Assembly (NCBI GenBank): GCA_944385175.1 | Contig: CALWWB010000008.1 | Span: 1 to 38,479 of the forward strand | Direction: 5' to 3' | Length of the DNA stretch: 38,479 nucleotides | From: an uncultured Oscillospiraceae bacterium | GTDB taxonomy: Bacteria > Bacillota > Clostridia > Oscillospirales > Oscillospiraceae | The notes under the pieces: generated by a model | Database searches by the model: none | What the model saw: only the letters and a program-made list of their open reading frames with translations | Told to the model about the DNA's origin: nothing | Shown: piece by piece, positions 1 to 38,479 of the stretch | Layout of the letters: the number at the start of each line of letters is the position of its first letter | Position numbering within the stretch: the first letter of the stretch is position 1 | Translations under genes and position numbers: made by a program

Positions 1-371
1 TCAAAAAGGTATACCGTTTCTTTAACAGGGATACCGGCATGGCCGAGGCAGACTATATCTGCCTCCACGACGAGACCGTGGACGACTCCCAGCCCCTGGA
101 GATCTGCCACCCCCATGACCGCTGGAAGCGCAAGACCATGCGGAATTTCCGGGCCGTGGAGCTGCTGGTGCCCATCTTCAAAGACGGCGAACTGGTATAC
201 AAGCTGCCAAGCCTGAAGGAAATAAAGACGGCCTGCGCCTATAATGTGAGTACCCTTTGGCCGGAGGTCAAACGTTTTGACTTCCCCCACCAGTACTACG
301 TGGATCTGTCCCCCAAGCTCATGGACCTGAAAGACGAGATGCTGGCCAGCTACGGCCATGAGCGGGCCTGA
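1..371 (+). CDS. pncB: Nicotinate phosphoribosyltransferase, C-terminal part (5' end outside window)
   Basis: The frame is open from base 3 to a TGA at 369-371, giving about 122 C-terminal residues. The enzyme would join nicotinate and PRPP to form nicotinate mononucleotide in the Preiss-Handler NAD salvage pathway, in the cytoplasm. The visible part matches the end of the Firmicute NAPRTase family: an ADYI...DE stretch, an HPHDRWKRK segment, then the LLVPIF, PSLKEI and FPHQYYVDLS motifs near the C-terminus. The N-terminal half and the active-site core lie outside the window, so full length and start cannot be judged. A strong terminator follows about 20 bases after the stop, so this gene ends its transcription unit. 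The family call rests on motif recall only. Confidence 0.85.
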   Translation, partial: KKVYRFFNRDTGMAEADYICLHDETVDDSQPLEICHPHDRWKRKTMRNFRAVELLVPIFKDGELVYKLPSLKEIKTACAYNVSTLWPEVKRFDFPHQYYVDLSPKLMDLKDEMLASYGHERA

Positions 372-392
372 GCACAGATATTACAATATTCA

Positions 393-419
393 AGCCGCCG
401 CAGAGTTTCTGCGGCGGCT
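393..419 (+). terminator. Terminator after pncB
   Basis: A perfect 11-bp GC-rich stem (393-403 with 409-419) closes a 5-base loop. A modest T-rich tail (tctcttt) follows. It lies between the pncB stop and the stop of the convergent surface-protein gene, so it may serve both strands. Confidence 0.8.
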
Positions 420-459
420 GTCTCTTTGTGGGACAATGCCCGTTTATATAGTTTTTAAT

Positions 460-3400
460 TTACAGGAAAGGATCTATGCCGCCGGAAGAATCGGGGAGAG
501 GATTCAGCCCACCGCTGCCGGAAGAACCGGGCAGGGGGGCAAGGCCGCTGCCGGAGGAACCGGGCTGGGAGACGGAGCCGCCGGGAAGGCCGGGTTCAAG
601 GTACACCAGAATGCTTACCTCCAGGGACAGCCCCTGGGAGTTGTTTACTTCCGGAGGCAGTGTGGCTGTGCCGGTGACGGTGAGCACCTGTGCTCCCTGC
701 AGTGCGGGATCATAGCCGATAGTATCCGGGTCCCACTGAACCTGGGCACTGTACTGGCTTTTCAGGCCACGGTTGTTGATGAGTTCCACCTGGGATGGCA
801 GGGCTGCGAATACATTGCCGTATACATCGCCATCTGTGCCCAAATGTATGGGCTCAAGCTCCACGAAGGACTGGAATTCCTCATTGAGCAAAGTAAAGGG
901 GAGAACGGCTTCCGCACCCTTATAGTTGAAGGTGGGCTCCACACTGGCCTTTACATACCACAGGCCGGGAGAATTGTCCTCATCCCAGGGACCGAACCAG
1001 CCCTCCGGGTCCTGGCTGTAGCTGAAGCTGACGCTGCCGTAAGCCGACATGGCGCTGGGCATGGGCTGAGAGCCGTAAGCTGTGTCGGAACAGGAGAAAT
1101 TATATATATCGTTGCCTGCCACATTTACCGTGAGAAGCCCGTCCACGAACTCCAGCACGTAATTTGACGCGGGAAAGTCCGGGCTGTCGGCCAGGGCAAG
1201 GCTGCCCTGGCGGATATAGTAGGCGCCTACATCCTCACCGTAGTCCCTCTCCGGTTCACCGGTTAGGGGAGGCAGTTCCGCTTCGGAACAGCTGTAGCTG
1301 AAGCTGGGGTCCACATCTCCGTAGACCTTGCTCAGCTGATCGGCTGTCACGGTTATTGTCTTGGGCTGTATGCTCCAGCTGAGATAGTTGCCCTGTGCAC
1401 CTTCCAGACTGTAATTGGGATTGTCCAGGGCGGTGACCCAGGCTTCATAGCTGCCGGCATTCAGGGCGCTGCCGCCCTCGTACCCGGTGCAGCTGACACT
1501 GTCTCCGTCCAGGGCGTTGGAGATGTAGGCTCCCACCTGCTGCCAATCGCCGCAGTAAGTCAGCGGCTCACTGTAATCCCAGGCGATCTCAGCGGTCATG
1601 GGATAGATGACGCAGTCATATACGGCCCAATCCTCGGGGGCCTGGTAGTACTGGGCGTATTCCCCCAGATCATAGCTGACGGTGACGGTCTTGCCATAGC
1701 CGGCGTTTTTGTCCTCATAGCGTGCCTGGGCATTGACGGGTATGCTGCCCTCATCCTCGGGCCGGAAACCGCTTATGACGCCGGGGGAGAGAAGCTGGGC
1801 ACTGTCGCTGCCGTCATAGACTTTCTCCGTCACAACCTCGGGAGCACTCTCCACATACAGGGGCCGCTTCATGGCGGTGATGGAGACGCTGGCGCTCACA
1901 TCGTCGTAAACGCCGTCTCCCATCTTGGTGACTGAAACGGTGAAGTCTCCGGTGCCGGTGATATATACATCCCCGGTCTCGGCATTGACCACGGCACAGC
2001 TGCCGGAACTGAGCTGCCAGCTCAAAGCCCCGTCTCCGGAACCGCCGACGGTGTTGAGAGTAAAGGCCTGGCCGTAGTATACGGCCTCGGGTATGCCCTC
2101 TATGCTCAGGGGCTGCTGGCTGCCCTGTACGATGGAGAAACTCCAGGCACTGTCCGTAAGACCCTGAGTATGTTCGAAGCTGTCATTTTCCTCCACATCG
2201 ATGTATATGCTGTAGCTGCCGGGGCGGCTGGGAATCTCCTGGCTCTCGCTGCCGTCTTCCAGACACAGGTATCTCACGGAAATGGACATACCCTCCGGAT
2301 AGGAGAGCAGCACAGGGGTCTTGCCGCTGCCGTCATAGTTGAAGCTGCGCTCCTGGCTGAAGACAAAGTCGGAGAGCTCCGCAGTGCGGCGGCCCACATC
2401 CAAGCTGCACAGGAATACGTTGCCTGTCTCGGTTTCTACGCTGAGCTCAGCGGTACCGGGAGCGATACCGGTGATCCGGCCCTGATTGTCCACCACGGCT
2501 ATGTCCTCGTCATCCACGGAGTACACCAGGCCGCTTATATCGCTGTCCGCAGGCTGGGCGGTAAAGGAGAGCTGACGTATCTCGCCCACTGCCAGTTCAA
2601 GGCTTTCCGGCAGGGTGAGGGACTGGGCAGGCTGCGTGCGCCACTGGGCATACAAAGTCAGCTTGCCTCCGGCCTCGCCGCAGAGGTTGCAGACATCCTC
2701 GTTGTCGGTATATTCCACCGGCCCGTCGGGACTCAGGCTCCAGCCGGCAAAGACGTAGCCGTCTTTGACAAAGCTGCATTTGGAGAGCCTGAAGGGCACG
2801 GTGTAGCGACAGGACTGATCGTCCATGGAGCCGCCGCCTCCGTTGGGGTCAAAGCTCAGGGTATAGTTGTTGAACTCATAGTTTGCGGTGAGAGTCTTGT
2901 CAAAGGTGACAATGTCGCTTTCGCTGACGCGGCGGCCGCTGTAATCCCAATAGGTGAAGGTGTAGCCGTCCTTCTCGGGTATGGGCAGCGCGCCAAGAGC
3001 CTCGCCGTTGGTGTACATGCGGTAGCCCTCATCCACCGTGCCGCCTTTGGCATCGAAATCCACCCGGCAGGCGAGAGAAAACTGAAGCTGACCTGTGGAA
3101 CCGGTTATGATACCAAAACCGTCGATATTACTGATAAAGCAGTCTTCCAGGGACTGGGCGATCTCTTCAGCATCCCGGGTAAAGGTGCTGTTTTCTGCAT
3201 ACTCCAGGCTGAGGCCGATAGTGCTGCTGTTCTGGAGAGAGCTGACTGCCATGGTCTCATAGCTGTGGAGATAGAGATTGGGCCCGCGGCCGCTGCACTG
3301 GTTGCCGTCAATATACAGGCTGCCGGAGAGACTCAGGTTCTCAAGCTCGTTTACATAGACACCGCCGCCGTCCAGAGCGCTGTTGTTCTCTATCCTGTCC

Positions 3401-4548
3401 CCGCAGAGTTCTACATCGATAAAGCTGTTGCCCTGAAGGAAAATGCCACCGCCGTAGTTTACCGCAGAGTTCCCTTCAATGGTGCAGCCGGAGATGAGCT
3501 TTCTCACGTCCCGGGTGAAGGCAAAGCTCACATATATTCCACCGCCGTCCATGGAGGCGCTGTTGTCTTTGACGCTGCCGCCCAGAATCTCAAAGCAGCC
3601 TACGCCGGTGGTGGCTATTCCGCCGCCGTTTATGGCGCTGTTGCCGCTGATCTCGCCGCCGTTCATGACAAAGTCTGAGGCGGGTGTACCTCCGCTGACG
3701 CACACGCCGCCGCCGGAGTTCGCGGCGGAATTATTGCTTATCTTCACTCCCTGGCCCATGGTGAAGCCGGCATATTCATCTATGTATACGCCGCCGCCGC
3801 AGGCGTGGGCTGCGGTAACCTGATTGCCATCCACGGTTCCGCTGAGCAGGTTCAGGACGCAGTTCTTGATATATATGCCGCCGCCGTGGCCGCCGGAGCT
3901 GTTGCCCTCTAACGTGACCGATGCCAGATTCAGCTGCTGATCCCGGCCCGCCTCGGCATAAATCCCGGCGCCGTTATATTCTGCGGTGTTATCTTTTATG
4001 AGGCAGGAGGAGATCTCCGCCGGGCACTTGGCATATATGCCGCCGCCGGATTTGGAGACGTTTTCCACCATTTCCCCGCCGCTCACGGACAGCAGTGAGT
4101 TCTCCCCGGCATATATGCCGCCGCCACGGGTAGCCTGGTTGCCGGTTATGCATCCGCCTTCCATACTGAGAGCAGAACCTTCACCCAGAAAGATGCCGCC
4201 GCCCTCGGTGGCCTGGCCGCCGGTAATGCAGCCGCTCTCTCCGCAGTCATGCAGGGTGAGGCTGGCACCGTCGGAGACGGTGATGACGCTGCCGGTGCCG
4301 GTGCCGGTGATGCTGTGACCGTTAAGACAAAGCTCCACCTGGCCCTTTATGACGATGTCGCCCTTGAAGTCATCCTTCAGATAGTACTGCCCGTCCGTCA
4401 GGGTCCTCTTATTGCCGGAGGTGACAGCCTTCCAGCCCTCATGGCCGGTATGCTGAGCCTGGGCAGAGGGGGAGAGAAAGGCAAAGAGCAGTATAAAAGC
4501 CAGGGCAATCGCCCCGGTACGCAGGATATTCCAGCAAGTTTTCAGCAT
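460..4548 (-). CDS. Large secreted beta-helix / Ig-like surface protein
   Basis: Exported protein of 1362 residues with no catalytic motif that I recognise. After a signal peptide (hydrophobic core, then SPSAQA) comes a right-handed beta-helix region (roughly residues 70-450) with eleven GGGIY/GGGVY-type rungs. Next come two InlB/Listeria-Bacteroides repeats (about 495-640, ending in LTANYE and LTLYAQW), a Big_2 domain (about 641-720) and several Ig-like/MBG modules, one starting near TITVTADQ. The tail is rich in Gly, Ser and Pro with repeated PLPGSSG/PLPDSSG. No LPXTG signal, terminal membrane helix, S-layer or choline-binding repeat is visible, so the protein is probably secreted or held by an unknown means. 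I chose ATG 4548, which has GGGAG 9 bases upstream; a GTG at 4578 opens the frame but has no ribosome site. An adhesin or polysaccharide-binding role is inference. Confidence 0.8.
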   Translation of the reverse strand: MLKTCWNILRTGAIALAFILLFAFLSPSAQAQHTGHEGWKAVTSGNKRTLTDGQYYLKDDFKGDIVIKGQVELCLNGHSITGTGTGSVITVSDGASLTLHDCGESGCITGGQATEGGGIFLGEGSALSMEGGCITGNQATRGGGIYAGENSLLSVSGGEMVENVSKSGGGIYAKCPAEISSCLIKDNTAEYNGAGIYAEAGRDQQLNLASVTLEGNSSGGHGGGIYIKNCVLNLLSGTVDGNQVTAAHACGGGVYIDEYAGFTMGQGVKISNNSAANSGGGVCVSGGTPASDFVMNGGEISGNSAINGGGIATTGVGCFEILGGSVKDNSASMDGGGIYVSFAFTRDVRKLISGCTIEGNSAVNYGGGIFLQGNSFIDVELCGDRIENNSALDGGGVYVNELENLSLSGSLYIDGNQCSGRGPNLYLHSYETMAVSSLQNSSTIGLSLEYAENSTFTRDAEEIAQSLEDCFISNIDGFGIITGSTGQLQFSLACRVDFDAKGGTVDEGYRMYTNGEALGALPIPEKDGYTFTYWDYSGRRVSESDIVTFDKTLTANYEFNNYTLSFDPNGGGGSMDDQSCRYTVPFRLSKCSFVKDGYVFAGWSLSPDGPVEYTDNEDVCNLCGEAGGKLTLYAQWRTQPAQSLTLPESLELAVGEIRQLSFTAQPADSDISGLVYSVDDEDIAVVDNQGRITGIAPGTAELSVETETGNVFLCSLDVGRRTAELSDFVFSQERSFNYDGSGKTPVLLSYPEGMSISVRYLCLEDGSESQEIPSRPGSYSIYIDVEENDSFEHTQGLTDSAWSFSIVQGSQQPLSIEGIPEAVYYGQAFTLNTVGGSGDGALSWQLSSGSCAVVNAETGDVYITGTGDFTVSVTKMGDGVYDDVSASVSITAMKRPLYVESAPEVVTEKVYDGSDSAQLLSPGVISGFRPEDEGSIPVNAQARYEDKNAGYGKTVTVSYDLGEYAQYYQAPEDWAVYDCVIYPMTAEIAWDYSEPLTYCGDWQQVGAYISNALDGDSVSCTGYEGGSALNAGSYEAWVTALDNPNYSLEGAQGNYLSWSIQPKTITVTADQLSKVYGDVDPSFSYSCSEAELPPLTGEPERDYGEDVGAYYIRQGSLALADSPDFPASNYVLEFVDGLLTVNVAGNDIYNFSCSDTAYGSQPMPSAMSAYGSVSFSYSQDPEGWFGPWDEDNSPGLWYVKASVEPTFNYKGAEAVLPFTLLNEEFQSFVELEPIHLGTDGDVYGNVFAALPSQVELINNRGLKSQYSAQVQWDPDTIGYDPALQGAQVLTVTGTATLPPEVNNSQGLSLEVSILVYLEPGLPGGSVSQPGSSGSGLAPLPGSSGSGGLNPLPDSSGGIDPFL

Positions 4549-4632
4549 TTTCTCTCTCTCCCAGACGGCGTCGGACACACCAAAAAATAAAAAGCTTTAC
4601 ATATAAGCGTTGACATAATTACAAGCAAATTA

Positions 4633-4661
4633 ATTATAAGGTCGACATAATGCAGAAGCAA
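4633..4661 (-). promoter_or_regulatory. Sigma-A promoter for the surface-protein gene
   Basis: On the minus strand, TTGCTT (4656-4661) and a perfect TATAAT (4633-4638) are separated by 17 bases. This leaves a leader of about 80 bases before ATG 4548. A plus-strand TTGACA at 4610-4615 also lies 17 bases from the same AT box. Confidence 0.65.
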
Positions 4662-4757
4662 GGACTTTCTTTTGTAATTTTCTGTAGCATTCTGCAATAT
4701 ACGATTATTTGGATAAAGTTCCGCTGTAATGGCGACGGAAAAGATATTTTAATGAAA

Positions 4758-4795
4758 AAAATGCACGACCGAAAATTTAAACGGTCGTGCATTTT
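4758..4795 (-). terminator. Terminator after the AAA-CYTH gene
   Basis: A perfect 14-bp stem (4758-4771 with 4782-4795) has a 10-base A/T loop. The A-run at 4755-4761 reads as a U-run on the minus strand, 45 bases after the AAA-CYTH stop codon. Confidence 0.85.
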
Positions 4796-4840
4796 GACTT
4801 TGCAGGCTGTTGAAGAAGAGAAGGATTGAAATAATTTAGT

Positions 4841-5944
4841 TTACAGAATCTGAGACATTGCCAGTTGACGGTTTTTGTATGCCGGATCTCCGGTAACTTC
4901 TTTGATGATGTTCAGCTCCTCCGGCAGCTGGAGCTCCTCACGCGAGCCGTATACAAAGAGCACTGCCCTTTCCCGGGAGAAGGGGTACACGTCGATTTCC
5001 AAGCGGGTGTTCTTGTAACCGAAACGGTATTTCAGCTTTCGAACCGCGTGGAGGGACAGGTCGCTGTCCATGAGGTAAGACACATACTCCTTTTCGGATA
5101 CGGGTTTTTCAGTGACCCAGCGGGTCCCGTCCTGGGCTATGCGCTTTTCGGTGTAAAAGTACAGGTAGCCGCCGCCGTTTTTCTGCTGGCGGATGCGCCG
5201 CTCTACCTGGGGATTGGGTGAGTTGAGGTATATCTGCATCATCTCCACGCTCACCGCCCCGTACTTCTCCGTCAGTGTCTCACAGTCCGGCATGGAGATG
5301 AGGAACTTCCTCTTTTCCACCGCCGGGGCACTTTGGCCCACGATGCGGTAGATCTGGGCGATGGCCCGGTTTATCTTGTCCTCAAAATCTATGGAGTTGT
5401 CAATAATGTACAGAGATGGGTGGGCGCTCCATGCCCGGAGCGTGAGATCGTCCTTGGCCCGGGCATCCTCCAGACTTTCATATCGGGCGGCGTTGCCGAA
5501 GTTGTAGGCATATTCCGCACCTTTGGCACAGGTCACCAGATGCAGCACTGCGTCATAACCGGAGAGGATCTGCTCCTCCGTCTTGCCGAAGTGGGAGAGT
5601 ATTTCCTTGAACTGGCTGTCGCTGACATAGGCTTTGTCATCCATTACTGCCCGGTCGTATATCAGCAGCACCTTTTCCTCCGGCACCATTTGGGCGGCTT
5701 TAAGAGCCAGCTTTTCCTTGTGGAGCTGATCCTCAATGACAAAATACTGGAATTCCTCCATAGTGACGCAATTGCCGAAGGGACGGATGCCAAAGCCGGA
5801 GATAAGCTCCGTGGCGGTTTCCGGTATGGTTATCACATGCCAGCCGTCCTCGGGCTTGAACTCCTTAAGTATCCTGCTGATAAGGGTGGTCTTCCCGGCG
5901 GCAGGCCCGCCGGTGAGCACTATTCTTGTGATTTCCTTTGCCAT
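4841..5944 (-). CDS. AAA_28-type ATPase fused to a CYTH (triphosphate tunnel) domain
   Basis: Cytoplasmic protein of 367 residues with two modules. The N-terminal part (about 1-205) is a P-loop kinase/ATPase domain with Walker A GGPAAGKTT at residues 12-20, an LLIYDRAVMD segment in the Walker B region, and a late HPSLYIIDNS strand, as in AAA_28/NadR-kinase-like proteins. The C-terminal part (about 210-367) looks like a CYTH/triphosphate tunnel metalloenzyme: an EKRKFLI opening and alternating charged strands (VERRIRQQ, RKLKYRFGYK, LEIDVYPF). CYTH domains act on triphosphates or polyphosphate, so a nucleotide- or polyphosphate-linked job is likely, but the substrate is unknown. The ATG has AAAGGTG about 7 bases upstream. 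It is monocistronic, with its own promoter and terminator. The domain calls are from motif recall. Confidence 0.75.
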   Translation of the reverse strand: MAKEITRIVLTGGPAAGKTTLISRILKEFKPEDGWHVITIPETATELISGFGIRPFGNCVTMEEFQYFVIEDQLHKEKLALKAAQMVPEEKVLLIYDRAVMDDKAYVSDSQFKEILSHFGKTEEQILSGYDAVLHLVTCAKGAEYAYNFGNAARYESLEDARAKDDLTLRAWSAHPSLYIIDNSIDFEDKINRAIAQIYRIVGQSAPAVEKRKFLISMPDCETLTEKYGAVSVEMMQIYLNSPNPQVERRIRQQKNGGGYLYFYTEKRIAQDGTRWVTEKPVSEKEYVSYLMDSDLSLHAVRKLKYRFGYKNTRLEIDVYPFSRERAVLFVYGSREELQLPEELNIIKEVTGDPAYKNRQLAMSQIL

Positions 5945-5998
5945 ATATTTTCACCTTTCCCCAAACATGGAAACTGTGCCGGAGGCTGTTGATAAGCT

Positions 5999-6027
5999 AT
6001 TTTAACATTCTGCCCGGCCTTTTTCAA
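5999..6027 (-). promoter_or_regulatory. Sigma-A promoter for the AAA-CYTH gene
   Basis: On the minus strand, TTGAAA (6022-6027) and TAAAAT (5999-6004) are separated by 17 bases, about 55 bases upstream of the ATG. Confidence 0.65.
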
Positions 6028-6209
6028 TCAGATTGTGAAGGGAGCCTATGTGCATCATTACCAAAGCTTTTAGCACAGGTATAGGGCAAAGTGGATAAGG
6101 GCCCGGGAAATTTTGCCGTATAAAGGGGAAAATCCAGCAAAATTGGGGAATAAGTGGGGAATTCAAGCCGTAAATAGCGGCAAAAACGGCCTCTGGGGCA
6201 TGAGAACTC

Positions 6210-6238
6210 TTGACGAAACACAAAAGAAGTTGTATTAT
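6210..6238 (+). promoter_or_regulatory. Sigma-A promoter for the zinc-ribbon membrane protein
   Basis: TTGACG (6210-6215) and TATTAT (6233-6238) are 17 bases apart, about 50 bases before ATG 6289. Confidence 0.7.
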
Positions 6239-6288
6239 TTATAAAGCAGCAAACCATTTGTTTTTTGCATAAGAACGGAGGAACTTGT

Positions 6289-6942
6289 ATGAGCATGATT
6301 CCTGAAGTAAAATGCCGCCGCTGCGGCGAGACATTTTCTTCCATGCGCAGCCGCTGCCCTAACTGCGGTACCCGTCGGGTGACCCAGAGCGGGCGCACTC
6401 CCGGCACAACTCCCGGAACGGTCAGGGGGACCGCCTCTTATGAGCGTGCCGAAACGAACACAAAATGGCAGATGATATTTGGCCTTATCCTTGTGGTGGC
6501 AGTTATCCTGGCAGTTATTGTTATGGTGTCTACCGGACTGAGCGGCTCCGAAAAGCCCAGTAACGATATGCTGACTCCCGCTGCGGCAACTTATACACCT
6601 CTGATAGAAGCTCCGCCCACCGCTTCACCCACCCCCACGCCCACCGTGGAGAGCATACGCATCATGTACTACACCGAAGAAAAGACGGAATTCCAGATGC
6701 GTGTGGGGGAAGCTCCCATCCCGCTGACAGCCCAGATCATGCCTGCCACCGTTACCGGCGTCAAGGTCAACTGGTACATTGAGGGCGACGATGCCGGCGA
6801 ATACTGCACCGTGGAATCCACCGGAGACAACAGCTGCGAGGTGTCCATCCACAAGGCCAAAGCCGGCGGCGTGGTCCTGGTGGCCGAGTGTAACGGCGTG
6901 ACCCAGAAGTGCAATGTATGGCTGGCTGAAGCCGCAGAGTGA
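6289..6942 (+). CDS. Membrane protein with N-terminal zinc ribbon and C-terminal Ig-like domain
   Basis: Protein of 217 residues, not assigned to a named family. A cytoplasmic zinc ribbon comes first (two CxxC pairs, CRRCG and CPNCG, about residues 8-28). A linker leads to one transmembrane helix (about 63-84, core LILVVAVILAVIVMV), then a Thr/Pro-rich spacer with a PTASPTPTPT run. The C-terminal ~90-residue beta-rich domain resembles bacterial Ig-like (Big_2) folds. The topology suggests a cytoplasmic metal-binding module joined to an extracellular Ig-like domain. I chose ATG 6289, which has GGAGG 7 bases upstream; an in-frame TTG at 6265 lies before that site. The gene is monocistronic. Its function is unknown. 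Confidence 0.75.
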   Translation: MSMIPEVKCRRCGETFSSMRSRCPNCGTRRVTQSGRTPGTTPGTVRGTASYERAETNTKWQMIFGLILVVAVILAVIVMVSTGLSGSEKPSNDMLTPAAATYTPLIEAPPTASPTPTPTVESIRIMYYTEEKTEFQMRVGEAPIPLTAQIMPATVTGVKVNWYIEGDDAGEYCTVESTGDNSCEVSIHKAKAGGVVLVAECNGVTQKCNVWLAEAAE

Positions 6943-6966
6943 TTTTGCGTTCATTTGTGTTCAGAA

Positions 6967-6993
6967 GAAGCTCCTGCTTGCAGCAGGGGCTTC
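6967..6993 (+). terminator. Terminator after the zinc-ribbon gene
   Basis: A 12-bp stem with one G-U pair (6967-6978 with 6982-6993) and a 3-base loop is followed by a long T-rich run up to about 7008. Confidence 0.9.
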
Positions 6994-7029
6994 TTTTTAT
7001 TCTTTTTTTAGTAAAGCTTTTCGCCTCTA

Positions 7030-7058
7030 TTGCGGGCGGCGGGCGGCTGTGATAGAAT
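7030..7058 (+). promoter_or_regulatory. Sigma-A promoter for nagA
   Basis: TTGCGG (7030-7035) and TAGAAT (7053-7058) are 17 bases apart, just upstream of the nagA ribosome site. Confidence 0.55.
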
Positions 7059-7086
7059 CGAATAAAAAAGACAGGGAGGGCTTTTT

Positions 7087-8208
7087 ATGCTGTATAAGAA
7101 TGCGTTTATTTTCAACGGCGCAGGCTTTGCCCACGGAGGATTCCGGGTGGAGGAAGGCCGTTTTGCCGGAGTATTCCAGGGAGAGACAAAGGAATCCGGC
7201 GTGGATCTGGAGGGCGCCTTTGTGATCCCCGGTCTGGTGGATGTACACAACCACGGAAATTCCGGGGCGGACTTCTCCGACGGAGAGCTGGAGGGGCTGA
7301 AAACCATGGGCCGGTATCTGGCAGCAAACGGCGTGACCTCCTTTGCCCCCGCTTCCATGACTCTGCCCTACGATGTCCTGGCCGCCGCTTTTGCCACGGC
7401 AGCAGAGTACCGGGAGAAGACTCCGGTGGGAGGCGCCCGGCTCATGGGAATACAGATGGAAGGGCCCTTCTTCTCTGAGAAAAAGAAAGGGGCCCAGAAT
7501 GGGGCCTATTTGAGGGACCCGGATTTTGAGGCTTTCAAAAAGCTGTATGAGGGCTGCGGCGGCCTCGTCCGCATTGCGGATGTAGCTCCGGAACTGCCCG
7601 GGGCGGCGGACTTTGCAGAGAAGGCCAGCAAGCTCTGCACTGTGTCTGTGGCCCACACCGACGCCGACTATGAGCAGGCTGCCGCTGTGTTCCAAAGCGG
7701 GGCCAGGCACCTGACCCATCTCTTCAATGCTATGCCCCCCATACACCACCGCAAGCCCGGCGTGATAGGGGCCGCCTCCGAGCGGGAGTGCGTGGTGGCG
7801 GAGCTTATCTGCGACGGGCTCCATGTCCATCCCAGCTCTGTGCGTATGGCCTTCAAGCTCTTCCCGGGGCGCATCTGCCTGGTGTCCGACGCCTTGCGTT
7901 GCTGCGGCATGCCCGACGGGGAGTACGAGCTGGGGGGACAGCAAGTATTTTTAAAGGACAATATCGCAAGACTGGCCGACGGTACTATAGCAGGCTCTGC
8001 CTCCAATCTCTATCAGTGCATGCTCAATGCAATAGATTTCGGCATACCGGCAGCTACGGCTATAAACTCCGCCACTATCATCCCCGCCAGGGAGCTGGGA
8101 TGCGACGGGGAGATAGGCTCAATCCAGGAGGGCAAGCTGGCAGACTTCGTCCTGTGCGATGAGCAGCTGGGGCGCAAGGCCGTATACATCGGCGGAGAGA
8201 AGATATAA
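7087..8208 (+). CDS. nagA: N-acetylglucosamine-6-phosphate deacetylase
   Basis: Removes acetate from GlcNAc-6-phosphate to give glucosamine-6-phosphate, in amino-sugar catabolism and cell-wall recycling, in the cytoplasm. The 373-residue length is normal for the family. The amidohydrolase metal ligands are all visible: H54 and H56 (VHNHG), E125 (QMEGPF), H190 (VAHTDAD), H211 (THLFNAM) and D268 (LVSDA). The HxH pair matches the two-metal Bacillus-type enzyme rather than the single-metal E. coli type. GGGAGG lies about 8 bases before the ATG. No nagB, PTS component or NagR-type regulator is next to it, so it stands alone between its own promoter and a strong terminator. Confidence 0.95.
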   Translation: MLYKNAFIFNGAGFAHGGFRVEEGRFAGVFQGETKESGVDLEGAFVIPGLVDVHNHGNSGADFSDGELEGLKTMGRYLAANGVTSFAPASMTLPYDVLAAAFATAAEYREKTPVGGARLMGIQMEGPFFSEKKKGAQNGAYLRDPDFEAFKKLYEGCGGLVRIADVAPELPGAADFAEKASKLCTVSVAHTDADYEQAAAVFQSGARHLTHLFNAMPPIHHRKPGVIGAASERECVVAELICDGLHVHPSSVRMAFKLFPGRICLVSDALRCCGMPDGEYELGGQQVFLKDNIARLADGTIAGSASNLYQCMLNAIDFGIPAATAINSATIIPARELGCDGEIGSIQEGKLADFVLCDEQLGRKAVYIGGEKI

Positions 8209-8234
8209 AACAAGAGGACAAAATAACATGGATA

Positions 8235-8276
8235 AGCAAACCGGCGGAGGAGCCTTGGCTCCTCCGCCGGTTTGCT
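8235..8276. terminator. Bidirectional terminator between nagA and the MscS gene
   Basis: A 20-bp perfect inverted repeat (8235-8254 with 8257-8276), very GC-rich, lies between the convergent stop codons. The plus-strand tail is T-rich (gttcttatttctt). Confidence 0.9.
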
Positions 8277-8296
8277 GTTCTTATTTCTTGAAAAAT

Positions 8297-9166
8297 TCAG
8301 TTGTTCACCATGTGTACATTCAGGTGGTTGTAGGTCATCTCCACGCCGTGATGATCAAAACATTCACGCACCGACTCGTTGAGGGCATAGTACACCGGCC
8401 AGTAATCCTCGCTCTTACACCAGACCCGGAGCACATAGTCTATGCAGCTGTCCTTGTAGGCGTGCAGCCCCACAAAGGGGGCAGGATCGGAAAGTATACG
8501 CCCCTCGGCATTGATGGCCTCCATCAGTGCATCCTTCACCTGTTGGGTGGATGCGTCGTAGCTGGCGCCAAAAAACAGCTCTATCCGGCGTTGTGGCTCG
8601 TGGGTGTAGTTTATGACTTTGGAGCTGCTTATCTCGTTGTTGGGGATGGAGATGCGCTTGTTGTCCACGGTGGTGATAACGGTGTAAAACAGGCCGATAG
8701 TGCTCACCGTGCCGCTGACATTGTTTATCTCCACAAAATCTCCGGCCAAAAAGGGACGGGTGGCCAGCAAGGTTATGCCGGAGAAGAGATTGGTCATTAT
8801 GCCCTGGATGCTCAGGGACAGGGCCAGACCCGCTACCGACAGCACTGCCACCAGGGAAGCCGCATCCACGCCCAGGGTGGTAGCCACCATGGTGGCGGCT
8901 ATGAACCAGAGGCAGACCTTGGAGGCGGAGAGGAGAAAATCCTTCATGCCCCGCTCAAAGCGGGTCTTTTCAAATATATTATAGAGTATTCTGGTTATGA
9001 TCTTGATGATTATCAGGGAGACCAGCGCCAGAATGAGGGCCGACAGCAACTTTGCAGCCATAGCGGCCTTTACTGCGTCCAGCCCCATGGTGGTGAACAG
9101 CTCAGTGGCATCACCCACGGCATCGCCCACAGCATCGCCCATGACATCGCTCACAGTGTCACTCAT
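8297..9166 (-). CDS. mscS: MscS-family small-conductance mechanosensitive channel
   Basis: Membrane channel that opens under turgor stress and releases small solutes. The 289-residue length fits MscS proper. Three hydrophobic segments occupy about residues 30-135, the last being the Gly/Ala-rich pore helix (LVAVLSVAGLALSLSIQG). The family beta domain follows, with FLAGDFVEIN and VDNKRISIPNNEI, then the cytoplasmic cage with the ERRIELFFGASY-like stretch. The first 20 residues contain a short acidic repeat (GDAVGDAVGDA). An AGGAAGG site precedes the ATG. Immediately upstream on the same strand are tRNA-Ser and its terminator; no separate promoter is evident in the 34 bases between, so expression may depend on readthrough. 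Confidence 0.93.
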   Translation of the reverse strand: MSDTVSDVMGDAVGDAVGDATELFTTMGLDAVKAAMAAKLLSALILALVSLIIIKIITRILYNIFEKTRFERGMKDFLLSASKVCLWFIAATMVATTLGVDAASLVAVLSVAGLALSLSIQGIMTNLFSGITLLATRPFLAGDFVEINNVSGTVSTIGLFYTVITTVDNKRISIPNNEISSSKVINYTHEPQRRIELFFGASYDASTQQVKDALMEAINAEGRILSDPAPFVGLHAYKDSCIDYVLRVWCKSEDYWPVYYALNESVRECFDHHGVEMTYNHLNVHMVNN

Positions 9167-9200
9167 AGATTTTGCCTTCCTTTCCTGGATTTATAAAAAA

Positions 9201-9226
9201 GGGGCAAGCGCTGCGGCGCTTGCCCC
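9201..9226 (-). terminator. Terminator of tRNA-Ser
   Basis: An 11-bp GC-rich stem (9201-9211 with 9216-9226) has a 4-base loop. The A6 run at 9195-9200 reads as U6 on the minus strand. Confidence 0.9.
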
Positions 9227-9230
9227 GGTG

Positions 9231-9322
9231 TGGCGGAGATGGAGAGATTCGAACTCTCGAAGAGCTTTTGACCCTTACACGATTTCCAATCGTGCGCGCT
9301 CGACCAACTACGCGACATCTCC
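9231..9322 (-). tRNA. tRNA-Ser(GGA)
   Basis: 92 bases with an encoded CCA end. The acceptor stem pairs GGAGATG with CATCTCC. The anticodon loop TTGGAAA on stem CACGA/TCGTG gives anticodon GGA (reads UCC/UCU). A long variable arm, typical of class II serine tRNAs, precedes the TTCGAAT T-loop. Its own consensus-like promoter lies upstream and a terminator immediately follows. Confidence 0.97.
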
Positions 9323-9365
9323 GTGTTTGCTCAAGAAAAAGAAATATTAACTTTGAAGCTTGACC

Positions 9366-9394
9366 ATTATAATTCACCGGCGCGCCAAAGTCAA
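9366..9394 (-). promoter_or_regulatory. Sigma-A promoter for tRNA-Ser
   Basis: On the minus strand, TTGACT (9389-9394) and a perfect TATAAT (9366-9371) are separated by 17 bases, about 43 bases before the tRNA 5' end. Confidence 0.8.
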
Positions 9395-9410
9395 GAAGAT
9401 TTTTTCCTTT

Positions 9411-10031
9411 TCACAGCATAATTTCCGCCACCCATGCGGTGATATAGGGACGCAGCACAAACATTATCAAAACCACCACAATGACGATCACTGCCAGCTG
9501 CCTGCGCCCGCTGTCCGCCGAGGATATGAGCAGCCCCTTTGAGCTGTGCCTGTGGAGGTACATCAGCAGCTCATAGCCCAGCCAGGCACCCAGAGTGTTC
9601 ATAATGAGGTCGTCCACATCGGTTATGCGGTAGTTGAGCAGCTGGGACAGTTCAATAGCCAGGGAGAAGAAAAAGCCCGTGATCACCAGCCGCTTTTTGC
9701 TGCGAAAGCGACTCCACAGCAGGGGGAGGATAAAACCCAGAGGCATAAAGAGAATGATATTCAGCCCGGAGTTTATGAGATAGGCGCACACGTCGCTGCG
9801 GATATCCACAAGGGGGATGAGATTTACATTAAAATTGGGGTAGATATAGGGCAGCTCGGGGGCGCCGGCTACATTATATACCGCGGCCAGATATAGGGCC
9901 AGGACCAGTATCCAGAAACGCTGGGCCCAGCTCAGCTTGTGGCCGCTGATGAGGTGGATTACTGTCAGGGCCAGCACCAGAGCCGCCGACCACAGCAGCA
10001 TATCCACCGCATAGAATATCAAATAGTACAT
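9411..10031 (-). CDS. VanZ-like family membrane protein
   Basis: Integral membrane protein of about 206 residues with five hydrophobic segments and no known enzymatic motif. The VanZ-family core is visible: NVNLIPLVDI, NIILFMPLGFILP, a SLAIELSQL helix, and the R-x-TDVDDLIMNTLGAWLGY signature. VanZ itself gives low-level teicoplanin resistance, but most chromosomal homologues have no proven role. The start is uncertain: ATG 10031 and GTG 10034 both lie downstream of AAGGGGAA, while a TTG at 10064 has no ribosome site. It follows the YwaF-like gene by about 55 bases on the same strand, so the two are probably co-transcribed. Confidence 0.85.
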   Translation of the reverse strand: MYYLIFYAVDMLLWSAALVLALTVIHLISGHKLSWAQRFWILVLALYLAAVYNVAGAPELPYIYPNFNVNLIPLVDIRSDVCAYLINSGLNIILFMPLGFILPLLWSRFRSKKRLVITGFFFSLAIELSQLLNYRITDVDDLIMNTLGAWLGYELLMYLHRHSSKGLLISSADSGRRQLAVIVIVVVLIMFVLRPYITAWVAEIML

Positions 10032-10085
10032 CACAAGTATGCTTCCCCTTAGACCGCGGCACAATAGTTGCCGTATTTTATGATT

Positions 10086-10868
10086 TTATGACGGATTTTG
10101 TCTTTTTTTTGTTCCAGTTTTTTCCTTGCTCAAAGATGATTTCCGAAATTTTTTTTGCAGCGGCAGCAGCTGTGAGCAGTAGAGCAGCAGCCACACACCC
10201 AGAATCGGAGGGACAAAGCCCAGCCAATAGCCAGGACGGCCCAAGTGAGCAAACAAATCCAGAGGCGTGCCGGAAGGCGGCCAGCTGAGGAACATATAGT
10301 TTGTGCCCAGGAGCCGGTTCACAGCCAGCACCGGCACAGCCAGGATCAGCATGAGTACAATGGAACCGGGCAAGAGACGGATATCCCTGCGTATATCGCC
10401 GCAGGCCAAGAAAAGCAGGGGACACAGTACCAGCAGAATATGAAGGCCAAAGGAGCTGAGGCTGACGAAATGCAGGAGGGGATAGTCTGCCCAGTCAGGA
10501 AACACCAGGGCAAAGGCGGCTCCGGGCATGGTAAAGGCATAGAGGAACTGGCCAAGCAGCGGGCCGGGGCGCAGAGCATATATAGAGCACAGATACACCG
10601 ACAGGGTGCACAGGTGCAAAGGCAGGCTGCCCCTGCCGTATACCCCCAGAGACAGCATCAGGGCCGCCCGGCCCAGCTCCAGGCCCAAAGCGGTATAGGC
10701 GGCAACGCGGGCCATTGTGCGGCTCAGGGCCGGCTTGCTGCGGCCAAGCAGAAATGACGTGATAAACAGCACCGCTGCTGCAAGCAGACAGAGCATGTGC
10801 CCTACGCTAAAGCGGCCAAAGCCTGCTTCAAAGGATGTATTTGCTGAATAATCAAAGAATTTGTTCAT
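10086..10868 (-). CDS. YwaF/TIGR02206-family integral membrane protein
   Basis: Polytopic membrane protein of 260 residues with about seven hydrophobic segments. It fits the YwaF/TIGR02206 family by its FGRFSVGHM opening, LPLHLCTLSVY, TMPGAAFALVFPDW and NRLLGTNYMFLSWPP stretches. The molecular role of the family is not established. The C-terminus is a Lys-rich cytoplasmic tail. The first ATG agrees with the family N-terminus, but I see no Shine-Dalgarno sequence before it; a TAGAAT box abuts the start codon. It is probably the first gene of a pair with the VanZ-like gene. Upstream lie several CCACA motifs and, on the opposite strand, the lysine-riboswitch promoter. Confidence 0.82.
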   Translation of the reverse strand: MNKFFDYSANTSFEAGFGRFSVGHMLCLLAAAVLFITSFLLGRSKPALSRTMARVAAYTALGLELGRAALMLSLGVYGRGSLPLHLCTLSVYLCSIYALRPGPLLGQFLYAFTMPGAAFALVFPDWADYPLLHFVSLSSFGLHILLVLCPLLFLACGDIRRDIRLLPGSIVLMLILAVPVLAVNRLLGTNYMFLSWPPSGTPLDLFAHLGRPGYWLGFVPPILGVWLLLYCSQLLPLQKKFRKSSLSKEKTGTKKRQNPS

Positions 10869-10957
10869 ATTCTATGCACAATCCACATAAACCACAGGTT
10901 TTTCCACAGGCATCTTGGAGAAAAACCATGAGAATTCGACAAGGAACGTTTTTCCTG

Positions 10958-10985
10958 TTGACAAAAAAGACATATGTTATATAAT
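10958..10985 (+). promoter_or_regulatory. Consensus sigma-A promoter of the lysine-riboswitch transcript
   Basis: Perfect TTGACA (10958-10963) and perfect TATAAT (10980-10985) are separated by 16 bases. The transcript should begin near 10992, immediately before the riboswitch aptamer. Confidence 0.9.
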
Positions 10986-10989
10986 TGTA

Positions 10990-11165
10990 ACAACTTAACA
11001 GAGGCGCGGTGTTCAAAAGTAACTCCCACGCAGCGACAGGAATCGCGGAGCGAAAGGGGCCACCGCCGAAGGGTATCTGTTTTCCTGGGCAGGTATCGCT
11101 GGGCCGACGGAGAATATCCGGCGGACTGTCGCGCAAGCGGAGAGCTGTCAGAGGGAATATCGCCT
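10990..11165 (+). promoter_or_regulatory. Lysine riboswitch (L box) aptamer
   Basis: The conserved L-box blocks occur in order: AGAGGCGCG (11000-11008), AAAAGTAA (11015-11022), a GGAGCGAAAGGGG segment near 11047, CCGCCGAAG (11063-11071), CTGGGC boxes near 11085 and 11099, and CTGTC near 11126 and 11145. GCGGTG (11005-11010) can pair with CACCGC (11061-11066), a family helix. Established L boxes bind lysine and switch off lysine synthesis or uptake genes. Here the aptamer precedes an intrinsic terminator and an NhaC-type transporter, so lysine should cause early termination. The edges are approximate. Confidence 0.88.
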
Positions 11166-11170
11166 TTTAC

Positions 11171-11210
11171 GCCATGGACAGCAGCTGCTTTGTCCGTGGC
11201 TTTTTCTTTT
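11171..11210 (+). terminator. Riboswitch-controlled terminator
   Basis: A 10-bp stem with one G-U pair (11171-11180 with 11191-11200) is followed at once by a T-rich run (11201-11210). It lies between the aptamer and the ribosome site of the transporter, the usual place for an L-box expression platform. Confidence 0.85.
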
Positions 11211-11284
11211 GTATATTTAAAGCCGGTGTCCAAACAGGGCGGCAGCTTAAAAATATATTAACTAAATTTTTGGAGGTACACAAG

Positions 11285-12814
11285 ATGTACGGTACTTTCT
11301 GGGCTTTGGTGCCCCCCATCCTGGCCATAGTCCTGGCCCTTATCACCAAGGAGGCCTACTCCTCCCTGTTCATCGGTGTGCTGGTGGGCGCCCTCTTCTG
11401 CGCGAATTTTGCCCCGGTAGCCGCGCTGGACACCGCCCTCAACTCCGGCTTTATCACTGCCATTGCGGATAATGCGGGTATTTTTCTGTTCCTGGTCATT
11501 CTGGGAATAATCGTCGCCATGGTCAACGGCTCCGGCGGTTCCGCCGCCTTTGGACGCTGGGCCGAGAAGAACATCAAGACCCGGGTGGGCGCCACCCTGG
11601 CCACCTTTGTGCTGGGCGTGCTCATCTTCATCGACGACTATTTCAACTGCCTCACCGTGGGCTCCGTCATGCGCCCCGTCACCGACGGCCACCGTATTTC
11701 CAGGGCCAAGCTCTCCTATATCATCGACGCCACCGCAGCCCCCGTGTGCATGATCGCTCCCATATCCTCCTGGGCCGCCGCAGTCTCCGGCGTGGCCGCA
11801 GACCTGGACGCGGGCTTCAGCGGCATAGAGCTTTTTATTCTTGCCATACCCTATAATTTCTATTCTCTGCTCACCTTCGTGTTTATCATTGCCATCACCC
11901 TTATGAAGTTCGACTACGGCCCCATGCGCATCCATGAGATGGCGGCTCAGCTGGAGGGAAAGCTGGGCGGCCTGGAGGGGCAGGAGGAAGAGGCCGCAAA
12001 TCCCAAGGGACGGGTCTTTGACCTTATCTTCCCCGTTATCGTGCTTATTATCACCTGCACTGTGGGCATGATATACGTGGGCGGCTTCTTCGGCGTGGAC
12101 GCCTGGGGCGGCACCGAGTGTGCCGGCGACTTTATCGGCGCCTTCGGCAATACCGATGCCTTCGTGGGACTGCCCTGGGGCGGCCTCATCGCTCTCGTCC
12201 TCACCGTTATCTACATGTGCGCCCGCCGCGTCCTCAGCTTCAAGGAGGCCATGGCCTGCGTACCCAAGGGCTTTATCGCCATGGTTCCCCCCATCATCAT
12301 CCTCACCATGGCCGTGTCCTTGAAGACCATGACCAGCACTCTGGGCGCCGACGTCTTTGTACATGACCTGATGGTGGGCGCTTCCCAGAGCCTGTACAGT
12401 ATGCTGCCCGCCGTCATCTTCGTGGTGGCCTGCATCCTGGCCTTTGCCTCCGGCACTTCCTGGGGCACCTTCGGCATCCTCATTCCCATCGTCACTGCCA
12501 TCTTCCCCGCTTCCAGCAGCCTGCTGATAATCGGCATCTCCGCCTGCTGCGCCGGAGCCGTCTGCGGCGACCACTGCTCCCCCATCTCCGACACCACAAT
12601 CATGGCCTCCGCCGGAGCCCAGGTTGAGCATCTGAACCATGTGTCCACCCAGCTGCCCTACGCCATCACTGTGGCCGCAGTCAGCTTCGTGACCTACATA
12701 GTGGCGGGCTTTGTCCAGAACGCCGTCATCTGCTTCGTTGTGGGCACTATACTCACCGTGGCCGTCCTTTTCGTAATCCGCAATGTGGAATCCAAGAAGG
12801 AAGTCAAGGCATAA
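11285..12814 (+). CDS. lysW: NhaC-superfamily transporter, predicted lysine importer (LysW-type)
   Basis: Membrane transporter of 509 residues with about 11-13 hydrophobic segments. The NhaC-like signatures are clear: an NGSGGSAAFGRW loop, FIDDYFNCLTVGSVMRPVTD, ISSWAAAVSG and, late, GTSWGTFGILIP and GDHCSPISDTTIMAS. NhaC proteins exchange sodium and protons. The lysine riboswitch upstream argues instead for lysine uptake, as predicted for the LysW subgroup found by comparative L-box studies; lysine as substrate is inference from regulation. I chose ATG 11285, with GGAGG 8 bases upstream. The frame is open further 5', but that part is riboswitch and terminator. It is monocistronic, and a strong bidirectional terminator follows. 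Confidence 0.88.
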   Translation: MYGTFWALVPPILAIVLALITKEAYSSLFIGVLVGALFCANFAPVAALDTALNSGFITAIADNAGIFLFLVILGIIVAMVNGSGGSAAFGRWAEKNIKTRVGATLATFVLGVLIFIDDYFNCLTVGSVMRPVTDGHRISRAKLSYIIDATAAPVCMIAPISSWAAAVSGVAADLDAGFSGIELFILAIPYNFYSLLTFVFIIAITLMKFDYGPMRIHEMAAQLEGKLGGLEGQEEEAANPKGRVFDLIFPVIVLIITCTVGMIYVGGFFGVDAWGGTECAGDFIGAFGNTDAFVGLPWGGLIALVLTVIYMCARRVLSFKEAMACVPKGFIAMVPPIIILTMAVSLKTMTSTLGADVFVHDLMVGASQSLYSMLPAVIFVVACILAFASGTSWGTFGILIPIVTAIFPASSSLLIIGISACCAGAVCGDHCSPISDTTIMASAGAQVEHLNHVSTQLPYAITVAAVSFVTYIVAGFVQNAVICFVVGTILTVAVLFVIRNVESKKEVKA

Positions 12815-12852
12815 GAGAACTACGGATAATATCCTGTGGGAAAAGAGAATAA

Positions 12853-12893
12853 ATAGATACAGCCTGCCGGCTCTCCCGGCAGGCTGTATCTAT
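12853..12893. terminator. Bidirectional terminator between the transporter and the SdpI-like gene
   Basis: An 18-bp perfect stem (12853-12870 with 12876-12893) has a 5-base loop, between convergent stop codons, with T-rich sequence following on the plus strand. Confidence 0.9.
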
Positions 12894-12937
12894 ATTATTG
12901 ACTTTTTTAAAAATATAAGAAGTATTTATATTGCCTT

Positions 12938-13600
12938 TTACCAGCGGCCCTCCCGCAGCTGCTTTCTGTAATATATATAGGAATAGACACAGGAGGCCAG
13001 GGCGGCAATGAGTATCACTGCCATGTTCACCCAGAAGGCCAGCTCCTGCCAGGGCAGGAAGGAGAGGATAATGACCACTATTCCTGAGCCTACCCAAAGC
13101 TTCCCGGCAAAACGGTGGGTGGCATTCCAGTTCTCCTCGTTGTCCAGGGCCCAGGGCACCTTTATGCCGATGGTGTAATTCCGGCGGCACTTGGGCAGAT
13201 AGTTGCCTATTACTATGAACAGAAGGCCCATGAATATGAGCATTATCTTATCCATGCTGAAGGGCTGGATTCCCAGAGCCGTGAGATAAGTGACAGCCCC
13301 AATCAGCACAGACAGGGCCGGGCAGACCCACAGCACAAGCCCCAAGGCTTTGCCGCTCTGACCCTTGTTTCTGGGGTCGGCAAAGCAGACGGCAATGCAC
13401 AGCCAGTGTATGGCCAGAAAGCCCAGACTTTCTCCAAATACCACCGTCGTTTTACTGCCCCAGCCGTCTATCTCTCCGGCAGCGTTCCAGTGCATGGGCA
13501 GCTGCTCCGGCAGCCGCTGCCACAGTATAAGCCCCGCCAGCAAGGGCAGCAGGATTATAGTGCTGCTGATTATAATTGCTTTAATGTTCTTCTTAAGCAT
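12938..13600 (-). CDS. SdpI-family membrane protein (immunity-protein-like)
   Basis: Membrane protein of 220 residues in the DUF1648/SdpI family. The N-terminal part shows the DUF1648 stretch LPMHWNAAGEIDGWGSK after the first helix. The C-terminal half has the SdpI signature: IVIGNYLPKCRRNYTIGIKVPWAL, then ENWNATHRFAGKLWV. In Bacillus subtilis SdpI gives immunity to the SdpC toxin and sequesters the repressor SdpR at the membrane. The preceding gene encodes an SdpR-type regulator whose 3' end overlaps this start by 8 bases, so the pair is translationally coupled. No sdpABC toxin genes are visible nearby, so an immunity role is inference; defence against others' toxins or envelope stress is possible. 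Confidence 0.88.
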   Translation of the reverse strand: MLKKNIKAIIISSTIILLPLLAGLILWQRLPEQLPMHWNAAGEIDGWGSKTTVVFGESLGFLAIHWLCIAVCFADPRNKGQSGKALGLVLWVCPALSVLIGAVTYLTALGIQPFSMDKIMLIFMGLLFIVIGNYLPKCRRNYTIGIKVPWALDNEENWNATHRFAGKLWVGSGIVVIILSFLPWQELAFWVNMAVILIAALASCVYSYIYYRKQLREGRW

Positions 13601-13868
13601 CGTCCTTGTCTCCTTTCAGCTCGGTAATCCAGAGCATTATTTCCTCCAGTACTGAGGTGTTCAGCTCATAGTAAATAAACTTGCCCTCCCGGTGGTCCCT
13701 TATCAGGTCCGCCTCCCGCAGCACCGACAAGTGCCGGGACACTGCCGCTGCCGTCACCGTAAAGTGGCTGCATATATCCCCGGCGGACATGGGCCCGGCT
13801 TTCAGAAGGGACAGGATCTCGCGGCGGATGGGGTCCGCCAACGCCCGCAGCGTATTTTGCAGGCCCAT
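13593..13868 (-). CDS. sdpR: ArsR/SdpR-family autorepressor
   Basis: Small winged-helix DNA-binding protein, 91 residues. It has ALADPIRREILSLL at the start, the recognition helix region TVTAAAVSRHLSVLREADLI, and the beta-wing REGKFIYYELN. The metal-binding cysteines of ArsR are absent (one Cys, in DICSHF), fitting the SdpR subgroup that does not sense metal. I chose ATG 13868, with AAGGAG 9 bases upstream; a TTG at 13889 opens the frame but lies before the ribosome site. A 9-bp perfect inverted repeat sits over the predicted transcription start, right after the -10 box, so the gene almost certainly represses itself and the following SdpI-like gene. Confidence 0.9.
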   Translation of the reverse strand: MGLQNTLRALADPIRREILSLLKAGPMSAGDICSHFTVTAAAVSRHLSVLREADLIRDHREGKFIYYELNTSVLEEIMLWITELKGDKDDA

Positions 13869-13885
13869 ATGCATCAACTCCTTTA

Positions 13886-13909
13886 ACAATTAACTTAATT
13901 GTTAATTGT
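13886..13909. promoter_or_regulatory. SdpR-type operator
   Basis: ACAATTAAC (13886-13894) and GTTAATTGT (13901-13909) form a perfect 9-bp inverted repeat with a 6-base spacer, between the -10 box and the ribosome site. The position and A/T-rich palindrome fit an ArsR-family operator. Confidence 0.8.
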
Positions 13910-13938
13910 ACTATAGCAAAGCCTCTGGCCATTGTCAA
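13910..13938 (-). promoter_or_regulatory. Sigma-A promoter of the sdpR-sdpI-like operon
   Basis: On the minus strand, a perfect TTGACA (13933-13938) and TATAGT (13910-13915) are separated by 17 bases, directly abutting the operator. Confidence 0.85.
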
Positions 13939-13990
13939 GCAGCAAAAAAACGGAGGAAACTTTTGCTGCGGATTTGGTAGTATTTTCGAG

Positions 13991-14019
13991 TTGAATTCCC
14001 GGAATTTTAGTCCTATAAT
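13991..14019 (+). promoter_or_regulatory. Sigma-A promoter for the cation:proton antiporter
   Basis: TTGAAT (13991-13996) and a perfect TATAAT (14014-14019) are 17 bases apart, 25 bases before ATG 14045. Confidence 0.8.
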
Positions 14020-14044
14020 TATCCGGCTAAAAGGGGGATCTGCA

Positions 14045-15337
14045 ATGACTGATTTGCTTTCCATATCCGTTGCCATGTTTGCCGGCCTTATGATGACCCG
14101 TGCCGTGAAGAACCTTCATCTGCCTGATGTCACAGCCTATCTGGTAGCCGGAGTACTGATAGGGCCCTGCCTCTTGGGGGCGCTTGGGGTGCCGGGCCTG
14201 GGCTTCAACAGTTACGAGCAGCTGGATCGCCTGGCCGTAATAAGCGACCTGGCCCTGGGCTTCATAGCCTTTTCCATAGGCAATGAGTTCCGCCTGGAGC
14301 AGCTGCGGGAGACGGGCCGCCAGGCCTTCATAGTGGGTATTGCCCAGGCTGTTGTCACCACTGCCCTGGTGGATCTGACGCTGCTGCTGGTGCATTTTGC
14401 CATGCCCCAGGCCATGACCATCCCGGCGGTGCTGACCCTGGGAGCCACCGCCGCCGCCACTGCCCCCGCCGCCACCCTGATGGTGGTGCGCCAGTACAAA
14501 GCCAAGGGCCCCCTCACCGATTTGCTGCTGCCCATAGTGGCCCTGGACGATGCGGTGGGGCTTATACTCTTTGCCGTATCCTTCGGCGTAGCCAAGGCTC
14601 TGAGCTCCGGTGCGGTGGATGTGTATACCATTATAATTAACCCCACCATTGAAATATTTGCCTCCCTGCTGCTGGGAGCCCTGGCGGGCCTGGGCTTGAG
14701 CCATCTGGAAAAGTTTTTCCACTCCAACACCAACCGCCTGGCCATGACCATCAGCTTCGTGTTCCTCACTGTGGCCCTGTCCATGCTCAGTATTCCCATG
14801 GGTCCGGCTACGCTGGGATTCTCCTCTCTGCTGGTGTGCATGATGCTGGGCACGGTGTTCTGCAATCTCTGCCCTCTGTCCAAAGAGATTATGGACAATG
14901 CCGACCGCTGGACTGCGCCCCTGTTGGTGCTGTTTTTTGTAATATCCGGAGCTCAGCTGGAGCTGGGGGTATTCCAACAGTTAAGCAGCGTGGTAATAGG
15001 CTTGGTGTATATCATTTTCCGTTCCCTGGGGAAATATATCGGGGCCCGGGAGTCCGCCAAATTTGCAGGCTGTGAGGAGAAGGTGGTGGAGAACCTGGGT
15101 ATCACCCTGCTGCCTCAGGCCGGGGTAGCCCTGGGCATGTGCGTCACTGCCTCCACTCTGCCGGGGGACGGCACCATGATACGAAATGTGGTACTGTTTG
15201 CGGTACTGGTGTATCAGCTGGTGGGCCCCTCTATGACCAAATGGGCCCTTACCAGGGCAGGGGATATACAGCCCAAGAGCCGGGAAGTACTGGAGCGCCG
15301 GGAGCGGAAGCTGGCGGCAGTGGCCGGGAAAAAATAA
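14045..15337 (+). CDS. CPA2-type cation:proton antiporter
   Basis: Membrane transporter of 430 residues with about 12 hydrophobic segments, resembling the Kef/CPA2 sodium- or potassium-proton exchangers. Visible family features are LPDVTAYLVAGVLIGP in the second helix, ALGFIAFSIGNEF, a Gly/Ala/Thr-rich helix (GATAAATAPAATLMVV) and an acidic helix PIVALDDAVGLILFAV, where the paired Asp residues probably bind the cation. There is no C-terminal TrkA-N or UspA domain; the protein ends in a short charged tail. ATG 14045 has AGGGGG 7 bases upstream; a TTG further 5' is part of the -35 box. The ion specificity cannot be read from sequence. Confidence 0.87.
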   Translation: MTDLLSISVAMFAGLMMTRAVKNLHLPDVTAYLVAGVLIGPCLLGALGVPGLGFNSYEQLDRLAVISDLALGFIAFSIGNEFRLEQLRETGRQAFIVGIAQAVVTTALVDLTLLLVHFAMPQAMTIPAVLTLGATAAATAPAATLMVVRQYKAKGPLTDLLLPIVALDDAVGLILFAVSFGVAKALSSGAVDVYTIIINPTIEIFASLLLGALAGLGLSHLEKFFHSNTNRLAMTISFVFLTVALSMLSIPMGPATLGFSSLLVCMMLGTVFCNLCPLSKEIMDNADRWTAPLLVLFFVISGAQLELGVFQQLSSVVIGLVYIIFRSLGKYIGARESAKFAGCEEKVVENLGITLLPQAGVALGMCVTASTLPGDGTMIRNVVLFAVLVYQLVGPSMTKWALTRAGDIQPKSREVLERRERKLAAVAGKK

Positions 15338-15427
15338 AATCGAAGCCCTTGGTAAAAAGTACCATGTAGAATTTTTAAACGAAATTTTGGAGAATTTTAC
15401 AAGATTTGAAAAAGCAATATTTTGCTC

Positions 15428-15456
15428 TTGAAATAAACATACTTATGAAGTAGAAT
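15428..15456 (+). promoter_or_regulatory. Distal promoter upstream of nrdG
   Basis: TTGAAA (15428-15433) and TAGAAT (15451-15456) are 17 bases apart. A transcript from here would run straight into the hairpin at 15465-15496. Confidence 0.55.
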
Positions 15457-15464
15457 ATCCCTCG

Positions 15465-15496
15465 GTGCCGGGCTGCGGCTGTACGCAGCCCGGCAC
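15465..15496 (+). terminator. Leader hairpin or terminator upstream of nrdG
   Basis: A perfect 13-bp GC-rich stem (15465-15477 with 15484-15496) has a 6-base loop and a weak T-rich tail (tatatttt). It may end the antiporter transcript or act on the short leader from the distal promoter. Confidence 0.6.
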
Positions 15497-15508
15497 TATA
15501 TTTTGTGG
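15493..15508 (+). promoter_or_regulatory. NrdR box-like site 1
   Basis: Its 16 bases match the recalled NrdR consensus (acaCwAtATaTwGtgt) at 13 positions, with core CTATATTTTG. NrdR represses ribonucleotide reductase genes. Confidence 0.5.
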
Positions 15509-15534
15509 TCAAAACGGTTACAACCATGTCTTTA

Positions 15535-15550
15535 TTCCAATATATAGTGA
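15535..15550 (+). promoter_or_regulatory. NrdR box-like site 2
   Basis: The core CAATATATAG matches the ten central positions of the recalled NrdR consensus, with weak left flank. It lies 42 bases (about four helical turns) downstream of site 1, and just upstream of the proximal nrdG promoter. Confidence 0.55.
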
Positions 15551-15557
15551 AATCCTA

Positions 15558-15586
15558 TTGACAAGGGGCCCATATGGTGGTAATGT
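15558..15586 (+). promoter_or_regulatory. Proximal promoter of nrdG-nrdD
   Basis: Perfect TTGACA (15558-15563) and TAATGT (15581-15586) are 17 bases apart, giving a leader of about 23 bases before ATG 15616. Confidence 0.7.
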
Positions 15587-15615
15587 AGGGGAGCACGCAA
15601 AAGAGAGGTATCGCC

Positions 15616-16311
15616 ATGCTTATATCAGGACTTCAAAAACTTACATTGCTGGATTACCCCGGGCAGGTGGCCTGCACGGTGTTTACCGGCGGCTGCAACT
15701 TCCGCTGCCCTTTCTGTCATAACGCATCCCTGGTGCTGCCGGAACAGCTGGTGCAGGACACCGATGAGGAGCAGGTGCTGAGCTTTTTGAAGAAGCGTGT
15801 AGGTGTGCTGGACGGGGTAGCCGTCACCGGCGGCGAGCCTCTGCTGCATAAGGACATAGGCGCCTTCCTCTCCCGGATAAAAGCTCTGGGATACAGGATA
15901 AAGCTGGATACCAACGGCTCTTTTCCAGAACTTCTTATGGAGCTGGTGAGGGACGGCCTGGTGGACAGGGTGGCCATGGACATTAAAAACGCCCCTGAGC
16001 TCTATGCCCGTACCGTGGGCCTGGACAAGCTGGAGCTGGCCCCGATAGAGAGATCGAAAGACTTTCTGCTTACCGGTGCGGTGGACTACGAATTCCGTAC
16101 CACGGTGGTGAAGGGGCTGCATACGCAGGAGAGCCTGCGGGGCGCGGCAAAGTGGATTAGGGGAGCCAAGGAGTATTACCTCCAGCAGTTTAAGGACTCC
16201 GGAAATGTGCTGGATATAGAGGGCCTGGGCGCTTTCAATGAAAAGGAAATGCACGCTCTGGCCGAGGGCCTGAGGGACTTGGTTCCCTCGGTACAGGTCA
16301 GGGGAGTATGA
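15616..16311 (+). CDS. nrdG: Anaerobic ribonucleotide reductase activating protein
   Basis: Radical-SAM enzyme of 231 residues that makes the glycyl radical on NrdD. The cluster motif CNFRCPFC places the three [4Fe-4S] ligands at C27, C31 and C34. AVTGGEPLL is the SAM-binding GGE motif, and DTNGS follows in the barrel. The opening LQKLTLLDYPGQVACTVFTGG is typical of the longer NrdG2/YjjW-like activases (about 230 residues) rather than the 155-residue E. coli type. An AGAGAGG ribosome site precedes the ATG. The gene lies 36 bases before nrdD, so the two form an operon in which the activase is encoded first. Confidence 0.95.
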   Translation: MLISGLQKLTLLDYPGQVACTVFTGGCNFRCPFCHNASLVLPEQLVQDTDEEQVLSFLKKRVGVLDGVAVTGGEPLLHKDIGAFLSRIKALGYRIKLDTNGSFPELLMELVRDGLVDRVAMDIKNAPELYARTVGLDKLELAPIERSKDFLLTGAVDYEFRTTVVKGLHTQESLRGAAKWIRGAKEYYLQQFKDSGNVLDIEGLGAFNEKEMHALAEGLRDLVPSVQVRGV

Positions 16312-16347
16312 CAGATACATGGAAAGACAAAAAGGAGGATAAGGGAT

Positions 16348-18726
16348 ATGTATCAGGTAGTGAAGCGGGACGGCAAGATAGTCGACTTTGATATACAGAA
16401 GATAGCCGCCGCAATAAAAAAGGCTTTTGAGGCCACCAACACGGATTATAACGACGATGTGATAGATTTTCTGGCCCTTAAGGTCTCCGCAGACTTCCTG
16501 CCCAAGATAAAGGAGGGCAAGGTGGCAGTGGAGGACATTCAGGACAGCGTGGAAGCCGTGCTCTCCAGAGGCGGCTATGAGGCCGTGGCCAAGGCTTACA
16601 TCCTCTACCGCAAGCAGCGGGAGAAACTGCGCAACACCAAGTCCTCTTATCTGGACTATAAGGAGACTGTGGACAAGTATCTGAACATAGAGGACTGGCG
16701 GGTGAAAGAGAACTCCACCGTCACCTATTCCGTGGGCGGACTTATCCTCTCCAACTCCGGGGCAATCACCGCAAACTACTGGCTCAGCGAGGTCTATGAC
16801 CAGGAGATAGCCGATGCCCACCGTAACTGCGACCTGCACCTCCACGACCTGTCTATGCTCACCGGCTACTGCGCCGGCTGGAGCCTGAAGCAACTCATCC
16901 AGCAGGGCCTGGGTATCCCGGGGAAGATAAATTCCTCTCCCGCCAGCCACCTGTCCACCCTCTGCAACCAGATGGTGAACTTTTTAGGTATCATGCAGAA
17001 TGAGTGGGCGGGCGCACAGGCATTCTCCTCCTTCGACACCTATCTGGCCCCCTTTGTGAAGGTGGACAATCTCAGCTACAAGGAAGTCAAGCAGTGCGTC
17101 CAGTCCTTCATCTTCGGCGTGAACACCCCCTCCCGCTGGGGCACTCAGGCTCCCTTCTCCAACATCACTCTGGACTGGACCGTGCCTGCCGACCTGAAGG
17201 ATCTGCCCGCCATAGTGGGCGGCAAGGAGATGGACTTCACCTACGGCGACTGCAAGGCGGAGATGGATATGGTGAATAAGGCTTTCATCGACATCATGAT
17301 CGAGGGGGATGCCAATGGCCGCGGCTTCCAGTACCCCATCCCCACCTATTCCATAACTCGTGACTTTGACTGGTCTCCCACCGAGAACAACAAGCTCCTC
17401 TTTGAGATGACCGCCAAATACGGCACACCCTATTTCTCCAACTACATCAACTCCGATATGGAGCCCTCCGATGTGCGCTCCATGTGCTGCCGCCTGCGTC
17501 TGGATCTGAGAGAGCTGAGGAAGAAATCCGGCGGCTACTTCGGTTCCGGCGAAAGCACCGGCTCCATCGGTGTCGTAACTTTGAACATGCCCCGTCTGGC
17601 TTATCTGGCCAAGGACGAGAAAGATTTCTATGCCCGGCTGGACAAGCTGATGGATCTGGCGGCCCGCTCCCTGAAGGTGAAGCGCAGCGTCATCACTAAG
17701 CTGCTGGATGCCGGCCTCTACCCCTACACCAAGTACTATCTGGGCAATTTTGACAACCACTTCTCCACCATCGGCCTGGTGGGTATGAACGAGGCCGGGC
17801 TCAACGCCAAGTGGGTCAGGGCCGACATGACCAGCCCCAAGTGCCAGGAGTTCACAAAGCAGGTGCTGGATCATATGCGTGAGCGCCTCAGTGACTACCA
17901 GGAACTCTACGGTGACCTGTACAACCTGGAGGCTACCCCTGCCGAGTCCACTGCCTACCGTCTGGCAAAGCACGATGTGGAAACCTACCCCGACATCATT
18001 ACCGCCGCTCAGCCCGGTGGGGAGCCCTATTACACCAACAGCTCCCACCTGCCTGTGGGTTACACCGAAGATATCTTCGAGGCTCTGGATATCCAGGACG
18101 ATCTCCAGACCCGCTACACCTCCGGCACCGTGTTCCATGCCTTCCTGGGCGAGAAGCTGCCCAGCTGGGAGGCTGCGGCAAACCTGGTGCGGAAGATAGC
18201 CGAGAACTACAAGCTGCCCTATTACACCCTCTCTCCCACCTACTCCGTGTGCAAGAACCACGGCTACCTCACCGGCGAGCAGTTCACCTGCCCCGAGTGC
18301 GGGGAGAGCGCCGAGGTCTACAGCCGCATCACCGGCTATTACCGCCCGGTGCAGAACTGGAACGTGGGCAAGACCCAGGAATACAAGGATCGTAAAGAGT
18401 ACGTTATAGGCCACTCCACCCTGCGCCACAACGGCCCGCTGAAGGAGGGAGAGCAGATCCCCAAGGCCGACGCCCCCGCCGCCGCTCCCGTGAGCACGGA
18501 GGCCCGGGCCATCCTCTTTGCCACCCCCACATGCCCCAACTGCCGTCTGGCCTGCTCCTATATGGACAAGGCGGGCTTCAAGTACGAAAAGCTGATGGCC
18601 GAGGACAATGCGGACTTGGTGAAGCAGTACGGCATAAAGCAGGCCCCCACCCTGGTAGTCACCAACGGCAGCGGCTTTGAGAAGTACGCCGGAGCCGGCG
18701 CTATCAGAAGCTACGTCAGCCAGTGA
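16348..18726 (+). CDS. nrdD: Anaerobic ribonucleoside-triphosphate reductase with fused C-terminal redoxin domain
   Basis: Oxygen-sensitive class III reductase that converts ribonucleoside triphosphates to dNTPs. The 792 residues exceed the usual ~700. An ATP-cone (about 1-95, YQVVKRDGKIVDFD) gives allosteric control. A cysteine pair in SMCCRLRLD (C380/C381) is in the catalytic barrel. A zinc site (C635, H638, C648, C651) precedes the radical region ITGYYRPVQNWN, with the likely glycyl radical at G663. After a Pro/Ala-rich linker, residues about 718-792 form a glutaredoxin/thioredoxin-like domain with CPNC at C729/C732 and cis-Pro segment QAPTLVV. This suggests a built-in disulfide reductant, as opposed to formate-dependent NrdD. 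The TrxB gene downstream could recharge it. AAGGAGG lies upstream of the ATG. Confidence 0.95.
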   Translation: MYQVVKRDGKIVDFDIQKIAAAIKKAFEATNTDYNDDVIDFLALKVSADFLPKIKEGKVAVEDIQDSVEAVLSRGGYEAVAKAYILYRKQREKLRNTKSSYLDYKETVDKYLNIEDWRVKENSTVTYSVGGLILSNSGAITANYWLSEVYDQEIADAHRNCDLHLHDLSMLTGYCAGWSLKQLIQQGLGIPGKINSSPASHLSTLCNQMVNFLGIMQNEWAGAQAFSSFDTYLAPFVKVDNLSYKEVKQCVQSFIFGVNTPSRWGTQAPFSNITLDWTVPADLKDLPAIVGGKEMDFTYGDCKAEMDMVNKAFIDIMIEGDANGRGFQYPIPTYSITRDFDWSPTENNKLLFEMTAKYGTPYFSNYINSDMEPSDVRSMCCRLRLDLRELRKKSGGYFGSGESTGSIGVVTLNMPRLAYLAKDEKDFYARLDKLMDLAARSLKVKRSVITKLLDAGLYPYTKYYLGNFDNHFSTIGLVGMNEAGLNAKWVRADMTSPKCQEFTKQVLDHMRERLSDYQELYGDLYNLEATPAESTAYRLAKHDVETYPDIITAAQPGGEPYYTNSSHLPVGYTEDIFEALDIQDDLQTRYTSGTVFHAFLGEKLPSWEAAANLVRKIAENYKLPYYTLSPTYSVCKNHGYLTGEQFTCPECGESAEVYSRITGYYRPVQNWNVGKTQEYKDRKEYVIGHSTLRHNGPLKEGEQIPKADAPAAAPVSTEARAILFATPTCPNCRLACSYMDKAGFKYEKLMAEDNADLVKQYGIKQAPTLVVTNGSGFEKYAGAGAIRSYVSQ

Positions 18727-18796
18727 TGAACATACATATTTGATTTTCAGCGAGACTTATTTACTGGTTTTAATTATCAATTGAAAATTGTCCTGC

Positions 18797-18809
18797 GGAT
18801 GCCGGGCAT
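18797..18809 (+). repeat. Decayed left copy of the post-nrdD terminator hairpin
   Basis: The segment GATGCCGGGCAT equals the intact hairpin at 19007-19029 minus 11 internal bases. It lies immediately left of the structured repeat element, whereas the intact hairpin lies immediately right. Confidence 0.55.
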
Positions 18810-19008
18810 GAGACAGTCAAAAGCCTCGCAGAGTTTTTCGCCCCAGCGAAAAACAAAAACAATCGTTTTCTGCGGCGACATGTGCGTCGCAGAAAACACT
18901 TCTCACGGAGCGAAGTGTCGAATTGTACGCCTTTGGCGTACAACCGAGGCATGGAGCGAAGTGCAATCCCCCTTGTCGAAGAAGGCTATGCCTTCTTCGA
19001 CAAGCTGA
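18810..19008 (+). repeat. Structured ~200-bp intergenic repeat, copy 1
   Basis: Most of the gap between nrdD and trxB is this element, closely similar to 22358-22560 in the same orientation. Predicted helices are a closing stem GCCTCG/CGAGGC (18823-18828 with 18945-18950) enclosing four hairpins: 18834-18853 (8 bp), 18865-18897 (about 13 bp), 18897-18917 (6 bp) and 18923-18943 (9 bp). A 15-bp hairpin follows at 18972-19004. The two ends form imperfect terminal inverted repeats (clearer in copy 2). No protein gene is credible: a minus-strand frame starting MPRLYA exists in both copies but has no ribosome site. It may be a MITE-like element or a repeated structured RNA. I know of no named family for it. 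Confidence 0.85.
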
Positions 19009-19034
19009 TGCCCGGCGGCTGCCGGGCATTTTTT
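19008..19034 (+). terminator. Terminator of the nrdG-nrdD operon, right of repeat copy 1
   Basis: A perfect 9-bp stem (19008-19016 with 19021-19029) and 4-base loop are followed by T6 (19029-19034). It directly abuts the repeat element and lies 24 bases before the trxB ATG. Confidence 0.85.
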
Positions 19035-19057
19035 CCATAGATATAAGGAGTTTTAAA

Positions 19058-19963
19058 ATGATATACGATATACTCATAATCGGCGGGGGTCCGGCGGGAC
19101 TTACCGCCGCCACCTACGGCTGCCGGGCAGGAAAGAGTGTCCTGGTGCTGGAAAAGGAAACCTTCGGCGGCCAGATCACTTGGTCCCCCAAGGTGGAAAA
19201 CTTTCCGGGCTTTGTCTCCATAAGCGGGGCGGAGCTGGGGGACAGATTCATGGAACAGGCCATGGAGCAGGGGGCCGAAGTGGAGCTGGAGGAGGCTGTC
19301 TCCGTAAGTATGGAGGGGGAGATTAAAACTGTCACCTGCGCCTCCGGAGCGGAGTTTAAGGGCCGCAGCCTGATAATTGCCGCCGGGGCCAAGCCCCGCA
19401 TGCTGGGCATAGAGCGGGAGGCGGAGCTGGTGGGCAACGGGGTCTGCTATTGCGCCGTATGCGACGGGGCCTTCTATAAGGGCAAGGCTGTGGCGGTGAA
19501 CGGCGGGGGCAACAGCGCCCTCCAGGACGCCCTGCTCCTCAGCGAGAAGTGCAGCAGGGTCTATCTCATCCACCGCCGGGACAGCTTCCGGGGCGAGGCC
19601 AAGCTGGTGGAGGCCCTGAAGCAGCGACAGAACGTGGAGTTTGTAATGAACAGCCGTATCAGCGCCCTGCTGGGCGGGGACGAGCTGGAGGGCATAGAGG
19701 TAAAGACCGGGGAGGAGAGCCGGGAGATACCGGTGGAGGGCCTCTTTGTGGCCATAGGCCACGCCCCGGATCTGGGGGCCTTCGGCTCCCTGATAGAGCT
19801 GGACGGCGGCGGCTACGCCGCCTCCGGGGAGGATTGCCTCACCAAAAGTGCCGGGGTCTTCGTGGCCGGGGACTGCCGGGAAAAGACCGTGCGCCAGCTG
19901 ACCACCGCTGTCTCCGACGGCTCTGCCGCCGCTCTGGCGGCCTGCGCCTGGCTGGACAGCTGA
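19058..19963 (+). CDS. trxB: Thioredoxin reductase
   Basis: FAD- and NADPH-dependent flavoenzyme of 301 residues that reduces thioredoxin-like proteins. It shows the FAD-binding IIGGGPAGLTAA, the second nucleotide site GGGNSALQDALLL with NADPH phosphate contacts HRRDSFR, the redox-active CAVC in NGVCYCAVCDGAF, and a C-terminal GVFVAGDCREKTVRQ FAD motif. The length is normal for the low-molecular-weight class. AAGGAG lies 7 bases before ATG 19058; the frame is open upstream only through the repeat element. I see no convincing promoter between the terminator and the start, so readthrough or a promoter inside the repeat is needed. Its position suggests it serves the redoxin fused to NrdD. Confidence 0.93.
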   Translation: MIYDILIIGGGPAGLTAATYGCRAGKSVLVLEKETFGGQITWSPKVENFPGFVSISGAELGDRFMEQAMEQGAEVELEEAVSVSMEGEIKTVTCASGAEFKGRSLIIAAGAKPRMLGIEREAELVGNGVCYCAVCDGAFYKGKAVAVNGGGNSALQDALLLSEKCSRVYLIHRRDSFRGEAKLVEALKQRQNVEFVMNSRISALLGGDELEGIEVKTGEESREIPVEGLFVAIGHAPDLGAFGSLIELDGGGYAASGEDCLTKSAGVFVAGDCREKTVRQLTTAVSDGSAAALAACAWLDS

Positions 19964-19979
19964 GAAGGGAGCGAATATA

Positions 19980-20684
19980 TTGAAGCGTTTTATTGTAGAT
20001 AAGGCGGTGTTTGAAAAACTGCCGGACTACTGCATAGGAGTGGTGGCGGCCCTGGGCCTTGATAACCGGAAGCACAATGAGGCTCTGGAAAAGCTGCTGG
20101 ATGAGGCGGCGGCCGGGTTTGCCGCTGCCAATAAAAATACCAATATAAGGGAGCTGCCGGGGGTGAAGGCCTGCCGGGAGGCTTTTCATACCTTGGGCAT
20201 AAACCCCAACAAGTTCCTGTGCTCCATAGAGTCCCTGATGAAGCGGGTGCAAAAGAGCGGCGCCCTGCCCCATATCAATACGGTGGTGGATCTGGGCAAC
20301 GCCTTTTCCCTGAACTATGGGCTGCCTATGGGCGCTCACGACGTGGACAAGATGGAAGAGGATATGGAGATACGCTTCTCCACAGCCGCCGACCACTTCC
20401 AGCCTATGGGAGAGACCGAAACGGAGAATATGCCTGAGGGTGAGCTGGTATATGTCAGCGGCAATACCGTGAAGACCCGCCGTTGGGTATGGCGCCAGAG
20501 CGAGGACGGCAAGATAGGCCCGGACACCTGCAATGTGTTTTTCCCTATAGACGGCTTCAAGGGCGTCAATGAGGAGACTGTCATCAAGGTCAGGGATGAG
20601 CTGGCCCGGCTGCTGAAGGAGGACTTCGGTTGCGAGGTTTTCACGGGCTTTGTGGATAAGGACAATAACGGTTTTGAATTCTGA
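19980..20684 (+). CDS. B3/B4 (PheRS beta editing-like) domain protein
   Basis: Cytoplasmic protein of 234 residues whose whole length fits the free-standing B3/B4 domain family, related to the editing domain of phenylalanyl-tRNA synthetase beta subunit. Recognisable parts are the central ELPGVKACREAFHTLGINPNKF, the ALPHINTVVDLGNAFSL segment and GLPMGAHDVDK. Free-standing members are proposed to edit mischarged tRNA or a related ligand; the substrate is not known here. The start is TTG 19980, with GGGAG 8 bases upstream and no better ATG. It lies 16 bases after trxB on the same strand, so it is probably co-transcribed, though no functional link is evident. A long terminator follows. Confidence 0.85.
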   Translation: MKRFIVDKAVFEKLPDYCIGVVAALGLDNRKHNEALEKLLDEAAAGFAAANKNTNIRELPGVKACREAFHTLGINPNKFLCSIESLMKRVQKSGALPHINTVVDLGNAFSLNYGLPMGAHDVDKMEEDMEIRFSTAADHFQPMGETETENMPEGELVYVSGNTVKTRRWVWRQSEDGKIGPDTCNVFFPIDGFKGVNEETVIKVRDELARLLKEDFGCEVFTGFVDKDNNGFEF

Positions 20685-20709
20685 CGGCAGCTTGAGATAA
20701 AATCCGAGA

Positions 20710-20757
20710 GAACAGGAAAAAGGGCCACCCCACAGGGGGCGGCCCTTTTTCCTGTTC
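20710..20757. terminator. Terminator after the B3/B4 gene
   Basis: A 17-bp perfect outer stem (20710-20726 with 20741-20757) continues inward as CCCC/GGGG. The stem itself contains A5 and T5 runs, so it can stop transcription in either direction. Confidence 0.85.
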
Positions 20758-20824
20758 AATACCGGACGGAGGGCATGGGGATATTATAAGAATCCCTGGC
20801 GAAGCTGATTCAATTAATTTTGAA

Positions 20825-20853
20825 TTGACCTTACGTATACGATATGATAATCT
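20825..20853 (+). promoter_or_regulatory. Sigma-A promoter for the DUF2752-CD225 genes
   Basis: TTGACC (20825-20830) and TAATCT (20848-20853) are 17 bases apart. The leader would be over 100 bases long if translation starts at 20971 or 21004. Confidence 0.5.
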
Positions 20854-21003
20854 TTTATATAGATTGAAGAGTGAGAAAACGGAACGCGGGTACAGCGAAA
20901 CGGGTGTTTGGGACTGGGTATAAGGGCAAGCTCCCAGTATGACAGGCAAAGGCTTATGGCAGGACAGCTCATGGAGAATAGATTCCGAGCTGGCCAGAGG
21001 GTA

Positions 21004-21426
21004 ATGATCAGGGAGAAAAAGTTGAAAGAGATAAAACCGTGGCTGCGGTGGTGCATAGGATTATGCCTGCCCCTTTTGGCGATCCTGGCCTTTATTTACA
21101 TTAAATGGGTGGGCATTGGGATGATCTGCCTGTTTTATGAGCTCACGGGCCTCTATTGTCCAGGCTGCGGCTCCGGCAGAGCCGTCACCGCTCTGCTCCA
21201 GGGGAAGGTCGGTACCGCTTTTTCTGCCAATATATTGCTTTTCCTGCTGGGCATACCCAGTGCCGCCGTATTTATCCATGAGTATTTGCGCTTAGTTTTT
21301 CCAAAGCTGGGCCTGCGGCCGGTGTACATACCGCAGTGGGCCGTAAGGCTGTGCCTGGGGTTGATCCTCGCTTTTTGGGTCCTCAGGAATATACCGGCTT
21401 TTTCATTCCTGGCACCGGCAGGATGA
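21004..21426 (+). CDS. DUF2752 membrane protein
   Basis: Small membrane protein of about 140 residues, DUF2752 family, with three hydrophobic segments. The family signature is the loop ELTGLYCPGCGSGRAVTALLQG, with a CPGCG cysteine pair and following Arg between helices 1 and 2. Function is unknown; the cysteines could bind metal or be redox-active. The start is unresolved: ATG 21004 gives the N-terminus MIREKKLKEIKPW and has AGAGGG only 3 bases away; ATG 20971 has AGGA 6 bases upstream and would add 11 residues. Two CD225 proteins follow on the same strand with a gap of 47 bases, so the three probably form one unit. Confidence 0.8.
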   Translation: MIREKKLKEIKPWLRWCIGLCLPLLAILAFIYIKWVGIGMICLFYELTGLYCPGCGSGRAVTALLQGKVGTAFSANILLFLLGIPSAAVFIHEYLRLVFPKLGLRPVYIPQWAVRLCLGLILAFWVLRNIPAFSFLAPAG

Positions 21427-21473
21427 GGGTATGCCCCGGCAGATAACTCCACAGACAGAGAGGATTGAAAAAC

Positions 21474-21836
21474 ATGGTGAAAAATTACTGCCCCCACTGC
21501 GGCGGGCAGAATATCAACGACGGGGATACCTGCGCTTATTGCGGATATGTATTCCCCGTGGCCCGGGAGAACCCAGTGCCGGAGGAAAACCGGGCGGAAC
21601 CCTATCCCACAGGGGGACTGCTGGCCTGGTCCATAATTACTCTGCTGCTGTGTATGATCCCGGGTATCGTGGCCCTGGTGAAGGTGGCCGGTATAAATGC
21701 CGGTTGGTCCCGTGAAGAGCAGGAGCAGCAGGCCAGGAGCGTGAAAAACTGGTGCCTGGCGGGGACGATTCTGGGTGCTGTTCCCATATTGATATACATT
21801 GTTATGCTTGTTGCAGCTATATTGAATTGGATTTGA
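21474..21836 (+). CDS. Zinc-ribbon CD225/dispanin-like membrane protein 1
   Basis: Protein of 120 residues. An N-terminal zinc ribbon (CPHCG at about residue 6 and CAYCG at about 20) is followed by a short Pro/Glu-rich linker and a CD225/dispanin region with two membrane segments: GGLLAWSIITLLLCMIPGIVALV and a C-terminal helix around ILGAVPILIYIVMLVAAIL. In animals CD225 proteins include the antiviral IFITMs, which alter membrane fusion. Bacterial members are of unknown role. I chose ATG 21474, with AGAGAGG about 10 bases upstream; TTG 21465 lies too close to that site. The next gene is a paralogue, so the pair arose by tandem duplication. Confidence 0.82.
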   Translation: MVKNYCPHCGGQNINDGDTCAYCGYVFPVARENPVPEENRAEPYPTGGLLAWSIITLLLCMIPGIVALVKVAGINAGWSREEQEQQARSVKNWCLAGTILGAVPILIYIVMLVAAILNWI

Positions 21837-21919
21837 ATATCCAGACTGGAAGGCAAGGCTTTGAGCATATGTCCCCCCAAGGGGAGTAAAAATAAAAGGA
21901 GAATTTGGAGGTAAAAGAG

Positions 21920-22261
21920 ATGAAAATTTGTCCTCGCTGCGGCAATCAAAATGAAGACAGCGCAGCCTTCTGCTCCAACTGCGGTATGGATATGGGGCGG
22001 AGCACGGCTCCGGCCGGGTATTCCCATCAGCGGCCTGAGCATTATCCCACCGGGGGCCTGATGGCCTGGTCAATAATCACCCTGCTGCTGTGCACCATCC
22101 CGGGTATAGTTGCCCTTGTAATGACCTGCAATATCAATAATGCGGCCAACTGGGAGCAGCAGCAAAAGCAGATAAAAAATGCAAAGACCTGGTGCATAGT
22201 AGGCACGGTACTGGGCTGCCTGGCTCTGCTGCTCGGCATAGTCGGGGCTCTCGCGGCATAA
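21920..22261 (+). CDS. Zinc-ribbon CD225/dispanin-like membrane protein 2
   Basis: Protein of 113 residues, paralogue of the upstream gene with the same plan. The zinc ribbon (CPRCG at about residue 4 and CSNCG at about 19) is followed by a linker and the CD225 region GGLMAWSIITLLLCTIPGIVALV. A cytoplasmic loop rich in Gln and Asn (NWEQQQKQIKNAK) and a last helix GTVLGCLALLLGIVGAL complete it. The membrane segment is nearly identical to its neighbour while the loops differ, so that segment is the conserved part. I chose ATG 21920, with GGAGG 8 bases upstream; TTG 21905 overlaps the ribosome site. It ends the DUF2752-CD225 unit; the second structured repeat follows. Confidence 0.82.
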   Translation: MKICPRCGNQNEDSAAFCSNCGMDMGRSTAPAGYSHQRPEHYPTGGLMAWSIITLLLCTIPGIVALVMTCNINNAANWEQQQKQIKNAKTWCIVGTVLGCLALLLGIVGALAA

Positions 22262-22330
22262 GGGCCTATCACGCTTCAGATTCCGGTAACGGAATGTGCA
22301 TAAAGAGGTCAGACCTCTTATGGTACAAAA

Positions 22331-22357
22331 AAGCAGTCTGTTTTTAACAGACTGCTT
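22331..22357 (-). terminator. Left copy of the duplicated terminator hairpin (serves pyrB-pyrI)
   Basis: A perfect 12-bp stem (22331-22342 with 22346-22357) has a T3 loop. The A6 run at 22327-22332 gives a U-run on the minus strand, so this copy can stop pyrB-pyrI transcription. It is 26 of 27 bases identical to 22560-22586. Confidence 0.75.
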
Positions 22358-22560
22358 GAGATTGTCGAAAAAGCCTCGCAGAGTTTTTTCGCTGCAGCGA
22401 AAAAATAAATTCAATCGTTTTCTGCGGCGGCGTGTACGTCGCAGAAAACACTTCTCACGGAGCGAAGTGTCGAATTGTACGCCTCTGGCGTACAACCGAG
22501 GCATGGAGCGAAGTGCAATCCCTTTTGTCGAAGAAGACAAAGTCTTCTTCGACAAGCTGA
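22358..22560 (+). repeat. Structured ~200-bp intergenic repeat, copy 2
   Basis: Second copy of the element at 18810-19008, same orientation, filling the gap between the CD225 pair and convergent pyrI. The closing stem is 22373-22378 with 22497-22502. Hairpins lie at 22384-22405 (10 bp), 22417-22449 (about 13 bp), 22449-22469 (6 bp), 22475-22495 (9 bp) and 22525-22555 (14 bp). The last hairpin has an A-T pair next to its loop where copy 1 has a G-C pair, a compensatory change. The ends form a 16-base imperfect terminal inverted repeat (13 matches: GAGATTGTCGAAAAAG against the complement of CTTCTTCGACAAGCTG). It is flanked on both sides by the same terminator hairpin. Confidence 0.87.
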
Positions 22561-22590
22561 AGCAGCCTGTTTTTAACAGACTGCTTTTTT
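22560..22590 (+). terminator. Right copy of the duplicated terminator hairpin (serves the CD225 genes)
   Basis: A 12-bp stem with one C/A mismatch (22560-22571 with 22575-22586) is followed by a T-run to 22590. It is the plus-strand half of what appears to have been one bidirectional terminator. Confidence 0.75.
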
Positions 22591-22600
22591 CTTGCATGTA

Positions 22601-23020
22601 TCAGCCGCTGTACTCGGTCTCACAGTAGGCACAGCGGTAGCAGCGGCGCTCCCCGCTGCTGAGCAGGAAGATGGCGTCCAGCTGAGGTTCGGAGACGGTA
22701 ATGCACCGGGGGTTCTTGCAGTGGATCACATTGGTCAGCCGCTTGGGCAGTTCCAGATGCTTCTTCTCCACCAGCTTGCCGTCCTTTATGATGTTTACGG
22801 TGATGTTGGGGTCAATATAGCCCAGTACGTCCAGATCCAGCTCCAGGGGGGAGTCGATCTTGATTATGTCCTTCTTTTCCAGATGGGCGCTGCGGGCGTT
22901 CTTTATTATTGCCACGGAGCAGTCCAGCTTGTCCAGGTGCAGGTAACGGTAGATGTCCATGCTCTTGCCCGCCTGGATATGATCCAGGACCACGCCGTTT
23001 TGAATGCTGTCTATATTCAT
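22601..23020 (-). CDS. pyrI: Aspartate carbamoyltransferase regulatory chain
   Basis: Regulatory subunit (139 residues) of class B ATCase. It binds nucleotide effectors and bridges catalytic trimers through a structural zinc. The N-terminal nucleotide-binding domain begins MNIDSIQNGVVLDHIQAGK, and the zinc domain has the four-cysteine pattern CKNPRC and CYRCAYC near the C-terminus. I chose ATG 23020, with AGGAG 8 bases upstream; the frame opens further upstream only inside pyrB. The gap from the pyrB stop is 17 bases, so the two are one operon. UMP synthesis would thus be feedback-controlled at the enzyme level. The transcript ends at the left hairpin that flanks repeat copy 2, or at an earlier fold in the element. 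Confidence 0.95.
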   Translation of the reverse strand: MNIDSIQNGVVLDHIQAGKSMDIYRYLHLDKLDCSVAIIKNARSAHLEKKDIIKIDSPLELDLDVLGYIDPNITVNIIKDGKLVEKKHLELPKRLTNVIHCKNPRCITVSEPQLDAIFLLSSGERRCYRCAYCETEYSG

Positions 23021-23037
23021 AAGTTCGTCTCCTATCA

Positions 23038-23955
23038 TCATATCTCTGCACCCAGCATCTTCATGATGAGGGCCATGCGGATAAACTTTCCGTTCTTCAC
23101 CTGACGCCAATAGGCGGCCCTGGGGTCCTTGTCCACAGCAACCTGTATCTCGTTGACACGGGGCAGGGGATGGAGGATGGACAGGTCGGCTTTGGCGTTT
23201 TTCAGCTTGGCCGGGGTGAGAATGTAGCTGTCCTTCAGGCGGAGATAGTCCTCTTCGTTAAAGAATCGCTCCCTCTGGACACGGGTCATGTACAGAATAT
23301 CCAACTGGGGGATGACCGACTCCAGCTCGGTGGTTTGGGTATAGGGGATGCCCTTCTTTTTCAGGGCCTCCTCCTTTACATATCTGGGCAGCTTCAGCTC
23401 CAGAGGGGAGATGAACACGAAGTTTATGTTCTTATAGCGGCTGAGGGCGTTGACCAGGGAGTGAACGGTGCGGCCAAATTTCAGGTCGCCGCAGAAGCCC
23501 ACGGTGAAATTGTCCAGCCTGCCCTTTTCCCGGTGGATGGTGAGCAGGTCCGTAAGGGTCTGGGTGGGGTGATTATGCCCGCCGTCTCCGGCGTTTATGA
23601 TGGGCACCTCGGCTACCTGAGCGGCAGCGTAGGGCGCGCCCTCCTTGGGGTGGCGCATGGCGATTATATCTGCATAGCAGCTGACGGTATGGACGGTGTC
23701 TCCCACGGTCTCACCCTTGGAGGTGGAGCTGGAGCTGGCTTCGGAGAAGCCCAGCACACTGCCGCCCAGAGAGAGCATGGCAGACTCAAAGCTGAGACGG
23801 GTACGGGTGGAAGGTTCAAAGAACAGGGTGGCCAGCTGCTTGCCTGCACAGACCTGGCTGTACTTTGCGGGGTTTGCAATGATGTCCTCAGCTGTGGCTA
23901 TCAGCTGGTCGATCTCCTCCACTGAGAGGTCGGTAATGTCTATAAGATTTCTCAT
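23038..23955 (-). CDS. pyrB: Aspartate carbamoyltransferase catalytic chain
   Basis: Catalyses carbamoyl phosphate plus aspartate to carbamoyl aspartate, the committed step of pyrimidine synthesis. The 305-residue length is normal. The carbamoyl phosphate loop STRTR is at residues 49-53 ([13 protein letters not shown]). The [13 protein letters not shown] loop, the [15 protein letters not shown] motif and the HPLPR loop near the C-terminus are all intact. AGGAG precedes the ATG. It is the first gene of pyrB-pyrI with a consensus-like promoter about 75-100 bases upstream. I see no PyrR-binding leader or attenuator, and the other pyr genes are not in the window. Confidence 0.97.
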
Positions 23956-24028
23956 GGCGCTCTCCTGTATCTTTATTGAATTGTAGGGGCGGGACTATGC
24001 CTTGCTAATCTGTGTTACCTAAAAATTT

Positions 24029-24058
24029 ATTCTAATCCCGGAGAGCATGATCTGTCAA
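24029..24058 (-). promoter_or_regulatory. Sigma-A promoter for pyrB-pyrI
   Basis: On the minus strand, a perfect TTGACA (24053-24058) and TAGAAT (24029-24034) are separated by 18 bases. It begins just after the FmdE-like stop codon, so pyrB-pyrI is independent of that operon. Confidence 0.75.
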
Positions 24059-24100
24059 GATATAAAATCGGTAATACCTTATATCTTTTTGCTATGCATT

Positions 24101-24610
24101 TCAGCCGCAATGGGGACAGAGCGCCTGACCGTCCCTGTACCGGGTCTTGTCAGATCTGAAGCGCTCACCGCAGAGGGGGCAGACAAGCTCCGGGGATTTC
24201 TCGGCCCGGGGAGGAAAGGGGCGGTGCACCGGGGTCCGGCGAAAGACCTCTTCCAATGAGGCGGTGAGGATATAATCGATAAGCTCGCTTTTGGGCAATT
24301 CCCTTGGCAGCTCAAGAAGGTAATAGCGCAGGCTCTCCCCGGTCTCGGGATTATAGAAGTTAAAGGCGGATTTTCCCGTATCGTCAATTTTCAGGGCGCC
24401 GTTGCCCAGGGTGGCGCCCAGCACAAACTGTATCCCGTCCATCCAGCAGGCGGAGGACTCCGCCAGACACTGGATGTGGTTGTGCCTGTCGGCCATTTGG
24501 GTGCCCAGGGCCTGGCCGGCCTCAAAGGCTGCCCGTACGCCTATGGCAAGCCCGGGGCACCAGTGGCCGTGAAAGTTCCCGGCCTGCCGATAGTATTCAT
24601 GTATATCCAT
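24101..24610 (-). CDS. FmdE-like protein with C-terminal zinc ribbon
   Basis: Cytoplasmic protein of 169 residues. The FmdE/FwdE domain shows its signatures: FHGHWCPGLAIGVRA near the N-terminus and AESSACWMDGIQFVLGATLGNG. The C-terminus carries a treble-clef-like zinc ribbon, CPLCG...CPHCG, ending at the last residue. FmdE proteins were first seen in molybdenum formylmethanofuran dehydrogenase operons. In non-methanogens they tend to occur near metal-related genes and their chemistry is unknown. AAGGAGG lies 7 bases before the ATG. The gap from the upstream methyltransferase is only 12 bases, and that gene's stop overlaps this ribosome site, so they are one operon, divergent from the ABC importer. 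Confidence 0.85.
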   Translation of the reverse strand: MDIHEYYRQAGNFHGHWCPGLAIGVRAAFEAGQALGTQMADRHNHIQCLAESSACWMDGIQFVLGATLGNGALKIDDTGKSAFNFYNPETGESLRYYLLELPRELPKSELIDYILTASLEEVFRRTPVHRPFPPRAEKSPELVCPLCGERFRSDKTRYRDGQALCPHCG

Positions 24611-24622
24611 GTTCAGACCTCC

Positions 24623-25393
24623 TTAAGCTCCGGTTCTCCAGCTGAGCCATGCCACCCGGGTGAACACCGAGTCACGGAATACGCCGTCCTTGTCGCAGAG
24701 CCGGCCTGCAAAGGCTGTGGCCCAGTTCAGAAGTTCGGTATCGTTTTCGTCCATGGCAGGATGGCGCTTTATCAGGTACTCTGCCGCCTCTCTGGGAGAG
24801 CGCTCATCCGTCCAGTCGTAGTTCTCATAGCGCAGATGTGGTTCATATCCAGCGAGCCGCACCGTCTTTTCCAGATCCCCGATGCCGCCGCCTGCCATGG
24901 CCTCCGCCGGGTCATAGCCCATGGCGGTATAAAAGCTGTCCCGCAGAGGCTGCCGCCAGGAGACAAAATTGGTGACGAAGCACCAGCCCCGGGTCATGGC
25001 ACTGAGCTTTTCAACGGTTGCAGGATTGTGGATGGCGGGACTCATGGTGGATATGGACAGGTCGAAGCCCCCGGCCAAATCGGGATGGGAGGGGCTGACG
25101 CTGTTGAAGTCCGCCAGTACCGTGCGCCAGGGACCGGAATAGGGCCTCATATTTTCATCGGCCCGGCGGAGCATCTCCGCCGAGATATCCATCAGGGTGA
25201 TGTCACAGCCTAGAGCTGCAAAATAGCTGCCGTATTTGCCCACACCGCAGCCCACGTCCAGCACACGGCAGCCCGGAAACAACATGCCGGAAGCCTGCAA
25301 AAAATCCATTAGCTTTTTATTGTATGCGTTGGGCCCGGCCCGGTATATCCGCTGGTAATCCCCGGCGTTCTTATCCCATTTTGAAGTATCCAT
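24623..25393 (-). CDS. Class I SAM-dependent methyltransferase
   Basis: Cytoplasmic enzyme of 256 residues. The SAM-binding motif I is VLDVGCGVGKYGSYFA (about residues 44-59), followed by the acidic end of strand 2 (ITLMDIS) and a post-motif DLSISTMSPAIHNP segment. The substrate cannot be told from sequence; the C-terminal half has many Trp and Tyr residues and no known recognition domain. GGGAGG lies 6 bases before the ATG. It forms an operon with the FmdE-like gene and is divergent from an Opp/Nik-type importer across a 217-base control region with a 20-bp inverted repeat. That context suggests it modifies, or is regulated with, the imported ligand; this is inference. Confidence 0.87.
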   Translation of the reverse strand: MDTSKWDKNAGDYQRIYRAGPNAYNKKLMDFLQASGMLFPGCRVLDVGCGVGKYGSYFAALGCDITLMDISAEMLRRADENMRPYSGPWRTVLADFNSVSPSHPDLAGGFDLSISTMSPAIHNPATVEKLSAMTRGWCFVTNFVSWRQPLRDSFYTAMGYDPAEAMAGGGIGDLEKTVRLAGYEPHLRYENYDWTDERSPREAAEYLIKRHPAMDENDTELLNWATAFAGRLCDKDGVFRDSVFTRVAWLSWRTGA

Positions 25394-25413
25394 AGCCGGC
25401 CTCCCTATATAAG

Positions 25414-25442
25414 CTTATACATTGCCATTTAAAAAATAGCAA
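25414..25442 (-). promoter_or_regulatory. Promoter for the methyltransferase-FmdE operon
   Basis: On the minus strand, TTGCTA (25437-25442) and TATAAG (25414-25419) are separated by 17 bases. The left arm of the inverted repeat lies just upstream of the -35 box. Confidence 0.55.
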
Positions 25443-25457
25443 AGCCTGACTTCCGGC

Positions 25458-25543
25458 GCAAGCCCCCCGGGGGGATAGAAAGGGGAAAACTTATACACAG
25501 GGCAATAAATTGTATAATTATTATATCCCCCCCAGGGGCTTGC
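25458..25543. promoter_or_regulatory. 20-bp inverted repeat in the divergent control region
   Basis: The left arm (25458-25477) and right arm (25524-25543) are inverted copies matching at 18 of 20 positions, both built on GCAAGCCCC and a G-rich run ending in ATA. The 46-base interval holds the plus-strand TATAAT. The arms may be paired operator sites for a shared regulator or could fold as a long hairpin in RNA. Confidence 0.65.
25491..25518 (+). promoter_or_regulatory. Promoter for the ABC importer operon (weak -35)
   Basis: A perfect TATAAT (25513-25518) has only a poor -35 (TTATAC, 25491-25496, 16 bases away), which suggests activator dependence. The right arm of the inverted repeat covers the early transcribed region. 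Confidence 0.45.
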
Positions 25544-25610
25544 AGGTGCTTTCAGCTTAATATACAATAAAACTGCCGCGGCAGACTGTTAAAAAGGAGG
25601 CGAAGCTGCT

Positions 25611-27206
25611 TTGAAAAAGAGCAAATTTATATCCCTATTCCTTATAATATGTGTGGCCATAAGTCTGTTTGGCGGATGCCAAAGCCATGTGAATGCTCCC
25701 GCGGGGGATGCTGGCGGAGAGCATGGCGTAGCCGAAAGCAGCTATCTTGTAGAAACGCTCAAACTGGCCGGAGGCACCGACTGGGGTGTGCCAAGCCCTT
25801 ACCTCAATGTATCCAGAGGACCGGGACAGGCCAAGATGCGCCTGGTATTTGCCAGCCTTCTGGAGAAGGATGAGACGGGGGACGTGCCCTGGCTGGCGGA
25901 GAGCTGGAGCTTTGAAGGGAACGAATACACCTTCACGCTGTTTGAGGGACAGAGCTTTCACGATGGGGAGCCTTTGACTACGGAGGATGTGGCTTTTACC
26001 ATAGACTATTTCAGGGAATATCCTCCGGTGACCAACAGCCTGGGCGTTGGGGACGGGTTTATTATTGAGAATTATAGGATAGTGGATGAATACACCATCA
26101 CCATCACAGTAAAAGAGGCCAATGCCGACACCCTTTCAAACCTGGGCTCCTTTGTGATCCTGCCCAAGCATATCTGGGAAAAGGTGGCCGACCCCTATAC
26201 CTACAATGTGCCGGACTGCCTGGTGGGCAGCGGGGCCTATATGTGCACTGGCTACGAGGGAGCCACCGGCAGCTACGAGTTCACCGCTTATGCCGGCTGG
26301 GTGAACGGGCAGCAGGCGGCGGAGCGTATTCTCTTTGTCCCTGTCAGTGACGAACTGCTGGCCTTTGAAAACGGGGAGATAGACATAGCCTCTATGCCTG
26401 CGGATCTGGCAGATAAATATATGGACGACCCGGCTATCGGCTTTGTGGAAAAGGCCGACGATATGGGCTATAAGATGCTCATAAACTTTGAGCGTCTGCC
26501 GGAATTCCTGGATCTGCCCCTGCGCCAGGGAATATATGCCGCTTTGGACCGGCAGTCCATAGTTGATAATGTGTTCCGGGGAATGGGCAGCGTGGGCAGC
26601 GCGGGCTATGTGCCGGTGAGCAGCCTGTTCTATAATGAGAACGTCATAAAGTATGAGTATGACCCGGATGCAGCCAAGGAACTGCTGGGGGAAAAGGGCT
26701 TTGAAATAAGCCTGCTCACCGACGATTCGGCGGATGGCATAAGTATTGCGGAAATTGTCAAAATAAATCTGGAGGCTGTCGGGATGAAGGTCACGGTGGA
26801 GGCGGTTGACTCTGCCAGCCGGGACGACAGGATAAACAAGGGGGACTACGACTTTGCCATTGTTGGCAACGGCGGCTGGGGCAACAATCCTCCCGGCTAT
26901 ATGCGCACCCTGTTTTCCGACAAGTCCAAGTATCTCAGCACAAGCCCCGCCTCCATGGGCCCCAGAGGCTACAGCAACGAAGAGATGACGGAGCTTGCCG
27001 AGGCGCAGCTGAAGGAGACGGACTTTGAAAAGCGCAAGGAGATGTTCAAGGAGCTGGAGTATATGGTGAGTGAGGAGATACCCCTGTTTGTGCTGGGCAA
27101 CCAGTCCTCCTACTCCATGTACAGGATAGACTATTATGACGGCTGGATGAAGACCTATGCCTATCAGCAGGCGGAGCAGAACCGCCTGTCATATATGGCA
27201 CGGTAA
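25611..27206 (+). CDS. Opp/Nik-type ABC importer, substrate-binding lipoprotein
   Basis: Extracytoplasmic solute-binding protein of 531 residues, SBP family 5 (peptide/nickel). A signal peptide ends in a lipobox (LFGGC) with the lipidated Cys at 23. Family landmarks follow: an LAESWSFEGNEYTFTLFEG segment, then FHDGEPLTTEDVAFTIDYF, then LPLRQGIYAALDRQSIVDNVFRG and, late, YDFAIVGNGGWGNNPPGYM. Members bind peptides, nickel or cobalt chelates, haem or opines, and the ligand cannot be assigned. The start is TTG 25611 with AGGAGG about 10 bases upstream; no ATG fits. It begins an operon with two permeases and a double ATPase. Confidence 0.92.
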   Translation: MKKSKFISLFLIICVAISLFGGCQSHVNAPAGDAGGEHGVAESSYLVETLKLAGGTDWGVPSPYLNVSRGPGQAKMRLVFASLLEKDETGDVPWLAESWSFEGNEYTFTLFEGQSFHDGEPLTTEDVAFTIDYFREYPPVTNSLGVGDGFIIENYRIVDEYTITITVKEANADTLSNLGSFVILPKHIWEKVADPYTYNVPDCLVGSGAYMCTGYEGATGSYEFTAYAGWVNGQQAAERILFVPVSDELLAFENGEIDIASMPADLADKYMDDPAIGFVEKADDMGYKMLINFERLPEFLDLPLRQGIYAALDRQSIVDNVFRGMGSVGSAGYVPVSSLFYNENVIKYEYDPDAAKELLGEKGFEISLLTDDSADGISIAEIVKINLEAVGMKVTVEAVDSASRDDRINKGDYDFAIVGNGGWGNNPPGYMRTLFSDKSKYLSTSPASMGPRGYSNEEMTELAEAQLKETDFEKRKEMFKELEYMVSEEIPLFVLGNQSSYSMYRIDYYDGWMKTYAYQQAEQNRLSYMAR

Positions 27207-27230
27207 AAAGCTTTTGAGGAGGAGAGAAAG

Positions 27231-28202
27231 ATGAAAAAGAAAATATTGCTTTTGCTCTGCTCCTTTGCCGTGATCTATCTTGTCAACTTCACTATCCCCA
27301 GGCTGATGCCTGGGGACCCTTTTGATTATCAGAGCGCCGCTGCCGGAGAAGAGAGCAGCACCGAGATGACTGAAGAGCTGAAGGAATATCTCCGCTCCTA
27401 CTATGGATTGGACAAGCCATTTTTCTCTCAGCTATGGGAAAACATAAAAAACAATCTCCGGGGAGACCTGGGCTACAGCATACACTATAAGCGGGCGGTT
27501 TCAGAGCTGTTGATGGAGCGCCTGCCCTGGACGGCCTTCATAATGCTGGGTGCCTTACTGCTGAGCCTGGTGCTGGGCACAGCCCTGGCCCTGCTGGGGC
27601 TTCGCCGGAAAAAGGCCGACGGCTGCCTTTATGCCCTGTTTTCCCTCCTGGGGGAGCTGCCCCATTTCCTGGCGGGTATACTGCTGTTATTCCTGGTGGC
27701 GGCAAGAGTGGACTGGATTCCCCTCTCCGGGGCAGTGACGGCTTTCGGAATATATTACAGCGAATGGGACTGGGTGAAGGATGTGCTGCTCCACGCCCTG
27801 ATGCCCCTTGCAGCCCTCACTCTAGTGACGGTTCCGAGCTTCTACTTTACTGCCAGGGCCAGCTTCCTGAGCATACTGGAAAAGCCCTATATCCTCAGCG
27901 CCCGCGCCAAGGGCTTGGGAGAGGGGCGCATACGCTTTCACTATATTTTCCGCAATGCGCTGCCGCCCATAGTGGCCCGGTTTTTCCTCAGCGTGGGCTC
28001 GGCCATTGGGGGTACGATGCTCATTGAAAATGTGTTTGCCTATCCCGGGATGGGCACAGTGATGCGGGAGGCGGTAAAGTACAGGGACTACCCACTGATC
28101 CAGGGAGTGTTCCTCCTGAGTACCGTCTTAGTTCTGCTGAGTCTTTTGGCCGCGGACCTTATAAACGCCGCCAATGACCGGAGAAGGGGGGCCAGCCTGT
28201 GA
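27231..28202 (+). CDS. ABC importer permease, OppB/NikB type
   Basis: Inner-membrane permease of 323 residues with six predicted helices. It has the long periplasmic loop after helix 1 (FTIPRLMPGDPF and YYGLDKPFFSQLW), the LGYSIHYKRAV stretch, and the cytoplasmic EAA loop SARAKGLGEGRIRFHYIFRNALPP, which contacts the ATPase. GGAGGAG lies 6-7 bases before the ATG. It follows the lipoprotein gene by 24 bases and overlaps the next permease gene by 4 bases (GTGA). Confidence 0.93.
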   Translation: MKKKILLLLCSFAVIYLVNFTIPRLMPGDPFDYQSAAAGEESSTEMTEELKEYLRSYYGLDKPFFSQLWENIKNNLRGDLGYSIHYKRAVSELLMERLPWTAFIMLGALLLSLVLGTALALLGLRRKKADGCLYALFSLLGELPHFLAGILLLFLVAARVDWIPLSGAVTAFGIYYSEWDWVKDVLLHALMPLAALTLVTVPSFYFTARASFLSILEKPYILSARAKGLGEGRIRFHYIFRNALPPIVARFFLSVGSAIGGTMLIENVFAYPGMGTVMREAVKYRDYPLIQGVFLLSTVLVLLSLLAADLINAANDRRRGASL

Positions 28203-29002
28203 GACGGTTACTTATCCCAGCGGCGCTATTCCTGCTGCTGGCGCTGCTGTTCGCCTATGGGCTGCTGTTCTACCCTCAGGATTCTCAGCTGCCCTCCGGG
28301 GACTCCCTGGAGGCTCCCTCAAGGGTGCACTGGCTGGGCACCGACAACCTGGGTATAGACATCTTTGCCCAGGTATCCAGCGGCTTTTTCCACAGCCTGA
28401 GCATTGGCCTGGCTGCGGCGGTGATCGCTTTTATGCTGGGCGGGGCCCTGGGTGTGGCGGCGGGCTACGCCGGAGGCAGGACGGACGCTGTGGTGGAATT
28501 TCTCATAAACCTTTTCCTGTCCGTCCCCCAGCTGCCGATAATGATCGTGATAGGGGCCTTTTTCGGCCAGAGCAGCCTGAACATCATCTGTATCATTGCC
28601 GCTTTTTCCTGGGCGCCTATCGCAAAGCAGGTGAGGGCCAGGACAATGTCCCTTAGAAAAACCCGCTATCTCATCCTGGCCAGAAGCTACGGAGGCGGAC
28701 TGTGGTATCTGTTCAGGACCCACATGAGCAGGGACATCATGCCCCTGCTGCTCATAAGCTCCCTGGCGGTGACCGGCCGGGCCATAGTCCAGGAGTCCTC
28801 TCTGGCCTTCCTGGGCCTGTCCGACCCTCTGGCAAAATCCTGGGGACTGATGATAGCCCGCTGCACGGGCTTCAAGGGCATATATTTTACTGAATTCTGG
28901 ATCTGGTGGCTGCTGCCGCCGGTGCTGGCCCTGGTGCTGTCGGTATTGCTGCTGCGCCTGTTCAGCCGGGCACTGGAAAATTACTGGCTTGGAAAGGAGT
29001 GA
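28199..29002 (+). CDS. ABC importer permease, OppC/NikC type
   Basis: Second membrane subunit, 267 residues, with six helices. It has the OppC-type start (one helix then HWLGTDNLGIDIFAQVSSG), the AVIAFMLGGALGVAAGYAGGRTD segment and the EAA loop ILARSYGGGLWYLFRTHMSRDIMP. It starts at GTG 28199, whose last two bases overlap the upstream TGA, with a purine-rich AAGGGGGG site before it, so translation is coupled to the first permease. It pairs with the OppB-type permease to form the channel. Confidence 0.93.
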   Translation: MRRLLIPAALFLLLALLFAYGLLFYPQDSQLPSGDSLEAPSRVHWLGTDNLGIDIFAQVSSGFFHSLSIGLAAAVIAFMLGGALGVAAGYAGGRTDAVVEFLINLFLSVPQLPIMIVIGAFFGQSSLNIICIIAAFSWAPIAKQVRARTMSLRKTRYLILARSYGGGLWYLFRTHMSRDIMPLLLISSLAVTGRAIVQESSLAFLGLSDPLAKSWGLMIARCTGFKGIYFTEFWIWWLLPPVLALVLSVLLLRLFSRALENYWLGKE

Positions 29003-29007
29003 GGGAC

Positions 29008-30648
29008 ATGGCCCCGCTGTTGGATGTAAGGGAGCTGAGCGTATCATATCCCGGCTTTAGCCTGCACCCACTGTCCTTCAGTCTGGACAGAGGGGAAATA
29101 CTGGCTGTGGTGGGCGAGTCCGGCTCCGGCAAGACTACGCTTTTAAAAGGCTTGGCCTGCCTTACCGAGGAGGGCACGGAGGTCTCCGGCCAGGTGCTTC
29201 TGGAGGGCAGGGAACTACTGGGCATGAAGGAGGAGCAGCGCAGGCAGCTGCGTATGCGCTCCTTTGCCGTGGCTTTCCAGAATTCCTCCGCCTGGCTCAA
29301 CCCCGGCATGACCCTGAGGGAGCAGCTGAAAGAGGTGCTGCACCGGGGCTATCCACCCAGGGAGATACCCGGACGCATGAGGGAACTGATGGAGACGGTG
29401 GGCCTGAACCCGGAGGACCTGGGCCGCTATCCCAGGGAGCTCTCCGGGGGCATGGCCCAGCGTTTCCTGCTGGCCACGGCCATAGCTCTGGAGCCGGGAC
29501 TGGTGCTGCTGGACGAGCCCACCAGCTCCCTGGACGTGGCGGCAAGGGATGCCTTCGCCGCCCTGGTTCAAAGGCTGAACCGGGAAAAGGGGATAGCCTT
29601 TATCATAATAACCCATGATATGAAGCTGGCCCAACTGCTCAGCAGCCGGATCATGGTGCTGTATAACGGCCATGTGGAGGAGCTGGGCAGCACAGGGGAT
29701 ATATTGGATTATCCCCGTCATCCCTATACCAGAGGCTTAATAAACGCCTCTATGGGTCTGAATATAGTCAGGGACGTATGGGGAATACGTCCGGCGGTGC
29801 CGGTGGAGCGAGGTCACCACGGATGCCCTTTTTACGGCCGCTGCACCCAGAGCCTGCCCCTGTGTGCCCATCAGGCCCCTGAACTGAAAGATTGGGGAGA
29901 CGGCCGGCTGATAGCCTGCAACCGGGGAGGCATCGTGACTCTGCTGGAAGGCCGGGGAATATGCAAGTCCTACGGCAGGCAAAGGGTGCTGAATGGGGTG
30001 GATCTCAGCATACGCAGTGGGGAGGTTGCGGCTCTGGTGGGCCGCTCCGGCTCCGGCAAGACCACACTTGCTCAGATACTGGGGGGCTATCTGGAGGATT
30101 ATGAACAGGGCGGCCTCCTGTTTGAAGGCAAAGCTGCCGACATGGATGCCCTCCACCGTAGGGAGAGGGGAGTGCAGATGGTGTTTCAGGACAGTGAGAC
30201 ATCCCTGAACCCACATATGACGGTGCTCCAGGCGGCGGCGGAGCCCAGGCTTTTGGCCAAGCTGGGTATGGAGGAGGAGAGGGCTCGCCGTGCCCTGGCT
30301 GACGTTGGGCTGCCTTCAGATGAGGATTTTCTCAAAAAGAAGATAAAGACCCTCTCAGGAGGGCAAAAGCAGAGACTTTCCATTGCCCGGGCCCTGACCA
30401 TGGCTCCGGCGGTACTGCTGGCCGATGAGCCCAGCTCCATGCTGGACCCCTCCAGCAAGGCAAATCTGCTCCGGCTTTTAAAAAGCCTGCAAAACAGCCA
30501 CGGCTTCAGCATGCTGCTGGTGACCCATGATCTGGAGAGCGCTCTCAAGGTGGCCGACCGCTGCTACCTGCTGAAGGAAGGACGGCTGCAGGAGCTGCGG
30601 ATATCCGACTATGTGAGCAGCAGCATAGACGGTGTGTTTGTAGATTAA
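29008..30648 (+). CDS. ABC importer ATPase, two fused nucleotide-binding domains (OppD-OppF type)
   Basis: Cytoplasmic motor protein of 546 residues in which the usual separate D and F ATPases are one chain. Domain 1 has Walker A GESGSGKTT, signature LSGGMAQRF and Walker B LLDEPTSSLD. It ends in the OppD-type tail RHPYTRGLINA and a four-cysteine stretch (GCPFYGRC ... LC ... AC). Domain 2 has Walker A GRSGSGKTT, signature LSGGQKQRLSIARAL and Walker B LLADEPSSMLD, but no second Cys tail. Both sites look competent. ATG 29008 has AGGAG 8 bases upstream and the stop of the permease gene lies between them. The operon ends here with a terminator. Confidence 0.94.
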   Translation: MAPLLDVRELSVSYPGFSLHPLSFSLDRGEILAVVGESGSGKTTLLKGLACLTEEGTEVSGQVLLEGRELLGMKEEQRRQLRMRSFAVAFQNSSAWLNPGMTLREQLKEVLHRGYPPREIPGRMRELMETVGLNPEDLGRYPRELSGGMAQRFLLATAIALEPGLVLLDEPTSSLDVAARDAFAALVQRLNREKGIAFIIITHDMKLAQLLSSRIMVLYNGHVEELGSTGDILDYPRHPYTRGLINASMGLNIVRDVWGIRPAVPVERGHHGCPFYGRCTQSLPLCAHQAPELKDWGDGRLIACNRGGIVTLLEGRGICKSYGRQRVLNGVDLSIRSGEVAALVGRSGSGKTTLAQILGGYLEDYEQGGLLFEGKAADMDALHRRERGVQMVFQDSETSLNPHMTVLQAAAEPRLLAKLGMEEERARRALADVGLPSDEDFLKKKIKTLSGGQKQRLSIARALTMAPAVLLADEPSSMLDPSSKANLLRLLKSLQNSHGFSMLLVTHDLESALKVADRCYLLKEGRLQELRISDYVSSSIDGVFVD

Positions 30649-30659
30649 GGGATAAAAAA

Positions 30660-30689
30660 CAGCCTGCCTTCCAAAAGGAAAGCAGGCTG
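30660..30689. terminator. Bidirectional terminator between the importer and rny
   Basis: A 13-position stem with one mismatch (30660-30672 with 30677-30689) and an A4 loop is followed by T-rich sequence on the plus strand and preceded by an A-run that reads as U on the minus strand. Confidence 0.85.
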
Positions 30690-30703
30690 AATTACTTGTT
30701 TTT

Positions 30704-32245
30704 TTACTTTGCGTAATCCACGGCCTTGGTCTCACGGAAAACGTGAACCTTTATCTGACCGGGATAGGTGAGTTCTTCCTCGATCTTCTTGGCAATGTCA
30801 CGGGCCAGGAGAACCATCTGGTCTTCGCTCACATCCTCGGGCTTGACCATGATGCGTATCTCGCGGCCGGCCTGGATGGCGTAGGAACTGGCGATGCCCG
30901 GGAAGCTCTTGGAAACCTCCTCCAGCTTCTCAAGACGCTTGACGTAGTTTTCGATATTCTCGCGCCGGGCGCCGGGACGGGAGGCGGATATGGCGTCTGC
31001 CGCCTGAACCAGGCAAGCCTCCACGGTGTGGGGCTCCACGTCGCCGTGGTGGGCCTCGATGGCATGGATGACGGCCTCAGACTCCTTATACTTCCTGGCA
31101 ATGTCCACGCCGATGGTGACATGGCTGCCCTCAACCTCGTGGTCGATGGATTTGCCCAAATCGTGGAGCAGACCTGCGCGCTTTGCCACATTTACATCCA
31201 CACCCAGCTCGGAGGCCAGCAGGCCGGCGATATGGGAGACTTCAATGGAGTGGTTCAGCACATTCTGACCATAGCTGGTGCGGTATTTCATGCGGCCCAG
31301 AAGCTTGATTATCTCGGGATTGAGACCGTGGATGTTGGTCTCAAACACGGCCCTTTCACCCTCCGCCTTGATGACGGCGTTGACCTCTTTCTGGGCTTTG
31401 GCCACCATCTCCTCAATACGGGCGGGATGGATGCGGCCATCCTGAATAAGCTTTTCCAGAGCCAGTCTCGCCACTTCCCGGCGTACCGGGTCAAAACTGG
31501 AGACAGTGATGGCTTCGGGGGTGTCGTCGATAATAAGGTCGCAGCCGGTAAGCGTCTCTATGCTGCGAATGTTGCGGCCTTCCCGACCGATGATGCGGCC
31601 CTTCATCTCGTCGTTGGGGAGGGGTACGACGGAGACGGTGATCTCGCTGGCATGGTCGGCGGCGCAGCGCTGGATGGCGGTGGCAATGATCTCTCTTGCC
31701 CGGGCATCGGCCTCATCCTTGTACTGGGCCTCGATCTCCTTGACCTTCAAGGCCATTTCATGGGTGACATCGTCCCGGATATTGGCGATGAGGTAGGCCT
31801 TTGCCTCATCAACAGTAAAGCCGGAAATTTTTTCCAGCATCTCCAGCTGGCTCTTCTTCACAAGGGCAACTTCCTGCTGCTGCGCTTCCACAGCGGCTAT
31901 CTTGTTGCTGAGGGTGTCGTTCTTCTTTTCAACGGAATCCAGCTTCCGGTCAAGGTTTTCTTCCTTCTGCTGCAGGCGGCGCTCCTGCTTCTGGAGCTCG
32001 GCCCGGCGCTCTTTTACTTCCCGCTCGTACTCAGAGCGGCTTTTGTGTATTTCTTCCTTTGCCTCTACGAGAGCTTCTCTTTTCTTGCTCTCCGCACTTT
32101 TTATAGACTCATTGATTATGCGCTTGGCCTCTTCCTCGGCGCTGACGATCTCCCGCTCAGCCACTTTTTTCCGGTAGGTTATACCAAGCAAAAAACATAA
32201 AACCGCAGCTACTGCGATTATAAGGATCCATAAAGGAGTTGGCAT
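30704..32245 (-). CDS. rny: Ribonuclease Y
   Basis: Membrane-anchored endoribonuclease that starts mRNA decay in Firmicutes. The protein has 513 residues (family usual ~520): an N-terminal helix ([19 protein letters not shown]), a long Glu/Lys/Arg-rich coiled coil (about 30-180), a KH RNA-binding domain ([15 protein letters not shown]) and an HD phosphohydrolase domain ([12 protein letters not shown]) holding the metal site. I chose ATG 32245, matching the short family N-terminus; its GGAGG site is about 12-14 bases upstream, rather far. ATG 32266 would add seven residues but has its AAGGA abutting the start. Its promoter lies about 150 bases upstream, leaving a long leader. Confidence 0.95.
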
Positions 32246-32294
32246 AGTAAGTAAACACACCTCCATTCCTTAAGAATTTTGCGGTGGTTTATTG

Positions 32295-32310
32295 GTTTTC
32301 AGCTGAAAAC
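32295..32310. repeat. Perfect 16-bp palindrome in the rny leader
   Basis: GTTTTCAGCTGAAAAC reads the same on both strands. It lies 50 bases before the rny start codon, downstream of the predicted promoter, so it could be an operator or an RNA hairpin with no loop. Confidence 0.7.
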
Positions 32311-32402
32311 ATTTAAAGAAGACGGACCATAAAACGAATCCGTCGAGTTCTAAAAGAAATATAATGGAACGCTCCCCCGCATCCCAGAATATCGCCTCAT
32401 AC

Positions 32403-32431
32403 ATTTTAGCCTTTTAACGAAGTTATGTCAA
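32403..32431 (-). promoter_or_regulatory. Sigma-A promoter for rny
   Basis: On the minus strand, a perfect TTGACA (32426-32431) and TAAAAT (32403-32408) are separated by 17 bases. Confidence 0.8.
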
Positions 32432-32522
32432 GTGGAATACTTAATTAATTTTAAGGAATGGGGAGAGGAAGAATAAACAAGAAACAAAATATTCCGCAAA
32501 TTATGCAAGTTATGCTCACAAG

Positions 32523-32551
32523 TTGATTTCAGTAGTTTAATAAGTTAAATT
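32523..32551 (+). promoter_or_regulatory. Sigma-A promoter for the SPOR-domain gene
   Basis: TTGATT (32523-32528) and TAAATT (32546-32551) are 17 bases apart, about 45 bases before ATG 32597. Confidence 0.55.
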
Positions 32552-32596
32552 TGAATCAGTAAAAGCAGGAAACAGGAAGAAATGGAGGAATACATA

Positions 32597-33427
32597 ATGG
32601 ATAAAAATAGGAGACTTACCAGAAAGATAATAAGCCTTTGCCTGAGCGTCTTCACTATTGCATCGATTGCAGTGAATGCTTATGCCGCATCCGGAAAGTC
32701 TGTGATTTTTGGTTTGCCCTCGGGCAGAACTGACAGCCTGAGTGAACAGGGGGAAATATCTGAAGCTTCCATAAAGGAGCGGCTGGATGAATGCAAGCAA
32801 AAGTATTTGGATTATCAGAAAGAGTCCCAGAATACATCAAATGTAGGCACTACCATGCCGGACGGTTTTTCACTGGTGAGAACCATAGATGGGGAGATAA
32901 GGCAAGTCCAGGTATTTGCTCCTTCCTATTCCAAGGCCAAGAATCCTGAGAACAGTTTTTATTCTCCGCTGGAAGACTATTCCATGATTTATTATTTCAA
33001 AGATGAGCTGCCCTATTTTGCACTATGCTATTATGAGAACACCAAACCAAGAGAAGAAATGCGCTTTTATCTGTCTCAGGGGGAGATAATCCAATGGGTC
33101 GACGAGGATGGCGAGGAGAGCAGCGAGGCTCCGGAGGAGTTCTTCTTTATTTATGACCACGCCCTCTCAGCCTACGCAAGAGCCATGTATGACCGCTATG
33201 ACAAAGGCAAATATGCCATACAGGTAGGCTCTTTCAAGGATAAAGAGCTGGCGGAGGAGTGCTGCACCTCTCTGATAGAAAACGGCCAGGATGCCCGTGT
33301 GAAGATAATGGACAGTCTTTATTGTGTACTTATAGGTGAGTATAAAGACTGGGACAAGGCTGCCGAGGCATTTGAGGATGTGGAGCTGACGGAGGAATGC
33401 GGCATTACATACATAAGGCTGCTTTGA
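32597..33427 (+). CDS. Exported SPOR-domain protein
   Basis: Secreted or membrane-tethered protein of 276 residues. A signal peptide (RRLTRK, a hydrophobic core, then VNAYAAS) leads to a ~170-residue region rich in acidic and aromatic residues, with no family I recognise. The last ~70 residues are a SPOR-like domain: KYAIQVGSFKDKELAEECC, then DSLYCVLIGEYKDWDKAAEAF. SPOR domains bind glycan strands stripped of stem peptides, at division septa or, in spore formers, on cortex peptidoglycan. I chose ATG 32597, with GGAGG 8 bases upstream; ATG 32582 overlaps that site. It is monocistronic between rny and clpC. Its base composition is visibly more A/T-rich than its neighbours. Confidence 0.8.
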   Translation: MDKNRRLTRKIISLCLSVFTIASIAVNAYAASGKSVIFGLPSGRTDSLSEQGEISEASIKERLDECKQKYLDYQKESQNTSNVGTTMPDGFSLVRTIDGEIRQVQVFAPSYSKAKNPENSFYSPLEDYSMIYYFKDELPYFALCYYENTKPREEMRFYLSQGEIIQWVDEDGEESSEAPEEFFFIYDHALSAYARAMYDRYDKGKYAIQVGSFKDKELAEECCTSLIENGQDARVKIMDSLYCVLIGEYKDWDKAAEAFEDVELTEECGITYIRLL

Positions 33428-33449
33428 ACTGATATCCTATAAAATGAGG

Positions 33450-33481
33450 ACAGGGAACTTTAAACTGGTAAAGTTCCCTGT
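33450..33481 (+). terminator. Terminator after the SPOR-domain gene
   Basis: A perfect 12-bp stem (33450-33461 with 33470-33481) has an 8-base loop and is followed by T5. It sits just before the convergent clpC stop codon. Confidence 0.9.
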
Positions 33482-33484
33482 TTT

Positions 33485-35743
33485 TTACGCTCCTCTGTCA
33501 AGCCGGAGAGAGTCCCCTGACACAGCGGCGGTGACAATATCTCCGGGGCCGATTTTGCCTTCCAGCAGCAGCTCCGCAGCTGCATCCTCTATCCAGTGCT
33601 GCACGGTGCGGCGCAGGGGACGGGCCCCGAACTTGTCGTCATAGCCCCGGCGGGCAAGCCAGCGGGCGGTATCCTCCGGCACCACAAGCCGGATATCGAG
33701 GGAGCGGAAGCGCTCCTCCACCTGGCGGAGCATGGTCTGGGTGATGGCAAACATATGCTCCTGGGTAAGGCGGTGGAAGACTATAGTCTCATCTACCCGG
33801 TTCAAAAATTCCGGCTTGAAGGTGCTGCGCAGCTCCTCCATTACCTTTTTGCTCATGCTGTCCTCGTCTCTGCCGCCGTCCCCAAAGCCCAGGGGAGGGC
33901 GGTTTTCCGTGATGGCTTTTGCGCCGATATTGGAAGTCATGACAATAACCGTGTTGCTGAAATCCACCCGGCGGCCTCCGGAGTCGGTGAGGTGGCCGTC
34001 GTCCATGATTTGCAGAAGGATGCTCCACACATCCTCGTGGGCCTTTTCAATCTCATCGAAAAGTACCACGCTCCAGGGCTTGCGGCGCACTTTTTCCGTC
34101 AGCTGTCCCCCGTCCTCATATCCTACATAGCCGGGGGGAGAACCGATGAGCCTGCTTACGGAATGCTTCTCCATATATTCCGACATGTCCAGACGGATTA
34201 CGGCGTTCTCGTCTCCATACACCGTGGCGGCCAAAGCCCTGCACAGCTCCGTCTTGCCAACTCCTGTGGGGCCCAGAAAGAGAAAACTGCCCACGGGCCG
34301 CCGGGGGTCCTTCAGACCTACGCGGCTGCGGCGAATGGCCCTGGCTACGGCAGCTACAGCTTCGTCCTGACCGATGATACGTTTTTTCAGCTGTTCTTCC
34401 AGAGATTTTAGCCTTTGGCTCTCGTCCTCGTCCAGGGAGCAGACGGGGATCTCTGTCCACAGGGAAACCACCTTGGCAACGTCTGCGGCGGTTACTTCAC
34501 ACCGGAGCCCTTCCACATGGACGGCGGCTGCCGCCTCGTCCAGCAGGTCAATGGCCTTGTCCGGCAGGAAGCGGTCGTTTATATAGCGCACCGACAGGGT
34601 GTAGGCTGTTTCCATTGCCTCGGGACTGAGGCTTACCCTGTGGTGCTTTTCCAGCGCCGGACGCAGGCTCTGGAGCATCTCCATGGTGTGCTCCCGGTCC
34701 GGCTCCGTGACTTTGACGGGCTGGAAGCGCCGCTCCAGGGCGGCGTCCTTTTCAATGTGGCGGCGGTATTCTTCCGGGGTGGTGGCTCCTATTATCTGCA
34801 CCTCGCCCCGGCCCAGGGCAGGCTTTAAAATATTGGCGGCGTCTATGGCCCCCTCGGCGCTGCCTGCACCGATGATGGTGTGCAGCTCGTCTATAAAAAG
34901 GATAACGTCTCCCGCACGACGCACATCCCGGAGTACGGACTTCACCCTCTCCTCAAAATCCCCGCGGTACTTGGTACCGGCCAAAAGGGCGGGGATGTCC
35001 AGAGAGACTATGCGTTTGTCTCTCAACTCAGCCGGAGCTTGTCCACGGCTGACGCAGAGGGCCAGACCCTCTGCTACGGCGGTCTTGCCCACCCCCGGCT
35101 CTCCCACCAGCACAGGATTGTTCTTGCTGCGCCGGGAGAGGATCTGGATGGCCCGGCGTATCTCGTTGCCCCGGCCTACCACCGGGTCTATCCTGCCGGC
35201 AGTGGCCAGCTCCGTGAGATCCCGGCTGTACTGATCCAGAATGCGGGTGTCTGCCCGGCGTATGGTGCTGCGGGCTGTGCCGGTCTGGGAGCGGTTATTG
35301 GAACCGGGATTGCCAAAGACAGCCATTATTTCGGTATAAATGTCATTAAGATCCGCTCCTGCCTCCCGGAGAGCAGCGGCAGCGCCACAGTCGTTCTGGC
35401 GCAGAAGACCCAGCAGCAGATGCTCGGTACCTATATAGCCCTGCTGTAGCTGCTTTGCCTCCAGAGCGGCTTTTTCCACCGCCTGACGGGCTCTGAAAGT
35501 CAGGCCCTGCTCCGGCCTGCCCGGGCTGCCGCTGCCGTTGGAGCGCTGGACTATATGCCACAGCCGGGCCTTGTCCATGCCCTGATGCTGCAAGATCCTG
35601 GCACCCAGGCCGTCCCTCTCCATCATTATGCCCAGCAGCAGGTGCTCGGTGCCCACATAGCTGTGGCCCAGCTCCCCGGCGGCTATGCGGGCGTTCTCAA
35701 TGGCCAGCTCCGCCCGCTGAGTGAATTTTTCATTGCTCTTTAT
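33485..35743 (-). CDS. clpC: ClpC/ClpA-like AAA+ unfoldase, probable non-AUG (AUA) start
   Basis: Hsp100 unfoldase that feeds proteins to ClpP. It has two N-domain repeats (each with GTEHLLLG), AAA1 (Walker A GEPGVGKT about 214-221, then LFIDELHT), AAA2 (GPTGVGKTE with K497, then LFDEIEKAH) and the ClpP-docking tripeptide L618-G-F620. The ~50-residue M-domain of ClpC is missing between the AAA modules, so the 752-residue length is nearer ClpA. The first standard in-frame start, GTG 35656, would cut into the first N-repeat and has no ribosome site. The homologous N-terminus (KSNEKFTQRAELAIENAR) is encoded upstream. At the expected start position is ATA (35741-35743), 6 bases after AAGGGGGAG. 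Either AUA is used, or the start has mutated or been misread. Confidence 0.88.
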   Translation of the reverse strand: MKSNEKFTQRAELAIENARIAAGELGHSYVGTEHLLLGIMMERDGLGARILQHQGMDKARLWHIVQRSNGSGSPGRPEQGLTFRARQAVEKAALEAKQLQQGYIGTEHLLLGLLRQNDCGAAAALREAGADLNDIYTEIMAVFGNPGSNNRSQTGTARSTIRRADTRILDQYSRDLTELATAGRIDPVVGRGNEIRRAIQILSRRSKNNPVLVGEPGVGKTAVAEGLALCVSRGQAPAELRDKRIVSLDIPALLAGTKYRGDFEERVKSVLRDVRRAGDVILFIDELHTIIGAGSAEGAIDAANILKPALGRGEVQIIGATTPEEYRRHIEKDAALERRFQPVKVTEPDREHTMEMLQSLRPALEKHHRVSLSPEAMETAYTLSVRYINDRFLPDKAIDLLDEAAAAVHVEGLRCEVTAADVAKVVSLWTEIPVCSLDEDESQRLKSLEEQLKKRIIGQDEAVAAVARAIRRSRVGLKDPRRPVGSFLFLGPTGVGKTELCRALAATVYGDENAVIRLDMSEYMEKHSVSRLIGSPPGYVGYEDGGQLTEKVRRKPWSVVLFDEIEKAHEDVWSILLQIMDDGHLTDSGGRRVDFSNTVIVMTSNIGAKAITENRPPLGFGDGGRDEDSMSKKVMEELRSTFKPEFLNRVDETIVFHRLTQEHMFAITQTMLRQVEERFRSLDIRLVVPEDTARWLARRGYDDKFGARPLRRTVQHWIEDAAAELLLEGKIGPGDIVTAAVSGDSLRLDRGA

Positions 35744-35784
35744 AAGACACTCCCCCTTGGGTTCAAGTCCCCTTAGAATGTACT

Positions 35785-35798
35785 GATAATATATTATC
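35785..35798. promoter_or_regulatory. 14-bp palindrome overlapping the likely clpC -10 region
   Basis: GATAATATATTATC is a perfect palindrome. On the minus strand its GATAAT could be the clpC -10 box, with only a weak -35 (CTGTTT) 17 bases upstream. The arrangement suggests a repressor- or activator-controlled promoter. No tandem CtsR heptads are present. Confidence 0.45.
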
Positions 35799-35895
35799 CA
35801 CGCTTCGCCGCGCCGAAACAGACGAAACGGGTGCCCGGCAGGAAAAATTATTGCCAGCTTTCTGTAAAATTATTTTTTGCCTTGAAAATTTATAA

Positions 35896-35923
35896 TTGAT
35901 TTTTGCATGGGATGTGTTACAAT
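35896..35923 (+). promoter_or_regulatory. Sigma-A promoter for the ferredoxin gene
   Basis: TTGATT (35896-35901) and TACAAT (35918-35923) are 16 bases apart, about 47 bases before ATG 35971. A TGACC/GGTCA inverted repeat lies between promoter and ribosome site. Confidence 0.6.
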
Positions 35924-35970
35924 GTAGCCAACGATGACCCCAGTGGTCAAATAACATGGGAGGTAACATC

Positions 35971-36141
35971 ATGGCTTTTGTTATTACCGATGAGTGCCTG
36001 TCCTGCGGTGCCTGCGCAGCTCAGTGCCCTGCCGAAGCAATTGACATGGGCGATCTGCACTACGAGATCGACGCCGATAAGTGCCTGGAGTGCGGCGCTT
36101 GCGCAGCTCAGTGCCCCGCCGAGGCAATTGTTCAGGAGTGA
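35971..36141 (+). CDS. 2[4Fe-4S] ferredoxin, clostridial type
   Basis: Small soluble electron carrier of 56 residues. Two identical-style cluster motifs, CLSCGACAAQCP and CLECGACAAQCP, each give three cysteines plus a fourth followed by Pro, binding two cubane clusters. The halves are clear internal repeats: ACAAQCPAEAI occurs twice. It would carry low-potential electrons for fermentation enzymes, hydrogenase or radical-SAM systems such as NrdG. I chose ATG 35971, with GGGAGG 7 bases upstream; ATG 35956 overlaps that site. It is monocistronic with its own promoter and terminator, as expected for an abundant protein. Confidence 0.96.
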   Translation: MAFVITDECLSCGACAAQCPAEAIDMGDLHYEIDADKCLECGACAAQCPAEAIVQE

Positions 36142-36156
36142 TCTTCTAAACAACAT

Positions 36157-36190
36157 AGAATGAGGGGCGATAAGCATCGCCCCTCATTCT
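36157..36190 (+). terminator. Terminator after the ferredoxin gene
   Basis: A perfect 14-bp stem (36157-36170 with 36177-36190) has a 6-base loop; the tail is short and mixed (tatatattcc). Confidence 0.8.
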
Positions 36191-36239
36191 TATATATTCC
36201 CTGTTTAAAGCTGAATTTTAATCCATGGAGGATAATATC

Positions 36240-36956
36240 ATGCCGGAATTTACGGCTCTATGGGAGGGCGGCCCGGCCTTTGCCCAGGCGGAGCATTTCA
36301 GGCTCAGCACCGACTGTGTGCTGCTGGCAGACTTTGTGAACGTTGCCGGCAGAAAGCGGGGCATTGACCTGGGCTGTGCCTCCGGGGCCATAGCCCTGCT
36401 GCTGCTCTGGCGCAGCCCCAGGCTGCACATGACGGGGCTGGAGCTTTTGGAGGATGCGGCAGAGCTGGCGGAGAAAAATATGGAGAGAAACGCTCTTCAG
36501 GACAGAAGCCGCATAATTTGCGGGGATATCCGCCGCCATCGGGAACTCTTTAAAAGCGGCAGTTTCGATCTGGTGGCGGCAAACCCACCCTACTTCCCTG
36601 TGGAACGGGGAAAACTCTCACCGGACGAAAAACGCTCCGGGGCCCGGGGTGAGGTGAGCTGCAGCCTTGAGGATATATGTGCGGCCGCTTCCTACCTCTG
36701 CTGCACCGGCGGCAGCTTCTCGGTAGTATATAAACCGGAGCGGCTATCAGAACTCTTCTGCGCTATGACGGCCCACGGCTTGGAACCCAAGCGCCTGCGC
36801 CTGGTATGCTACCGGCAGGACAGCGCCCCCAGTCTGGTGCTGGTAGAGGGCCGGCGGGGCGGAAAACCGGGGCTGGATATCCTGCCGCCCTTGATACTCA
36901 CCGGCCCTGACGGAGGGGACAGCCAGGAAGTCTTGAGGATATATCACCGCAACTGA
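36240..36956 (+). CDS. trmN6: tRNA1(Val) (adenine(37)-N6)-methyltransferase family protein
   Basis: SAM-dependent N6-adenine methyltransferase of 238 residues, YfiC/TrmN6-like, acting on tRNA in the E. coli homologue. It begins with the family stretch FRLSTDCVLLADFV, then motif I GIDLGCASGAIALLL, an acidic strand-2 end (TGLELLEDAAELAEKN), a GDIRRH segment and the catalytic NPPY motif (VAANPPYFP) typical of amino-methylating enzymes. The C-terminal part resembles the family. I chose ATG 36240, with GGAGG 8 bases upstream; ATG 36225 overlaps that site. The CPBP protease gene follows after 20 bases, so the two are probably co-transcribed. Substrate identity is by homology only. Confidence 0.88.
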   Translation: MPEFTALWEGGPAFAQAEHFRLSTDCVLLADFVNVAGRKRGIDLGCASGAIALLLLWRSPRLHMTGLELLEDAAELAEKNMERNALQDRSRIICGDIRRHRELFKSGSFDLVAANPPYFPVERGKLSPDEKRSGARGEVSCSLEDICAAASYLCCTGGSFSVVYKPERLSELFCAMTAHGLEPKRLRLVCYRQDSAPSLVLVEGRRGGKPGLDILPPLILTGPDGGDSQEVLRIYHRN

Positions 36957-36976
36957 CAGATTGAGAGGAGAAAAAT

Positions 36977-38032
36977 ATGGACGGAGAAAACAGACTTTCA
37001 AACGTGGAAAAGCGGCAGCTTATAATATTTGTAATTGTGGCCTTTGGTTTCCCCTTTATGATGGGTGTGCCCTTGGCAGCTGCCTACAGACTGGGGCTTA
37101 ATACCTATCCGTTCCCCAATGCCCAAATGTTTTATCCTGCGGCGGGGGTGATGCTGGCCTGCCTGGTCACAAAGAGACGTCCGGGCGTGGAAAGCATTGA
37201 AGAGAGCGGAGCTATGCCCAGGCGCTTCTTTATATTCTTTGTGCTCCTTACGGCTCTGATGGCGCTCAGCTGCTATGGAATGTTTATCCGCCCCGACATG
37301 GACTGGGCCACAATGCAGACATATGTGATATTGGGCGGCTCCGTACTGGCATGGATATTCCTGCTGGCAGCAGGAAAGAACAGACGCTCAGCTTACGGCC
37401 TGAGCTGGTCCGGAACCGGCCTGTCGCTGCTGCTGATGCTACTGTTCGTGGCTATTTATCTGGCCCGCTCTTTCCTTTCTGTGGCTATCAGCGGGCAGAT
37501 GGCCGAATACCTGCCCTACTGGCAGACTTCCGCACCCTACATACTCATGGCGGTGCTGATACCCAATTTCTTCCTCAGTTTTGCCGCCTTCTTTGGTGAG
37601 GAGTACGGCTGGCGCTACTATCTTCAGCCCCTGCTGCAAAAGCGCTTCGGCCTCATCCGGGGCACAATAATCCTGGGGGTAGTATGGGGGCTGTGGCATC
37701 TGCCCCTGGACCTGTTCTTCTACAGTCCGGGCTATGCCCTCCAGAGCATCGCGGCTCACCAGATAACCTGCATCACCCTGGGGGTGTTCTTTGCCTTTGC
37801 ATATATGAGCACCGGGAATATCTGGGTGCCTGTGGCGCTGCACTTTGCAAACAACAACCTGGCTGTGGTGGTCAGCGGGACTGCTCAGATAAGCGGATAT
37901 GCCGTAGGCTGGCTGGATGTGCTTGTATCCCTGGTGATTAATGCGGTCATCTTCCTGCCCTTCCTGGCAGCAAAGGTGTTCCGCAGGGGAGAGCGCCCGG
38001 AAGCGATAAACATGGAAAAGGAACTTCAATAA
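36977..38032 (+). CDS. CPBP-family intramembrane metalloprotease
   Basis: Polytopic membrane protein of 351 residues with about eight helices, CPBP (CAAX protease and bacteriocin-processing, Abi) family. The catalytic motifs are present in order: EEYGWR (E208, E209, R213), HLPLD with H241, and HFANNN with H289 and N293. Eukaryotic relatives trim prenylated proteins; bacterial members are linked to bacteriocin maturation or self-immunity, or have no known substrate. AGGAG lies 6 bases before the ATG. No bacteriocin precursor is visible nearby. A short hairpin (38038-38059) lies just after the stop. Confidence 0.9.
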   Translation: MDGENRLSNVEKRQLIIFVIVAFGFPFMMGVPLAAAYRLGLNTYPFPNAQMFYPAAGVMLACLVTKRRPGVESIEESGAMPRRFFIFFVLLTALMALSCYGMFIRPDMDWATMQTYVILGGSVLAWIFLLAAGKNRRSAYGLSWSGTGLSLLLMLLFVAIYLARSFLSVAISGQMAEYLPYWQTSAPYILMAVLIPNFFLSFAAFFGEEYGWRYYLQPLLQKRFGLIRGTIILGVVWGLWHLPLDLFFYSPGYALQSIAAHQITCITLGVFFAFAYMSTGNIWVPVALHFANNNLAVVVSGTAQISGYAVGWLDVLVSLVINAVIFLPFLAAKVFRRGERPEAINMEKELQ

Positions 38033-38037
38033 AAAAT

Positions 38038-38059
38038 GCCGGAGCAATCTGACTCCGGC
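38038..38059 (+). terminator. Weak hairpin after the CPBP gene
   Basis: A 7-bp GC-rich stem (38038-38044 with 38053-38059) and 8-base loop lack a T-run on the plus strand. A longer hairpin at 38079-38128 may do the main work. Confidence 0.4.
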
Positions 38060-38078
38060 GGTCTTAAAGAAGACAGCA

Positions 38079-38128
38079 TTTAAAAAGTCCGGAGATGTAT
38101 CTTCAGATACGGCTCTGGACTTTTTAAA
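38079..38128. terminator. Bidirectional terminator between the CPBP gene and abrB
   Basis: A 16-position stem with one G-U pair (38079-38094 with 38113-38128) is topped by a second hairpin (38097-38110). A5 and T5 runs lie inside the arms, giving U-runs in both directions. It lies one base from the abrB stop codon. Confidence 0.8.
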
Positions 38129-38129
38129 A

Positions 38130-38375
38130 TTACAGCTTGCGGCTGAGAGCCGCAATACACTCAGGACAGACACAGCGTCCCTTGTAATTGACAAGGTCCC
38201 GTACACTGTCGCAGAAAACGCAGGCGTCCTGATATTTGCGAAGAATAATGCTTTCACCCTCTACGTATACCTCCAGGGTGTCTTTCTCCGCAATATCCAG
38301 AGTGCGCCGCATTTCGATGGGCAGGACAATACGGCCCAGCTCATCAACCTTACGTACTATTCCGGTAGACTTCAT
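38130..38375 (-). CDS. abrB: AbrB-family regulator with C-terminal cysteine-rich zinc-ribbon-like tail
   Basis: Small DNA-binding transition-state regulator, 81 residues. The N-terminal swapped-hairpin domain is classical: STGIVRKVDELGRIVLPIEMRRTL, then LEVYVEGESIILRKY (about residues 3-48). The C-terminus carries CVFC (C52, C55) and CVCPEC (C68, C70, C73), a likely zinc-binding or redox-sensitive tail in place of the Bacillus AbrB multimerisation domain. An AGGA site lies only 3 bases before the ATG, with a GGGGGAG further up, so the ribosome site is a little unusual. No clear promoter is seen upstream, and nothing recognisable occupies 38376-38479. Confidence 0.9.
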   Translation of the reverse strand: MKSTGIVRKVDELGRIVLPIEMRRTLDIAEKDTLEVYVEGESIILRKYQDACVFCDSVRDLVNYKGRCVCPECIAALSRKL

Positions 38376-38479
38376 TATTCCTCACTCCCCCATAATTTAA
38401 AGTATTAGGGAACCTCTGATTTAATCCGCACTACCATAAAGGCTCCGGATGTGGGATAATAACACATCAAAGCAATGGT

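Follow-up and report, generated by a model that had tools for sequence, protein, structure and literature searches.

The stretch of DNA analysed here, referred to as the window, comprises 38,479 nucleotides from an uncultured Oscillospiraceae bacterium and carries two copies of an element of about 200 bp, both of type A and, like all parts given below, placed on the plus strand. Copy 1 extends from GAGACAGTC to CAAGCTGA (18810-19008; ends GAGACAGTC / GACAAGCTGA) and copy 2 from GAGATTGTC to GACAAGCTGA (22358-22560; ends GAGATTGTCGA / GACAAGCTGA), where an earlier note on this DNA had placed two near-identical sequences. They are 91% identical, both in an ungapped block of 163 nt and over a 190-base query. 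As that note had also described, the ends are imperfect terminal inverted repeats (GAGACTGTCRAAAAA against the complement of TTCTTCGACAAGCTGA), and the end pattern of the family is GAGACTGTC../..GACAAGCTGA. The open reading frames of at least 100 amino acids that overlap the copies enter from outside, and no transposase gene lies inside the element.

In copy 1, fold and covariation place a hairpin H1 at 18834-18853 and a hairpin H2, which contains a conserved G.U pair, at 18865-18897 (loop ACATGTG, 18878-18884), while the fold gives a terminal hairpin at 18972-19004, the 3' arm of which overlaps the right terminal inverted repeat. The corresponding hairpins in the fold of copy 2 are H1 at 22385-22404, H2 at 22417-22449 (loop GCGTGTA, 22430-22436) and the terminal hairpin at 22524-22556. 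Each copy is followed by a terminator-like hairpin with a T tract, at 19008-19033 and 22560-22590, respectively. The left hairpin copy of copy 2 occupies 22331-22357, and the right hairpin of copy 2 contains a 27-base repeat that is 96% like it. By flank comparison, the left hairpin of copy 1 (18789-18809) is decayed, 86% like the right copy with a score below the cut; its counterparts in two sister genomes, G003 and G016 (L067, L068), appear intact by eye.

Minimum-energy folding of both copies with their flanks yields the same arrangement, in agreement with the fold drawn in the earlier note: a GCCTCG/CGAGGC stem encloses four hairpins, and the terminal hairpin comes after. Compared with dinucleotide shuffles the energies correspond to z-scores of -9.35 for copy 1 and -10.82 for copy 2, and 0 of 200 shuffles equal either. 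Selection for structure, which had been invoked for the fold as a whole, is supported by the alignments for H1 and H2, as well as for the terminal hairpin among the own-genome copies, but not for the closing stem. In 62 diverse copies, 97.1% of the cells in the H1 and H2 core are paired (45-57% in slid controls), and both sides change in 16 of the 22 pairs. The compensatory change previously noticed in the terminal hairpin does exist (the 33 rows of the own-genome alignment include 20 with G-C and 11 with A-U); it sits one pair below the loop-closing C-G, however, and not adjacent to the loop. The closing stem has six pairs, none of which shows a compensatory change among the 33 own copies: three vary on one side alone, and three deviate solely by unpaired cells. 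This part of the fold is backed by energy only, and the consensus fold of the own-genome copies does not choose it. Also considered were two helices, namely a loop-to-3' pairing and a long-range "stem 3", and in the own copies each has one compensated pair, in 3 rows; a generic pairing scan gives a median of 6 against 5.3 for shuffles (score of at least 8 in 34/139 versus 1/139). With so few compensated pairs and a scan that is barely above shuffles by its median, we do not claim these pairings.

The own genome, assembled into 146 contigs and 90.6% complete, holds at least 40 copies of the element, partial ones counted (40 of 77 candidates scored). The two-hairpin core recurs across many clostridial genomes, mostly Oscillospiraceae-named. 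Contigs frequently break at the element, and by eye the flank hairpins of L003, L011 and L030 appear swapped, which, in an assembly that is a MAG, could be read as the mark of an ordinary decaying repeat or an assembly artefact, the fold then being a palindromic repeat amplified in one genome. We consider this very improbable, as the core occurs in many independent assemblies, including that of a named strain (Vescimonas fastidiosa MM35, NZ_AP023416.1, a carrier with 17 places), as it covaries, and as sister genomes give both filled and element-free sites. No named family had been recognised from the sequence, and across the window and 12 element loci no gathering-score match of Rfam 15 belongs to the element either. 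With the threshold relaxed to E up to 0.5, the 12 loci yield sub-gathering matches near the element to His_leader (L079) and to mir-5615 and sX14 (L091), one locus each, which we take as chance; malK-I (L089) and 6S (L081) score above gathering, yet lie beside the element. The literature matches listed, which mostly do not cover subscription papers, include no earlier account of the element family.

What lies around the element suggests how it is inserted. A whole terminator-like hairpin of 25-35 bp is present on both sides in 19 of the 28 copies testable at both flanks, among them copy 2 of the window, whereas pairings of flanks across loci reach an equal match in 3 of 756 cases. In the other nine copies, among them copy 1 with its decayed left hairpin, no full duplicate of the hairpin scores above the cut. 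The two hairpin copies differ in their surroundings: a T-rich tract (at least 6 of 12 nt) follows the right copy in 13/19 cases and the left copy in 4/19, and an A-rich tract precedes the left copy in 14/19 and the right copy in 6/19. Eight sites were compared with two sister genomes, and at five of them (L002, L005, L009, L014 and L024) G003 and/or G016 has the corresponding hairpin once, with no element. At L002 the element is present in G016 and absent from G003, and at L018 the same terminator of G016 is occupied by a different element, of type B, that has similar ends and the opposite orientation. The flank of copy 2 toward pyrI has matches in 17 of 30 genomes; G003 and G016, which were inspected, have a different neighbour there and no element, which is why this place is left out of the empty sites.

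In related genomes, IS1182-family insertion sequences have ends similar to those of the element, a likeness that, together with the duplicated flanking hairpins, had escaped the earlier note. The transposase at L129, uninterrupted like that at L320, matches NF033551 (IS1182 family transposase) with 389.8 bits at a cut-off of 270. Both ends are visible in four IS1182 elements; two of these, L136/L321 and L320, are flanked by duplicated hairpins, and the other two have no full hairpin duplication. IS1634-type long duplications were considered as the origin of the flanking repeats and rejected, since the transposase beside the matching ends is of the IS1182 family. Two transposase queries find no IS1182 transposase in the own, incomplete genome (G000); an IS1182 partner is present in sister genome G016. 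The core model has 0 matches in 11 IS1182 loci, and simple deletion from the insertion sequences seen therefore does not account for the element. A body derived from a parent insertion sequence, as for a MITE, is thus not found among these loci, and an unseen parent may exist. The core is also present without clear IS1182-like ends, for example at L075 and L091 of G042 and at several further loci, so movement by this route need not hold for every copy.

Judged from these sequences, with their many copies, target duplications, empty sites, ends in common with IS1182 elements and covarying core, the element very probably represents a non-autonomous, MITE-like family with a folded core that IS1182-type transposases move in trans via duplication of a whole hairpin. 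Like MITEs, it is short and present in many copies, has terminal inverted repeats, target duplications and empty sites, and lacks an internal transposase; its ends are IS1182-like, and the autonomous partner was not detected in the own genome. A mobile structured element of the miniature transposable kind had been suggested by the earlier note, which proposed to look for many copies, covarying stems and empty sites in sister strains; each of these has been found. The IS1182 transposase is the most likely mover. It would attack both feet of a terminator hairpin, present as a cruciform or as a folded strand, and because cleavage would fall at these two feet, repair would copy the entire hairpin onto either side of the element. 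As most left hairpin copies are bordered externally by the A-rich tract and most right ones by the T-rich tract, a functional terminator likely survives on each outer side. The element would thereby join the 3' untranslated region of neighbouring genes and be entered by read-through.

Group IIC introns also insert beside terminator hairpins; unlike the element, they are large ribozymes with their own domains and are not known to duplicate the hairpin, and neither the window nor the 12 element loci match an intron in Rfam. Another parallel is IS1272 (with TnSha1), a member of the IS1182 family that, according to two reports, targets hairpins with no primary-sequence preference, often terminators, five of them confirmed (PMC4923244, PMC5678879). 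In the same reports, however, IS1272 deletes the stem-loop and leaves the target without a duplication, whereas the element duplicates the complete hairpin, as in the hypothetical "pathway b" modelled by Wan et al (PMC5678879). From IS1182-family insertion sequences it differs in carrying no transposase. Prokaryotic MITEs such as QMITE of Coxiella and BOX, RUP and SPRITE of pneumococcus are likewise short and multicopy with terminal inverted repeats and target duplications; their mobilisation in trans is ascribed to related insertion sequences, and their transcripts are expected to fold (PMC10969869). In contrast to these, the core of our element covaries across many genera and is missing from the IS1182 loci fetched, and it targets an entire hairpin, 25-35 bp long, rather than the AT-rich intergenic sites described there (PMC10969869). 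At the present loci, both filled and empty, elements with IS1182-type ends provide natural cases in which a whole hairpin is duplicated; in the literature found, this outcome appears only as a drawn hypothesis (PMC5678879). The loci also expose a widespread, strongly covarying non-coding element, not found in Rfam 15, in one group of gut bacteria, and the splitting of terminators suggests a route by which a mobile element may enter many transcripts without harm to genes.

What maintains the inner fold? The hairpins may act as folded DNA with no RNA function, either aiding a hairpin-seeking transposase or being kept palindromic by template switching, a reading that we consider possible but less likely than not. 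Insertions occur in both orientations, IS1272 recognises hairpin-forming DNA in two reports (PMC4923244, PMC5678879), and in variable pairs G.U and A.C mismatches are near parity (19 versus 22 outside the fixed pair; 18 versus 8 when one pair having 14 C.A is left out). However, palindrome correction would be expected to erase the H2 wobble (G.T in DNA), which is nearly fixed (G.U 70, A-U 15, C-G 6, G-C 1 and other 5 in 97 rows), as well as the T.G that 26 of 33 rows have at the base of the terminal hairpin, and it leaves the recurring states of the H2 loop unexplained. Three such states account for 82 of 102 rows in an unforced count; an earlier count (130 of 141 parsed, out of 165) was biased, as the parser demanded the loop motif, and the H1 and terminal-hairpin counts that accompanied it were left out because their parsing was too permissive. 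If the core does act as DNA, it bears on the workings of hairpin-seeking transposases.

The near-fixed wobble and the restricted loop, together with strong covariation across many genera and the absence of the core from the 11 IS1182 loci, would suit selection on a functional structured RNA, a cis-acting 3' UTR module or a trans-acting small RNA for which the IS1182-like ends are only the vehicle. The tract positions, too, suggest that transcription enters the element from outside. Still, G.U is not clearly above A.C outside the fixed pair, and relatives show no orientation bias with respect to neighbouring genes (20 sense versus 19 antisense in tandem settings), and we regard this function as possible but rather doubtful. 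If it holds, a sizeable regulatory layer has gone unexplored. More speculative, and in our view unlikely, is a new RNA class of Oscillospiraceae and relatives, carried as cargo of IS1182-type ends, seeded into terminators that stay unbroken, and transcribed in the 3' UTRs of dozens of genes per genome as a dispersed module whose copies share a sensor or processing site. In the own genome, a bias toward the sense strand is only suggestive: a crude ORF rule, the gene calls of which look wrong at L001 and L008 when set against the window's genes, assigns the 40 copies to +/- (14), +/+ (9), -/- (4) and -/+ (2) arrangements, with one side missing in 11.

The two repeats of the window belong to a family of MITE-like elements, here called type A, that have IS1182-type ends, lie within a target duplication of a whole hairpin and carry a covarying core of unusual conservation. 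The coordinates put forward in the earlier note are correct: the sequence is present at 18810-19008 (copy 1), between nrdD-like and trxB-like genes, and at 22358-22560 (copy 2), between a zinc-ribbon gene and an opposite-strand pyrI-like gene, all names being our reading of the ORFs. The copies are 91% identical and fold, flanks included, with z-scores of -9.35 (copy 1) and -10.82 (copy 2) against shuffles. At gathering score, Rfam matched only a lysine riboswitch and tRNA in the whole window, none in the element; the riboswitch (RF00168, 81.3 bits) lies at 10991-11155, upstream of an ORF that is transporter-like by eye. With permissive settings, nine Rfam matches were obtained across 12 loci that bear the element. 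Those at gathering score, malK-I and 6S, adjoin the element and do not lie inside it, and the few weak ones near it, His_leader (L079) and mir-5615 and sX14 (L091), each occur in one locus and are taken as chance. Upstream of copy 2, two similar tandem small ORFs resembling zinc-ribbon membrane proteins occupy 21465-22261; in the sister genomes G003 and G016 a different gene follows pyrI in their place.

Copy 1, used as query against the element's own 2.23-Mb assembly (146 contigs, 90.6% complete), gave at least 40 distinct matches, some truncated at contig ends, a lower bound since scoring covered 40 of the 77 initial candidates; all 40 were fetched (L001-L040). In most copies, one terminator-like hairpin both closes the left flank and opens the right flank. 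The duplication test covered 28 of the 40, the 12 others being partial or close to a contig end, although in two of these 12 (L021 and L039) the duplication is visible by eye. A duplicated segment of 25-35 bases with a stem of 10-14 bp was found at the element ends in 19 of the 28, compared with 3 of 756 cross-locus flank pairings reaching the same score. Copy 2 is among the 19, and copy 1 (score 13) is among the nine below the cut because its left hairpin has decayed; by eye, G003 and G016 have an intact hairpin at the corresponding position. Of the 19, 13 have a T-rich stretch after the right hairpin copy and 4 after the left one; A-rich stretches stand before the left copy in 14 and before the right one in 6. 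As far as sequence tells, the inner hairpin copies are mostly without their A/T tracts, from which we infer that transcription arriving from either direction would enter the element and end at the outer hairpin.

The flanks of ten own-genome copies were sought in the two sister genomes, and eight sites were examinable; L004 had no flank match in G003 or G016, and one flank was matched for L029. Empty sites, which the earlier note had named as support for a mobile element, do occur: at L002, L005, L009, L014 and L024 a sister genome carries the single corresponding hairpin and no element. The L002 site is filled in G016 and empty in G003, and at the L009 site the corresponding hairpin is present in G016, G003 having an unrelated one. 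At L007 and L028 the sister genome lacks the element and its single hairpin is unrelated, and the L018 terminator in G016 is occupied, in reverse orientation, by an element with a second body, type B (recognised by eye). Compared in this way, the sites show insertion with hairpin duplication and, at L018, the use of one target by two bodies that differ but have similar ends.

The 5' end of the element often reads CAGACTGTAGACAAAC in sister species. In locus L118 (genome G029), an end of this type runs directly into a transposase frame that encodes a DUF772 domain and is truncated at the contig end; its 154-residue fragment has matches in 8 of 61 genomes of the genus, the source genome counted. 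The 494-residue transposase of L129 (G016) belongs to the IS1182 family (NF033551, 389.8 bits at a cut-off of 270; Pfam domains PF13751, PF05598 and PF01609). Both ends are visible in four IS elements: two are flanked by duplicated hairpins (L136/L321 in G016, with an interrupted frame, and L320 in G084), and two have unlike hairpins at their two sides (L129/L317 and the shorter L318). No IS1182-type transposase was found in the 146 contigs of the element's own genome, and the core model, a covariance model of the two-hairpin module, had no match in 11 IS1182 loci. Three viral contigs (L325, L326 and L327) carry relatives of the L129 transposase at 49-61% identity.

IS1272, a member of IS1182, inserts into hairpins, including five confirmed terminators, and its insertion removes part or all of the stem-loop with no target duplication, as described in two reports (PMC4923244, PMC5678879). 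Type A elements, in contrast, mostly sit between duplicated whole hairpins, the pattern expected from the proposal of Wan et al. that the entire stem-loop would be duplicated by joining at a cruciform's 5' feet (PMC5678879). The available portion of a MITE review (PMC10969869) does not mention IS1182, and we found no earlier description of the type A family in the literature searched.

Other bodies in the own genome also begin with the 5' end GAGACTGTCRAAAAA, namely type B, chimeras whose 5' part is type A, and a minimal copy of 39 bp. The type B family (GCATGGGGAGAGCGCAGAGAGGGGA.. and relatives) was seen at L042, L096, L099, L105, L108, L110, L113, L116, L121 and L122, and its ends, when aligned, are similar to the IS1182-like ends of type A. 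In L048, L049, L051 and L058 a type A 5' part is joined to another kind of 3' body (CCGAATCAAAGCCCAGCG.. and similar sequences), which suggests module exchange. The minimal element (L043, reverse strand, position 1595) is hardly more than two ends, and the hairpins on its two sides differ. By eye, flanking hairpins are apparently swapped between L003 and L011 (contig C24) and L030 (contig C7), through inter-element recombination or misassembly. At L101, an ORF that we take to be TnpV-like follows a type-B-like 5' end, so that a further mobile gene may be located within or next to such an element.

Covariation of the stems, which the earlier note had named as a test, was borne out for the two-hairpin core by 62 diverse copies aligned without structure: 97.1% of cells are paired, against 45-57% in slid controls, and 16 of 22 pairs are changed on both sides. 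Among 500 shuffles, none reached the paired percentage, none the covariation score and one the 16 pairs. These copies were selected partly by an exact pattern and a parsed H2, one of the two hairpins of the core; the invariant GCCTCGCAGAGTTT and the loop motif there reflect this selection and are not evidence. The 102 distinct rows obtained with the covariance model (108 matches from 100 loci searched), an alignment fitted to the model and including many of its seeds, are 97.9% paired (slid controls 48-61%), with 19 of 22 pairs changed on both sides, a number matched by 6 of 500 shuffles. One H2 pair is G.U in 70 of 97 rows (A-U 15, C-G 6, G-C 1, unpaired 5), and the H2 loops GCGTGTA, ACATGTG and ACATGCG jointly account for 82 of 102. 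This wobble pair, being fixed, and the recurrent loop states argue for the possible recognition of a folded single strand. Mismatches at variable pairs (G.U 19, A.C 22, with 14 of the 22 at one pair) do not show RNA over DNA as the selected form. For flanking genes, 106 copies from relatives, taken after removal of copies near locus ends, entered the test, and a crude ORF rule dropped 25 for short ORFs; the remaining 81 lie between convergent (30), tandem sense (20), tandem antisense (19) and divergent (12) genes, a distribution consistent with insertion favouring gene ends irrespective of strand.

The core model, applied to genomes of the order at least 85% complete, matches 34 of 247 genomes and 21 of 137 genera: 19 of 26 genomes of its own family (own included) and 15 outside, several of these 15 being weak, with E-values near 1e-4; at most 17 matches were recorded in any one genome. 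By DNA search, the element is in 19 of 60 genomes, own included; in G217, four copies were found, three with a duplicated hairpin by eye. A scan of named genomes for the exact pattern gave at least 108 stretches. The 80 that were listed come from genomes named as Oscillospiraceae, Ruminococcaceae, Clostridia or related clostridia, Oscillibacter sp. ER4 and Pseudoflavonifractor sp. An184 included; 'Firmicutes bacterium CAG:103' is another of these names. In Vescimonas fastidiosa MM35, 17 places were found on a single record; the one inspected contains no listed gene and is flanked by rpoC and a gene for an ABC transporter. Four phage records from human faeces have matches to a segment of copy 1. 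One IMG/VR viral contig carries the core pattern (L246:182-216), beside ORFs that are phage-structural-like by eye.
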